Of a DNA stretch of 64,000 nt, positions 1 to 64,000 are shown piece by piece. Origin of the DNA: Nilaparvata lugens (taxonomy: Eukaryota; Arthropoda; Insecta; Hemiptera; Delphacidae); contig NC_052507.1 of the NCBI RefSeq assembly GCF_014356525.2, forward strand, positions 4,390,509-4,454,508, in the 5' to 3' direction. Below the pieces are notes generated by a model, which saw nothing but the letters and a program-made list of their open reading frames with translations, did not search any database and had not been told where the DNA came from. A program made the translations under genes and the position numbers. Numbering within the stretch: the stretch's first letter is position 1; each line of letters starts with the position of its first letter.

Positions 1-360
1 ACAATGAAAAATAACAATTCGGCTCATGATATGAATCTTATTCAAGTATCTGCATTCTAGAGTGAAGAAACTTTTCAAGATCTCCAGATCACTTTACTGC
101 TTCTTTGAGGAACATTACCATTCAGAGCTCAGATCCGTGTGAATAGAACTCTTCTGTGGCCAACTCTGTTGACTGATTGAAAACGTTTACCGAATTTTGT
201 TTGTGGTGGAGAAAAGATACACAAACAGCTCACACGCACGCACACACTCGCCAAGTGTAAACACTCGATTCTTGCCTCGATGTGAAGCTGAGAGCTCCTT
301 CCTCGGCTTGTGAAACGTGTGGTTTGTGAGGGAGATTGTTGCAATATCTTTCTCAGTAGG
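1..360. other. unassigned stretch
   Basis: No recognisable gene, repeat or motif was found here. A 71-codon minus-strand ORF (129-344) has no recognisable domain and no supporting splice or promoter context, so I do not call it. Confidence 0.5.
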
Positions 361-425
361 CTATAGTGAGTTCCATGTTATAATGTCAATTTTGGGTTAG
401 CATTATGTTGCTATCCTTGTCTATC
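361..425 (+). mobile_element. M1 element, left end only
   Basis: Starts CTATAGTGAGTTCCATGTTA, a diverged version of the terminal inverted repeat shared by about ten elements in this window. The following CTATCCTTGTCTATCAT also matches other copies. The copy is cut off where the 11-bp satellite begins. That satellite appears to have grown out of the TATCATC sequence at this point. Confidence 0.6.
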
Positions 426-1058
426 ATCTTCGTATCGTCTTTGTATCATCTACGTATCATCTTCGTATCATCTACGTATCATTTTTGAATCATCTACGTA
501 TCATCTTCGTATCATCTACGTATCATTTTTGAATCATCTATGTATCATCTTCGTTGCATCTTCGTATCATTTTAGAATCATCTACATATCATCTTCGTAT
601 CATCTACGTATCATTTTTGAATCATCTATGTATCATCTTCGTATCATCTACGCATCATTTTTGAATCATCTACGTATCATCTTCGTATCATCTACGCATC
701 ATTTTTGAATCATCTACGTATCATCTTCATATCATTTTTGAATCATCTACGCATCATCTTCGTTGCATCTTCTTATCATTTTTGAATCATCTACGTATCA
801 TCTTCGTATCATCTACGTATCATTTTTGAATCATCTACATATCATTTTCGTATCATCTACGTATCATTTTTGAATCATCCACGTATCATCTTCGTATCAT
901 CTACGCATCATTTTTGAATCATCTGCGTATCATCTTTGTATCATTTTTGTATCATTTTTGAATCATCTACGTATCATCTTCGTTACATCTTCGTATCATC
1001 TACGTATCATTTTTGAATCATCTCTGTATCATATTCGTATCATCTTTGTATCATATTC
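426..1058 (+). repeat. 11-bp satellite with 44-bp higher-order unit
   Basis: The monomers are 11 bp: ATCATCTACGT, ATCATCTTCGT and ATCATTTTTGA. They recur in a fixed order (TACGT, TTCGT, TACGT, TTTGA), giving a 44-bp higher-order unit over about 630 bp, with point variants. Short runs of the same 11-mers lie beside M1 fragments at about 1330-1372 and 1970-2010, so the satellite seems tied to an M1 subfamily. Confidence 0.85.
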
Positions 1059-1108
1059 CTACAGTGATGTCCACGTTTTAATGACAGTATTTGATTAACA
1101 TTGATGTT
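1059..1108 (+). mobile_element. M1 element, left-end fragment
   Basis: CTACAGTGATGTCCACGTTT followed by AATGACAGTATTTGATTAAC matches the M1 left end. It is truncated directly against the next M1 copy. Confidence 0.6.
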
Positions 1109-1109
1109 A

Positions 1110-1329
1110 CTATAGTGAGGTCCACCTTATAATGGCAGTGGATAAAGATAGGAGAATAGCGATGCCGATTCTCTGCATCAATTAATCATATTTCTACACT
1201 GTCAAAAACATTATTGGCATCGTTGTGAACCGAGAAAAGGATAATACCACCGGCTTTGTGGAATGATGGATAAGTATAGCAAAACCAAAGTTGATCAAAT
1301 ACTGTCATTATAACGTGGACCTCACTATA
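1110..1329 (+). mobile_element. M1 short element with both ends
   Basis: The left end (CTATAGTGAGGTCCACCTTA at 1110) and right end (AACGTGGACCTCACTATA, ending at 1329) are inverted repeats of about 29 bp. The 220-bp body has no ORF. It shares internal blocks (AAAAGGATA, ACCGGCTTTGT) with the longer M1 copies near 60000, so it is a deletion derivative. The superfamily is not established because no clear target duplication is visible. Confidence 0.75.
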
Positions 1330-1377
1330 TCCTTGTCTATCACCCTTGTATCATCTTCATATCATCCGTGTATTATA

Positions 1378-1662
1378 TCAAATCAAATCAAATAATTTTT
1401 ATTTTGCATCAAAACAAATACAACATATTATAGTACAAGTTCCTTCTCTTGAGTATAATAACATACTGTAATTTAAAACTAAAAAATATATATAATGAGA
1501 GAAAGGGGGAAAAAACAAACTTATGATCTTCACAGAGCAAAATAAAATTATTACTAACAAAAAAGAACAAAGTCTTTTGCCCGTTAGTAGGAGCTGACAA
1601 CACTGCTAATTTTTTGCGTTTGTATATTTGTATCATCTGTCTATAGTAAGTTTCAGTATTCA
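1378..1662 (-). mobile_element. non-LTR element 3' end, antisense
   Basis: On the minus strand the segment ends AAAATAAAAATTATTTGATT with a short (TTTGA)n run, the usual form of a LINE 3' end with a simple-repeat tail. Upstream is an AT-rich 84-codon ORF (1409-1663, minus) without a recognisable domain. Copy limits are approximate. Confidence 0.45.
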
Positions 1663-1672
1663 ATTATTGTAG

Positions 1673-1881
1673 ATTAATCAATAATTTGATCTTATCTACC
1701 TATATAATCATTTTACTTCATTATTTTTCTGTTTTTTTTCGCTTAAATATTCATATTAATTAAACCTTTATAATATTTCTATTCAGAAATAAATCCTTAT
1801 TTTATTCAATGAAATTAACGTTTTGGTAGAGAGTTAGTGGGAAGGATATTTTCAATATTCTCTCCGAAGAATGGAGATTGA
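1673..1881 (+). mobile_element. family L LINE, internal 3' UTR fragment
   Basis: From ATTAATCAATAATTTGATC through GGTAGAGAGTTAGTGGGAAG this matches the 3' UTR of the better preserved family L copy at 31852-32398. It stops before the polyadenylation signal and the TCAA tail. Confidence 0.65.
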
Positions 1882-2050
1882 TATACATTGGTGTATATCA
1901 AGGTATACATTGGTGTATTATTGGTGAATAATATGGTGTATAAAAAACATTGGTGTTGCTATCCTTGTCTATCATTCTTGTATCATCTTCTCATCATCTT
2001 CCTATGCAGAGGTTCACATTTTAATGCTGGTATTTCTAGAAGGATGAACA
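1882..2050 (+). repeat. M1-derived segment with short duplications
   Basis: Contains three copies of CATTGGTGT and the M1 block TTGCTATCCTTGTCTATCAT, then 11-mer-like ATCATCTT repeats and a weak M1 left-end match (GAGGTTCACATTTTAATG). It is a scrambled M1 relic. Confidence 0.45.
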
Positions 2051-2113
2051 ATCAACTAATACCTTGTCCCATTCAGAATAATTATGAAAATTATGCTCCT
2101 TCTATAGTTAACA

Positions 2114-2786
2114 CTAGCCGTCAGGCTCGCTTCGCTCGCAATATCCGTCTAGCGAGGGGGCTCCGCCCCCTGGACCCCCTACTGCATCGTCCAAGAATGA
2201 GATTAGCAGGCTCGCTTCGCTCGCCTGCATTTTCCATTTGAGCATTTCTATCATATGTTAGGACGATCCAGTCGAGGGTCCAGACTAAAAGTCTGGCAAA
2301 ACGGATATGGCGAGCGAAGCGAGCCTGTCGGCTAGTAATATAATATTCCCAGGAATAGTTCTGATTGAAGTAGCAGTGCCCAATCAATTTTTCCGCGATA
2401 AATGCATTTCTATCTTCAACTTGGTGCCAACCTAACAAAGTCAACTCAACTTAATTAATGCCAACCTGACAGAATTATGAATTTAGTTACCAGTTAAGAA
2501 CTGTTTTGAATAGGTACTCTCTCTAGATTATAGTTCTATATTAACATATAATATGGACATTTTTCAATTATAATTGAAAGAATAAGAAGAATATACATGC
2601 TAAAAGACGAACTTTAAACCCTTAAAAACCACTCTTAGTGTTAAAATATTGCCAAAAGATTTCTTAGTGCGCCTCTAAAGGGCCAACTGAACATACCTAC
2701 CAAATTTGAACGTTTTTGGTCCGGTAGATTTCTAGTTCTGCGAGTGTATGAGTGAGTGAGTCAGTCAGTGAGTGAGTGCCATTTCG

Positions 2787-2830
<44 letters not shown>
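2114..2830 (-). mobile_element. Helitron-like element, family A copy 1
   Basis: Read on the minus strand it begins TCTATATATA (2830) and ends GACGGCTAG (2114). It is flanked by A before TC and T after CTAG, the Helitron target rule. Six bases before CTAG lies GGCGAGCGAAGCGAGCC (one base differs in this copy), which can fold as GGC-GA-GC-GAA-GC-GA-GCC. Near the 5' end are (CTCACTCA) and (TA) runs. There is no Rep/helicase ORF, so it is non-autonomous (717 bp). A second, inverted 3' end lies inside at 2332-2335. Copies two and three are at 41007 and 53291. Confidence 0.85.
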
Positions 2831-3572
2831 TGCTGGCAATGTAGATGAAAATCCTGTTGCTCATATTTTCTGTTATAGGATAGTCTGTGATCATTAGGAA
2901 CCAACTGAGTTGAAAGTTCTTCTACCATTATTAGAAAATCTCAATTGCATGAATAAATGAACAGAAATATTAGGAAGAAGTCATCCAAACATGGAACTGG
3001 GAACTTCTATTCGTGTATTATTTTTCTGGCCAAAATAAATGCTCACTCACGCTTCGAGTGTAATGAAACATTGAAGGTACAACCACCAGTGGGAGAAAAA
3101 TGTGGAATATGATGAGGAAAATAAATTGGTGTCGGACGCCTACTGAGGAGGTACGAGTCAGGAAATTGGTTTCCATCCAATTTTAGCACTACAGCCAACC
3201 GCCATAGGCGTATACATATCCTTTTGGGGTGGCCAATCGAGGCTTGCACCCCTTCAGGGTGGCCAACCCAGGATGGTACCCTTGGCAATACATCCTTAGG
3301 TTGCTCAACCTAATCAGTCAACCTATCAGTCATTAATAGTTTTCCTCTATTTGTGAGACTGACACTGTATCCTGTAATACTGAAACGGTATTATATTTAT
3401 TCTTTTTTTCTCTATTGATTTATACAATAAGTACATCATCAAATAGATAAAGTTTTACATAGGCCGAAATAGGTTGAGTCTTGTAGTTGTTTACAACATT
3501 TTCAGTCCTTCAATTATCAGAATTATTCAGTAGTAATACCTGATGTATAGAGAAAAACAGTGAGCTATTTTA
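2831..3572. other. unassigned stretch
   Basis: No recognisable element. Short direct repeats (GGGTGGCCAA, three variants near 3220-3270) and an 81-codon minus ORF without known domains are all I see. Confidence 0.4.
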
Positions 3573-3754
3573 AGGTGCGTACAGACTTTCGCTCTGCTCC
3601 GCAATCGAACGTCACTCGAGCAGATCGATTGATGATCGACCGGGGAGCAAGAGTGGAACGCGAGAAGAGCTGACATCTCCCGTAACGTTCATGATCGGAG
3701 CGAGTGCGGAGCGTGCGCGGAGCGTGTTGGAGGCGCGTATATCTGTACGCACCT
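3573..3754. mobile_element. GC-rich MITE (family M3), copy 1
   Basis: Terminal inverted repeats AGGTGCGTACAGA (3573) and TCTGTACGCACCT (to 3754) enclose a GC-rich body with many GAGCG/CGCTC blocks. A near-identical copy lies at 37613-37815. No ORF with a recognisable domain. Confidence 0.8.
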
Positions 3755-4235
3755 ACATAATTTTTGGACAATAAATTATTTGAGACAAAATTAGGAAATT
3801 GAAGACTTTTTGGGCTATAGCCGTTTTTTACTTTCCCGACTATTGTATTGTTTGCTCTATCCAATAAATAGATGAATACATTATGAAGTGGGTACCATTG
3901 AGTAGTTAATAGTAGTAGTTTTGTAGTAAGTTAATTACGGTTCTAATTGCTAGAAATACATCAATTCATTAGAAACCATTTTAGCACAGTCTACCCGTTT
4001 CTAGGATGATAGGAAGCCAAACTCAGACTCAATTTCATAGTTTCTCAGCTTACATTTCACAAGCTGCTTTAGCACTTGTACAAGTATATCCACACACGCC
4101 AAAACCACACCTCTGCTATCTTCCTAAAGGAAGGCATATCTTCTTGACCTTCCTCACCCTTACATTATTTATGAACATAATTTCCGGTGGCTAGGAACTT
4201 CGGAGTCTCTCTGCGACAAAATTCCAAGATCAAAC
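3755..4235. other. unassigned stretch
   Basis: AT-rich sequence with no recognisable element; a 62-codon plus ORF at 4006-4194 has no domain. Confidence 0.4.
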
Positions 4236-4365
4236 GCTCCTGTACCCCCCTGAACCCACAAGCCCCCCCCCCCTGAAATTCTCCCCGAAACACAGAAATA
4301 GTGCCCCCCGAACCCCTGGAACCCTCAAAACCCAGAAACCCCTGAGCCCCGCAATTCGTACCCCT
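4236..4365. repeat. C-tract cluster (G4-forming potential on minus strand)
   Basis: At least eight runs of three or more C within 130 bp (for example ACCCCCCTGAACCC and GCCCCCCCCCC). The complementary strand has G-runs spaced closely enough to form quadruplexes. A similar G-rich block with TTCCAGGGG motifs lies on the plus strand at 31150-31220, suggesting a shared repeat. Confidence 0.6.
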
Positions 4366-4531
4366 AAAAGACCCAACATACATTATTGGACGATGCAAGC
4401 CTCGCTGTCGTTACGACGTAAATACAGCTTGCTAGATCAATAGTCGACCGAAATATTGGAAAATCATTAGCTCTATCGAGAGTATTCGAAAGAAACGCTC
4501 AAAACCATTTGAGAAGGGTCTGCTGTATAAA

Positions 4532-4788
4532 TGTGCGTACAGATTTACGCGCCGCGAACATGAGCAATTCACTTTCAATCAGCTGATGCCAAGCTTTTAA
4601 TATCTGTATCTTACCGTTTATGTAAAATTACAGATATAGTCAGCTGATTAAAAGTGAATTGCTCATGTTCTCAGCTGATGCCAAGCTTTCAATATCTGTA
4701 TCTTACCGTTTAAGTAAAAATACAGATATAATAAGCTGATTTAAAGTGAATTGCTCATGTTCGCGGCGCGTATATCTGTACGCACCTT
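4532..4788. mobile_element. MITE with M3-like ends and an internal duplication
   Basis: The ends GTGCGTACAGATTTACGCG and CGCGTATATCTGTACGCACC are inverted and share AGGTGCGTACAGA with family M3. The body carries two tandem copies of a segment starting TCAGCTGATGCCAAGCTTT and ending AAAGTGAATTGCTCATGTTC. Confidence 0.8.
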
Positions 4789-5391
4789 ATGAAGATTCCA
4801 CTTTGAGATGAAACATCATTATGCAGGCTATATATCCTTATATAACTTGATGATTAGTAATTCAATTCAATATTTTTCGAAATAGCAGGCAACCCGTGCT
4901 TCATAAGGCCTACGAGAAACTTGAAAACTTGTCAATAAAAACTTGATTATTTAAAAATTGAAATAACGGTTTCGGTTATGACACCATTATAATCTATTCC
5001 TCTGTTAAACTGAAACTGGAGTAAAGTGCAGGAGTACTGACGGGCGGGCACCGTTATTGGTGAAAGCCGTGACCTATCAAGGTGAACGTCTGTCATTGGC
5101 CTAGACAAGCCCCTCCCCTATAAGCTGTTCATACAAAAGTTAAAACATGACTATCCAAACAGCAAATACAGCAATGGAAGATTAATAGGGATATTCACAT
5201 GTCTAAGCAAAAATGTTCAACTCTATCAACAAACATTACAGATTACACAATACCCTATCAGCTGACAGGATGGAAAGCTTAGATTTAGATATGGAATTTA
5301 GGTTCAAAGATATTTATCCTCTTTGAGATGAGCAAGTTTAATTCAATTAGTAATCACGATTCGACAGCATTATTATCAATAAATATTGCTT
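4789..5391. other. unassigned stretch
   Basis: AT-rich. A GC-richer patch at 5035-5120 (CATTGGCCTAGACAAG) resembles CATTGGCCGAGACAAG in the duplicated unit at 45358 and 46757, so a dispersed repeat may be present. Confidence 0.35.
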
Positions 5392-5545
5392 ATTATTTAA
5401 CGAGAATCCTAAATGAAATAATGTCTTAGTGGCAGAACTCTTGGAGGTGATTCACAGCATTTATTTAGGATTTTCGTTAAATAATAATCATATATTAATT
5501 AGCATTTGAAAAAATGCATTCTCTATTTAATTCCATCTGTAACCT
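5392..5545. repeat. inverted SINE-tail segments
   Basis: AACGAGAATCCTAAATGAAA (5399) and GCATTTATTTAGGATTTTCG (5457) form an inverted pair. The right arm continues into AATTAGCATTTGAAAAAATG, the tail found in the SINE-like unit just downstream. Confidence 0.5.
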
Positions 5546-5835
5546 GGTTGGCCGCTATGGCTTCGTATAAAATGAGCGCTGCTATCCAGAGATTGTCTGT
5601 TTGGTGTGAGGGTAAGCAAGACTAGCAATTGGGAGGAACCGGGTTCGATTCCCGGGCTGACAACTAATTTTTGGATAGTAGTTATCATCGAATTTCCATC
5701 TAGCTGTTAACCCTGTTGTCAATGTCTGCAGTAGCAGAATCTTCGAGGTGATATAGAGCATTCATTTAGAATTCTCGTTAAATAATAATCATATATTAAT
5801 TAGCATTTGAATAAATGCATTCTCTTTTTAATTCC
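5546..5835 (+). mobile_element. tRNA-related SINE-like element
   Basis: A B-box-like GGTTCGATTCCCGG is at about 5640. An A-box-like TGGTGTGAGGG lies about 35 bp upstream, the spacing of an RNA polymerase III internal promoter. A non-tRNA body follows (TAACCCTGTTGTCAATGTCT and TTAATTAGCATTTGAATAAA). The same body recurs, antisense and without the tRNA-like head, at 51300-51440 and 51943-52088. It does not fold as a proper tRNA by eye, so a SINE is preferred. Limits are approximate. Confidence 0.55.
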
Positions 5836-5877
5836 ATCTGCAATATTTAATATTGCATTGGATTGAAAAGGCAAAAA

Positions 5878-6704
5878 TCTGGTGTGGCGCACTCACACAA
5901 CTTTCCTTGCCATTATGAATATTGATCACCTGACGCTAGTGTTCCCGCGCATCTCAAGTCTACTATTCAAAGATCCAAGCCAGCTGGTGACAGGGCAATA
6001 ACGCTGGAGACACATAAGGTCTGCTATCTCTTCATAGTGAATGATTTAATAGAATCAACAGTTGCCAACATTTTGCAATTAAATAATCACATTTCAACGA
6101 ATTTCGAGCTTAATTTGAAATTTAGGTGAAAATGTTACTGGGAATTACTTGTAGAGATTTTCATACTCAATCTTTTCCACTCAAAATTTTTTGTTCAAAT
6201 TGTATCTGAAGCCTGATAATTGAGAATCTAAAATCAAACTTTTCATAGATGGTGCGGAGCTCCTGAAACTTTTACAGGTATGGGACTTGTGGCAGTTGAT
6301 AGAGCTTATCGATGACAATTTAAGGTATAACGTTGATCAAAATCGTTGGAGCCGTTTTCGAGAAAATCGCGAAAAACCCTGTTTTTGACAACATTTTTGT
6401 CATTTTAGCTGCCATCTTGAATCGCATTTGATCGAAATTGTTCGTGTCGGATCCTTATATTGTAAGGACATTACGTTCCAAATTTCAAGTCATTCCGTTA
6501 ATTGGGAGATGAGATATCGTGTACACATACGCACATACACTCATACACACATACACACACACACACATACAGACCAATACCCAAAAACCACTTTTTTGGA
6601 CTCAGAGGACCTTGAAACGTATAGAAATTCAGAATTTCGGGTACCTTAATTTTTTTTGGAAAGCAATACTTTCCTTACCTATGGTAATAGGGCAAGGAAA
6701 GTGA
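5878..6704 (+). mobile_element. Helentron-like (HINE) element, copy 1
   Basis: Begins TCTGGTGTGGCGCACTCACA after an A run. Near the start is ACTTTCCTTGCC and near the end its inverse GGCAAGGAAAGT, acting as subterminal inverted repeats. The 3' end folds as a hairpin (ACTTTCCTTACC with the distal GGCAAGGAAAGT). A CA-rich microsatellite sits near 6540. There is no coding domain. Other copies: 22200, 24837 and a 3' part at 51482. The Helentron assignment is inference; repeat status is direct. Confidence 0.6.
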
Positions 6705-7151
6705 AAACTTGTATAACCAAATATTTATTGGAAATCGAGAGATTGGTTTCAGTTGTTAAATCATTATGAATAACTTCGATGTTACTATCACTTCGATACT
6801 GATGTTATTATTACTGGAGAACGTTGATTATATTTATTTTGTCGAGATTCCGTGGATAATATCTATAAGAATTGAAAATTCTCAGCTCGAATTCATAAGT
6901 CACGCGTGCTGGCAATTACGCCACGGAATCACTTGAAGAATGCTCTGCTGGTTGGCTGTTATTGTTGCGTAAACTTTGAACTAAAAATTGAATAAATCTG
7001 TCACAAATTACAAATTTGAATTGATTGGTGGGACAAAAAAGGCCTGAAACCATACTCGATGAATTCAGAATCTTGATGTAAAATTACCAAGTTGATCACT
7101 CTTCATAAGAGTGATGATGCGTCAATTGTGTATCTCCTATCCTGTAAATGT
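6705..7151. other. left flank of the LTR retrotransposon
   Basis: No element recognised. The last ~60 bases (from CTTCATAAGAGTGATGATGC) are duplicated just beyond the right LTR at 18927-18970, which supplies an empty-site comparison for the LTR insertion. Confidence 0.6.
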
Positions 7152-7240
7152 TGTGGTGCTCTTCCTGGGGGAGTCACTCTCACCTCCAAGGATAGGACAA
7201 CACACGTAGGGTGATGTAATGCTGTATTTAAATGCCTCAC

Positions 7241-7266
7241 GTTGGGCCGGCAAATCATGTGGTGCG
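7241..7266 (-). other. fossil PBS/LTR-end junction inside LTR
   Basis: GTTGGGCCGGCAAATCA followed by TGTGGTGCG closely copies the functional junction GTTGGGCGCCAAATCA/TGTGGTGCTC at 16323-16348. It lies 106 bp inside the LTR edge, in both LTRs (second copy 16428-16453). The simplest reading is that the U5 edge of the LTR was once here and has since been extended by 106 bp. Confidence 0.7.
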
Positions 7267-8808
7267 TTTTTTAACGGCTTCACACATGTAGGGTGAATCT
7301 TGCACTGAGTCAGTGGTGTAGTGGCTATAAATTTTGCAATGGCGTGTGAGGACGCTGAGTGAACACCAGACTGATTGACTCACTACAAGACTCAATACAA
7401 TTGTCGGAATCGTGGGAGGCCTAAACGCTCGCTCACCCTTGATTCTTCTAATGACAGATTGTATAATGATGAAATTTTTATAAGTAGTGTAGCGGACGCT
7501 AACACTGAATACGGATACCTTAAAATTATTACCTGTGAAGAATGAGCATACAAAATCATACAGGTCGAGCAAAAATCCCGATGTAGATAATTTACGGGAC
7601 TGCGTCTCTAATAAGTTCTGAAGGATTAAAATACGGTATTTGAACCCAATATCGTTCAGAATATACTTCGAGAACAGAGTCTTGTCGGGTTTTAAGCTCT
7701 ATTGTAGGAATTTATATGATCTATGGCTGCCTCTGCTGTACAATTGATGAGTTCGCTCCAAAGTCGAGGTAGGTAACAGATAAAAGCTGATATATGAGCA
7801 GGTAAGGACAAAGAATAAATATCTCGATCTGACCCCGCTCGCTACATCCACTTGGACCTGTTCCAATATCCAGCTTAATTCAATTATTCCAATGATCGTA
7901 TTCGATCGGTTCTTGATGATATAGAACGTATCAGACACAATAATTGACAGGCTTAAGAAATAATCGAACTCAGAAAGCGAATTAACAAAACTGAAATATA
8001 TTACAATAAAATATGTAATCATACAGTGCAGATTCAGAATTTGATTTACAGGTTGATAATAATTTAGCATTAACAGAATAGTTAAAAATTTCTTGTGCTT
8101 GCATGATACCATGCGTGATTCAACAGAATTTTACAATTGATAAAATTTAACAGTTTGAAAAAATAGTGAAAAAATGAATTATAGAAATATTTTTTAAAAT
8201 GTTCGGGGTCGTGGTTCAGGCAGCGGAGGATAGTTAATCAACTACAAATTCTTATAAATTAAATATGAATAAATTCTAGGCTCTTAAATGCTAAAGCGCT
8301 TGTCGGCGTGGCCAATAATTTAACGAAGAAAAATTTATGTTTTTCTGCACTGAAATATTTTCGAAGCGTAGATTGGGGCCCCTTATGACTTATAACTCAC
8401 GTGAAATTCCTTGGTCGTCGTGGTTTTCTTCTTTAGATCAAAAATCGTTTGATCGGCGGCAATCCAGGCTTCGGTTTCAGCACGTGGGGAATTTTAATTT
8501 AAATATCTCCTTCACCGAATTAATTAAGGGATAATTTACTTTAAGCTTTTAAATTTATCGATTGATGAAAACAGAAATTTACGAATAACAAATAAATTGG
8601 CCTAAAATATCGGCTCACAAATAGAACATTTAAAAATCGAACAAGAAATTTTACAAATAGGTCTTTGGTAACTATAAAAGAGATCTACACGGTAAGGATT
8701 TCAAAAGGGAAGTGCTGCTCTTTTCTCTAAGCTTTTAGGCTAGACCTTGCTTCTCGGAATCTCAATGTAATAATTTGCATAAAAATTTGCCATTGGTAGA
8801 ACGCTTGT

Positions 8809-8826
8809 GACGTAAACATGACGTCA
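8809..8826. promoter_or_regulatory. paired CRE-like motifs in LTR
   Basis: TGACGTAAACATGACGTCA contains a palindromic TGACGTCA, the consensus CREB/ATF site, with a half-like TGACGTAA just beside it. Both LTRs keep it (second copy near 17998-18016). Use as an enhancer of the element is inference. Confidence 0.4.
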
Positions 8827-9675
8827 GTGGCAAGCAGTAGAATACAATTCCTTTAATTACAATAATAATTTAATTTATGTAATTCTTAAAACTGCTTAAT
8901 CTTCTAGACATAGTTCCTCTCATACAATGTACACGTGCTAGTGTAACTGATAAGGCAGGGTTGGTGTCTGATAATAGATTAACATGTGTTGCTTTCAAAC
9001 GATCACCGTCTTGGTGCTATTTCTATGCACTGTGATTGGTTTAGACCTACCAAAGAGATTTAATTACCATGTGGTTCAGTTGAATTAAATTATTAATAAA
9101 TTAATATTCTTGTACAATTTTTATTAGGTTTGAGATTATTATAATTAATTTCTGCCATTTTATCAATAATAGAATTTCATGCTATGACCTATTTAGTTAC
9201 AATAAGACCTGACGCATAATACAATTTCTTAAATAATAAATAATTTCAACAATAATACATACATTTATTTTTTTATTTGAAATTCTTGATCCTTTATTGA
9301 TAGTTTTATAATTTTTAGAGATGATATTTTACCTTGCATGAAAACCGGCATGATATTTGACAATGCTTTGAATCAGTCAGCTGCGTTCGAACTGTTTTAA
9401 AAACATCTGATCGATAGTAAACAAAGTGTAACCTCAAAATCAGTGAGCAATTCGTAAATAATTTGTGCTTTATTCGCAAAATAATTATAATTTTATTGAA
9501 TAATTTTCCTAGAAAAATATTCAGTACAGAACGGTACTCTTATCTAATATACAGTTATTGATAAGTAAGCTTTATCGCTCGGTCGCTAACTATTCCTTTA
9601 GCAAATTCTTTCATTTTAAAAGGTAATCACAATTTTTCTCTCTTTTCATGAGATCTATTTGAAAAATTCATCACA

Positions 9676-10061
9676 CAAAAGCCCCCAGGATATTTTAAAT
9701 AGGTAATTGGGAGACGAGTCGAAACAATGACTATTTGAAAAATCCGATATTGTGATGAATACACTATTTCATCTCCTTACTTCTACGAAAACTCAACACT
9801 TAACACTAAAAACAATATATCGTGCACTTTTGGCTACGAAAAATAAATAATTGATTGTTCCTTTCATTGGATACAATCGAAATACAATAATTAATGAGGT
9901 CTCTTTGGATCCTTCATTAAAACAACTCCACAACTTCCATTCACGGGTGGCTTATGAGCAGACCCATAACTATAACAACTATACAAGATTTCACATATTA
10001 CTTCTTAAGATTTGAATAGTATTTGCAACAAATATAGACTTTCATCATTTTTTCATGGTTA
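9676..10061 (-). other. 3' untranslated part of LTR element
   Basis: Between the Pol stop and the 3' LTR. There is no ORF and no envelope remnant. Next to the LTR the sense strand reads TCCTGGGGGCTTTTG, a G-rich but interrupted tract in the place of the polypurine tract. It is a weak match to a normal polypurine primer. Confidence 0.6.
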
Positions 10062-13000
10062 TTACAAGTTTCGACTCTTTGGTTTGGCTTTTACATAAAT
10101 TGGGTGAGAGTGTGATTTTACTTCGGTGACTCGATGCGGTCCTGTGTAAAGATGGAAGAATTTTTTAGTTAACTTGCCTAGGGCATCTGAAGATTTATGT
10201 GCTTTTACCAGTACTTCATCTCCGACTTCATATTTGAATTTCTTTGTAGCCTTGTCATGGTATTTTTTCCTTTGTTTTGCGGATTTGTCTAACCTATTGC
10301 GAACCAGTTGGTATAAGTTTGGGTTAGGTTTATCCGGATTTGGAAACTTGATTAGGCTCTGAATAAATGATTCGTTTCTTGTGCCAAATATAATTTCGTG
10401 GGGAGTGTACCCGGTACTATCACTCACACAGTTATTAATGCAGTGTTCTAGGAACGGTACATATTTGACCCATTGTTGATGACGGTGACTGCTATATGCC
10501 CTCATAAATCTTGAAATTTCTTTCATTTTTCTTTCCACTGGGTTTGCACTGGGAGTGTACGCCGAGACTCTTGACGTTTTAATGCCGGCTTGTTCTAAAA
10601 TTTGTTTCCACTTGGCACTGCAAAAATAGGTTGCGTTGTCTGACAATATGCGCTGTGGTTTACCAACTTCATTGGTCCATCTTTCGGTGATGCATTTGGC
10701 TAATTTTTCACCAGTGATTTTACCAATAGGGAAGAACATTGTATATTTTGAGAACAAGCAGGTTAAGACAAAAATAAAGCGTTTTTGGTGTATAGACTGA
10801 GGTAGTGGCCCATAGATGTCAGCTGATATTAATTCAAGTGGTTGTGAGGGTAAGATAGGTATCATTTCTCCTGCTATATGAAAACGGTTATGCTTTGTTT
10901 TTTGACAGATGTCGCAGGCTCTTATTAACTGTGTAACCTTTTTGTTCAATCCTTTGAAGTAACAACACGTTTTCAGGGCATGTATTGTTTTTCTTATGCC
11001 AAAGTGACCAATTCGTTCATGTGCTTCCAAAATTACGTCCTTTTCTAGGGTGTGTGGTATGACTAGATGCCAAAAATCGGAGTTTTTATTAGCCTTATAA
11101 AACAAATGGTCGTTGAAAACAGTGTAGCGTTGTAGATACTGGTGCTCTTCTACTGGAGGGTTGGATAACTTGCGAATGAGATCTGTGATTTTATTGTCCA
11201 TTGATTGTGCGTTTTTAAATTTTTCAGATGTAAGGAGTTCGGTGTGCAGGAGCGGCGATATATTGAAGGGTAACGGCACTGGTTGATCTTCGGCTACATA
11301 GCATTGGAATGTCGTTTCATTTGCATAGGTGTCACTTCCTTCTCTGGACAAGAAATCAGCAGTTTGATTTCGTTTACCTGGCAGGTGAGTGAGTTCTAGG
11401 TCAAATTCTTGCAATAACAGAAACCATCTAGATAGTCGGTTGTTGGTTAACTTGGCTGTTTTGAAGAAAGTCAGAGCCTTATGGTCTGTGTTAACAAAAA
11501 TCTTTTGGCCTAACAACAACGTTCTATATTTCTTGCATACTTCGACAATGCTTAGTAGTTCTTTTTCCGTGACTGTGTACTTCTTCTGGGCTGCATTCAT
11601 AGTTTTGCTAAAAAATGCTATGACTCCTTTTTCTCCTTTCTCATCATATTGAAAAATTTCCGCACCTAAGGCGTAATCCGATGCGTCAACATTTATATGA
11701 AACGGTTGGTTGAGATTTGGATGATTTAATATAACAGCTTTCAGAAAAGCATCCTTCAACTGGTTAAAAATTGCATCTTCCTTGAGCCCCCATATCCATG
11801 GTTTAGAGGATGATAAAACATGACTCAGTTGTGCCGTATAATGAGACATCTGTTTGTTAAAGCGGCGATAGAATTGTAGGAAACCAATAAAACGTTGAAG
11901 CTGTTTACGACTTGATGGAGATGGAAAGTTTTTTATAGCTGCTAATTTATCAATGTCCTGCATGATACCTTTATCAGTTATGATGTGCCCGAGGTATTTG
12001 ACTTTCTTGGCAAAAAATTCACATTTTGATAATTTTAACTTCATACCACATTTTATTAGTCTACCGAATACTACATCAAGGTGTTGAATATGCTCTGCCA
12101 CACTCTGTGATGAAATAATTGCATCATCAACGTAAAGAGCACAAAAGTCTGAAATGTCTTCACCAATTGATTGTCTTAGGCAGCGTATAAATATAGCCAT
12201 TGCATTTCTGATCCCAAAGGCAAGTCGGGTGAACCTGAGATTTCGGCCGTTGAAGAGGAAGGACAGGTAATCTCGAGATTCTTCGGCCACTTGTACCTGC
12301 CAATATCCGGCGCTGAGGTCGACGGTGGAGTATATGGTCTTGCCATGGAACGTCTGCAACACCTGATCGATCTGGGCGGGAGCTTCACGGTCGTCGTCGA
12401 GAATCATATTCAGCTGGCGGGCGTCGAGACAGAGTCGGGTGGAGCCGTCCTTCTTCGAAACGCAGGTAATAGGCAAACTATAATGCGATGTGGATGGTTC
12501 GATAATGCCTAGTCTTTCCATCCTATCTATTTCGGCAGCTGCTGCTTGACGGTGCGCAAAAGGGATGGGATAAGATTTTCTATAATACGACTCATGTGGT
12601 TTGACCTCTAATTTACACTGAAAATGATTTGCCAATCCTGGCTGTTCTGAAAATACTGCACGATTTTTTATGAACATTTCTTTCATGGATTGTTTGATAG
12701 CGAGCCCCCATTCAGAATTGTTATCAATCTCATTCAGTAACTTTTCCATCAGAATGTCAGTATCATCTGGTGTTTCATTTTCCAAGCTGTAGTCATTCAC
12801 TGAATCATGACTCATCATTTCACTTTCTTCACCTTCTCTGTATTGCACCTTGTATTCATTTTCAGGAATGTAGTCTTCAACCATGTGATATCTCACTACT
12901 CTTACATCTCCCGCATTGGCCTTTAATACTATCTGAGTATTGATGCTAGTCCGATTGCTATTGTCGATTAATTGCAGTTCAAGATTTTTGAAATTTATGT

Positions 13001-13451
13001 TTGAGTTATAATGGGCTAAGAAATCAGCACCAATAATAATGTGTGGTCCATTTGCAGGTAATACCAGGAAGGAGTATGGGAAGCACTTTCCTTCGACTTG
13101 GATCTCCAGGAGGCATTGTTTAGATATTCGGAGACGACGTCCTGGTGTGACACCTGATAGGTAGGTTGAGGTTAACGGTAATGTGGCTATTTCTGTTATG
13201 TTTTTCAGGCGGGAATAAGAATCATTCTGGATTAAGCTAACTTGTGATCCAGTATCTATGAGAGCTTTGAATTGTAGGCTGGCTATTTGTATGGTTATAT
13301 AGGTTTGAAAATGTTCATGTATTTCTTGGATGCTGGAGTTTTCTTCTTCTAGTAAGGTTTCTCTGATGTTATTATATAGTGTGGTAAGGCAGGTAGGTTC
13401 TTTTCCTGTATCTGGAGCAGTGGGGTTGTCTAGATTTTCCATTCCATTCAT
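10062..13451 (-). CDS. pol: Pol polyprotein (PR-RT-RNase H-IN)
   Basis: A retrotransposon polyprotein of 1129 residues from its first methionine. The aspartic protease has LIDTG at about 64-68. Reverse transcriptase spans about 280-450, with FGIRNA near 412 and catalytic YVDD at 440-443. RNase H has VDASDYALG near 588, TEKELLS near 628 and NTDHKAL near 654. Integrase has a zinc domain HX4H (811, 816) and CX2C (846, 849), then a catalytic core with D878, D938 and E973. A basic C-terminal tail with EVGDEVLVKA and a GPY-like TGPHRV lacks a chromodomain. All catalytic residues I looked for are present. The frame is open another 69 codons upstream to the Gag stop, so translation probably enters by UGA readthrough rather than at this methionine. 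Confidence 0.95.
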   Translation of the reverse strand: MNGMENLDNPTAPDTGKEPTCLTTLYNNIRETLLEEENSSIQEIHEHFQTYITIQIASLQFKALIDTGSQVSLIQNDSYSRLKNITEIATLPLTSTYLSGVTPGRRLRISKQCLLEIQVEGKCFPYSFLVLPANGPHIIIGADFLAHYNSNINFKNLELQLIDNSNRTSINTQIVLKANAGDVRVVRYHMVEDYIPENEYKVQYREGEESEMMSHDSVNDYSLENETPDDTDILMEKLLNEIDNNSEWGLAIKQSMKEMFIKNRAVFSEQPGLANHFQCKLEVKPHESYYRKSYPIPFAHRQAAAAEIDRMERLGIIEPSTSHYSLPITCVSKKDGSTRLCLDARQLNMILDDDREAPAQIDQVLQTFHGKTIYSTVDLSAGYWQVQVAEESRDYLSFLFNGRNLRFTRLAFGIRNAMAIFIRCLRQSIGEDISDFCALYVDDAIISSQSVAEHIQHLDVVFGRLIKCGMKLKLSKCEFFAKKVKYLGHIITDKGIMQDIDKLAAIKNFPSPSSRKQLQRFIGFLQFYRRFNKQMSHYTAQLSHVLSSSKPWIWGLKEDAIFNQLKDAFLKAVILNHPNLNQPFHINVDASDYALGAEIFQYDEKGEKGVIAFFSKTMNAAQKKYTVTEKELLSIVEVCKKYRTLLLGQKIFVNTDHKALTFFKTAKLTNNRLSRWFLLLQEFDLELTHLPGKRNQTADFLSREGSDTYANETTFQCYVAEDQPVPLPFNISPLLHTELLTSEKFKNAQSMDNKITDLIRKLSNPPVEEHQYLQRYTVFNDHLFYKANKNSDFWHLVIPHTLEKDVILEAHERIGHFGIRKTIHALKTCCYFKGLNKKVTQLIRACDICQKTKHNRFHIAGEMIPILPSQPLELISADIYGPLPQSIHQKRFIFVLTCLFSKYTMFFPIGKITGEKLAKCITERWTNEVGKPQRILSDNATYFCSAKWKQILEQAGIKTSRVSAYTPSANPVERKMKEISRFMRAYSSHRHQQWVKYVPFLEHCINNCVSDSTGYTPHEIIFGTRNESFIQSLIKFPNPDKPNPNLYQLVRNRLDKSAKQRKKYHDKATKKFKYEVGDEVLVKAHKSSDALGKLTKKFFHLYTGPHRVTEVKSHSHPIYVKAKPKSRNL

Positions 13452-13661
13452 TTTTGCAGGTTGGGTGGGCTTAAACCGTATAGAGCGGCAACGACGGTAG
13501 ATTCCTCTGAGTTTCGGTTGTTTACCTTGGATTATTTCGACTGGCGGGGTTGACGGATCAGTATTTTTACTTGGCGGTTGTTCTTCTGCTAATTGATTAT
13601 CATTTCTCTCCGTGTGTAGACAGGTGATGGACGACTGTGGCGGGTGATTTCCATATAGTCA
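13452..13661 (-). promoter_or_regulatory. Gag-Pol junction with UGA-CUA readthrough signal
   Basis: Gag ends AAA ATA TGA CTA TAT (sense strand, TGA at 13661-13659). The next 69 codons to the Pol methionine are in the same frame and have no stop, shown by my codon-by-codon reading. UGA followed by CUA is the leaky stop context known from alphaviruses and some animal genes. A readthrough product would be a single Gag-Pol of about 1867 residues. I saw no obvious downstream stem-loop but could not fold it. Confidence 0.8.
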
Positions 13662-15665
13662 TATTTTCTGCGGCGTTGATGACCCTTGTGTTTTCTCAGC
13701 CATATCCGATTTTCTTCCCTGATTTTCGTTGGGCGTCGTTTGATGTTGATTTGCGCTCGCATTTCCCATCCGGTTGTAGTTGTTGTTCCGGCTATGCGCG
13801 GCGTTGTTGGAGTATTGGTTACGGTGTTGGTTTATACGGTCTCGTCCATCATGGTAGTACGCGTTTCTCCGGTTAGTATCCGACTGCTGGTTGTAGTTCT
13901 GGAAATTCCTCCTACTTTCTGGTTGGTTTTCTTTATTTAATCGCTGTTGAAAATTTGTGTTGCGATCCTGGTTATTTGCAGAATTAAAGGGACGACGGGC
14001 GTTAGAAAAGGGAGAAGTATTTTGTTGGGGTTGATGATCTTGATGCGGATGCTCTTGTCGCACAGTGAAGTTGTAATCTTCGCGATGTACCGCTTGTATT
14101 TCGTGGAGATGATTTTCCAATTCTTTGATGGTCTTAACATGACTAGTCGCTAGTGCCATCTGTACGGGGTAAGGCAGCTTCCGGATAATGATCTGAGTGA
14201 GTGCTAACTCGGCAAAAGGTGTATCTAGTTGTGAATTTTGGTATCTGATGTTTGATACGAAGGCGGTGCATGTTTGGCCATTTCTAGGTGAATATTTGCA
14301 GGATACGATATCAGATAATATAACTCGCTGTCGATCTTGTCCCCAATATTGCTCTAGGAAAGCATCTATGAATTCGGATAAACTATTAAATTCGGCGGCG
14401 CGTCCGTGAAGGAAAAGTAATGGTTCTCCAGACAACAGAGTAAATAGTTTGAATTTCCATATGGGCCAGGGTGTGGGGGTAAGTTCTTGAACAGATCTCA
14501 GTTGTTCGACGAAGGGTTTTGGGGGCATAGACGCCGGAGTGTCATCAAAATGTCCTAGGTTTTGAAAAATTGTGGTGGTGTTGTACGACTCTGAGGGCGA
14601 TGACAGTTCTAGATTGGCTCGAGAGTGACCTATGCGGGTTTCCATCTGAGTGATTCGGGTATCCGTCTGCTCAAATCTTTTTCGGACCTCGGCATCAACA
14701 CTCTTCCTTTGCTCAGCGGCAGTATCACACCGTCTATGTAGGTCGCTGTATTGTATAGTTAAGCTGTCCACCTGAGAGCTAATAGCAGTTTGCTTTTCAT
14801 TCAGGGTGTTAACATGGCTCTTCAAATTTGTTGTATTGGATGTAATGGGTGCAAGTTGCCCTTCTACTCGCCGTATAATGTCCTCGTGTTCATTTTGACA
14901 TGTAGAGATTTGTTCATTTAGTTTGGCCTGCACGCTCTGAGTTATCTGCTCTCCTGCTTTGGTGCAATGCTGTTTGGCTTGCTCAACTACTTTCTCTTTC
15001 AGAGTATCCATCTCCACGCGTATGTGTTCTTTTAAGGTGACCTCGACGTTGACTACCTTCGTATGCATATCTTGTGATATCTGATCCAATCGGTTATTTG
15101 TTTCTGCAATGGATTTATCTAGACGCTCAGTTAATTTTTTGATGGTTTTATCTGTGTCACGGAATGCTACATCCATCCGCTGACTCAATTTCTCCAAACC
15201 CTGTTCGCTTACCTTCTTTGCTTCTTGAACTTCCATTTTTAACTCTTCCTTTGTTTGGTCGCTTTTTTCATTTAAGTTTTTTATTTCTGCATTTGTTTTA
15301 TTTATTGCTTCATTGGTTTTCCTTATTTCTTTCAGGATGAGGGTCCAGTCAACGGCGGGAGTGGGTGCATGGTTATCGGTTAGCCGCTGGTTTTTTATCC
15401 GAGCAACGGTGCGAGAAATGGGGGTTCCTGTTTCTGAGACGTCATCGACTGAGTGCTCTTCGGATGTTTCATCCTCCGGCTCTTGGGCTACCAACGTATC
15501 CTCCACCAGAATGCAGCTCTCCTCCACCTGCGTCGAAGATAAATCATCCAGTACATTGGGATGGAAATCGGCGGATGCGGCGGCAGATGCGGATGGCGGC
15601 GAACAATCGGGTGAGATGTCTTCGGTGTCCGACAGACTTGGATTGACCTGGTCGTTTCCTGCCAT
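13659..15665 (-). CDS. gag: Gag polyprotein with long coiled coil
   Basis: Structural protein of the LTR element. I start it at the methionine at 15665 (MAGNDQV), giving 668 residues. The frame extends 21 codons further to a methionine at 15728, but that extension is Cys/aromatic-rich and unlike the acidic Ser/Asp-rich start of Gag. About residues 100-370 are rich in heptad-like Lys/Glu/Leu/Asn (for example LNEKSDQTKEELKMEVQEAK), predicting a long coiled coil. A capsid-like region follows (WPIWKFKLFTLLSG, then FIDAFLEQYWGQ, about 390-560). The C-terminus is Asn/Gln/Arg-rich and basic with no CCHC zinc knuckle. It is followed by UGA and in-frame Pol. The coiled coil is unusually long for a gypsy Gag. 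Confidence 0.9.
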   Translation of the reverse strand: MAGNDQVNPSLSDTEDISPDCSPPSASAAASADFHPNVLDDLSSTQVEESCILVEDTLVAQEPEDETSEEHSVDDVSETGTPISRTVARIKNQRLTDNHAPTPAVDWTLILKEIRKTNEAINKTNAEIKNLNEKSDQTKEELKMEVQEAKKVSEQGLEKLSQRMDVAFRDTDKTIKKLTERLDKSIAETNNRLDQISQDMHTKVVNVEVTLKEHIRVEMDTLKEKVVEQAKQHCTKAGEQITQSVQAKLNEQISTCQNEHEDIIRRVEGQLAPITSNTTNLKSHVNTLNEKQTAISSQVDSLTIQYSDLHRRCDTAAEQRKSVDAEVRKRFEQTDTRITQMETRIGHSRANLELSSPSESYNTTTIFQNLGHFDDTPASMPPKPFVEQLRSVQELTPTPWPIWKFKLFTLLSGEPLLFLHGRAAEFNSLSEFIDAFLEQYWGQDRQRVILSDIVSCKYSPRNGQTCTAFVSNIRYQNSQLDTPFAELALTQIIIRKLPYPVQMALATSHVKTIKELENHLHEIQAVHREDYNFTVRQEHPHQDHQPQQNTSPFSNARRPFNSANNQDRNTNFQQRLNKENQPESRRNFQNYNQQSDTNRRNAYYHDGRDRINQHRNQYSNNAAHSRNNNYNRMGNASANQHQTTPNENQGRKSDMAEKTQGSSTPQKI

Positions 15666-16338
15666 AGTTTGCGGAAAAATAGCGTTAACATAAAAATGAC
15701 AAGGACACACAGGATACACAGTGAACACTTATGCGGTAATACAGGTACGCCTCTTATAATTTATTATTACTATTATTATAAATATCTTACTTTTATAATT
15801 TCTTGCCGCAATTCAATATATAGGCTAGTGTTCTTTGCACAATTTTATATAAAAGCAGTGATACTCTGCTTAAATTATTCCGCAATATATCCGTGATTTA
15901 ATTTTACTTCCCTCTTTATGTTTTAAAAACTTTTAAAAATGTAAATAACTTCAATCCTCTTTTCTGTAAATATTTATAAATTGTTTCAATATAGACCTAA
16001 TATTCTTCAAATAATATGACCTTTCTTATGGTGTTTCTTAAACCTATGACTTATAGTATGACCAATTTTCGAATAACACGATAATAAAATTCTGAGTTCG
16101 ATTCTTTCTCTAAAAATTCATCAATCGATAAATTTCTTTTCTGTTCAAAAATTGGGTATGGTACGACTTGTTATTTTATATAACAGTGAACAGTTAATAT
16201 TAAATTCGAAGAAATTCACAACCATGAATTTTTCACAAATTTTCCCGTTGTCAGCGCTATAGTATACTGAGCAACTAAATAATCCTCGCAGTCGATTATC
16301 CACCTCTTCAATGCCTATCACTGTTGGGCGCCAAATCA
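15666..16338 (-). other. 5' leader of LTR element
   Basis: The 673-bp AT-rich untranslated leader between the primer binding site and Gag. It holds no ORF of note. Packaging signals cannot be identified by eye. Confidence 0.7.
16323..16333 (-). promoter_or_regulatory. primer binding site (tRNA-Lys type)
   Basis: On the sense strand TGGCGCCCAAC follows the 5' LTR after five bases (TGATT). It matches the 3' end complement of insect tRNA-Lys as I recall it; after these 11 bases the match weakens (AGTGATAGG). The fossil site in the LTR continues with a better match (GTGAGGC). Confidence 0.75.
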
Positions 16339-18865
16339 TGTGGTGCTCTTCCTGGGGGAGTCACTCTCACCTCCAAGGATAGGACAACACACGTAGGGTG
16401 ATGTAATGCTGTATTTAAATGCCTCACGTTGGGCCGGCAAATCATGTGGTGCGTTTTTTAACGGCTTCACACATGTAGGGTGAATCTTGCACTGAGTCAG
16501 TGGTGTAGTGGCTATAAATTTTGCAATGGCGTGTGAGGACGCTGAGTGAACACCAGACTGATTGACTCACTACAAGACTCAATACAATTGTCGGAATCGC
16601 GGGAGGCCTAAACGCTCGCTCACCCTTGATTCTTCTAATGACAGATTGTATAATGATGAAATTTTTATAAGTAGTGTAGCGGACGCTAAACACTGAATAC
16701 GGATACCTTAAAATTATTACCTGTGAAGAATGAGCATACAAAATCATACAGGTCGAGCAAAAATCCCGATGTAGATAATTTACGGGACTGCGTCTCTAAT
16801 AAGTTCTGAAGGATTAAAATACGGTATTTGAACCCAATATCGTTCAGAATATACTTCGAGAACAGAGTCTTGTCGGGTTTTAAGCTCTATTGTAGGAATT
16901 TATATGATCTATGGCTGCCTCTGCTGTACAATTGATGAGTTCGCTCCTAAGTCGAGGTAGGTAACAGATAAAAGCTGATATATGAGCAGGTAAGGACAAA
17001 GAATAAATATCTCGATCTGACCCCACTCGCTACATCCACTTAGACCTGTTCCAATATCCAGCTTAATTCAATTATTCCAATGATCGTATTCGATCGGTTC
17101 TTGATGATATAGAACGTATCAGACACAATAATTGACAGGCTTAAGAAATAATCGAACTCAGAAAGCGAATTAACAAAACTGAAATATATTACAATAAAAT
17201 ATGTAATCATACAGTGCAGATTCAGAATTTGATTTACAGGTTGATAATAATTCAGCATTAACAGAAGTAATTAAAAATTTCTTGTGCTTGCATGATACCA
17301 TGCGTGATTCAACAGAATTTTACAATTGATAAAATTGAACAGTTTTGAAAAAATAGTGAAAAAATGAATTATAGAAATATTTTTTAAAATGTTCGGGGTC
17401 GTGGTTCAGGCAGCGGAGGATAGTTAATCAACTACAAATTCTTATAAATTAAATGTGAATAAATTCTAGGCTCTTAAATGTTAAAGCGCTTGTCGGCGTG
17501 GCCAATAATTTAACGAAGAAAAATTTATGTTTTTCTGCACTGAAATATTTTCGAAGCGTAGATTGGGGCCCCTTATGACTTATAACTCACGTGAAATTCC
17601 TTGGTCGTCGTGGTTTTCTTCTTTAGATCAAAAATCGTTTGATCGGCGGCAATCCAGGCTTCGGTTTCAGCACGTGGGGAATTTTAATTTAAATATCTCC
17701 TTCACCGAATTAATTAAGGGATAATTTACTTTAAGCTTTTAAATTTATCGATTGATGAAAACAGAAATTTACGAATAACAAATAAATTGGCCTAAAATAT
17801 CGGCTCACAAATAGAACATTTAAAAATCGAACAAGAAATTTTACAAATAGGTCTTTGGTAACTATAAAAGAGATCTACACGGTAAGGATTTCAAAAGGGA
17901 AGTGCTGCTCTTTTCTCTAAGCTTTTAGGCTAGACCTTGCTTCTCGGAATCTCAATGTAATAATTTGCATAAAAATTTGCCATTGGTAGAACGCTTGTGA
18001 CGTAAACATGACGTCAGTGGCAAGCAGTAGAATACAATTCCTTTAATTACAATAATAATTTAATTTATGTAATTCTTAAAACTGCTTAATCTTATAGACA
18101 TAGTTCCTCTCATACAATGTACACGTGCTAGTGTAACTGATAAGGCAGGGTTGGTGTCTGATAATAGATTAACATGTGTTGCTTTCAAACGATCACCGTC
18201 TTGGTGCTATTTCTATGCACTGTGATTGGTTTAGACCTACCAAAGAGATTTAATTACCATGTGGTTCAGTTGAATTAAATTATTAATAAATTAATATTCT
18301 TGTACAATTTTTATTAGGTTTGAGATTATTATAATTAATTTCTGCCATTTTATCAATAATAGAATTTCATGCTATGACCTATTTAGTTACAATAAGACCT
18401 GACGCATAATACAATTTCTTAAATAATAAATAATTTCAACAATAATACATACATTTATTTTTTTATTTGAAATTCTTGATCCTTTATTGATAGTTTTATA
18501 ATTTTTAGAGATGATATTTTACCTTGCATGAAAACCGGCATGATATTTGACAATGCTTTGAATCAGTCAGCTGCGTTCGAACTGTTTTAAAAACATCTGA
18601 TCGATAGTAAACAAAGTGTAACCTCAAAATCAGTGAGCAATTCGTAAATAATTTGTGCTTTATTCGCAAAATAATTATAATTTTATTGAATAATTTTCCT
18701 AGAAAAATATTCAGTACAGAACGGTACTCTTATCTAATATACAGTTATTGATAAGTAAGCTTTATCGCTCGGTCGCTAACTATTCCTTTAGCAAATTCTT
18801 TCATTTTAAAAGGTAATCACAATTTTTCTCTCTTCTCATGAGATCTATTTGAAAAATTCATCACA
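16339..18865 (-). repeat. 5' LTR
   Basis: 2527 bp, nearly identical to 7152-9675. Differences seen by eye include an extra A near 16688, an indel near 17263, and substitutions near 16599, 17026, 17041 and 18094. It carries the same fossil primer junction (16428-16453) and CRE-like motif. Promoter, R and polyadenylation positions could not be fixed. Confidence 0.95.
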
Positions 18866-18993
18866 ATGTATAGGCCAATTCCTTCATTAATAGTACAATT
18901 TCAAGTTTTCTAGTCTATTACTTCATAAGTGATGATGCTTCAATTGTGTATTTCCTATCCTGTAAATATATAGGTGAATTCCTCCCTTAATAG
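18866..18993 (+). repeat. duplicated target segment right of LTR element
   Basis: ATGTATAGGCCAATTCCTTC continues the left flank across the insertion. A second copy of the whole site follows (CAATTGTGTATTTCCTATCC, then ATATATAGGTGAATTCCTCC). The host site was therefore a tandem pair: one member received the LTR element and the other the hAT-like element. Confidence 0.75.
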
Positions 18994-19910
18994 TAGGGAT
19001 GGGTATCGAAAGACAAAACATCGATGTTTTCCCTCCTGAACATCGATTAGTGAAAAACATCGAACAGTAAACATCGATGTTTTTAAACATCGATGTTTTA
19101 AACATCGACCTGTTGCCGTACATTTTACGGAAGACTATTACATCCTTGGAGTAACTCAGATAGCCTAGTGAAATCAATTTCCTTTCTTATGTACATGTAA
19201 AAGAAAGGGACAAAGCTTTTAAGAAGTAGTTAACAATAAAGGAATATTATTGATTGGCAGCAACGAAACTGTAAGTTAATAAATTGTTTGTAGTTGTAGG
19301 TAATCAGACTCTACGTTATCAACGAATATAAAAAAGAAAATCGAATAATAGTTGAGTCAGAAACCTCTCGGGATATCCTCGAAGATTCTGTCTTGGGATT
19401 TTATCCTAAGCTAATTTTAGCAATCATTGTTACTCATAATCGTATTCATTCAATACCTGATAGTTTTATTTAGGAAATGAGGATGAATAGAGGTGTTTTT
19501 CTATGGCTATCTACACTCTATACCTACAATACGAGGACCTCTATTCCAGAGCTAGATTAATAATTGGTATTGAACGTATGTTGAGGAAAGCACTTGTAAT
19601 AAGAAAAACTCTTTCTTCCTAAGAAACGAAAAATCCAACCTCTTATTCAATTATAAATAGGTATCCAACCTTGACAAGGGCCACAGTTATGTAAATCTTC
19701 AAGAGTATCCAACAGTCTCACATAAAAATACAGAGAGCCTGATTGAAAAATTCGTTTTTGTTGGGAAAAACATCGAATGACCGATGTCTAGGTGAAACCA
19801 TCGATAAGTGAAAAACATCGAACAGTTGTAGACATCGATGTTAAAATCATCGATGTTTGATGTTGAAGCATCGATGTTTCTAAACATCGATGTATCGATA
19901 CCCATCCCTA
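18994..19910. mobile_element. hAT-like non-autonomous element
   Basis: Ends TAGGGATGGGTATCGA and TCGATACCCATCCCTA are perfect 16-bp inverted repeats. An 8-bp target duplication CTTAATAG lies at 18986-18993 and 19911-19918, as in hAT elements. Clusters of the palindrome ACATCGATGT sit within about 110 bp of the left end and 150 bp of the right end, like transposase subterminal sites. No transposase ORF; two short ORFs come from the ATCGATGTT repeats. Confidence 0.9.
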
Positions 19911-19918
19911 CTTAATAG

Positions 19919-20286
19919 TATTATATATGACTGGGTACTCCATGTGAAACTCTCAACGCTAGACAAATAATTTCATTGTTTCATAGGCTATCACACGTTA
20001 TAACGTCAAGGTATGAGAAAGACACATACACTAATAGGATTACTCTTGTTGAAGATGTAAATTGGAGAGTTTATTTTGTCGCTCCCTTTACGTGGCTGCT
20101 CGGAAATTTGATTAGGCTCAATTCTGAGGCTGGAGTAGTGTGTATATTATAATATATATGCATACTGTACTTGTATATATTGTAGAATGTACATTGTTAC
20201 ATGCACATGTATATTTTGTACATTGTGAGAGCTTGGTGACGTCTAATGTTTCACGACTGACTCCAAAGATTACGTTGTACTTGCGA
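19919..20286. other. unassigned stretch
   Basis: AT-rich with TGTA/TATA-rich stretches near 20145-20225; no element recognised. Confidence 0.4.
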
Positions 20287-20810
20287 GCATAAGTTCACTC
20301 TTCTCCATTCTCCCACTCTCTCACTCTCTCACACTCTTACTCTCTGGATCTCACTCTCACACTCTTTCTTACTCTCTTATTATCTCACTCAATTGCTATT
20401 GCTCTCTTACACTCTCACACACTCTCTCACTTTCTCACTCTCTTATTCTCTCAATTTCTCGCTCTATCACACTCTCACTCTCTCACTCTCTATTGTAACA
20501 TACATAAATGAAGAAATCCAAACTAATCTAATCTCTCAATCTCACACTCTCTTACTCTCTCAGACTTACTCACTCTCCCACTCTCTCACGCTCTCTCACT
20601 CTCTCCCAGTCTCTCACTCTCTCAGACTCTCTCACTCTGTCACACTCTCTCACACTCTTACTCCATCAATCTCACACTCTTTCTCACTCTCACTCTCCCA
20701 CTCACTCACACTCTCTCACACTTTCACACTCTCTCACACTCTCTCACACTCTCTTACTCTCTTACTCTCTCAATCTTACACTCTCTCACACTCTCTCACT
20801 GTAGTGGTGG
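20287..20810 (+). repeat. (CTCTCACA)n pyrimidine microsatellite
   Basis: Irregular CTCTCACACT and CTCTCACT units on the plus strand. The 141-codon ORF across it (Leu/Ser/His repeats) is a by-product of the repeat. Confidence 0.9.
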
Positions 20811-21104
20811 AGAGTTAGTGGAAGAATACCTCGAATATTCTTTCCAAAGAATGGACATTGATATGTCCAAAGCTCCGCCAATTTATGTAGATGCATAAAA
20901 ATATTATATATTTTATCTATAGTTATTACAAATTGTTTTTTTTTTCATATTATATACAGCTCAATAATTATTTTCTCAATTTATATTTTGTAAATTCATC
21001 CATAATTTTGCTGTATTGTAAGCTATATAAGTCTATAAGCCAGTATATATTGTAATCTACATAAATAAAGTGCTCAATCGATCAATCAATCAATCAATCA
21101 ATCA
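20811..21104 (+). mobile_element. family L LINE 3' end
   Basis: From GGTGGAGAGTTAGTGGAAGA to ACATAAATAAAGTGC and an (ATCA)n tail. It contains the family landmarks AAAGCTCCGCCAATTTATGT and AAGCCAGTATATATTGTAAT, an AATAAA signal and a tetranucleotide tail. It is inserted inside the pyrimidine repeat. Confidence 0.8.
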
Positions 21105-21840
21105 CTCTCTTACTCTTCCACACTCTCTGACTCTTCGACTCTTACACACTCTATCGCCCCTCTTTTTATTTTCTCTTTCTCACTCACTCTCTCTCACTCT
21201 TCTCCCCTTGATTCTTCAACTCACACTGTCTCACCCTCTTACACTCCCTCCCTTTCTTTCTTAATCTCATACTCTCTCTCCTCCTCTTGATTCTCTCACC
21301 CACACAGTCTCACTCTTCTTATAAACTGGAGTACACAGCAGAAACTCTGTTTAGAATAACGTCGGTTATAACGCTTACTTACTCACTCTCTCTCACACAC
21401 TCTCTCGCTCACTCTCTCTCTCTTCCTCTTGATTCTCTCACTCACACAGTCTCACTCTTCTTATAAACTAGAGTACACTGCAGAAACTCTATTTAGAATA
21501 ATGTCGGTTATAACGCTCACTTACTCACTCTCTATCTCACTCTCTCACAATCTCTCTCTCTCTCTCTTCCTTGATTCTCTCACTCACACTGTCTCACTCT
21601 TCTCATAAACTAGAGTATACTGCAGAAACTCTGTTCAGAAGAACGTTGGTTATAACGCTTACTCACTCATTCTCTCATTCTCTCACTCTCTCACTCCATC
21701 TCTTTCTCTATCATTCTCACACTCTCTCTCCTTCCCTAGATTCTCTCTCTCACACTGTCTCACTCTTCTTATAAACAAGAGTACGCCGCAGAAACTCTGT
21801 TGAGGATAACGTCGGTTATAACGCTCTTGTCTCAAGACAA
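21105..21840 (+). repeat. pyrimidine tract with four conserved cores
   Basis: CT-rich microsatellite in which a core of about 75 bp recurs four times (near 21310, 21450, 21590 and 21755). The core is TCTTATAAACTAGAGTACAC, then GCAGAAACTCTGTT and AACGTCGGTTATAACGCT. Spacing is 140-165 bp, set by variable CTCT filler. Confidence 0.8.
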
Positions 21841-21903
21841 ATTATTATCCTACAACATTATCCAAAGCACCTTGCAAAGTAATAGGCAGCCTGTATAATT
21901 TAT

Positions 21904-22086
21904 ATGGTTGAGGGGATTGTTATGGTTCTAATTATTGTCATTCTCAGCTTACACATTGGAGTTGGTTCTATTAGAAGCCAGGATGGAAATTGGAACTGGA
22001 GAGACTATAATGAGAGAACTCGAATTATGCCAATTCGATGTCTGTGTACAAAGGAGATTAGAATTGAGTTTGAGGATTGCAAATGA
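21904..22086 (+). CDS. possible short secreted peptide ORF
   Basis: Sixty codons that I do not recognise. Residues 1-25 have a hydrophobic core (VMVLIIVILSLHIGVG) like a signal peptide. The remainder is hydrophilic with three cysteines (RCLCTKE and FEDCK at the end). It is not inside any repeat I can define, unlike most ORFs here. A possible 5' splice-like AAAGTAAGT follows at about 22131. No upstream promoter or exon partner is evident. It may be chance; signal-peptide prediction and expression data would decide. Confidence 0.25.
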   Translation: MVEGIVMVLIIVILSLHIGVGSIRSQDGNWNWRDYNERTRIMPIRCLCTKEIRIEFEDCK

Positions 22087-22199
22087 CTTTGATTAAATTG
22101 GAGACGTGCATTTTATTATCATAATGGATAAAGTAAGTACTCACTTCTCTGTTTTGGTCTACTGAAAACAATTTTCATTTTATTTTGATGGTCGAAAAA

Positions 22200-22930
22200 T
22201 CTAGTGTGGCGAACTCACACAACTTTCCATGCCGTTATGGAAATTGATCACCTGACGCTAGTGTTCATGCGCATCTCAAGTCTACTGTTTAAAGATCTGA
22301 GCCAGCTGGTGACAGGACTATAACGCTGGATACACTCAAAGTCTGCTATTTCTTCATAGTGGATGATTTAATAGAGTCAACAGTTGCCAACAGTTTGCAA
22401 TTGAATAATCACATTTTTTCAAATGTCGAGCTTATTTTCAATTTTAGGTGAAAATGTTACTGAACATTGATTGTAGATATTTTCAAGCTCAATTTTTCCA
22501 CTTGAAATTTTTTGTTCAAATTGTATCTCAAGTCTGATAATTGGGAATCCAAAATCCAACTTTGCATTGATGGGGTTGAGCTCCTGAAATTTTTGAAGAT
22601 ATGGGACTTGGGGCAGTTGATAGAGCTTATCAATGTTTATTCTAGGTATAAATTTGATCATAATCGTTAGAGCGTTTATCGAGAAAATCGTGAAAACCCC
22701 GGTTTTTCACAACAATTCCGCTATCTTGAATTGCATTTGATCGATATTGTTCGTGTCGGATCCTATAAGTTTGTATTGTAAGTTCCGAATTCCAAGTCAT
22801 TCCGTTGATTGGTATATTAGATATCGTGTATACAGACACACATACACTTATACAGACAAATACACAAAAACCACTTTTTTGGACTCCAGGGACATTGAAA
22901 GGTATAGAAATTTAGGAATTGGGGTACCAT
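22200..22930 (+). mobile_element. Helentron-like (HINE) element, copy 2, 3'-truncated
   Basis: Begins TCTAGTGTGGCGAACTCACA and follows the body of the 5878 copy at roughly 80-85% by eye. It stops after GGGGTACC, so the terminal hairpin with GGCAAGGAAAGT is absent. Confidence 0.65.
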
Positions 22931-24226
22931 AATAAAAAGTGAGCTCCACGTTTGAGTTCATAAAAATTTTACATGATTTCAACTTTCTACATGTTACAAT
23001 ATAGCTTGCACCGCAAACGTAACATCAATTCAAATTTAAGCTAGAAACAGCATTGTATCTAAACTAAAATAAGAAGATATATTATGATAAACTTGAATAG
23101 TTATAGGTCTGAGAAATCATATGAACTGTTATACATCCTGTGAATGAGCTTCTGTAGGCTATGTATGGTCCACATCAGAATAAACTGCACTGCATAGATT
23201 AAAAAATACATGACTACAGGCAATAGCCTGTTTTTTCTTTTCTGACTATTGTATTATCTGCTATATCCTCGAAATAGATAAATAGATGAATATGCAGAGG
23301 CCAGCAAAGTAGTCGCCAGCAAATTCAAGAATTGTTCAAGGAAAATGAAAATGGAAATTCAATCTCTGAATTCAATAAACATATTGAGTTTCATTGATGC
23401 TGAGGCTCCATGCCCTTGAAATGTTTGAAGTCAGGGAACTTGGAAATCTCAGGCAACGAAAGAAATCCGTACATTGGAAGAAGAAACTTTTTTACCGTGT
23501 ATCTTCATATTGGAGCAAAATTGACAAAGGATTTTCTTTCAGATACGGGATAGTAGTAGCTGATGTGATTCCAATTCAAAATCGAATACAGTTGTTGCTA
23601 GTCATACTCGAAGCAAAATTGTAGAATTCCAAGTCGAAAGGAATATCCATTCATATTGATTCTGTGAAATACCTTGCATTTCTCGTGATGTACAAACGTC
23701 ATCCAACATCCATTAAATTTCAATATGAAATTCTCTTTGAATTTAAACAACAAGTGATAGAAGAAAATGATCTTATTGGGAAATATATATGCTCTTGAAC
23801 TGAAAAGTAGATTGAAATTGTGATTTGAAGCATGCTATGGAATGGAAGAGTTGATCCATTCTTAGAACATGATTGATTTTTCATGATCATGTTTAATTCC
23901 ATGAACATGATCAAATCTGTTTTGAAACGATTATGATTATTCTTGCTGATATTGATCAGCGAGTGTTCAGCTAATAGGCATGAGATGATGTTTTGATTTC
24001 AAAGCTTCATAGACTAGAATTGGGACAGGTAAAAATCTCATGCAATAACTATTATTCACATATAAAAATCCATTACTGCTCACAAGGGATAACTTTATTA
24101 ATTTTCAATATGAGTATGTCGAATATGTTGCAGGCTGAATGCACAAATTAAATTATTGAAGAGCATGTTATAAAACGCATAAAGGTAAAGGTAAATATTA
24201 TACAAACGTATAAAACATGCGATTTG
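22931..24226. other. unassigned stretch
   Basis: AT-rich. A 76-codon plus ORF (23394-23624) has no recognisable domain. No repeat family found. Confidence 0.4.
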
Positions 24227-24536
24227 CTATGATGAAGTCCACGTTATAATGGCAGTATTTCATTAACATTGGTGTTGCTATCCTTGTCTATCATTCAACA
24301 AAGCAGATAGCGCTATACTTTTCCAGCTCTGCAATGTTGTCACATCGTTCCCAACAATAATTACAATCAATTTTGTCAGAATATTTCATGCTAATAGGAT
24401 AAAACTGATCATTTTTAACAAGAATGAACAGTTGTATTACATCAGATGTACCGGTATCTTCTATCATCTATAGAAGGCAGAGAGTCGGCAACGTTGTTCT
24501 CCTATCTTCCTCCACTGCCACGTAGATCACACTATA
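24227..24536 (+). mobile_element. M1 element, 310 bp
   Basis: Left end CTATGATGAAGTCCACGTTA with GGCAGTATTTCATTAAC. Right end CCACTGCCACGTAGATCACA then CTATA. The body includes AAAGCAGATAGCGCTAT and TCGGCAACGTTGTTCTCC. No ORF. Confidence 0.75.
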
Positions 24537-24806
24537 TTCTCGCTCTCTGCTATTACCGTTATTGAAATATCATTTACGCTCACGAACTTCAAAGAGATTC
24601 TTTTCGGATTCGAACAAGCTTTCATATTTGAATCATAAATGAAACATTGTTGATTCCATATTCCCATTATATGTTACATGATCATTATAATGCTTTGTAA
24701 ATGCAAAATTAGCATAATGTGATAGGTTTGTCACGGTACAAGCTCAAAGCATGAAGCTTCTGTGATCAAAGAATTGAAAGCTTATTCATACAAAATGAAA
24801 AACTAC

Positions 24807-25660
24807 TCATATTTGAATTGAAACGCAATGAAAAAATCTGGTGTTGCGCACTCACACAACTTTCCTTGCCGTTATGGAAATTTATCACCTGACGCTAGTG
24901 TACACGCGCATCTCAAGTCTACTATTCAAAGATCAGTCAGCTGGTGACAGGACAATAACGCTGGAGACACACGAAGTCTGCTATCTCTTCATAGTGAATG
25001 ATTTAATATAATCAACAGTTGCCAACAGTTCGCAATTGGATAATCACATTTTCTCGGATTTCGAGCTTATTCCCAGTTTCAGGTGAAAATGTTACTGAAC
25101 ATTAATTGTAGAGATTCTCATGCTCAATCTATTCCACTCAAGATTTTTTGTTTAAATTGTATCTGAAGCCTGATAATTGGAAATCTAAAATCAAACTTTG
25201 CATAGATGAGGCGGAGCTCCTGAAAATTTTACAGATATAGGACTCATGGCAGTTGATAGAGCTTATCAAATACTATTCAAGGTATAAATTTGATCAAAAT
25301 CGTTTGGGCCGTTTTCGAGAAAATCGCGAAAAACCCTGTTTTTGACAACATTTTTGCCATTTCAGCCGCCATCTTGAATCGCATTTGATCGAAATTGTTC
25401 GTGTCGGATCCCCATATTGTAAGGACCTTACGTTCCAAATCTCAAGTCATTCAGTTAATTGGGAGATGAGATATCGTGTACACAGACGCACATACACTTA
25501 TAGCCAAAAAACACTTTTTTGGATTCAGGGGACCTTGAAACGTATAGAAATTCAGAAATTGGGGTACCTTAATTTTTTCGGAAAGCAATACTTTCCTCAC
25601 CTATGGTAATAGGGCAAGGAAAGTAAAACTTATCATATTTGAATTGAAACGCAATGAAAA
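24807..25660. repeat. 28-bp direct repeats flanking HINE copy 3
   Basis: A 28-bp sequence beginning TCATATTTGAATTGAAACGC is present at 24807-24834 and again, identical, at 25633-25660, on either side of the element. It is far longer than a normal transposon target duplication. Confidence 0.85.
24837..25624 (+). mobile_element. Helentron-like (HINE) element, copy 3
   Basis: Begins TCTGGTGTTGCGCACTCACA and ends TAATAGGGCAAGGAAAGT. Subterminal inverted repeats ACTTTCCTTGCC and GGCAAGGAAAGT and the 3' hairpin are intact. Its body matches the 5878 copy closely. It lacks the long CA run of copy 1. Confidence 0.65.
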
Positions 25661-26214
25661 TACTCGAACTCGAATTCAGTTCGAGCACATATTCTCTTAG
25701 AAACAAAGGTTTATTATTGCATGGCGTGCTGTGATAATGTATTTACAATCAAAGTCATTAATTATTATTGATAATTGTAATTCTAATAATGATTGTAATA
25801 AGATACGAGAGGTATGACCGGTTCTGATGAACATATAACTGGAGCCACGGCATTCCAATGATAAATTATAGGATAGACCCTAACTTATGATATCTTGAAA
25901 GACATTTTCCATGACATCCCGACTCTCATGATGCTCAGTTTGTCACGACTCTATACTTATGCTTGTCTGACAAGGTCCATGTATTTTCCGAATATTTACG
26001 ACCAATAAAATATCAATTTATGACTTACGAGACTAGCATCGAGGAAAACACACACAACATCGATAGTACAAACATCGATAGGACATACACACAACATCGA
26101 TAAGAATCCGTCGATCTTACCTCTCTTTTTTCCGCCGTACATAGTCCGTCTCACTCTATCTCAAACTCATGAATAGAGTGCAAGCAACTGGTGTCAAGTT
26201 GTCTAGCCTCCGTC
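25661..26214. other. unassigned stretch with ACATCGAT relic
   Basis: Three CAACATCGATA-like motifs near 26060-26105 recall the subterminal repeats of the hAT-like element at 18994. They may be a decayed end. Nothing else was recognised. Confidence 0.4.
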
Positions 26215-27470
26215 TTGTTTTATCTCCATGATCCCGTTATCCTAATGCACTATAAATGATAAAAACGTTACCATTAATACGTCGCGTTCTATATATTAAC
26301 TGAATCACTCTGGAGTTGATAAGAATATGACAGGTAATACCTATTTTTTTATCTGCAATTTACCGCGATTCTATGCAAAATAAATTTATTTATTCATTTA
26401 TAAGAGAAATTATAATTCATTTAAATAATGAGAAACGTTTTAATTAATACGTCACGTTCAGGCTTTCGGCCTGAGTAGTACTATCTGAACAGAGAAATCA
26501 CTGGTAAAGTCTTCCTAATTGACTAAAACTCTCAGGAGATGACAAGAATATGACAGATGTCTTTCATCCGTGGGGTCCCATCTGACTGAATCCCAAAAGG
26601 TCGAAAAGTATACTTTCCCATATGGTCGAATCCGATCTAGCCAATTAGATTTGATCATTTGCGATCAACTACTAAACTTTTCTACCAAAAAGAAAAAAAA
26701 ACTCTTTTCTACCTGATAGGAATCGACCATTTGGCAATCGGTCAGATGGAGAAAGCAAATCTTCAACCTTTTGCGACAGTTGAGATTTTTGACCAGATGG
26801 GATTACTATTGAAACTTTTTGATCATTTGGGATTCGACAATTTGGGAAAGTAAAGTTTCAATCCTACCGTTCAGGATTCTTCAATTTTCGATCTTTTGCG
26901 ACAAAAAAATAATTCCGACCTAATGGCATGCCACCCTTTCATCTCCATTTCCCCGTTATCCTAATGCACTTTGAATAATTGAAAATGTTATGATTGATAC
27001 GTCATGTTCGGCCTAAGTTGGTAATAACTGAACAGTGTAACACTGGTAGAGTTTATCTCATCAACTGAAACACTTGAAAGGTGACAAAAATATGACATAT
27101 GATGCCTATGTATTTTTATCTTCATCTTCCCGTGATCCCAATGCACTTTGAATACTCAAAAACGTTATAACTTAAATAATACGTCACGTTCGGCCTCAGT
27201 AGTACTGTCTAAACAGTGTAACACTGGTGGAGTCGATCTCTTCAACTGAAACACTCAGGAGGTGACAAGGTGAAAAGAATATGATATATAATGCCTATGT
27301 CTCCCATCTACATCTTCCCGTTATCCTAATGCACTTTGAATAAAATTGAAAACGTTATAAATAATACGTCGCGTTCGGCCTAAGTAGTACTATCTGAACA
27401 GAGAAACCACTGGTGAAGTCTATCTCATTAACTGAAACTCTCTGGAGCTTATGAAAATGATGCCTATATG
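26215..27470 (+). repeat. ~180-bp tandem satellite, about five units
   Basis: Units carry CCCGTTATCCTAATGCACT (26232, 26952, 27317; variant at 27130), ATACGTC(A/G)CGTTC, and CTCTCAGGAGATGACAAGAATATG-like blocks. The period is 178-187 bp. The second unit is interrupted by the element at 26569-26935. Confidence 0.8.
26569..26935. mobile_element. hAT-like element inserted in satellite unit
   Basis: 367 bp flanked by the 8-bp direct repeat CTTTCATC (26561-26568 and 26936-26943). Ends GTGGGGTCCCATCTGAC and its imperfect inverse GACCTAATGGCATGCCAC form short inverted repeats. Removing it restores a satellite unit that aligns with its neighbours. It has no transposase. Confidence 0.75.
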
Positions 27471-29289
27471 TCTGGATTCAAATGAACGGTGAGAACTATA
27501 TCACTCAATATCTCATCCACTTTGTAAACAATTATCCCAATGAAACTCTAGAGCGAATGGAAATATGATGAAATGTACTGCTTTAACAAATCTCGCAATT
27601 CAAACTTGGGATGGAAAATCGTTCTTTGATATATGAGTTCTTATTGGAAAAAGTGGAGTATGGAGATGAACCACAGAAAAAAAACTGGATCCTACTCTCT
27701 GAATTTATTCAAACGCGACGAAGCTATATCAGAACCACCCTCCGGTGTCTTGTCGAAAAATTTGTTCAAGTCGAAAGGTTTTGTTTGAAAAAACAATTTT
27801 TGAGTCTCACTCTAGGATTCAAACATAAGCAAACATAATTATTCGATAAAATTAGAATTGAATCAAAAGTTTTGGAATTTAACATTGTCGCGAATCAGAA
27901 ACCTTTTCTGCAGATGTGAAACTCTCGAATAATCTGATCTATCCACTCATGAATTATGAAATTGTTTGGGAACATTCCAATTGAATGGAAAATGTCAATA
28001 ATTTGAGGACAGGAATGGAATGTGCACATGGATTTGAGGAAAGATTTGGTGACAGCAACAGGATGCAAAACATCGAAAGCAGGAAAACAACAGCAACAAA
28101 TGAAAGCGGATAAATGATTTGAAGCACATTTAGGTGCATAGATGTTGCAAATATAACACCAACATACAACACCAACATGCTTGAGTCATGAAAAACACTT
28201 ATTAAAACCTAAAACCCATCGTTTTTCTGGGGAAGAATAATAGTCCCATGGTAATAATGAATATCAACAGTGAATTAAGTTGGAAGACTAGATTGTTAGC
28301 CATATTTACACCAGATTTGTAACAACAAAATGCTGTACACGAATTCTTTAAAAAAGTTGTAAAACCAATCCATTCCCATATCCTTCCTTATTCTCATATC
28401 CCTCCACTCATTCCATACTACAAATAAAGTCTCCAATAAAATTGTCAATAGCAGTTTCAGTCTCCTTAAAGATATCAGAATCAGAAAAGTTATTTCAATA
28501 GCGGAATTTTATCTTCGAGATTTTTGTATTTTCCGAAGCAATATTGTTCGAACAGTTCTTTTTCCAACTCTAGCCTATGAGAGATGATATTCTTCAATAG
28601 TTTTCCCTCCCAAGTCTTTCAAATTCTTTATGCAGAATGAATCGATGTCTCCAAGAGCAAAAATAAAGTATCAATAGCTGATAGGAAGAGACTTGAATGG
28701 AAATTCTTATTAAACTACTTATGGAACGACAAAAAGTTATAAGCACCAGACGCTATAGAGTTTCAGTTTCTTTCCTTTTCAGTACAATCAGAGCCCTTCT
28801 TTCTCACAATACTGACAACTTTTGTAAAGATTTCCTTCCCCCCTCCCATCCAGGACTGGAAATTTCATTTTTGTCCTGTCACCGTTGAAGGGGATGCATT
28901 GAACTGATTAGACTGTGCATTTTCCTTCAATGGAAAACTTGATGAAAAGCTCTCCGGAGTGAAAAGTGAAACAGGAAAAGCGGGATGGGAGCACACGCAC
29001 AAGTCGAGATAGCGTTGTTGGGAGAGCGAGAATTATTTTGTCACTTCTGGAGCCTGAGTTTCACGAATGTTACTTATCAGGTGATGACTGAATCAATCAT
29101 TGAATGTAATACATATATTTCAACATTTTCTAGGAAGATTTTAACTTATTCTTGTTATCTGCGAAAATGAAATTCACTTAAAATTTGAGCTATAAGCATT
29201 TATCGAATTGAAAGCATTGGTATTATTTATAACGTATGCTTGTGGTTTGGAGTATAGTTCATATATCTTCTATATTGATTGTGTAATTT
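27471..29289. other. unassigned stretch
   Basis: The longest part of the window without a recognised element. It holds several ORFs of 60-75 codons in both strands, none with a domain I know (27611-27838 plus, 27954-28178 minus, 28697-28888 plus, 28985-29170 plus). A 24-bp duplication near 28150-28175 (ACACCAACATACAACACCAACATG) is minor. Confidence 0.4.
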
Positions 29290-31070
29290 AGGAAATTGAC
29301 CCTTCTTCTTCTTCTCCATCTTCTTCCCCTCCTCATTCTCCTTCTCCTTCTCCCTCTTCACCTTCCCCTACTCCTTCTTCCTCCCTTCTTCCTCTCTCTC
29401 ATCCTATCTTTGCCATCTTCCACTTCTTCTCCTACTCCTTCCTTTTCTTTTTCTTCTCTGGGAAACTGTTTCTATTCCACACAAATCTTTCCGTATCATC
29501 AGCAACAAGACGACAACTCTGATCTGATCAATCTTTCTTGAGCAACAAAATGTTTTCTTAATCTTGTTAGCCTCTTCTTCTTCTTTTCTAGTTCCTCTTC
29601 ATCTTCTTCTTCTGCCCCTTCTTTTCCTCTTCCCTCACTTTTCCTTCTCCTTCTTCTTAACCACCTTCTTCTCCTTCTCTCACTCCATCTAATTGATTTT
29701 GCTTGAGCAACAAAGGCCTTCCTTTTTTTCATAGTTTTCTTCTACTTCCCCTCCTTATTTTCTTCTTTCTTCTTTTCTCTTCCTCCTCATTCTCCTCCTT
29801 TTCTTTTCCTTTTTTTCCTCTCCCTCATTATTTATTTTCTACTTCTTCCACTTCGCTCTCTTACCTTCTCTCATATGATTTGTTTCTTCAGCAACAACTG
29901 TTCTTCTTCTTCCACTATTCCTCCTTCATTTCCCTCTTCTCCTCTCCTTCTTCTTCATTTCTACTCCTCCCCCTCTCTCTTATTCCCCAATTCCTCTTAT
30001 TCCTAGAAAAAAACAATTTGTAATAAGTATGGATAAAATGGATAATATTGTTATGCATCTTCATAAAAAAGCTCCGCCAATTTATGTAGATGCATAACAA
30101 TATTATCTATTTTACCTATAGTTATTACAAATTGTTTTTTTTTTCATATTATATACAGCTCAATATTATTTTCGTAATTTATGTTTGTGAATTCATTCAT
30201 AATTTTGCTGTATTGTAAGCTATTGTATATGAGTGTATAAGCCAGTATATATTGTAATCTACATAAATAAAGTAATCAATCAATCAATCTCTTTTTCTTC
30301 TTCTTCTACTCTCTTCTCATTGAACTTGCTCGAGCAACAAATTTTCTCCTTATTCTTGTTATTCTTCTACTTCTCATTTTTCTCCTTCTCCTTTTTCTTC
30401 TCGTTCTCCCTCCCCTTCTGTCCTTCCCCTATTCACCCACCACTTTCTCTTCTCCTTCTTCTTCTCCTTCAACTCTTATCCGATTGATCTTGCTCGAGCA
30501 ACAAATGTCTTCTATTCTTGTTATTCTTCTACTTATCCTTCTCCCTTTCCTTTTTTTTGTCCCTCTCCTCCCGTCGCTCCCCTCTTCTCCTTCTCCTCCT
30601 CCTCCTCCTTATCTTATTCTCCTTCTTCTTCTTCTTTTTCTACTTCTTCTTCTTCTTCTTCTTCTCCCTCTTCTTCTTTTTCTCCCTACCTCATCCGATT
30701 GATCTTGCTTGAGCAACAAATGTCTCCTTTTTCTTTTCTTATTCTAGTAAGTCTTCTACTTCTCCTTCTCCTGCTTCTCATTCTTCTTCCTCTTCTCTCG
30801 TCCTTCCCCTCTCCACCACCTCATCCTCTTCTCCTCTCTCTTCTCCTTCTTCTCCAACTCTCATCGGATCAATCTTGCTTGAGCAACAAATGTCTCCTTA
30901 TTCTAGTAAGTCTTTTACTTCTCCTTCTTTTCCCTCATTCTCCATATCCTTCTTCTTCTTTTTCTCCCTCTCCTCTCATCCTTGCACTCTTCTCCTCCAC
31001 CTCCTTTGCGTCTTCTTTCTTTTTCATCTTCTCCACTCTCATCTGATCGGTCTTGCTTGAGCAACAAATG
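29290..31070 (+). repeat. polypyrimidine array with periodic TTGCTCGAGCAA core
   Basis: CTT/CTC-rich tracts broken about every 170-200 bp by a core like GATCTTGCTCGAGCAACAAATG. Cores are near 29527, 29691, 29880, 30320, 30485, 30700, 30870 and 31048. The centre TTGCTCGAGCAA is a perfect palindrome in some units. Leu/Ser/Phe-rich ORFs here are repeat by-products. Confidence 0.8.
30005..30290 (+). mobile_element. family L LINE 3' end with inverted 5' segment
   Basis: Normal family L 3' end from AAAGCTCCGCCAATTTATGT (30070) to an AATAAAG signal and (ATCA)n tail. Its 5' side (about 30008-30064) is an inverted copy of the adjacent 30080-30140. The result is a foldback like those produced by twin priming during LINE insertion. 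Confidence 0.7.
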
Positions 31071-31591
31071 TCGTGATCAATGAAAGAAGCCGAGTGTCTG
31101 AGTATCTCGCGACAAAACTATGCTTTTAGGGATTTTCCATTTTGGCGAAGGAGGAGTTTCAGGGGGTCCAGAGGGATTTAAGGGGGTTCCAGGGGGGTCC
31201 AGGGGTTCCAGGGGGGCCACGACTGTCAACCCCCGTGAATGATGTACTGTCGTCGACATGCAACTACTGAAAAGCTCCAAATTGATGGAGAAGCTTTCGC
31301 CGGAGAAATAATGTTGGTCATACTGCAAGATTAGGTTGGCAACCCAAGTTGACGTGGTCAGGATGAAAGAGGGTGGGTGAAGGATCCTGGGGGGTTTCCA
31401 GGCGGGTAAAGGAGATCCTAGGGGGTTGGGAAATGGCTACAGGGGTTTAAATGTCCAGAAACATACCGGCTTTTCGTCGGGATTACACAAGGACATCCAA
31501 GGTATAGAATTTATTTCCGGTGTGACGTTTTCGCTCTCCCTCACTCGCTCTCACTCTGTCTCTCTCTCTATCTCTCACTCTCTCACTCACT
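31071..31591 (+). repeat. G-rich TTCCAGGGG block and flanks
   Basis: Between 31150 and 31220 the plus strand has six or more runs of three to six G, with GGGGTCCAG and GGTTCCAGG units. A second cluster is at 31388-31430. There is quadruplex potential. It is followed by a short CTCT microsatellite (31530-31590). Confidence 0.55.
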
Positions 31592-31851
31592 GGTGTATAA
31601 GGATACCCAATCATCGAACTACTATTTTCACAAAATCCTTCTTAGTCAGTGCCTGTCGTGCATGGAATGCACTTCCTGTTTCTATCAGGTCTATCGAGAG
31701 CCGAGCGAGCTTCATCCTGACTTTGGAAAAACATCTTTTGAAACAAATGACTGAAACTGTCCGGTCCAAGAACGATCACATGACAACCATCCCCCACCCA
31801 TCCCACCAATATAAACCGTTAAACCTGTTAAAGGATGAATTGTATATATAA
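31592..31851 (+). pseudogene. family L LINE reverse transcriptase, C-terminal end
   Basis: A 5'-truncated end of a non-LTR ORF2. It encodes RIPNHRTTIFTKSF, then WNALPVSIRSIES and FILTLEKHLL, the conserved C-terminal pattern (IPxxRT...SF...WNxLPxxIR) of CR1/L2/Jockey-like reverse transcriptases. It stops at 31849-31851 and runs directly into the family L 3' UTR. This ties the dispersed non-coding family L tails in the window to a reverse-transcriptase-bearing parent. The catalytic domain is missing. Confidence 0.8.
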
Positions 31852-32398
31852 ATATATCATTTAAACTCATGTTATTTTAATTATCCACTGCATACTGCTG
31901 TATATTACTGAAAGTTGATTACCCTGATCTACTTTCAGCCTACTCCATTTTATTAATCAATAATTTGATCTTATCTACCTATAGAATTATTTTACTCCAT
32001 TATTTTTCTGTTTTTTTTTTTTTACTCTTGAATATTCATATAATTAGAACTTTTACAATATTTCCATTCATAAATAAATCCTTAGTTTAATTAATGGAAT
32101 TAACGTTTTGGTAGAGAGTTAGTGGGGAGGATATTTTTAATATTCTTTCCGAAGAATGGACATTGATATGTTCAAAGCTCCGCCAATTTTTATAGATGCA
32201 TAACAATATAATTATCTATAGTGATTATATTACAAATTGCTTTCTTCATATCATATCCAGTTCAATAATTAATTTCTTAGTCTATATTATGTAAATTCAT
32301 CTATAATTTTGCTGTATTGTAAGCTATTGTATATAAGTGTATAAGCCAGTATATATTCTAATCTACATAAATAAAGTACTCAATCAATCAATCAATCT
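31852..32398 (+). mobile_element. family L LINE 3' UTR and tail
   Basis: The most complete family L 3' UTR here. It has AATAATTTGATCTTATCTAC, a T-rich stretch near 32013, GGTAGAGAGTTAGTGGGGAG, AAAGCTCCGCCAATTTTTAT, ACATAAATAAAGTACTC and (AATC)n. Other 3' ends: 1673, 20811, 30005, 34310 and 48838. Confidence 0.85.
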
Positions 32399-32435
32399 CT
32401 CTCACTCTCTCCCTCACTCACTCCCTCAGTCTCTC

Positions 32436-32504
32436 TTATGGTTGTGTGGTAGAGAGGACCAGGAGTCCTAACTCCGCCCTAATAAAGGCATATAATCAAT
32501 CAAT
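32436..32504 (+). mobile_element. second LINE-type 3' tail
   Basis: GTGTGGTAGAGAGGACCAGG, CTAACTCCGCCCTAATAAAG and an (AATC)n tail. It looks like a short 3' end of another non-LTR family with AATAAAG close to the tail. Confidence 0.5.
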
Positions 32505-32963
32505 CTCTCTCTCTCTCTCTCTATCTCTCACTCACCCTCTCTCTCTCACTCTCTTTCTTTCTCTCTCACTCTCTCTCCCCTACTACCATGTCATTTGAAG
32601 TGTGTTATTTATCTTGTCGGAAAATTGTTTCATGCTCAGTGGTCCAGTTTTTTCTAGTTGGGAGACTCCTCTATATGATACGTCACTGGAGAAGGGAAAA
32701 GATAATTTTATTGTCTTGGGGTGGTCCTATCAATTTACGTGCTATATCTGTTCAAAGTTGGTTACATCAAAGAATGGGATACCACAGGAAATCATGACTT
32801 GGATTCCATAGGTTTTATCTGAAGGAAGCTCGTAATCAATGTCAATTGTGAACTCCTTGTTCATTCATTCTTTTCCGTCTTCCATTGAGAATTCCATCAA
32901 CGATATATATATCACAGTTTATTTTACAGCTCCAGCCGTTTCTCGCATCCCATCTGCCATTTA
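32505..32963. other. CT microsatellite then unassigned stretch
   Basis: CTCT repeats to about 32580, then sequence with two overlapping 69-codon ORFs without known domains. Confidence 0.4.
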
Positions 32964-32999
32964 TTGACCGAACGAAGTGAGTCTGCCATTATAATTATG

Positions 33000-33345
33000 T
33001 TTATATGTTTATATGTTTATATGTTTATATGTTATATGTTTATATGTTTATATGTTTATATGTTTATATGTTTATATGTTTATATGTTTATATGTTATAG
33101 TTTATATGTTTATATGTTTATATGTTCATATGTTCATATGTTTATATGTTTATATGTTTATATGTTTATATTTTATATGTTTATATGTTTATATGTTTAT
33201 ATGTTTATATGTTATATGTTTATATGTTTATATGTTTATATGTTTATATGTTTATATGTTTATATGTTTATATGTTTATATGTTTATATGTTTTATGTTT
33301 ATATGTTTATATGTTATATGTTTATATGTTTATATGTTTATATGT
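33000..33345 (+). repeat. (TTTATATG)n octamer microsatellite
   Basis: About 40 units of an 8-bp repeat with a few 7-bp or altered units. It seems to have expanded from the TGTTTAAATGTTCATATG of family B. Because 24 bp equals eight codons without a stop, all three plus frames stay open and give the peptide repeat MFICLYVY. Confidence 0.95.
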
Positions 33346-33617
33346 TGCGCATTTACGGCGAAGCGCGGTAATAGATTTTCATGGAGTTTGACAGGTATGT
33401 TCCTTTTTAAATTGCGCGTCGACGTATATACAAGGTTTTTGAAAATTTTGCATTTCAAGGATTATATGGAAGGAAAAAGGAGACTCCTTCATACGCCAAA
33501 ATAAGAGTGAAAATCAGACTATAGAATTATTCATCATAAATCAGCTGACAAGTGATTACACAGATGTGTGGAGAAGCCAGTCTATTACTGTATTTGTATA
33601 AGGTCTATATTTCCAAT

Positions 33618-33845
33618 CAAAGACATTAAAGAGGTATGCATCTTTAAGTTGGGTTTACACCAAAGCTATTAAAAAAATAGTTATAACTTAATCCTTATAG
33701 ATTCTATTAGATTGAATGGAAGTTGACAAACACATATGTTCATCAAGTGTATGATAAGTTATGTTCAATCTAATATAATCTAAAAGGATTGAGTTATTAT
33801 CATTTTTTTAATAGATTTGGTCTAATCGCAGCTTCAAGGTCTTTG
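33618..33845. mobile_element. hAT-like MITE with a nested inverted repeat
   Basis: Ends CAAAGACATTAAAGA and CTTCAAGGTCTTTG, with flanks TTTCCAAT and GTTTCAAT (six of eight identical). Inside are ~75-bp inverted arms (GGGTTTACACCAAAGCTATT and AATAGATTTGGTCTAATCGC), apparently a second MITE. The ends match the element at 44228. Confidence 0.6.
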
Positions 33846-34309
33846 GTTTCAATATTTTGTTTTGCAGTATTATTATGCGTGCCCATCAGTATCAATATTC
33901 TCACATTCGAAAAAACTAATTTAATAGGTGAATAAAAATTAACAAATATGAACTAGATAATGCTGGAGAAATTAAAATATTTTTGATTCTAAAAAATTAA
34001 TTGTCTTCAGATAGAAAGATCATCACGGAACTGGATGAGTTATATCATATGAAATACAAATTCAAACGTGAACTGAGTTTGTTAACATTTAAAACAGTTG
34101 ACATCTGGTACTTGTGGATGAGAATACTGGGTGAGGTCTACTGTTCACAGAGCTACTAGTTACGATTATTCCAGTCTCCCTGGACCAGATTTCTATTCAT
34201 CATAATAGTATATACCTGTTTGCTCGAAAGATCGGGCGTCTAATTCTCCTTCTTTTTCCAGGTGGATCCTAATTCAGTATCTTTTTGGGCCACCTCTCAT
34301 ATCTCATCT

Positions 34310-34373
34310 CTCATCTCTCATCTCAAGTGTATAAGACAGTATATATTGTAATCTACATAAATAAAGTACTTAA
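34310..34373 (+). mobile_element. family L LINE 3' tail, short
   Basis: GTGTATAAGACAGTATATAT, ACATAAATAAAGTACTTAAT and CAATC. It ends exactly where the minus-strand reverse-transcriptase fragment begins. Confidence 0.65.
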
Positions 34374-34736
34374 TCAATCTCTCATCCTCTGTGCATGTCC
34401 CAACCAAACAAGGCGCTTCTTTTCAATCTGCTCCAGTGTTGTGTCCAGTTTCCCTATTCTGTTCCTTATCTCCGTATTCCTCACTCGATCCATCCTTGAA
34501 ACACAACAACTCCGGCGCAAGAAATCAATTTTCACAGCATTTATTCTTTCAGTGTCTCGTTTTGTTAATTCCCTAGTTTCAGAGCCATAGAGCAATATAC
34601 TCGGTACAATGGAATGATAAATTCCAATTTTTGTCAATGATATATTTGGAAAAAACTGGAGTAGTCTTTGTTCATTGTTATAACCATGATAAGTTACACT
34701 TTTCAGATCAATTCCTAATTCTTCCATTTCTTTGCG
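34374..34736 (-). pseudogene. non-LTR reverse transcriptase C-terminal fragment
   Basis: About 120 open codons containing IYHSIVPSILLYGSETRELT, RINAVKIDFLRRSC, RVRNTEIRNRIG and LVWLGHAQRMRD. The LLYGSE...W and WLGHxxRM blocks are the thumb/C-terminal signature of LINE-encoded endonuclease/reverse transcriptases. The palm with its catalytic motif is missing, and the 3' side is cut by the family L tail. It is a truncated copy, not a host gene. Confidence 0.8.
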
Positions 34737-35114
34737 GCGTAATACTATACTATCACGCTTTTAGACTGAAACACCGTGTTAATAGAACTTCAACAAATTT
34801 GCCAAAGAGTAAAATTTACTCTTATATCTACTCTATATTTACTCTAATATTTAATACTGTGTTGATGGTGTTTATTGGTTGAATTTGTCAATGTTAATGA
34901 AGCCTCAATATAATCATAGATAAACCGTCTCCATTCTTCCTAAAGCCTTTTTTCTAATGAGTCTCTGCAAATATCATTGGTTCTTGAAGCAATTTCAATA
35001 TATTGGCAGAAAGAAATGCTTTTGTTGCTTCACCTGTCATCAGATCATTTCTTATGACATTATATTTTTGATAATTTTCCATTATTCAAGAACTACGGAT
35101 AGGTAAATGCAATC
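34737..35114. other. unassigned stretch
   Basis: AT-rich; three closely spaced ATTTACTCT/ATCTACTCT repeats near 34810-34850; otherwise nothing recognised. Confidence 0.4.
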
Positions 35115-35270
35115 ATAGATGATGATAAAAACAATATAAGAATCTTGAAGTACCCTTTATTTTTGAAAACTTTAAAATAGTTCAACAATTATATTTGAAT
35201 AGTTGAACTATTCTAATTTTTTTTTTAAATAAAGTGTACTTCAAGACTTTTATATTGATTTTATTATTAT
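35115..35270. repeat. AT-rich inverted repeat (MITE-like)
   Basis: CTTGAAGTACCCTTTATTTT and its near inverse AAATAAAGTGTACTTCAAG, with inner arms ATAGTTCAAC and GTTGAACTAT, form a long hairpin. No target duplication seen. Confidence 0.55.
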
Positions 35271-35610
35271 GTTGATGAATTATATAATAGAACAATAGGA
35301 ATGATATTGTCATGCTATTGATGTTGATTATGATTAGCCTATGATGTTGATAGCTAAGAGTCAACTGATTCAAATATTGATAAATTGGAATTGAAAATTA
35401 TAGATCACTTGATGTTAGAAATGTGTATGTTTATGTATATTATAGTTTGAATTGTCTCTTTTCTATTTGTAATAATAGCAACATTATATTTTAATGGTGA
35501 AACATGTTGTAATAAAATAATTCAAAAAAAGGGTACTGAGATTTATATTTCTATTCATATAGTTTAAATGTTGGCTAAAAACAGTAGCTCCGTCTTTGTC
35601 TAGTCGCTAA
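35271..35610. other. unassigned stretch with dispersed repeat
   Basis: At about 35493-35545, ACATGTTGTAATAAAATAAT followed by TACTGAG is repeated in inverse at 54005-54050 and in part at 51219. It is a dispersed repeat of unknown type. Confidence 0.4.
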
Positions 35611-35783
35611 CGGCCGTTTTCACACATACCGATTCCATGACGGTACGGCACGACGCGACACGTCAGGTTGAGAAGGTCTCCGATTGGTTGATTCCTAATC
35701 GTCCTAATAAGCCAATCAGATAGCTTACTGTCCTGAAGTGTCGTGTCGTGTCGTCGAGAAATCGGTAAGTGTAGAAATAGCCG
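35611..35783. mobile_element. GC-rich MITE
   Basis: Ends CGGCCGTTTTCACACATACC then GATT, and AATCGGTAAGTGTAGAAATA then GCCG, are imperfect ~24-bp inverted repeats. The body contains GTCGTGTCGTGTCG and its inverse GCACGACGCGACAC. Confidence 0.75.
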
Positions 35784-36054
35784 ATATCTGAGCGTTATCA
35801 ACATTTGATGAAATGTAGCTGAGTGTGTCGTGGGCTCAAATCACACAAAACCTTTTTCAAGTTTATGTTGAATTTTGTCCAAGTATTTATCTCATCTCAT
35901 CTGTAATACTCATGTATATGTCACATAATCGTGTGAGTTATTCACGCACAAAATTAAAACTTATGAGAACATCATTCTGTGAGAAATGGATCTTCTCAAA
36001 TCTTTCGCATCTCAAGTGATTTCAATATTCACCACTATGGCCCGGTTGCACAAG

Positions 36055-36416
36055 ATTCAGGATTCAAGATTTCTTTATTGCGAAAAACATTTATATACAA
36101 ATGCATAGCATCGTCATAATAAACTTAACATGGTGAAGAAAAAGTATTTACATTCATAGAAATAAAAATTCAAACACAAGCATGAAAACAGCAAACAAAA
36201 ATACCCTCAAATTAAAGACTCCTCTTTTCTATACGGGCATTTTTCTATTAAAATATTTCTCATAGTTCTCTTAAATTTACCCGCTTCTAGCTCCTTCAAA
36301 TGTGCAGGAAGCTTATTATAAGCTCTTATACCAAGCTCCTTAAAGCAGTTCAATGTATTTGCATAATTGCACTGGTTCACTCTGAGAGATTCAGAATTTC
36401 TTTTGTAATGGTTGAA
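36055..36416 (-). mobile_element. LINE 3' fragment inside MITE
   Basis: Minus-strand LINE end: a coding fragment (36207-36410) followed by a 3' UTR and a tail reading CAATAAAGAAATCTTGAATC. It is nested inside the GGCCCGGTTGCACAA MITE and therefore younger than it. Confidence 0.75.
36207..36410 (-). pseudogene. LINE reverse transcriptase extreme C-terminus
   Basis: Sixty-seven codons ending in a stop at 36207-36209. They include LRVNQCNYANTLNCFKELGI, RAYNKLPAHLKELE and FKRTMRNILIEKCPY. The pattern FKELGIRxYNKLPxHLKxL...F+...L is the C-terminus of insect Jockey/BS-like or related RT families. This LINE differs from family L. It is 5' truncated and too short to be caught as an ORF with a start codon. 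Confidence 0.7.
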
Positions 36417-36552
36417 AGCCGGTTAAATTTCAACCGTGATTAACTTCACGAGAACCAATCAGAGAAGGTGTTTTTGAGAAGTCGGCTGCTCTGATTGGTT
36501 CTCGTGGAATAAATCACGGTTCAAATTTAACCGGATTTTGTGCAACTGGGCC

Positions 36553-36845
36553 TGTGAGTTAGAGATTCCCAAACGTTTAAACGTTAGGTCTTATGTGAGC
36601 ATCATCCAGCAAAAACATAATTTCAAACTTTTTAGCTCTTGAGAAACTCCTATATCCAGTTGTGAGTCAAGAACCGTGAATATTGCCTGGTCAGCCATAG
36701 GTCACAAAGTAAAACATGATAAAAAACTTTTTGTCCCTCTGATACTTCAAAACTATTGGCCAATGTCTTGTAACGTTACAGAATATTGTTTGTGGACTAG
36801 AATCGATTTGGCTTTTCCCAAATTACTTCGGCTCCAGGAACAGGA
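36553..36845. other. unassigned stretch
   Basis: No element recognised; the open frame entering the minisatellite downstream begins here (36676) without a known domain. Confidence 0.35.
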
Positions 36846-36980
36846 AGGGAACACGGAATTGGGAGAGAGGCTGGATGGGAACACGGAGCTGGGGAGACGG
36901 TTGGACGGGAACTCGGAGATGAGAAGGAGGTTGGATGGGAACACGGAGCTGGGGAGGAGGTTGTATGGGAACACGGAGCT
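36846..36980 (+). repeat. 33-bp minisatellite
   Basis: Four to five units like GATGGGAACACGGAGCTGGG GAGGAGGTTG. As 33 is a multiple of three, the open frame gives an 11-residue repeat (GNTELGRRLDG). The frame stops right after the array, and I treat it as non-coding. Confidence 0.75.
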
Positions 36981-37339
36981 GTGAGAAGGAAGGAGAACGG
37001 AGGCTGTATGGGAGTAGGGAAGGACTAAGGAAGCAGTAAGGCAGTCGGATGGGAGTACGGAATCAGCTATGACGCAACAAGTTAGTTGGGTGAAGGGGCG
37101 GAAGGATATTGAAGCTACGTGATGGGGCTATCTCGTACACTTTAATTAGATTTGAAGACAATATCCCCTGGTTCCGTGATCCCTTCAGACTTCTTCTTCC
37201 TCCTCCAATCGAACCAATAAAATAGCAACAGCGTTGTTAATTAATTCGAACAATATTGTGCCAAGGCAGCTGCCCAACTATAATGGTGGTCCATTGATGA
37301 TCAATAGGGTCAACTCAATGATTAACTGTATTTATCACT
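36981..37339. other. unassigned stretch
   Basis: GGAGTA/CGGA-rich continuation of the minisatellite to about 37070, then sequence with no feature. Confidence 0.35.
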
Positions 37340-37545
37340 CAGTTATGGCTCATCGGTGAGTTAGTACTAAACCCAGTCTATGTTGTGAACTAACTCGGGT
37401 TAATGGACTGTATCCTGGTTCGTTGTTAGTTCAAACTAAATGATAATCATCCATTAGTGATTTAGTACCAAACCTAGTTTATGTTGTGAACTACCTCGGG
37501 TTAATGGACTGTATCCTGATCCATTGTTAGTTCAAACTTAATGAT
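37340..37545 (+). repeat. 101-bp tandem duplication
   Basis: TGTTGTGAACTAACTCGGGT at 37382 and TGTTGTGAACTACCTCGGGT at 37482 begin two aligned units that include TTAATGGACTGTATCCTG and TGTTAGTTCAAACT. Confidence 0.8.
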
Positions 37546-37612
37546 GATCATCCATTTGCAACCCTTTCAGTTAGAGGGTCGTATTTGTGAACAGTTCCTG
37601 AGAACGATCTTA

Positions 37613-37815
37613 AGTTGCATACAGACTTTCGCTCTGCTCCGCAACCGAACGTCACTCGAGCAGAGCGATTGATGATCGACCGGGGAGCAAGAGTGGAACG
37701 CGAGAAGAGCTTACATCTCCCGTAACGTTCATGATCGGTGCGAGTGCAAGGCGGGGGCGGAGCGATTGCGGAACGAGGGCGGAGCGGGTTGGAGGCGCGT
37801 ATATCTGTACGCAGC
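37613..37815. mobile_element. GC-rich MITE (family M3), copy 2
   Basis: Same element as 3573-3754, about 90% identical by eye, with AGTTGCATACAGACTTTCGC at the left and TCTGTACGCAGCT at the right. It has an extra GGCGGGGGCGGAGCGATTGC block. Confidence 0.8.
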
Positions 37816-38133
37816 TCAAGTGAAACAAGATTTGATTACCCATCAATCAACATGAGGAACTGATAAGATCTATCGCGATGTGCAATTAGACGTGCAAGAC
37901 TTCCCAATCTCTCTGTAGCACAGTGGAACCTGGATTTGGTAAAATCAGTTTCAGTACATTTTTTCACAGCTCTTGCAATGTATGTTGTTGTATAAACTCG
38001 AATGTTTGTTTGTCTGTTTTTAAAAGCTGTATGGTGTCGCAGTGGTTTAAACGTCAAAGAAAAGTCTCAATTTAGTATGAATGTGTGCAAACATACACAC
38101 AAATATACATGCAGTCCCTTAAAACCTAAGAAG

Positions 38134-38323
38134 CATAGCCACCTCTAATACAAGGCCCCGGCCTACTATATTGCAACGTCGCAGTGTAGGCCTAGAATCT
38201 AATCTGAAACCTAAACAGCTGTTATTTTTAGAAATCTTTTTCACCAATCATGTATTTGATTCTAGGCCTACACTGCGACGTTGCAATATCGTAGGCCGGG
38301 GCCTTGTATTGGAGGTGGCTATG
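38134..38323. mobile_element. MITE with ~65-bp inverted arms
   Basis: CATAGCCACCTCTAATACAA/GGCCCCGGCCTACTATATTG on the left and the inverse CAATATCGTAGGCCGGGGCC/TTGTATTGGAGGTGGCTATG on the right. The inner arms include CAACGTCGCAGTGTAGGCCT. The loop is about 60 bp. Confidence 0.9.
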
Positions 38324-38439
38324 TAAGAAGTCTATGAATATAAGATCTACAGCTGTGCTTAGTGAGAGAAGTTGTGTGTATTTTTGGGTTCAAAATTTTA
38401 TAAGATAATTTGATTTATCCAATATGAAGTGATAATTAA

Positions 38440-38775
38440 GTATCATATTTAAATATAGTTTGGTATTTTAATTTCTCTAAATTCAAAATGTTCAGGCTTC
38501 AGAGACCCTAGATCCCTAAATGGAGGAGCTACAGAGCATCCTTGAAGAAAGCTCTCTACACACAGAGATTCTTCATGAATCTTCATATTTATTTTTGGAC
38601 GAAAATTGAACTTGAACGTTTTACAGTAGAAACATAACCTATATTTTGGACATTTTATTAATTTATCAAAATTTGGGAATGGAATAGATTTGGGCCAAGC
38701 CTGTTGTTCCTTCCTAATCATATTTATATGGTTTGTGATTCTGTGCACGAATAAATAAATAAATATGATTGAGTG
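38440..38775 (+). repeat. unknown dispersed repeat with (AATA) tail
   Basis: Ends ATTCTGTGCACGAATAAATA then (AATA)n. The inverse (TTATTTATTTATTCGTGAAC then AGAATAT) occurs inside the satellite at 39980, suggesting a short retroelement 3' end. A 99-codon minus ORF has no known domain. Confidence 0.4.
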
Positions 38776-39095
38776 AATTTGATTGAGAATAAAGCTGGTG
38801 TCAAAACCTGAACAAAAAAGCTCGCATGTTGGAGTAGTCTATATAGGTTCTCATTTCTAATGCAGGAAAAGATACTATTCGTTTCGAGAGAATATACGAA
38901 ATCGACAAACAGTTATAGCGTGTTGAATGCTGCTAAAAAAGAAAAAACATTGAGCGAAAAACTGTCCCAATTTTCAGCCAACTCAAATTATTTCCACATT
39001 CGATCAAGCTGTAAGTGCCGCACGAGATTGGAAAAAAACGGACTGCGTCCTGATCCTAAATTACTAGTCAGGCTGCTATTGGCAGCTAGCTTTAA
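38776..39095. other. unassigned stretch
   Basis: An 81-codon plus ORF (38860-39105) without recognisable domain; no repeat seen. Confidence 0.35.
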
Positions 39096-40400
39096 CAGTG
39101 GATAAAAGATAGAAGAAATCCCATAGATTTGTAGAATTTATTCAGTTTGGAAGCTTTGCATTAAATTGAGGTGCTGTGTATCAAGTTGAAATGATACTGT
39201 ATCATTTTGTGTTGATACTGTGTCCTGCGTGTTGATACTGTATTTTTTTGGTGATACCATAGAGAAAAGATAGCAAAAGAAGATATCCCATGGTTTGTAG
39301 AATTCATTCAAGCTTTTGAAGTTTTGTATCAAATTATGTTGTTGTGTATCATATTGAGATGATACTGTATCATATTGTGTTGATACTGTATCATACGCGG
39401 TGAGACAGTATATTTATGTGATACTGTATCATTTATGGTGATGCCATAGAGAAAAGATAGCATAAGAAGATATCACATGGTTTTTAGAATTCATTCAAGC
39501 TTTTGAAGTTTTGTATCAAACTATGGTGTTGTGTATCATATTGAGATGATACTGTATCATATTGTGTTGATACTGTATCATAAGTGGTGAGACAGTATAA
39601 TTTTTGTGATACTGTATCATTTATGGTGATGCCATAGAGAAAAGATAGCATGAGAAGATATCACATGGTTTTCAGAATTCATTCAAAGTTTGGAACTTTC
39701 GTATCGGATAATGGTGATCAATATCGAATTGAGGTGATACTGTATCATATTGTGTTGATACTGTATCGTGCTGCATCTTTTTCTGGTTATAATGTATCAT
39801 TTATGGTGTCACCATAGAGAGAAGATAGCATAAGAAAATGTCCCATGGTTTGTAGAATTTATTAAAAGTTTGGAAGTTTTGAACAATATTACGGTGTTGT
39901 TTATCAAATTAAGATAACACTGTATCATACTATTGTGTTGATACTGTATCTTACGTGAAAATACGTTTTTTTTGTAATACTTTATTTATTTATTTATTCG
40001 TGAACAGAATATATAATATTATATACTATATCATTATTTGTAGTGATTCCATAGATAAAAGATAGCATGAGAAGCTATTCCATGGCTTTTAGATTTCATA
40101 CAAAGTTTGAAAGTTTTGTATCATTATTATGGTGTTGTGTATCAAGTTGAGATAATACTGTATCATTTTGTGTTGACACTGTTCCATGCGTGGTGATACT
40201 GTATCATTCTTAGTGATATCATAGAGAGAAGATAGCATGAGAAGATATTCCATGGCTTGTAGAATTCATTCAAAGCTTGAAAGTTTTGTATCATATTATG
40301 GTGTTGTGTATCAATTTGAGATGACACTGTATCATATAGTGTTGACACGGTACCATGCGTGGTGATACTCTATCATTTCTGGGTGATACTTTATCATTTA
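39096..40400 (+). repeat. ~187-bp tandem satellite, about seven units
   Basis: CCATAGAGAAAAGATAGCAT marks unit starts near 39258, 39445, 39633, 39813, 40050 and 40220. Each unit repeats GATACTGTATCAT several times and contains GATATCCCATGG. The 40050 spacing is enlarged by a (TTTA) retro-tail at about 39970-40020. The CCATAGAGAAA...AAGATATCCCATGG block equals the terminal repeat of family M2 (42185 and 61439). Confidence 0.85.
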
Positions 40401-40401
40401 T

Positions 40402-40614
40402 TAACAGGTAATATTACATCGGAAATACCTGTATCAGCTATTATCTATATTAGACAGAGAATCAGCAACGATATTCTCCTATCTCTCTCTTGGGGTATGT
40501 GAGGGAGGATGTTGTAATATCAGCTATCCTCTATATAAGGCAGTGGCAAGGCAGAGAATCGGCAACGCTGTTTTCTATCTTTCTCAACTGCCGTTATAAC
40601 GTGGACCCAACTAG
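40402..40614 (+). mobile_element. M1 element, right part
   Basis: Includes AGGTAATATTACATCGGAAA, CCTGTATCAGCTA, TCGGCAACGCTGTTTTC and ends CGTTATAACGTGGACCCAAC. It has an internal partial duplication of the TCAGCTAT...GAATC(A/G)GCAACG block. Confidence 0.7.
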
Positions 40615-40779
40615 TCTTGCATGCACATCATGCACACAAGAGCTTGTTAGAACAAGCCGTTCTATAGTCGTTAGAACGTTCACATAGGACGTGTGTCGCA
40701 TATTCACCAAGCACAAAAGTCATGCTGCATGCTCTGCTTTCTGTGACAGTGAGAGAGTCATATTAATCTGGCAGCATTT

Positions 40780-42062
40780 GTTCAGATAGGTAGCATTGAT
40801 GCTTTCTACAAAGGAATACTGACAGTTCATAGTGAGGAAACCTACAATGCGTTTCACTTAAAACTGTCAGCATTATTTGAATTGTGGAGCATTGATATTT
40901 TCCATAAGGAATACTGACAGTTGAAACTAGACAAAACCACAGTGACTTTCACTTAAAACTGTCAGCATTATTTGAATTGTGAAGCAATTATGTAATTCAT
41001 AAGGAACTAGCCGTCAGGCTCGCTTCGCTCGCCATATCCGTCTAGCCAGGGGGCTCCGCCCCCTGGACCCCCGACTGGATCGTCCAAGAATGAGATTAGC
41101 AGGCTCGCTTCGCTCGCCTGCATTTTTATCATGTTAGGGCAATCAAGTCGGGAGTCCAGACTAAACGTCTGGCTAAACGGATATGGCGAGCGGAGCGAGC
41201 CTGACGGCTAATAATATAATATTCCCAGGATTGAAGTAGCAGTGCCCAATCAATTTTCCGCGATAAATGCTTTTAAATCTTCAACTTGGTGCCAACCTAA
41301 CAAAGTCAACTCAACTTAATGCCAACCTGACAAAATTATTAATTTAGTTGCCAGTTAACAACTGTTTCGAAGAGGTACTCTATCTAGATTATAGTTCTAT
41401 AGTAACATATGATATGGAAATTTCAATTATAATTAAGAGAATGGGAGAAGAAGAATATACAGGCTAAAAGACGAACTTTAAACCCTTAAAAAGGACCCTT
41501 AGGGTTAAAATATTGCCAAAAGATTTCTTAGTGCGCCTCTAAAGGGTCAACTGAACATACCTACCAAATTTGAACGTTTTCGGTCCGGTAGATTTTTTGT
41601 TATGCGAGTGAGTGAGTGAGTGAGTGAGTGAGTGAGTGCCATTTCGCTTTTATATATATAGATACTGACAGTTCAAAGTGAGGGAAACTACAGTGAGTTT
41701 CACTACAAACTGGCAGCATTGTTTGAATTGTGAAGCATTGTTATTTTCCTTAAGGAATACTGACAGTTGTAGCTGAATAAATCTACAGTGAATTTCACTT
41801 AAAACTGTCAGCATTATTTGAATTGTGAACCATTGTTATTTTCCTCAAGGAATACTGACAGTTGAAGCTGAAAAAATCTACAGTGAATTTCACTTAAAAC
41901 TGTCAGCATAGTTCATATGAGAAGCATTGATGTAATTCATAAGGAAAACTGACAGTAGAAACTGAATGAAACTACAGTGATTTTCACTTGAAAGTGTCAG
42001 CATTATTTGAATTGTGAAGCATTTATGTCTTACATAAGGAATGCTTACAGTTTGAAAGTGAA
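40780..42062 (+). repeat. 95-bp tandem array, about seven units
   Basis: Units read CATAAGGAATACTGACAGTT ... CACTTAAAACTGTCAGCATT ATTTGAATTGTGAAGCATT, with starts near 40810, 40903, 40998, 41747, 41844, 41937 and 42034. Each holds an inverted pair ACTGACAGTT/AACTGTCAG. The third unit carries Helitron A copy 2. Confidence 0.9.
41007..41662 (-). mobile_element. Helitron-like element, family A copy 2
   Basis: 656 bp, minus strand. 5' TC at 41662 (TCTATATATATAAAAGCG) and 3' CTAG at 41007 after GGCGAGCGAAGCGAGCCTGA. It is inserted between A (41006) and T (41663) of GGAATACTGACAG in the 95-bp array, with no target duplication. It carries the same internal inverted 3' end as copy 1 (ends CTAA at 41208-41211). 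Confidence 0.9.
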
Positions 42063-42068
42063 ATCTCA

Positions 42069-42997
42069 CTATAGTAAGGTTCACGTTATAATGGCAGTGG
42101 AGAAAGATTAGATTTATTTATTTATGTATATTACAATATTAATTTACTGGCTTAAGAACTAATTTACATTAAATGACGGTAATGCCATAAAGAAACAATA
42201 GCATAAGTAGATATGCCATAGTATAGGGCGTTTATGTCGCAACTTTTACTGTTATCTCAAGTTGACAGTCAATGTAGTTCTTTCCTGTGAAGCTTTATGA
42301 CGCTGGTAGTCTCTCATATTGTGCCGTTCATACACTCTTACCCGGTCAAAACAGAAAAAATCGACAATAATAGACAGTAATCGGCTTGAGATAACAGTAA
42401 AAGTTGCGACATAAACGCCCCATACCATGGGATATCTACGCACGCTATTGTTTCTCTATGGAATTGCTAATTATCCAACAAATTTTACAAAGTATCAACA
42501 ATTAATCAATGAGAATTAAGATTGAATGCAATTAGAATAACGATAATATAATAATGTGATGTAACTTTATAAATCGGCGGTGTTTCAACAAATAACTGTC
42601 GATTCTCTAAGAAGGATATAAAATATCCTGCCCATTAACACACGACGGGATGGGAGATCATCGTTGTCGTTGCCTCTGTCTTGTCAATGCCTTCTATAGA
42701 CGGTAGCTGATTTAGGTTTATTGATGTAATATCAACTGTTCATTCTCGTTTAAAATAATCAATATTATATCTTATCAAGCAAGAAATCATATTCCTCAAT
42801 AATTGAATAATGAATTTTCATGATTAAGATGGAATAATTTGTTAATTAGTCATTTATTCTACATTGTTGAAAGATGACCTGGCAACAGAGCAGAGTGAGA
42901 AAGAGATAGCGATATCTGCTTTGTTGAATGATAGACAAGGATGGCAATACCATATTGCTAATCAAACACTGCCATTATAACGTGATCCTCACTATAG
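42069..42997 (+). mobile_element. M1 element split by nested insertions
   Basis: Left end CTATAGTAAGGTTCACGTTA at 42069 and right end CGTGATCCTCACTATAG at 42997. After about 42109 the M1 body is interrupted until about 42650. The insert includes a (TTTA) retro-tail and a complete M2 element. The right body is typical: CTTCTATAGACGGTAGCTGA and TCTGGCAACAGAGC variants. Confidence 0.75.
42185..42461. mobile_element. M2 MITE, copy 1
   Basis: Left CCATAAAGAAACAATAGC ... GGGCGTTTATGTCGCAACTT and right AAGTTGCGACATAAACGCCC ... GCTATTGTTTCTCTATGG are inverted arms of about 75 bp. The centre contains CTCTCATATTGTGCCGTTCA. Nested in an M1 element. Confidence 0.85.
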
Positions 42998-43199
42998 ATT
43001 GCTCCCAAAAAATAACTTCACTTCTGACAACAATGAACGTCCAATTTTCAATCCCAGCAAAAACCACTTGAATAATCATTAGAGAGAATTCCGAATTTGA
43101 GTTTGTGGAGGGAGATAGGAGTGTGGGAGAGAGGTTTCAGCACACTAATAAATGAGCAAATGCATGAATATTCAGCTCATTCCATTGGCGGATTAACAC

Positions 43200-43391
43200 A
43201 ATCGTAGAGAATAAACCCAGTTCCGGTATTAGCTTTATCAAACCTGACTCAGTAATCTATTCATTACTATTTTATTTGTACCATGATTTCATGATGCTCT
43301 GGTATTAGCTTTCATTAATGAACTCGACTCAGTAATCTATTCAATCTTATTTTATTTGTATATTCATTTTATTCTATATCATTCATTATTT
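43200..43391 (+). repeat. ~78-bp tandem duplication
   Basis: GGTATTAGCTTTATCAAACC and GGTATTAGCTTTCATTAATG each followed by GACTCAGTAATCTATTCA and TTATTTGTA. Confidence 0.6.
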
Positions 43392-43808
43392 TTGACCGAT
43401 CGAAGGGAGGTCTAAGATTCCGGTTTGGCATTTCTATTAATGTTTGAATGTTTAATTGTTTATATGTTGCGCATTCACGGCGAAACGCAGAAATAGATTT
43501 CAAATATATTTTCATGAAATTTGACAGGTATGTCCCTTTTTTGATTGCGCGTCGACGTATATACAAGGTTTTTAGAAATTTTGCATTTCAAGGATAATAT
43601 GAAAGGAAAAAGAAGTCTCCTTCATACGCCAATATTAGAGTAAAAATCAGACTATAGAATTATTCATCTTAAATCAGCTGACAAGTAAATACACAGATGT
43701 GTGGAGAAGCCAGTCTATTGCTGTATTTCCATAAGGTCTATAGCTGTTTCAATCAGGTACTTGTGGATGAGAATACTGCGTGAGGTCTACTGTTCACAGA
43801 ACTACTAG
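43392..43808 (+). mobile_element. Helitron-like family B, copy 2
   Basis: Uninterrupted ~417-bp copy. 5' TTGACCGATCGAAGGGAGGT; 3' GTGAGGTCTACTGTTCACAG AACTACTAG followed by T. GTGAG/TTCAC can form a hairpin seven bases before CTAG. All five copies end CTAG before T, as for Helitrons. The 5' terminus is less certain. Confidence 0.65.
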
Positions 43809-43989
43809 TGTAGTTGGATTGAAAATTTATAGAGCTCTTCTACTCGTGTAATGAATGCATTGGAAGTTATTAGTAGCTCTTTTAGGCTAATTAGATGATA
43901 TCCCTACAATTCATGACTTTTTCCCTTCTCTTCAAGTACAGCATTGCATTTTACAGCCTTATTCAATGGATAAATTGTTTACCCTTTTA

Positions 43990-45055
43990 TCAACCGAGCG
44001 AAGTGAGGTCTAAGATTCTAGTCGACGGTTTTGCATTATTCTTTATGTTTAAAATGTTGCGCATTTACAGCGGATCGCAGCAATAGATTATCTTGAAATT
44101 TGACAGGTATGTTCCTTTTTGAATTTCGCATCGACCTATACATGGAGTTTTTTTGAAATTTTGCATTTCAAGGATAATACAAGAGGGAAAGGAGTTTCCT
44201 TGGAACACCAATATTACCGTGAAAATACAAAGACCTTAAAGATGCATAGACTTACATGCAGCGCTAGTGTCGTACTTGGGATTGAAATCGGCCATTGAGG
44301 GGGCAACCTATAAGATTATTATACCAATGCCTTTGTAATCTATAACATAACAGATATATAGATATGATATCTCGTGCTAAAATACCCCAATGGCGGCCTT
44401 CAATTTCAAGTAAGAGCTATCATTGGGAAGGCATAGGCATTGTGGGTCTATATCTCTTTAAGGTCTTTGTGAAAATCAGACTATAGAATTATTCATCCAT
44501 AATCAGCTGTCTAGTGGACTATAATATTACCCGTTCAAAAACATCGAACATCTTGAAAATGTATCTTTCCATCAACATTAGTAAACAGTCAGTTGTCTAC
44601 TAACTTTGTCAAGCTGAGGCCATGATTCCAGTTTGTAGTTATTGATAGGAAACCTTTTTTTACATTTTTTTTATCTGATGATTAAAATTGCAACAAATAT
44701 CATTGAAAAGAAATTGATTTCTAAAATCATGGAAAGTGAGGAATGAAGTTTGTAGGAAATCAGCATTATTTTGTCAATTTCAACACACCGATTTTTCGCC
44801 AACACGACAACACAGAATGTTCTCTGATGGGTTGATTGGATTGACGTATCGACGGCAGCCAGACCTGATAACAGCGCTCACACTCACATTCCGGGACGAC
44901 AGGTCACGGTAAGATAGGACAGAAAGGTCTATGCTCATTTAGGATTTTTCCTAGACATTTTAAACTGATAAATTATGTATTAATTTTTGAGAGAACATAA
45001 CAACAGCTCAATGTAACTTACTGAGCGCGAGGTCTACTGTTCACTGAACTACTAG
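43990..45055 (+). mobile_element. Helitron-like family B, copy 3, interrupted
   Basis: Starts TCAACCGAGCGAAGTGAGGT and ends TTCACTGAACTACTAG before T. It is interrupted by a hAT-like MITE (44228-44469) and by about 500 bp of unassigned sequence after 44515. Confidence 0.6.
44228..44469. mobile_element. hAT-like MITE in family B copy 3
   Basis: Ends CAAAGACCTTAAAGATGCAT and CTCTTTAAGGTCTTTG are inverted. Flanks TGAAAATA and TGAAAATC (seven of eight identical) are a likely 8-bp duplication. The empty site GTGAAAATCAGACTATAG occurs in other family B copies. Confidence 0.8.
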
Positions 45056-45689
45056 TTAGTATCCTTAATATCACTATACTTCGATAAAAATAATAATAAA
45101 GAGGGATGATCACGTGAAAGATTGTATCAGAGTGCTTGAAAACTTAATTCATGAGTTGGCTAAATTAGTAAGAGAATCAATTTTCTGTATGGAATACTTG
45201 AAATTGTCACAAAAACTTTCAATGACATTCACTAGAAATTATACCCAGTAATCAATCTCTTATGAACTGGAAGCTCGAACATCGAACATCGGGGTATACA
45301 GTATGAAGAAGTCATATAATTGGTTGTTGCGTTGCGTATCAGGATCGAGCTCTGCCATTGGCCGAGACAAGACACGCCTACAGTGGGCGGGGCATTCAAG
45401 CTACAAGCTTGATATATGAGATAACCCTACTAAATTCCGTTCAGACATTTGAATATGATCAGGTTTGGTAGGATTTACAAGTGTGCACTGGAATTATCGA
45501 TAGTAACTATCGTCATGGAATTCATAATACAGTAATATATGTTCCAGTGCACTCTTCGTAAATTAATTGTAACTGATTTGACCATTGTCAAATGTCTTAA
45601 CCAAGCTTGGTGAAACCGGAAACTAGTGATAAACATAGCATTATGATCCATTTTATTCCAATGAGCCCATACTCATTTCAAAGATGTTT

Positions 45690-45889
45690 CAGTTGATAAT
45701 TGTGAATAATTAATCTTCGATTAATGAAACCGTTATTGGTGATTGTGAATAATTAGACTTTGATTAATGAAACCATAATTGATAATTGTGAATGATTGAT
45801 CTTTGATTGATGAAACCATGATTGATTATTGTGAATAATTAATCTTTGATTAATGAAACCATGATTGATAATAATATTGTGAATAATTG
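45690..45889 (+). repeat. 45-bp tandem block
   Basis: GAATAATTAATCTTTGATTA then ATGAAACCATGATTGATAAT, four to five units. Related units recur at 47105-47207 and 47610-47680, on both sides of family B copy 5. Confidence 0.75.
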
Positions 45890-46295
45890 AGGTCCAAGTG
45901 ATCGAAGTGAGGTCCAAGTTTCAAGTCGACGGTTTGGCATTTCTCTTGATGTTTAAATGTTCATATGTTGCGCATTTACGGCGAAACGCGTTAATAGATT
46001 TTCATGAAATTTGACAGATATGTTCCATTTTTGATTGAGCGTCGACGTATATACAAGGTTTTTAGAAATTTTGCATTTCAAGGATAATATAAAAGGAGAA
46101 AGGAGCCTCCTTCATACGCCAATATCAGAGTAGAAATCAGACTATAGAATTATTCATCATAAATCAGCTGACAAGTGATTACACAGATGTGTGGAAAAGC
46201 CAGACCATTGCTGTATTTCCAAAAGGTCTATAGTTTCAATCAGGTACATGTGGATGAGAATACTGCGTGATGTCTACTGTTCACTGAACTTCTAG
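45890..46295 (+). mobile_element. Helitron-like family B, copy 4
   Basis: 5' GAGGTCCAAGTGATCGAAGT; 3' TTCACTGAACTTCTAG before T. About 400 bp, no insert. Confidence 0.6.
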
Positions 46296-46501
46296 TTAGT
46301 ATCCTCAATATCACTATACTTCGATAGAAATAATAATAAAGAGGGTTGATCACGTGAAAGGTTGTATTGGAGTGCTTGAAAACTTAATTCATAAGCTGGC
46401 TAATTTAGTAAGAGAATCAACTTTCTGGATGGAATAGTTGAAATTTTCACAAAAACTTTCAATGACATTGTCTAGAAATCATACCCAGTAATCTATCTCT
46501 T

Positions 46502-46650
46502 CGGATGGACACGTTAAGCCATCGGTCCCGGCTGCCTAAAAAGCAGTCGTTAGGTCATGTCAGAGGCCCTGAAATTGATCAGTTGCGACCTGAAAACTCT
46601 GAAACCAGACCTGAGCCAGCCAGGTCACTCGATATTATTATTATTTATTT
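46502..46650 (+). mobile_element. LINE-type 3' tail with target duplication
   Basis: CGGATGGACACGTTAAGCCA ... GAGCCAGCCAGGTCACTCGA then (TTA)n. The flanking direct repeat ATCTCTT lies at 46495-46501 and 46651-46657. The sister unit at 45255 has the empty site. I recall similar GGACACGTTAAGCC tails at the 3' ends of insect non-LTR elements. Confidence 0.8.
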
Positions 46651-47207
46651 ATCTCTTATGAACTGGAAGCTCAAACATCGAACATCGGGGTATGCAGTAT
46701 GAAAAAGTCATATATAATATTGGTTGTTGTGTTGCGTGTCAGGGTCGAGCTCTGCCATTGGCCGAGACAAGACACGCCTACAGTGGGCGGGGCATTCAAG
46801 CTACAAGCTTGATATATGGGATAAACCCTACGTAACTCCGTCCAGACATTTGAATATGATCAGGTTTGGTAGGATTTACAAGTGTGCACTAGAATTATCG
46901 ATAGTGACTATCGTCATGGAATTCATAATATGTTCCAGTGCACTCTTTGTGAATTGTAACTGATTTGACCATTGACAAATGTCTTGAAAAACCAAATATC
47001 TTGACATTGTCAAATGTCTTGGTGAAACCGGAAACTAGTGATAAACATAACATTATGATCTATTCTATCTCAATGAGCCCAGACTCATTTCAAAAATGTA
47101 TTGATTGATTATTGTGAATAATTAATCTTCGATTAATGAAACCGTAATTGGCAATTGTGAATAATTAATCTTTGATTATTGAAATCATGAATGATAATTG
47201 TGAATAA

Positions 47208-47609
47208 TTGACCGAGCGAAATGAGGTCTAAGATACAAGTCGACGGTTTGGCATTTCTCTTGATGTTTAAATGTTCATATGTTGCGCATTTACGGCGAAA
47301 CGCGTTAATAGATTTTCATGAAATTTGACAGATATGTTCCTTTTTCAATTGAGCGTCGACGTATATACAAGGTTTCTAGAAATTTTGCATTACAAGGATA
47401 ATATAAAAGGAGAAAGGAGCCTCCTTCATACGCCAATATCAGAGTAGAAATCAGACTATAGAATTATTCATCATAAATCAGCTGACAAGTGATTACACAG
47501 ATGTGTGGAAAAGCCAGACCATTGCTGTATTTCCATAAGGTCTATAGTTTCAATCAGGTACATGTGGATGAGAATACTGCGTGATGTCTACTGTTCACAG
47601 AACTACTAG
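47208..47609 (+). mobile_element. Helitron-like family B, copy 5
   Basis: 5' TTGACCGAGCGAAATGAGGT; 3' TTCACAGAACTACTAG before T. It is the cleanest copy, inserted in the 45-bp tandem block. Confidence 0.65.
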
Positions 47610-47680
47610 TATATCTTTGATTAATTGAACCATAATTGATAATAAATTGTGAATAATTAATCATTGAATAATGAAACCAA

Positions 47681-48184
47681 TGCAATTATGAATGAAGTAT
47701 TATTTGATTTGAACCAATTAGAAGTGATAAGAGTGGTTGAAGATTCAATTTCAATATCATTTCCTCTGGAACTTTTGCAACATCAATGAATTTGGCGAAT
47801 ATTGTAGTCCTAGCATCAGGAATACTTTCTCTCCCACCTCCAACATATATTTTCCATCTTCAAACAAGGAGAGAGACTCCACGGTCTCCTGATCTCTCTT
47901 GTCCCTCCAAAAAACAGGTATTCTTGTGCCATAACCTCACGTTTTCATTCTCGAAAAATATATCATGACTCATAATCTCTCTTCTTCCTTTACAATGAGA
48001 GAAATTCTCGTCTTATAATATCCCTAGTCCCATAATCTACTATGATTATATCTCCCTTGAATATCTATCTTGACAATATCTCTCTTATTCTCTTAGAAGA
48101 GATATTCTAGTCCAATTATCTCTCATGTCCCATAATAATCTGCCTTGATATTCTTAAATATCTATCATAATATTCTTCAATATC
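47681..48184. other. unassigned stretch
   Basis: Ordinary AT-rich sequence grading into ATATCTCTCTT-rich sequence; a 60-codon ORF (47786-47968) has no domain. Confidence 0.4.
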
Positions 48185-48720
48185 TCTCTTGTTCCTCACA
48201 AGAAGAAAGATACCTGTCCCATCATCTCTCTCGATCAATATCTTGATATCCTCCAATATCTTGACAATATCTCTCTTACTCCTCCACAAGAAGAGAGATC
48301 TTAGTTCCATAATATTCTTCAGTATCTCTCTTTTTCCGCACAAGAAGAGAGATACCTGTCCCATCATCTCTCTCGATCAATATCTTGATATCCTCCAATA
48401 TCCTCTTGACAATATCTCTGTTATTCCTTCACAAGAAGAGAGATCTTTGTTCAATAATATACTTCAATATCTCTCTTGTTCCACACAAGAAGAGAGATAC
48501 CTGTTCCATCATCTCTCTCGATCAATATCTTGATATCCTACAATATCTATCTATCTTGACAATATCTCTCTTACTCCTCCACAAGAAGAGAGATCTTTGT
48601 TCCATGAAATTTTCCAGTATCTCTTTTTTTCCGCACAAGAAGAGAGATACCTGTCCCATCATCTCTCTCGATCAATATCTATCTTGACAATTTCTCTCTT
48701 ATTCCTTTACAAGAGGAGAG
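48185..48720 (+). repeat. ~145-bp satellite with internal hairpins
   Basis: CCTGTCCCATCATCTCTCTC recurs near 48213, 48355, 48500 (variant) and 48651. Each unit has two inverted pairs of the form ATCTCTCTT...AAGAAGAGAGAT. Degenerate flanks extend to 48835 and resume at 49115-49180. Confidence 0.8.
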
Positions 48721-48837
48721 AACTTTGTCCCATAATCTATCTTTTTAAATATCTCTATTTTTCTTCTACAAAGAGAAATGATTCCAGTCCCATAATATCT
48801 CTTGTCCATACTCTATCTCTTCTAATATCTCTCATTT

Positions 48838-49113
48838 GGTAGAGAGTTAGTGGGAAGGATATTTTTAATATTCTTTCCGAAGAATGGACATTGATATGTC
48901 CAAAGCTCCTCCAACTTATGAAGATGCATAACAATATAATTATCTATAGTTATTATATTACAAATTGCTTTTTCATATCATATACAGTTCAATAATCAGT
49001 TTCTTAGTCTATATTATGTAAATTCGTCTATAATTCTACTGTATTGTAAGCTATATAAGTGTATAAGCCAGTATATACTGTAATCTACATAAATAAAGTA
49101 CTCAATCAATCAA
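48838..49113 (+). mobile_element. family L LINE 3' end
   Basis: GGTAGAGAGTTAGTGGGAAG through AAGCTCCTCCAACTTATGAA to ACATAAATAAAGTACTC and (AATC)n. It is inserted in the degenerate edge of the 145-bp satellite, which resumes after it. Confidence 0.85.
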
Positions 49114-49584
49114 TATATATCCTGATATTCTTCAATATCTTTCTTATATCCTCACAAGAAGAGACTCCAATCTTGCCTCATGATCTCATGACCTCTCACA
49201 GCATCCAAATCGGTAGCAACACAGGTATTTTTAGGTGAAACTGCAGCACTCCTCACATCAAACGGTGAGAGAGTCTGAGTCTATTTATACTGCAACTGCC
49301 TGCTAGGATTTGATCGATTGTGCTGCACATTAAGGTAGTGTGAGTGTGTACATGTGTATGTGTGTTGTGTCTATGTGCATGTGTGTTGTGTCTATGTGCA
49401 TGTGTGTTGTGTTTTTGTGTGCTTGTGTATGTGCTCCCTACTCGTCTACCTGTTGTGAGAGACTGTGTATTTATTTGTAAACCGTCGTGTGTGGGATGAT
49501 TCGATGCTCTCTTACATCGTCAGAGAGAGAGTGAGAGAGAGTGTGAGAGTGAGAGAGTGAGTTAGTGTGATGGAGGGGGGGAAA
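49114..49584. repeat. GT minisatellite and GA microsatellite
   Basis: At 49330-49445, a ~26-bp unit TGTGTTGTGTCTATGTGCAT is repeated three to four times. At 49515-49560 there is a GAGAGTGAGA repeat. Confidence 0.7.
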
Positions 49585-49960
49585 ATAGAATAGAATAGAA
49601 TGACTACCTTTATCTTTGATCTAGAAGAGCAAAGTTCGGGTGCAGTCGGCCCTCTCTTACACTTAACTCGCAAATACAATAATAAATTATAATATAACAG
49701 TCAATAATCTGTGGGAGAAAATAAAACAGTAGAATATTTTTTATGAAAAAAATTGAAAATAATGATAATTATAAGTCCTGTATCTTTGACATGGGAGAGA
49801 AAAGTTCGGGCGCAGTCGGCCCTCTCTTACACTTGACCCTCCAATACAATAATAAATTATGATATAACAAGCAATACTCAGTAAAAGAGAATGAAACAAA
49901 AGAATATATTTTAAATGGGAAAAAATTGAAAATAATGATTATTATAAGTGGAATAGTTGA
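49585..49960 (-). repeat. tandem pair of LINE-like 3' ends, antisense
   Basis: Two ~185-bp units each with TATCTTTGA, AAAGTTCGGG(T/C)GCAGTCGG and CCCTCTCTTACACTT. A third, diverged copy is at 50180-50300. On the minus strand the shared text is AGAGGGCCGACTGC then a (TATTCTATTC)-like tail, resembling a retroelement 3' end. The family is unknown. Confidence 0.5.
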
Positions 49961-50179
49961 ATAAACTTGAAAGTAGAGCATTCGTAATATGTGAAATTAC
50001 AAAGATCTGTTGGGAAATAAATACAAAGTTTATGATGGAATGATACGATCGAAAAAGAAAAAAGAACAATACGGCTACAAAGTTTATAAGCAGGATGATG
50101 AAAATATGTAAATTATTATTAAATATAAAATTTGAGAGTGATAGAGGGTGAGGTGTGAAAGAGAGGGGAGAATAGAATA

Positions 50180-50300
50180 GTATGATTGCCTTCGTTTTTC
50201 CTACAGAGCGTAGTTGGGGCGCAGTCGGCCCTCTCTTACACTCAACTATCTATTACATAAAATGATAACAATACAAAAAATAGTAGAAATGATATGATAA
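50180..50300 (-). repeat. third copy of the CAGTCGGCCCTCTC repeat
   Basis: GTAGTTGGGGCGCAGTCGGC and CCTCTCTTACACTCAACTA, preceded by AATAGAATAG as in the first copy. Confidence 0.5.
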
Positions 50301-50389
50301 AGACGAGAGAGTAATAATAATCCAAACAATTTGAAGAAATCAATATGTTGTTATTTGAAATGATGAAAGAATTTTCAATTATTGACAGA

Positions 50390-50800
50390 GAGAGAGTGAT
50401 TGATTGGATTACTCTATTTATTCAGATGACAATATTCACAGGCTCATACACAGATCGAATTACTTACACTCAGATAGAGAAAGAGAGAGAGAGAGATTGA
50501 TTGATTGATTGATTGATTAGCTGCCTTTTTTGAAAACCTAGGAGAGAGAGAGGAGGAGGAGGAGGAGAGAGAGTGAGAGGGAGTTAGAGACAAAAAAAGA
50601 AAGAGGAAGTGAGTGAGAGTGACAGATAGAGTGACAATATAACACAGAGGAAGATAGAATGTGAGAGAGAGGGAGTGATTGATTGATTGATTGATTGAGA
50701 AGAGAGAGAGAGAGAGAAAAAAAGAGTGTGTGAGAGAGTACGAAAGGGAAATACCGCGAGCCAGAGGGAGAAGGAGAGAGATTGAGACGAAGAGAGAAAA
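50390..50800 (+). repeat. GA-rich and (GATT)n microsatellites
   Basis: Alternating GAGAGA tracts and (GATT) runs near 50495 and 50680. The short Arg/Glu ORF is a by-product. Confidence 0.85.
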
Positions 50801-51299
50801 TAAGTGTGATGATATCTACCCCTCCAATCTACCCCTCATAACCTCCAACCCCCTCTTTATTTTCCCACTACAACCCCCTCCACTAACCAACACCAACCGA
50901 AGTGTTCATGAGATCAGACAATGATAATTCTCTAGCTACCAGTTCTCTTCCATATAATATATATTATGTATATAATAATACATTAAACATTAAATTATGT
51001 TTCTCTTGGATGCACGTAAATATTAAATGCGCAACTGCATGCACTGTCTTCTATTGATTAAATAATACTGTACGGTAATACATTTGCATCAGACTACATT
51101 CACTTTCAGAAGCGACCTATATTTGAATGATGACACTGTATTTGGCGAGATACAGTGATAATTATTGTCGTTTTTTCTTTGGAGCTACTTTTAATATCAA
51201 TAAAATATGAATCTTAGAACCCTTTTAAATTATTTTATCACAACATGTTCCGGACATTAATTTCAAAAATCGAAAATGGCATTTAATTTACAGTGATAC
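50801..51299. other. unassigned stretch
   Basis: C-rich at 50818-50890, then AT-rich; the partial dispersed repeat TTATCACAACATGTTCCG lies at 51233. Nothing else. Confidence 0.4.
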
Positions 51300-51440
51300 T
51301 AAATGTATAATATGATAAAGGAAAGAATCATTTACAGATGGAATTAAATAGAGAATGCATTTATTCGAATGCTAATTGATATATAATTATTATTCAACGA
51401 AAATCCCAAATAAATGCTGCAAATCACCCCGAAGTCCTCT
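51300..51440 (-). mobile_element. SINE-like tail, antisense
   Basis: AATGCATTTATTCGAATGCT and AACGAAAATCCCAAATAAAT match the inverse of the SINE-like tail at 5457-5545 and 5745-5830. No tRNA-like head. Confidence 0.55.
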
Positions 51441-51481
51441 TCGGGATGATTTATTGGTTTTGAAAGAATTATTGGCTTATG

Positions 51482-51800
51482 CACGAAAATCACGAAGAAC
51501 CCTGTTTTTGAGAACATTTTCGCCATTTTAGCCGCCATCTTCAATTGCATTTGATCGAAATTGTTCGTGTCGGATCCTTATAGTAAAAGGAAAGGAGTTC
51601 CAAATTTCAAGTCATTCCGTTAATTGGGAGATGAGATATCGTGTACACAGACGCACATACACACATACAGACCAATACCCAAAAACCAGTTTTTTGGACT
51701 TAGGGGACCTTGAAACGTATAGAAATTTAGAAATTTGGGTACCTTGATTTTTTTCGGAAAGCAATACTTTCCTCACCTATGGTAATAGGGCAAGGAAAGT
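51482..51800 (+). mobile_element. Helentron-like (HINE) element, 3' part
   Basis: Matches the last ~320 bp of the family, from AACCCTGTTTTTGAGAACAT to GGTAATAGGGCAAGGAAAGT, including the terminal hairpin. The 5' portion is missing. Confidence 0.65.
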
Positions 51801-51942
51801 AAAAAATGCAAGGACCAATGTGAATTTCACTTTTTGTGTAGTTGAGAAGTTGATATTGTGATAATTATTCTTGTTATAATTTCATATTCATTCAATACCA
51901 ATGTATATAGTGACTGAATTATGTCTCTCCTCTCAGATAGGA

Positions 51943-52088
51943 ATGAATTGGAAGTTGCATTTCTTCAAATGCTAATTAATGAACAATTATCATTAAACGA
52001 AATTCCAATTGAATTCTGTAAATGACCCCGAAGACTTCTGCTACTGCAAATATTGACAACAGGGTAACCAGCTGAATGGAAAAATCCG
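51943..52088 (-). mobile_element. SINE-like tail, antisense, second copy
   Basis: Inverse of the 5690-5830 body: AGACTTCTGCTACTGCAAAT and TGACAACAGGGTAACCAGCT correspond to its GCAGTAGCAGAATCTT and GTTAACCCTGTTGTCA blocks. Confidence 0.6.
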
Positions 52089-52119
52089 ATATAAAATTAA
52101 ATCTACAGCATTTCATTGG

Positions 52120-52408
52120 ATTACTTTTTGCTTTTGGAAAAAACGACTAGCAGTCAAATAATTCACAATAAATGAATAAATCACTCACTGGACAACTAGA
52201 TCTTTCGGCAGTTCCGCCATCTTCTTGGTTGTAATCATAGACAAGTAGCTATGACTACTTGTCTATGAGTAGCTATGACTACTTGTCTATGAGTACAACC
52301 AGGAAGATGGCGGAACTGCCGAAAGATCTCGTTGTCCAGTGAGTGATTCATTTATTTATTGTAAATTATTTGACTGCTAGTTGTTTTTTCCAAAAGCAAA
52401 AAGTGATT
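52120..52408. mobile_element. long foldback element
   Basis: Two ~115-bp arms, more than 90% inverse-identical by eye, starting ACTTTTTGCTTTTGGAAAAA and ending TTTTTTCCAAAAGCAAAAAGT, with CGGCAGTTCCGCCATCTTC and its inverse nearer the centre. The spacer is a tandem duplication of AGTAGCTATGACTACTTGTC. No ORF. Confidence 0.9.
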
Positions 52409-53290
52409 TAATAATAAGCAGTTCGTGATGGAAAACAACATTGAAGAATTTAATTGGAATTGCGTTCAACAATAATTATCCCTCCTCCTCATATCTCAGC
52501 TCACTTCAGGATCAGTGTGGAAAAACAAGTAAGCGATTGACATTTCTATTAGAACAGGAAAACCTATCAATTCAGTTTGGGTAGCAAAAAATCTGTAGCC
52601 CCATCGTCCGGCGTTTGTTTGCTATCTGACAATGTAGCCATCTCTATTTCAGTCACTGGTGACAAATGGTCTTACTTTGCACTGTCACCATTGATTAAAT
52701 GGGGAGTAATAGTGCCAATTTGTGAGGGATAGTGTCAGTTTATAGTGATTTCAGTGTAGCTCTGAAGTGAATCTTGTGAGAGAGAGTAATGGAAGGTGCG
52801 AAAGAACTACTAATTACTTGCGATGTTGAAAAGCAGTTTTCTTCAGGTCCTCTCTAGAGTAGAAAACGAGCAAATTGTGGATTCTCTTCAAACTGACAGA
52901 ATTCCTAACATGTAGCATGGATGTTTCTAACTCAATTAATGCTGAAAGTGGAGTTTTGAAACTCTCTGACTGTGCAAGAGAGAGGGGCAGAATGTTGAAA
53001 GAAACCTCTATCACTTAATGGTTTTTCGAGCCAATCTCTGATTCGGGAATCGACATGTCTTGAGCTGAGTTCCTGTACTGGAGGAATAGCCTATTTCTCT
53101 CGAATGGCCTCTCTCTAACGATACATGATTCTCTGCTACTCAAAATTTCTACTCAAAATTTGAAACTTCTCCACAATGTATTCTAGAATTTTCATGATGG
53201 ATACAAAATTTGATGTATCTTCTGAAATTGATTTCATAACTACAATGTTACTCACTATCATGAAAAAAATATGATTTAGATTAATATAAA
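52409..53290. other. unassigned stretch
   Basis: No recognised element. A 66-codon minus ORF (52814-53014) and a GC-richer patch at 52590-52700 have no clear identity. Confidence 0.4.
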
Positions 53291-53991
53291 TCTATATATA
53301 TAAAAGCGAAATGGCACTCACTCACTGACTGACTGACTCAAATTTGGTAGGTATGTTCAGTTAGCCCTTTAGAGGCGCACTAAGAAATCTTTTGGTGATA
53401 TTTTAACTCTAAGGGTGGTTTTCGAGGGTTTAAAGTTATTTTAACATGTATATTCTTCTTATTCCAATATCTTAAAATTATTATCGAAATGTCCATACCA
53501 TGGATATGTTAATATAGAACTATATTCTAGAGAGAGTACTTCTTCGAAACAGTTGTTCTGGTAACTAGATTAAAAAATTTTTGTCAGGTTGACATTAAGT
53601 TGAGTTGACTTTGTTAGTTTGGCATCAAGTTGAAGATTGAAATGCATTTTAGATTGAAATTATTCAGGACCTCCTAAATACCAATTTATCCAATTAGCCA
53701 AAATTAGCGTTTTCTCAGCTTTTCTGCGTTTCCTCACCTTTTTCAATAATTTATTGATGGAAATATATTTTTAAAGAATCAGTACACAGGTTTAGCTGAG
53801 GTGGAAAAATTTTGTTCGCCAAAGATACGCCGATATTATAGTAACAGGTGTTACTATAGACCGCTGAGGTCTACATGCAGTCGAGCGAAGCGAGCCCGCT
53901 GATCTTATTCTTGGACAATCCAACCGGGGGTCCAGGTGGCGGAGCCCCCTGGCTAGATGGATATGGCGAGCGAAGCGAGCCTGACGGCTAG
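53291..53991 (+). mobile_element. Helitron-like element, family A copy 3
   Basis: 701 bp, plus strand. Preceded by A, starts TCTATATATATAAAAGCGAA, ends GGCGAGCGAAGCGAGCCTGA CGGCTAG, followed by T. Unlike copies 1 and 2 it has only the outer 3' end. The internal stretch GGGGGTCCAGGTGGCGGAGC is shared. Confidence 0.9.
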
Positions 53992-54004
53992 TATGAATAT
54001 AAAT

Positions 54005-54125
54005 ACAAAACTCAGTACCCTTTCTGAATTATTTTATCACAACATGTTTTGTACATTCATGCCATTTTCAAGTCTTGACAATAATTCAAAAATGGTACTG
54101 ATATTTGTATTTCTATTTATATTAC
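54005..54125. repeat. dispersed ACTCAGTACCCTTT repeat, inverted pair
   Basis: ACTCAGTACCCTTTCTGAAT at 54010 and AATTCAAAAATGGTACTGAT at 54088 are imperfect inverses. The same sequence occurs at 35493-35545. Confidence 0.45.
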
Positions 54126-55258
54126 AATAAGTATCCCTGAACAGAAGAGAGACAATGATTTAGATTATATGGATGGGCTTCAATTTATATTACTATGTTG
54201 GAAAATATTTTTACTTTGGAATATTTTCAAATATTCTCAGTCTCAGAACAGATTATACTGTCAGTTATGAACAGATGCTAATAATTGTCTATCGGAGTAT
54301 TAATTGTTAGTTCTCATGAGTGACCTCTTGTTAAATCATATATCAAGAATCATACATTACATACATTTGAACCTCATTAAATTCATCATTTTCGGATGAA
54401 ATAGGGAATGAACTTACAATCCTTAGGAACTCAGGAAGTGAAAATGCAAATTTTTAGTGAGAAAAATGAAGAACCCAAGACATAACCTATAAACTTGAGT
54501 GTTGATAGGGAATGACATTGGGTAATACGGCGAGGCAGAACATCCGAAAAGATCTCTCTGCCAATAAAATCCATAACAGTAAATAAAAAACTTACAATCC
54601 AATGAAATGAGTAAACTTTTTCAATCGTGGGAAGTTTCTATTTCAATCAGTTAACTGGTAAAGAATTGAACTTATTATCCATTCCAGCTATCATTATAAC
54701 CAAGTTTCATCCTTAGAGCTACTGAAACACAATCAAAGATTACCAGTTACAACTCTTCAGGAGCCATTTTCAAGTGAAGAGTTGGAACAAGTTGTCCTGT
54801 GCTTCATGACTCTCATTATGTTGTTTCTACTATTATTTTTTTCCTACAGTTACGTTGAAAAGTGGCCATTGCTGCACTGATTACAGAACGCAAAGAATCA
54901 CTTTTCCGCTCTAGTGCGGGAAAAATTTTTCTGCACCCCAGATTTGCAACATGGCAACGCAAAATACTTAGTAGGTTATATGGAGCAACAGTGCAGCAAA
55001 ATCAAAATGAAGTTGGTAACAGTGACTGCTGTGGCTGCTATAGTGAGCAGAGGTGCAACCAAGCACAACGCGCTAATTATTACTATTATATAATATTATA
55101 ACCAAGGACAACGAGGACTTTGGGATTTTAGGATTAAGGTTTTTATCAATAATAAAATTACACAGAAAAACATTTGATGCATTTCAGGCAATTTTACCCC
55201 GTAATTACCCACTTTTCATATTCAATGGTAACTGTAGGAAAAACTTAATGTGAAATAC
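54126..55258. other. unassigned stretch
   Basis: No gene recognised. A 79-codon plus ORF (54862-55101) is Cys/Gln-containing but lacks a known domain and has no flanking support. Confidence 0.4.
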
Positions 55259-55360
55259 GTGCGCAAAGTTCCTCTGCTGCACTCAAGAAACCATTCCGCC
55301 CTCGCCTACGGCTCGGGCGTAAACGTTTCTTTCGGTGCAGCAAACTGTCACTTTGCGCAC
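55259..55360. mobile_element. 102-bp hairpin MITE
   Basis: GTGCGCAAAGTTCCTCTGCT and its near inverse CAGCAAACTGTCACTTTGCG then CAC. The inner pair CGCCCTCGCC/GGCTCGGGCG makes almost the whole element fold back. Confidence 0.8.
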
Positions 55361-55639
55361 TAGTTGCACAAATAACTATTCCATTGCTGTTCAAGTGGGA
55401 AATATTCAAATGCAGTACTCCCTCCGATTCACTCTATCAATTTTCATGGTATACTTTCATGATAAGTTTCACTCCACATGGATGCAAAAAACAACTACTT
55501 TTAGTTTGCTAATGTGATAATACTTCAGTTGATGTTGATGGCTCAATACGTACAATATTATTTTCTTCAATCTTTGTAATTATTAATACTGATGCGGAAC
55601 TGAAAATAATTATTTATTTATTAAGTTTAATTTAATTTT
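55361..55639. other. unassigned stretch
   Basis: AT-rich; nothing recognised. Confidence 0.4.
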
Positions 55640-55737
55640 ATTTTGTCAATTTTTGTAAATGTTACCATAGGCAAGAGCCTAGTAACAATTGTCAATAAAT
55701 ATCTTATCTTATCTTATCTTATCTTATCTTATCTTAT
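55640..55737 (+). mobile_element. LINE-type 3' tail with (TTATC)n
   Basis: TTTGTAAATGTTACCATAGG, CAAGAGCCTAGTAACAATTG, TCAATAAATATC and then six TTATC repeats. The form (AATAAA followed at once by a pentanucleotide tail) is that of a non-LTR 3' end. Confidence 0.55.
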
Positions 55738-56467
55738 CCTGAATAAATATTTCTTTTCACTTCCATGATTCATTCTAATACTTGACATTAGTTTCATGAA
55801 AAAGTTGGCATGACTATGGTTGGGAAATGAGAATTATAATACTGATGTGATGAATTGAGTTATTTTGAATAGAATATAAAGTATCATACATTCATTCATA
55901 CTTTCACAGATACAATATCATACTTAGCTCAGAATGAATTATTGGGGAAAGATCCCAAAACTGTTCCCCACCCCAATTTTGATTGAGATAGTCAAGAAAT
56001 AGGTTATGTTTATCAGAATCATCACTTCTATCAAGGAAAGAGATTCGGAATGAGCATCCCAATCTCTTGCAGATTACAACGTATCCAAGTTTATGAAATC
56101 TGTTCGATAAATCAATCAGTTTAACAATAAATGTTGTCAGTTTTCCGTTGGAAATATAATGAGGAGGTTTCAAGGGTAATGTCTCCCAGAGATGACTGGC
56201 AACTAACAAGAAGAAACTTCCAGGTAGAAGTTTACTGGAAAGATACTCTTATTTTGATTGCAGATAATTTGGAAAAGCCAGGCTGTTTGGAGAAGCCGGT
56301 ACTTTCAAAAACTTTCTCCTTGCAGCTTCGTTCAACGAGATACATTTCAACTTTTTGATCACTACTTGAATATTCTGGGAACGATACCAGTGCTGCTGCC
56401 TATGGGTAACTTTGTATTTATGGTCAATATTTATTTTACAACTCTTATCTACTCTTGAGATCTGTGT
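55738..56467. other. unassigned stretch
   Basis: A 101-codon minus ORF (55904-56209) overlaps plus-strand ORFs of 75 and 66 codons; none has a domain I recognise. No repeat found. Confidence 0.4.
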
Positions 56468-57230
56468 CTATAGCGAGGTCCACGTTATAATGGCAGTGAA
56501 GGAAGATAGGAGAACAAATTTGCCGATCCTCTGTCTTGTCTCTGCCTTGTATGGAAGGTAACTGATACTGATTTTTTGATGTTATAATAAGTTTCAAGTT
56601 TTCAAGTTTCAAGTTTTCAAGTTTCAAGTTCTATTGCTTACATCAGCAATACAACAAAATAAAAATCATTCCATCAGATACCTATAACTAACAATTCAAA
56701 GATACTATACACTTCTGAAAGGTTAATTTGGCACTATATCATAATGTATCAATAGTACAGTAGAAATTAACTTCAAACTTATAAGTACACAACTCATATC
56801 AACATTTTGGAATGATGTAACTCATGATGGAAATGAACCTTTACATTTTATGTGAGAACCGATGCAAACAAAAAATACTATTCACAAAAGAGCTTCCGCA
56901 AAGCCCTTGTCTGTGAATAGGAGTTTGAATAATGGGACATATATATGAAAACGATAAGACACATACACATACGCATTCACTCAGTCAATAACTGTTCATT
57001 CTCGTTTAAAATGATAAATCATATTTTATCAAGCCAAAAAATTTCATTTTCTATGATTTCAAAATCAAGAATAAATATTTTGTTAATTAATAATATTTCT
57101 ACATCGCTAGATGACGATCTGGCAACAGAGCAAAGCGAGAAAGAGATAGGGCTATCCGCTTTGTTGGATGATAGACAAGAATAGCAATACAATATTACTA
57201 ATTGAACACCGCCCTTATAACGTGGACCTC
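56468..57230 (+). mobile_element. M1 element split by a LINE tail
   Basis: Left CTATAGCGAGGTCCACGTTA; right CGCCCTTATAACGTGGACCT C. Its body is broken near 56587 after TTTTTTGATGTTATAATA and resumes near 56988 with AATAACTGTTCATTCTCG. Confidence 0.75.
56588..56987 (-). mobile_element. LINE-type 3' end inserted in M1
   Basis: On the minus strand it ends GATGTAAGCAATAGAACTTG with an (AACTTGAA)n tail of about 40 bp. A hairpin CTATTCACAGACAAGGGC ... CTCTTTTGTGAATAG lies upstream. No coding part. Confidence 0.55.
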
Positions 57231-57334
57231 CAGGAATGATTCATTCGTTTACAACAATCATTTCATCTCTCGAGAAGATATTTCTCTTAATATTCCAATA
57301 ATAAATGTCCATGATTGAGTTTGAAAATTCTGTT

Positions 57335-57500
57335 AGTTGATTTATTATAATAATATTCATTTATATTATCTATTCATTTATTTATTCTATTTATACTATT
57401 TATTCTATTATTTAATCTATTTATATTTATATTTATTTATTTATTTATATTTTTTTATCTATTTATATTTATTCCATTTATTCATAGGCAATAGATACAA
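57335..57500 (+). repeat. (TTTA/TTTATC) AT microsatellite
   Basis: TTTATTTATTCTATTTATAC-type repeats; the Tyr/Leu/Ile ORF is a by-product. Confidence 0.85.
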
Positions 57501-57747
57501 TGCAAGTAAAAACAAGAGGCATTCGCCCAAAACTGATTTGAACCTTAATTTGGAATACACAGTCTAGAGGTTATGTAAATGATAACTTAATTCACACACT
57601 ATTTTCACCCCAAAAAATGTATGTACTACAGTAATTTTGAATTTATCGGATTAATTAATTTCAAAATACAAATCCAAACAAAAATCTTCCTTTACAATCA
57701 CAAAATATTTCTACATTGTTGAGAAACTAACTGGCAACGTTGCGGAG

Positions 57748-58115
57748 CTATAGTAAGGTCCACGTTATAATGGCAGTGTTTGATTAGCAATGGTATTGCT
57801 ATCCTTGTCCATCATACAACAAAGCGGATAGCGCTATCTCTTCCTCGCTTTACTCTGTTGCCAAATCGTCTCTTAACAATGTAAAGTTGATGATGGATTA
57901 ACAAAATATTTCATCTTAATTATGAAATTATTGAAAAAAATAATTTCCCACTTAATAAAATATAATTGATCATTTTAAACGTGAATGAGCAGCTAATATT
58001 ACGTCAATAAACCTGTATCAGCTACCGTCTATAGAAGAAATTGACAAGACAGAGGTTCGGCAACGTTGTTCTTTTATCTTTCTCCACTGCCATTATAACG
58101 TGGACCTCACTGTAG
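57748..58115 (+). mobile_element. M1 element, 368 bp, both ends
   Basis: Left CTATAGTAAGGTCCACGTTA and right AACGTGGACCTCACTGTAG. The body shows AAAGCGGATAGCGCTATCTC and AGAGGTTCGGCAACGTTGTT. It is the best preserved M1 copy. Confidence 0.85.
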
Positions 58116-58805
58116 AAAAGGATAGCAAATATCTGCTCTGTCGAACGGTAGATAAAGACAAGGAATTTATTCATTTCGTTATTATTATTGTCATTTCATA
58201 AATGAATAAATAACAACTCTATTACATCATTCTTAGAACGATAAGAAAATTTCTCATTATTGGAGTATGTTCATCCATCATTCAATAACGAAGTTTCCTG
58301 AAGTTCCAACTTCCTTCATTAGAGGATTTAACTCTCCGTTAAGGTAACCATTTTGCCCACAACAATACTCTGATGAGATGTCGGTTATTGCATTTTGTGC
58401 ATAGTTTCTTCCAGTTATGCATCTTGAACCCCGTTTAAGTCTGGTTTAGTTGACTTTTTAGTATGGTTTAGTTGTAGAAGAACGAATCTCCGCTATTTGG
58501 CTGTTTTATATACGCTACTATGCTTGGCTACTGTATTGTAATCGAAGGTTAAAGTTTGAATGAAGTTCAGCTCAAATGGTTAGATTGTACGAGTGGATAA
58601 GATACAAATGTTGTAGTTATTGAACATTCCTGCATTATATGGCAAATTACCCACAATATTGATAAATATTTCCACAACATTGCAGATAAAATATTTGTTC
58701 TACATTATTGTTGAAAATAATCAATCATATTTCTTTTAATATATTTTTCAATAATTGAGTAATGAACTTCCATGATTGAATTTTAATATTCCAGTGATCA
58801 TCATC
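58116..58805. other. unassigned stretch
   Basis: Contains M1-like internal phrases (TCAATAATTGAGTAATGAAC near 58755) but no end; otherwise nothing. Confidence 0.35.
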
Positions 58806-59870
58806 CATTATGGACTAGGCTTGTGAAGCCTGTTCCGGTGTCCACCGCTTCCTCGGTCTTCCGACGTCCCTTCTCCCATCCAACTGCAGCTTCCAAGCTT
58901 GTAGTGTAAGACGAGTTGGTGGCATACGACGCAGCCACCAAATTGTGTTCGCTTCAATCTGTATTGTTTTATGATTTCTGTTAGTGGTTGCACATTGCAC
59001 TCACTTCGAGTTGTTTCATTCCTTATGTGGTCTCGTCTTGAGTATCCTTGAATGCTGAGCAGAAACCTATATCTCTGATGCCTGAATTCGTGAGTCATCA
59101 TTCTTGGATTTTGCCCATACCTCACTACCGTATGTCATTAAAGGGATAGCCATTGTCCTATAGAACTTAATCTCAGTCTCTTTTCTGGCCTTACTCTTTA
59201 ATGTTCGGTGGATGACTCCAAAAATTGAGTTACACTTTGCTATTTTCTGAGGTATATCACATTCTCTGTCATAGGATACATCACAGCCGAGATATTTTAA
59301 GTTGCTCACCTGTTCCATTATCATATCATTTAGAACTATTTCGGAACGCAAGGGCCACTTGCCCCGAAATGCCATTACTTTCGATTTCTGAGCTGATAAT
59401 CATGTACCTACAGCTTGAAGCTCATCTGTAACTTATCCTCACTTTCCTGAACTATCACTGTATCGTCAGAAAAAATGAGAGACTTTTATTTAATATTCAT
59501 ATTGAATGAAAAAGACTAAGAAATTGTCAAAAAACCACAGATTTATTGATACTTAGAAAGACCGGTTTCGGTTATTAACTTAAGTTTATCAGAGATTGAC
59601 AATGGTGTAATAACCGAAACCAGCCTTTCTAAGTAGTATCAATAAATCTGTGGTTTTTTGACAATTTCTTAGTCTTTTTCATTCAATAAACATAAGAGAG
59701 TTGTGAAAGACTCCCTGCCCAATTTTAAAACCTGAGTCTACTCTTTGTCGCCAATTGCTCATCAGCTCGTCAATATAATATAAATAGCGTGGGTGAAAGT
59801 GGGTATCCTTGTGTAACACCTTTGTTTATGATCAACTCTTTCTCAGGTTCATCTTTCATTCCAGTGATTG
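58806..59870 (-). pseudogene. non-LTR reverse transcriptase, broken
   Basis: A minus-strand LINE ORF2 fragment. Sense order: motif B-like KGVTQGYPLSPTLF (about 59840-59800), followed shortly by an in-frame stop; then a MITE (59500-59688). Motif C follows as LIFSDDTVIVQESEDKLQ (about 59488-59435), with FSDD in place of the usual FADD. Next come VSNLKYLGCDVS, AIPLMTYGSEVWA (to 59067), and in another frame RFLLSIQGYSRRDHI (from about 59080). At least two frameshifts or stops separate these pieces. The arrangement is that of Jockey/RTE-like endonuclease-reverse transcriptases. The gene is dead. Confidence 0.85.
59500..59688. mobile_element. palindromic MITE inside the reverse transcriptase
   Basis: TATTGAATGAAAAAGACTAA and its inverse TTAGTCTTTTTCATTCAATA form arms of about 80 bp, including AACCACAGATTTATTGATAC. 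It has TA at both ends. The loop contains CAGAGATTGACAATGG. Confidence 0.9.
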
Positions 59871-59924
59871 ACTATATTATTTATTAATTGAAGACAATCG
59901 ATCTGACAACGATGAGAATCTGGA

Positions 59925-60981
59925 AAAGGATAGCGCTACCGGCTTTCTCGAGTGGTAGACAAGGATATAAACACAAATATTGAAATTCTGTCATTATAAC
60001 GTGAACATCACTATGGTAGGCTATTAATAGAGAGGTTCACGTTATAATGGCAGTGAAGAAAAATAGCAGAGCAACGTTGCCAATCCTCTGTCTCGCCAAT
60101 GCCTTCTATGGACGGTAGCTGATATAGGTTTATTGATGTAATATTGACTGTTCATTCTCGTTTAAAATAAGAAATGATATCTTATTAAGCAAGAAATTAT
60201 ATTTTTCAATTATTTCATAAAGTATTTCCATAATATTAAGATGAAATATTTTGTTGATTGATTGATAATTCTACATTATTAAAAGACGATCTCGCAACAG
60301 AGCAAAGCGAGAAAGTGATGGCCCTACCGGAATGCCCTGATGAAATTTGATATTCCTGTGATGAACCATATTATTTCTAAATTGATGGCAATCGATCTTG
60401 CAACGATGAGAATCTAGAAAAGGATAGCGCTACCGGCTTTGTCGAATGTTAGACAAGGATATAAACACCAATGTTCAAATACTGCCATTATAACGTGGAC
60501 ATCACTATGGTAGGCTTTAGAGAGGTCCACGTTATAATAACAGTGAAGAAAAAAAGTAGAGCAACGTTGCCAATCCTCTGTCTTGTCAATGCCTTCTATA
60601 GACGGTAGCTGATACAGTTTTATTGATGTGATATCAACTTTCCATTCTCGTTTAAAATAATCATTTATATTTCACCAAGCAATGAATTATCATTTCCCAA
60701 TTATTTCATAATAGATTTCTATAAATAGGATGAAATATTTTGTCAATTAATTAACTCTAAACAACAATCTATACTCCATAATCTATAGTCTAACTCTAAC
60801 TATTATAGTCTCTATAATCTAACTCTATAGTCAATTAGTTAACTCTACATTGTTAAAAGACGATCTGGCAACAGAGCAAAGCGAGAAAGTGATAGCACTA
60901 CCGGCTTTGTCGAATGATAGACAAGGATAACAACACCAATGTTAGTCAAATACTGCCATTATAACGTGGACTTCACTATAG
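59925..60981 (+). mobile_element. tandem cluster of three M1 elements
   Basis: A right-end part (59925-60015), a full copy (60028-60508) and a full copy (60517-60981) lie head to tail. The two junctions share CACTATGGTAGGCT then AGAGAGG, so the array probably arose by tandem duplication, not separate insertions. Bodies include CAACGTTGCCAATCCTCTGT and AAGGATAGCGCTACCGGCTT. Confidence 0.8.
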
Positions 60982-61248
60982 TTTATGGATTTTCCTCGAA
61001 CTCCCTGAATTGAACTCTTACTTTTGTCCCTTCACCAAACTCAGCAGAAGCTGAGAATAGCGATCACACATAAATTTCAGCATAGATGCCCGAGAATTCA
61101 ATTAGAAACGAATGCCTCAAACTTCGCAGACGTGCTTTGACTTCTAACTCGAGATTCTCAGCCTAATGAATATTGTGGGGATCTATTCTCCCAAATCCTT
61201 GTACCACTATAGCCATAGGTGCTATCTATTTCTACATCATGAACCTCT
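60982..61248. other. unassigned stretch
   Basis: No feature recognised. Confidence 0.35.
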
Positions 61249-61438
61249 CTATACTCTCTGATTCTAGGTTTTGTTTTCCAGGTTTGCTCATTGTTTCTGT
61301 TCTTGTGGGTTTTTTCCGGAATTGTTCCTGTTCTCCTGATAGATTTTTTCCTCTTTCCTGTCATTTGTTCACTGATCCTGTGAGCTTTTCTTTGCTTCCT
61401 AAGTCCTTGTACTATTTTCGAATGTAAGTGTGTACTAG

Positions 61439-61713
61439 CATAGAGAAACAATAGCGTAACTAGATATCCCATGGTATAGGGCGTTTATGTCGCAACTTTT
61501 ACTGTTATCTCAAGCCGATTACTGTCGATTATTGTAGATTCTTACTGTTTTGTTGGGGTGAGATTGTATGAACGGCACAATATGAGAGACTATCAGCGTC
61601 ACATGGCTTTATGAGAAAGAACTACGTGGACTATCTGCTTGAGTTAACACTAAAAGTTGCGGCATAAACGCCCTATACCATGGGATATCAACTTATGCTA
61701 TTGTTTCTCTATG
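61439..61713. mobile_element. M2 MITE, copy 2
   Basis: Left CATAGAGAAACAATAGCGTA ... TGTCGCAACTTTTACTGTTA; right TAACACTAAAAGTTGCGGCA ... GCTATTGTTTCTCTATG. About 275 bp. Confidence 0.85.
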
Positions 61714-61759
61714 ATTGAATTTAGTTCTATTTTTCCATGGAGGTATGAAAGGAATTTGT

Positions 61760-61931
61760 TATCGTTTTGGCCGGGTGAGATTGTATGAACGGCACAATAT
61801 GAGAGACTGCCAGCGTCATATAGCTTTATGAGAAAGAACTACGTGGACTATCGGCTTGAGATAACACAAAAAGTTACGACATAAACATCCTCTACCATGG
61901 GATATCTTCTTATGCTATTTTTTCTCTATGG
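61760..61931. mobile_element. M2 MITE, right half
   Basis: Begins within the M2 centre (GGCCGGGTGAGATTGTATGA) and ends GCTATTTTTTCTCTATGG. The left arm is absent. Confidence 0.75.
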
Positions 61932-62647
61932 TACTAGGTTGAAATCTAGGTTGTTATCTCCAAATCCAGGTTTTCTCATTGTTCCTGTTCCTGTGAGTTT
62001 TTTCTGAAAATGTTCCTGTCTTAATCTCCAAATACAAGTTTTTCCATTGTTTCCAGACATGTAGATTTTTCTGGAATTGTTCCAGATAGACCTCTGTCCT
62101 GTCATTTGTTCATTAATCCTGAAAGATTTTGTTTTGTATCCTCAACTGTTATTTGTTCCCAGGGGTTTCCCTTTGTACTTTGATCTATTCAGTTGTAATT
62201 CTTTGAAATTTGTGAAATAATTTTGGAATCAAGACTTGGAATTATAAAATTTTGAACAAGATGGTGAAATTTGATGTTGAACGGTGTACTGAACTCTTCG
62301 ATTCTAGGTTTGTTGATTGTTCCTCTCCCAGTGAGGATTTCCTGAAATTTTTCTTGATAGATTTTCTCCTTTTTCCTGTCATATGTTGATTAATCCTGTT
62401 AGTTTTTGTTTTGTATCCTCATTTGTTCTTTTTTCCCGAGGGGAGTTTCTCTGCTTTCCAAACTATTCAGTTGGGATTCTTCAGAATAAGCGATGTTATC
62501 AGTTTGTGTAATAATTTTTGAACTTGAAAAATTTAAAACAAGATGAAGAAATGCTTTATAATATTCTTACATTCACTAAAATTATTATTCAATTATATCG
62601 CCGTCGTCGTCTTGTTACAGGGGTAGGCATCAATACCTGATCCGCCT

Positions 62648-62826
62648 TCAAACATTCTCCCACCTTTTTCTTGGTCTGCCAATACTTCCCCTCCCTTCTG
62701 GCCTGTGAGCAATGACAGCTATGAGAACTCTTCCGTTTTCCATTCTCTTGAAATGTTCTCTCCACTGTTGTCGATTCTCGTCAACTCGTTGAGGTATAGA
62801 GATCACATTGAGCTCTCTACGGCTCT
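62648..62826 (-). pseudogene. non-LTR reverse transcriptase C-terminal tail
   Basis: About 58 codons on the minus strand reading RRELNVISIPQRVDENRQQW, REHFKRMENG, then RPEGRGSIGRPRKRWEN and a stop. The W..HF.RM...RP.GRR..GRP..RW pattern is the C-terminal tail of many insect LINE endonuclease-reverse transcriptases. There is no start codon, and upstream sequence is lost. Confidence 0.8.
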
Positions 62827-62829
62827 CTA

Positions 62830-63095
62830 TTTATATTAAATTATATGAATGATCTTATTCTTTTTTCTCTCCCCTTTTCACCACTTTCTTTCATCCTCTT
62901 CAACTCTCCACCCACTCTTTTAATCTTTTCTCCTCCTCTTCCTCAGCTTCCCCCATCTCTTTCCCTCTTATTATTCAATTTCAAGAATGTCTATCTTAAA
63001 CACTTAATTTTCTTGCTTATTTTCCATCTTCCAGTTTCATGATTAGAAAAAAAATTATCCTACACATTAGGGGCCAAGCAACATAAATCGTTTTT
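62830..63095. other. pyrimidine-rich, otherwise unassigned
   Basis: CTCTCC/TTCTCC-rich at 62860-62970; no element. Confidence 0.4.
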
Positions 63096-63199
63096 TAGAC
63101 GGCAGGGCAGGGAGCTCTCCGTTTGGCTGATTATCAGCTGATCTCGAACGTCTTCCCAATCAGCCTATCGGTGAGCTCCCTGCTCAGCCGACTCGTCTG
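63096..63199. mobile_element. short GC-rich MITE
   Basis: AGACGGCAGGGCAGGGAGCT and the imperfect inverse AGCTCCCTGCTCAGCCGACT then CGTCT. Inner arms GGCTGATT/AATCAGCC. Confidence 0.65.
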
Positions 63200-63231
63200 G
63201 AAACGCCTTGAAAAAACTCTTCGTCTGACTC

Positions 63232-63545
63232 TTAGACCAGTTATAGAGTGGACACGGCCCATTGTATACTCATACTGAAAGTCGATAAAGCCAACATCTA
63301 CTGCCATATCACCAAATCGTGACGTCATCATCGTATAGAAAACTTTTCTGTATAGTTTGTTTACATTGTTTTCCATAGCAGATTTTGTCTATTTCAGCAG
63401 GAGCGCAGCGGGAGTTAACCATTTTCAAAAATAATAATTTACTTTCGTCTGAAATAGAAACAATCTGAAAGTTTTCTATCCGATGTTGAGGTAATTATAG
63501 GGTGATATGGCAGTAGATGTTGGCTTCGGAGGCTAGACTTCCCAG
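63232..63545. mobile_element. inverted-repeat element
   Basis: Arms AAGCCAACATCTACTGCCAT (63289) and ATGGCAGTAGATGTTGGCTT (to 63527), plus TATAGAAAACTTTTC/GAAAGTTTTCTAT and CTATTTCAG/CTGAAATAG nearer the centre. The limits are uncertain. An 80-codon minus ORF across the left arm is likely chance. Confidence 0.65.
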
Positions 63546-64000
63546 CGTGTCTATCCTAAAAATGGTATAAGGTCTGACTTGACTCTTGTTTCTGTTTGAG
63601 AATTCATCTGTGAACTCCATTCTCCCTTATCTCAATCTCTATAGGATAAGGTCAAAATCGAAGAATTGTTCATAACATACATTCTCATCAGTAATCTATC
63701 GAATGTGTCATCTTTTATTTTTTATGTATAATTTTTTTCTAATTGTTAATGAACTGTTATCAAAAGGATTATTTTTTTGTAGATACTCCGTTATGCGGTC
63801 AAGCTTTAAAGCTTTGCATATGTGTGATTTAATCAGAAGGAATCATTAATCTATCAAGAATGATATTTGTAATAAATTAATTTAATTGAGTTATCAATTC
63901 CGATCATCCGATCATTCATGGAGTAGAATGTATGAACAAAAATAGTCTCTCCATGTATCTTTCTAGAGATCAGAGTCATCCTATAACGTTCTAAACTCGT
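63546..64000. other. unassigned stretch
   Basis: AT-rich; nothing recognised to the window end. Confidence 0.4.

Follow-up and report, generated by a model that had tools for sequence, protein, structure and literature searches.

In the fission-yeast Ty3/gypsy elements Tj1, Tcry1 and Tosmo1-3, an in-frame TGA-CTA or TGA-CTG divides Gag from Pol, and an 8-bp motif, GAA TGA CT, is strictly conserved among them (PMC10085805). Transposition of Tj1 reportedly requires the junction stop, and the authors speculate that these elements had a single-ORF ancestor (PMC10085805). These junctions mean that a TGA-CT(A/G) device is already known in the Ty3/gypsy superfamily. In Tca2 of Candida albicans a UGA lies between gag and pol, which share one frame, and a pseudoknot is predicted; the junction alone reportedly gave no readthrough in S. 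cerevisiae and a minor promoter was detected within it (PMC2194720). Murine leukaemia virus has Gag and Pol in one frame with a single stop, UAG, a purine-rich spacer and a pseudoknot (PMC2194720).

The same stop context is known from cellular genes. UGA CUA is the human high-readthrough consensus, with G best at +7, and CACNA2D4, with the context UGA CUA U, showed high readthrough in every tissue tested (PMC4359377). For four mammalian genes, a second study reports that 12 nt past the stop are enough for maximal readthrough and that deletion of CUAG makes it almost undetectable (PMC4132726). Distant stimulators are described for some readthrough genes, VEGFA among them (PMC4359377). Among insect Ty3/gypsy elements, the Osvaldo lineage has a tRNA-Lys primer site and mostly a 4-bp target duplication; in its description, LTRs measure 997-2055 bp in the text and 2137 bp in a table, and complete copies are mostly ~9-12.5 kb, with one of 6.9 kb (PMC3286476).

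The window, by which we mean the whole 64,000-nucleotide (64-kb) stretch of DNA analysed here, contains a complete-looking retrotransposon at 18865-7152 with its gag-pol on the minus strand. Its ends are defined by the following features:

16339..18865, minus strand: 5' LTR, 2527 bp, TGTG...CACA
7152..9675, minus strand: 3' LTR, 2524 bp, TGTG...CACA
18866..18869, no strand: target-site duplication, 5' side, ACAT in the element's sense
7148..7151, no strand: target-site duplication, 3' side, ACAT in the element's sense
16322..16333, minus strand: primer binding site TGGCGCCCAACA, 5 nt past the 5' LTR, read from the sequence

The LTRs differ by 11 substitutions and 3 one-base gaps across 2524 aligned bases, and their TG...CA ends together with the 4-bp target-site duplication are those of a Ty3/gypsy (Metaviridae) element. 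We take the primer binding site to resemble the complement of tRNA-Lys. Only 386 bases separate the end of Pol from the 3' LTR, which leaves no room for an envelope gene. Across the 1866 codons of gag-pol there is no stop or frameshift beyond the TGA at the junction, and blastn and tblastn found no further gag or pol copy inside the 64-kb window. The element is apparently a recently inserted, intact-looking Ty3/gypsy LTR retrotransposon. Its long LTRs, 4-bp duplication and presumably tRNA-Lys-like primer site recall the Osvaldo lineage; at 2.5 kb its LTRs are longer than those reported for that lineage, and, our tree having no named Osvaldo reference, we do not assign the element to it. The excerpts of the Osvaldo description describe no readthrough (PMC3286476). 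Separately, the flanks carry a 49-base direct repeat (92%), at 7101-7149 just past the 3' LTR and at 18921-18967, ~55 bases before the 5' LTR.

Elsewhere in the window, CT-rich low-complexity arrays occupy 20291-20818 and 21242-21873, the second containing a 182-nt stretch four times, in overlapping copies spaced 142, 142 and 166 apart. A simple repeat at 32995-33501, whose translation repeats CLYVYMFI-like words, leaves more than one frame open over ~500 bases. The minus strand also has open stretches at 3568-3930 and 37551-37835; these encode a near-identical peptide (DHERYGRC.LFSRSTLAPRSIINRSARVTF) and therefore probably belong to a dispersed host repeat.

The junction between Gag and Pol comprises:

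13659..15665, minus strand: Gag ORF, 668 aa from the first ATG (15665), ending in TGA
13659..13661, minus strand: Gag stop TGA, the proposed readthrough site
13656..13658, minus strand: CTA codon directly 3' of the TGA, context UGA CUA U
13452..13658, minus strand: open linker of 69 codons, from the TGA to the first Pol ATG
10062..13658, minus strand: Pol ORF, 1198 codons followed by TAA TAA, in the same frame as Gag

The original prediction placed the end of Gag at AAA ATA TGA CTA TAT, with Gag and Pol in one frame and 69 open codons from the stop to the first Pol methionine. We confirmed each of these statements: on the minus strand the TGA occupies 13661-13659, the 1198-codon Pol frame starts at the codon after it, and the earliest in-frame ATG in Pol stands at codon 70. 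Its description of UGA-CUA as a leaky context is borne out by PMC4359377 and PMC4132726. Gag and Pol are thus divided by a single in-frame stop in a recognised leaky context, share one frame and carry no other lesion. The base at +7 is U, and CTA comes next after 24 of the 3096 TGA sites on the two strands of the window. The terminators differ, Gag ending in a single TGA and Pol in TAA TAA, and the stop-to-stop frame of Gag, 13659-15728, spans 689 codons. A frameshift was rejected as the route to Pol, since Pol lies in frame 0.

The domains of Pol follow in the Pfam order protease, reverse transcriptase, RNase H and integrase, as in Ty3/gypsy elements:

12996..13304, minus strand: aspartic protease, residues 119-221 of P0002 (PF00077, PF09668, PF13975)
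11979..12458, minus strand: reverse transcriptase, residues 401-560 of P0002, with YVDD (PF00078)
11403..11792, minus strand: RNase H, residues 623-752 of P0002 (PF17917, PF17919)
10551..11060, minus strand: integrase zinc finger and catalytic core, residues 867-1036 of P0002 (PF17921, PF00665)

In a 12-row alignment (A1), D511, D512, D947, D1007 and E1042 are invariant and the protease residue D135 is nearly so; we take all six to be catalytic. The first 118 residues of Pol, which include the linker, gave no match below E 0.2 among the matches listed (120 relatives).

The domains of Gag were assigned largely from a structure model:

14607..15347, minus strand: long predicted helices, coiled-coil-like, residues 128-374 of P0001, with a break near 260-293 (structure model)
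14079..14594, minus strand: capsid (CA) domain, residues 379-550 of P0001 (structure matches and homology to the Gag of fused Gag-Pol proteins)

The model was built from 5 sequences and is middling (mean pLDDT 59), with residues 401-540 at 74-91 per ten-residue block and the domain edges at 54-65. Modelled residues 379-550 match Arc, PEG10, PNMA2, Ty3, Copia and retroviral capsids, which gives Gag the retroviral/Ty3-type capsid fold of Ty3/gypsy elements. The helical part gave sub-cutoff Pfam matches to PF01442 (E 3e-8) and PF24319, and at E 0.01 Pfam found neither a capsid nor a zinc-knuckle family in Gag. Searches of a large protein database at E 0.001 returned no relatives of whole Gag (7997 candidates scored) or of residues 376-600 (563 candidates). 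Residues 581 to 689 are predicted to be disordered (pLDDT <50), and the junction TGA sits after this tail, between the capsid and protease domains.

Pol residues 90-700, used as a query, gave 220 matches, of which the best 120 were used. The closest among the matches listed is P0003, with 47% identity across 1088 residues. A quick tree of 58 rows (61 were offered and 3 left out by a length cut) places the window element with P0003 (96) and P0004 (100), next to P0008 and P0007; its clade of 21 rows also includes proteins of Bemisia tabaci and Cuerna arida, both hemipterans. Scans of viral contigs gave no pattern match with Pol and, with the 12-row alignment, 60 stretches that fit the pattern, none of them a relative; the scan of prokaryote genome contigs with Pol gave 9 stretches and again no relative. 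As for the architecture of these proteins, residues 1-580 of P0003, before its protease, are asparagine- and lysine-rich; they neither contain a Pfam domain nor match the window Gag. In P0005, P0006, P0009 and P0010, one of them from Bemisia tabaci, an extra stretch between protease and reverse transcriptase shows by eye SGNH/GDSL hydrolase-like motifs, and Pfam gave one weak match there, PF13472 (E 0.052, P0010).

Three of the best 120 relatives, P0021, P0017 and P0018, have a homologous capsid ahead of the protease within a single uninterrupted ORF (E 3e-10 to 2e-8), and their Pol is ~30% identical to the window Pol in alignment A1. P0007 probably has such a fused ORF too, as judged from a weak sequence match (E 0.88). 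In the wider clade, then, Gag and Pol can share a frame with no stop between them, and it is these homologues that make a private nonsense mutation the main rival to readthrough. On that account the element normally has a fused Gag-Pol ORF, the TGA arose in the window copy or in its immediate source copy, the latter having been mobilised in trans, and the leaky context is a coincidence. From LTR divergence we expect ~12.2 substitutions in gag-pol since insertion and 0.59 post-insertion nonsense mutations, a point in favour of this account. A new TGA-CTA anywhere in gag-pol is expected only ~0.005 times since insertion, a rough figure that is based on 6 out of 16794 possible substitutions together with the observed site and assumes the LTR rate and uniform substitution, and it must also land between capsid and protease. 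The rest of gag-pol has neither another stop nor a frameshift. At the LTR rate the coding part should have gained ~3.3 indels; its frames are interrupted by none (probability 0.036), so this rate may overstate change there. We consider a private mutation unlikely.

The linker itself gave mixed signals. Its other two sense frames contain 2 and 6 stops, and 69 open codons arise by chance in 3.7% of mononucleotide shuffles and 4.0% of first-order Markov sequences (20,000 trials each); of 2902 equal-length control windows, drawn from the leader, the 5' LTR and the 3' untranslated sequence of the element, 70 are open. The openness of the linker adds little to the case. Its codon-usage score per codon is -0.061 in frame 0 versus +0.042 in frame 1. 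Coding control blocks (n=25) average 0.075, the lowest, at -0.06, being level with the linker, and the linker's score is equalled or exceeded in 36 of 43 noncoding control windows. Codon usage in the linker is therefore not coding-like and does not support its translation, a point that fits both a private mutation and separate expression of Pol. The test is a weak one, because frame 0 scored best in just 18 of the 25 coding blocks; we give it little weight and read the linker as a low-complexity spacer.

Separate expression of Pol would make the Gag stop a true terminator, with Pol translated from an mRNA that is spliced or initiated internally, or by ribosomes that reinitiate at its ATG (codon 70). 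This ATG (GCAAAAATGAAT) precedes the protease, and a Pol begun there would keep every enzyme domain; the minor promoter reported in the Tca2 junction also speaks for separate expression (PMC2194720). Such a Pol has no need of a shared frame, an open linker or a leaky context, all of which are present here. By a rough test, the last 300 nt of gag and the linker hold no pyrimidine-rich AG acceptor (best of 30: 69% pyrimidine), and two out-of-frame ATGs precede the Pol ATG. Reinitiation past an ORF of 668 codons is generally poor, which also counts against separate expression. We regard it as improbable. Termination-reinitiation at the overlapping ATGA was considered and rejected, because its ATG is not in frame with Pol and, by eye, soon runs into a stop.

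Bypass of the UGA by selenocysteine insertion, a host UGA-suppressor tRNA or a long-range RNA element is very improbable: nothing speaks for it directly, though distant stimulators of the VEGFA type exist (PMC4359377), and Rfam searches found no family, either across 7000-19000 at gathering score or, with E allowed up to 1, across 13300-13900.

Readthrough need not involve RNA structure, and at this junction we detected none. Folds in four windows around the stop gave z scores from -0.11 to +1.71, with no stable local structure by pseudoknot-free folding. The original prediction had proposed folding the 100 nt downstream of the stop; this segment and the first 150 nt fold more weakly than their shuffles (z +1.18 and +1.71), and thus no stimulatory fold appeared within the reach of pseudoknot-free folding. 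For the 60 nt that start at +6 the folding energy is -6.9 kcal/mol, and the same or greater stability is reached by 241 of the 622 other 60-nt windows in gag-pol. A junction of the murine leukaemia virus type, UAG with structured RNA 3' of it, is not what we find, since the stop is UGA and the local fold is unstable when pseudoknots are left aside. The original comparison with murine leukaemia virus accordingly fails on structure, there being neither a stable nested fold nor an Rfam match downstream.

The described systems can be ranged against this junction. Like Tj1, Tcry1 and Tosmo1-3, the window element has an in-frame TGA-CTA between Gag and Pol and needs no frameshift; unlike them it reads ATA TGA CT in place of GAA TGA CT, and, judging by its relatives, it does not come from a yeast. 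The Ty1/copia-type element Tca2 resembles the window element in having UGA at a same-frame junction and differs in its predicted pseudoknot. Murine leukaemia virus shares the same-frame Gag and Pol with a single stop; in place of its UAG, purine-rich spacer and pseudoknot, we find UGA-CUA and no structure detectable by pseudoknot-free folding (PMC2194720). The animal UGA-CUA(G) genes OPRL1, AQP4 and LDHB likewise have UGA CUA and little or no dependence on structure (PMC4132726, PMC4359377). These are cellular genes with short extensions and mostly G at +7, whereas here +7 is U and the extension runs to 1198 codons. The sufficiency of 12 nt in four mammalian genes fits the structure-poor junction, so that a compact, sequence-only signal is likely, unlike that of murine leukaemia virus.

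Together these findings make production of Gag-Pol by UGA readthrough the probable and best explanation, judged from sequence. Most ribosomes would terminate at the UGA and release Gag, and a small share would read through to give Gag-Pol, with the compact UGA CUA context as the main driver and no part for downstream RNA structure. A near-cognate tRNA would occasionally decode the UGA, and the ribosome would proceed via the flexible 69-codon linker into protease, reverse transcriptase, RNase H and integrase, so that Gag would outnumber the enzymes, as is usual. Several points stand against this reading: U rather than G at +7, a linker that is not coding-like, downstream RNA that folds more weakly than its shuffles, the behaviour of the Tca2 junction, and fused relatives that lack the stop. 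Of the original proposal, the frame relation and the leaky context held up, and together with the young, intact-looking element they favour readthrough; the structural likeness to murine leukaemia virus did not hold. Readthrough by the ribosome, its rate, the tRNA and a stop common to other copies are what we infer.

It is about an even call that, in an animal, probably insect, long-LTR gypsy lineage, one change created UGA CUA, a compact signal free of structure, within a fused Gag-Pol ORF and so made it yield two products, independently of the fission-yeast elements with the same letters. Animal Ty3/gypsy elements are often described as frameshifting or single-ORF, and among the matches listed from the open-licence literature we found no UGA-CUA Gag-Pol readthrough in an animal gypsy element. 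If other copies share the stop, compact UGA-CUA readthrough for Gag-Pol, known from fission yeasts, would be a device of animal Ty3/gypsy elements too. This would suggest that the same leaky signal evolved more than once, and the junction would be a natural readthrough test sequence for the cells of its host.
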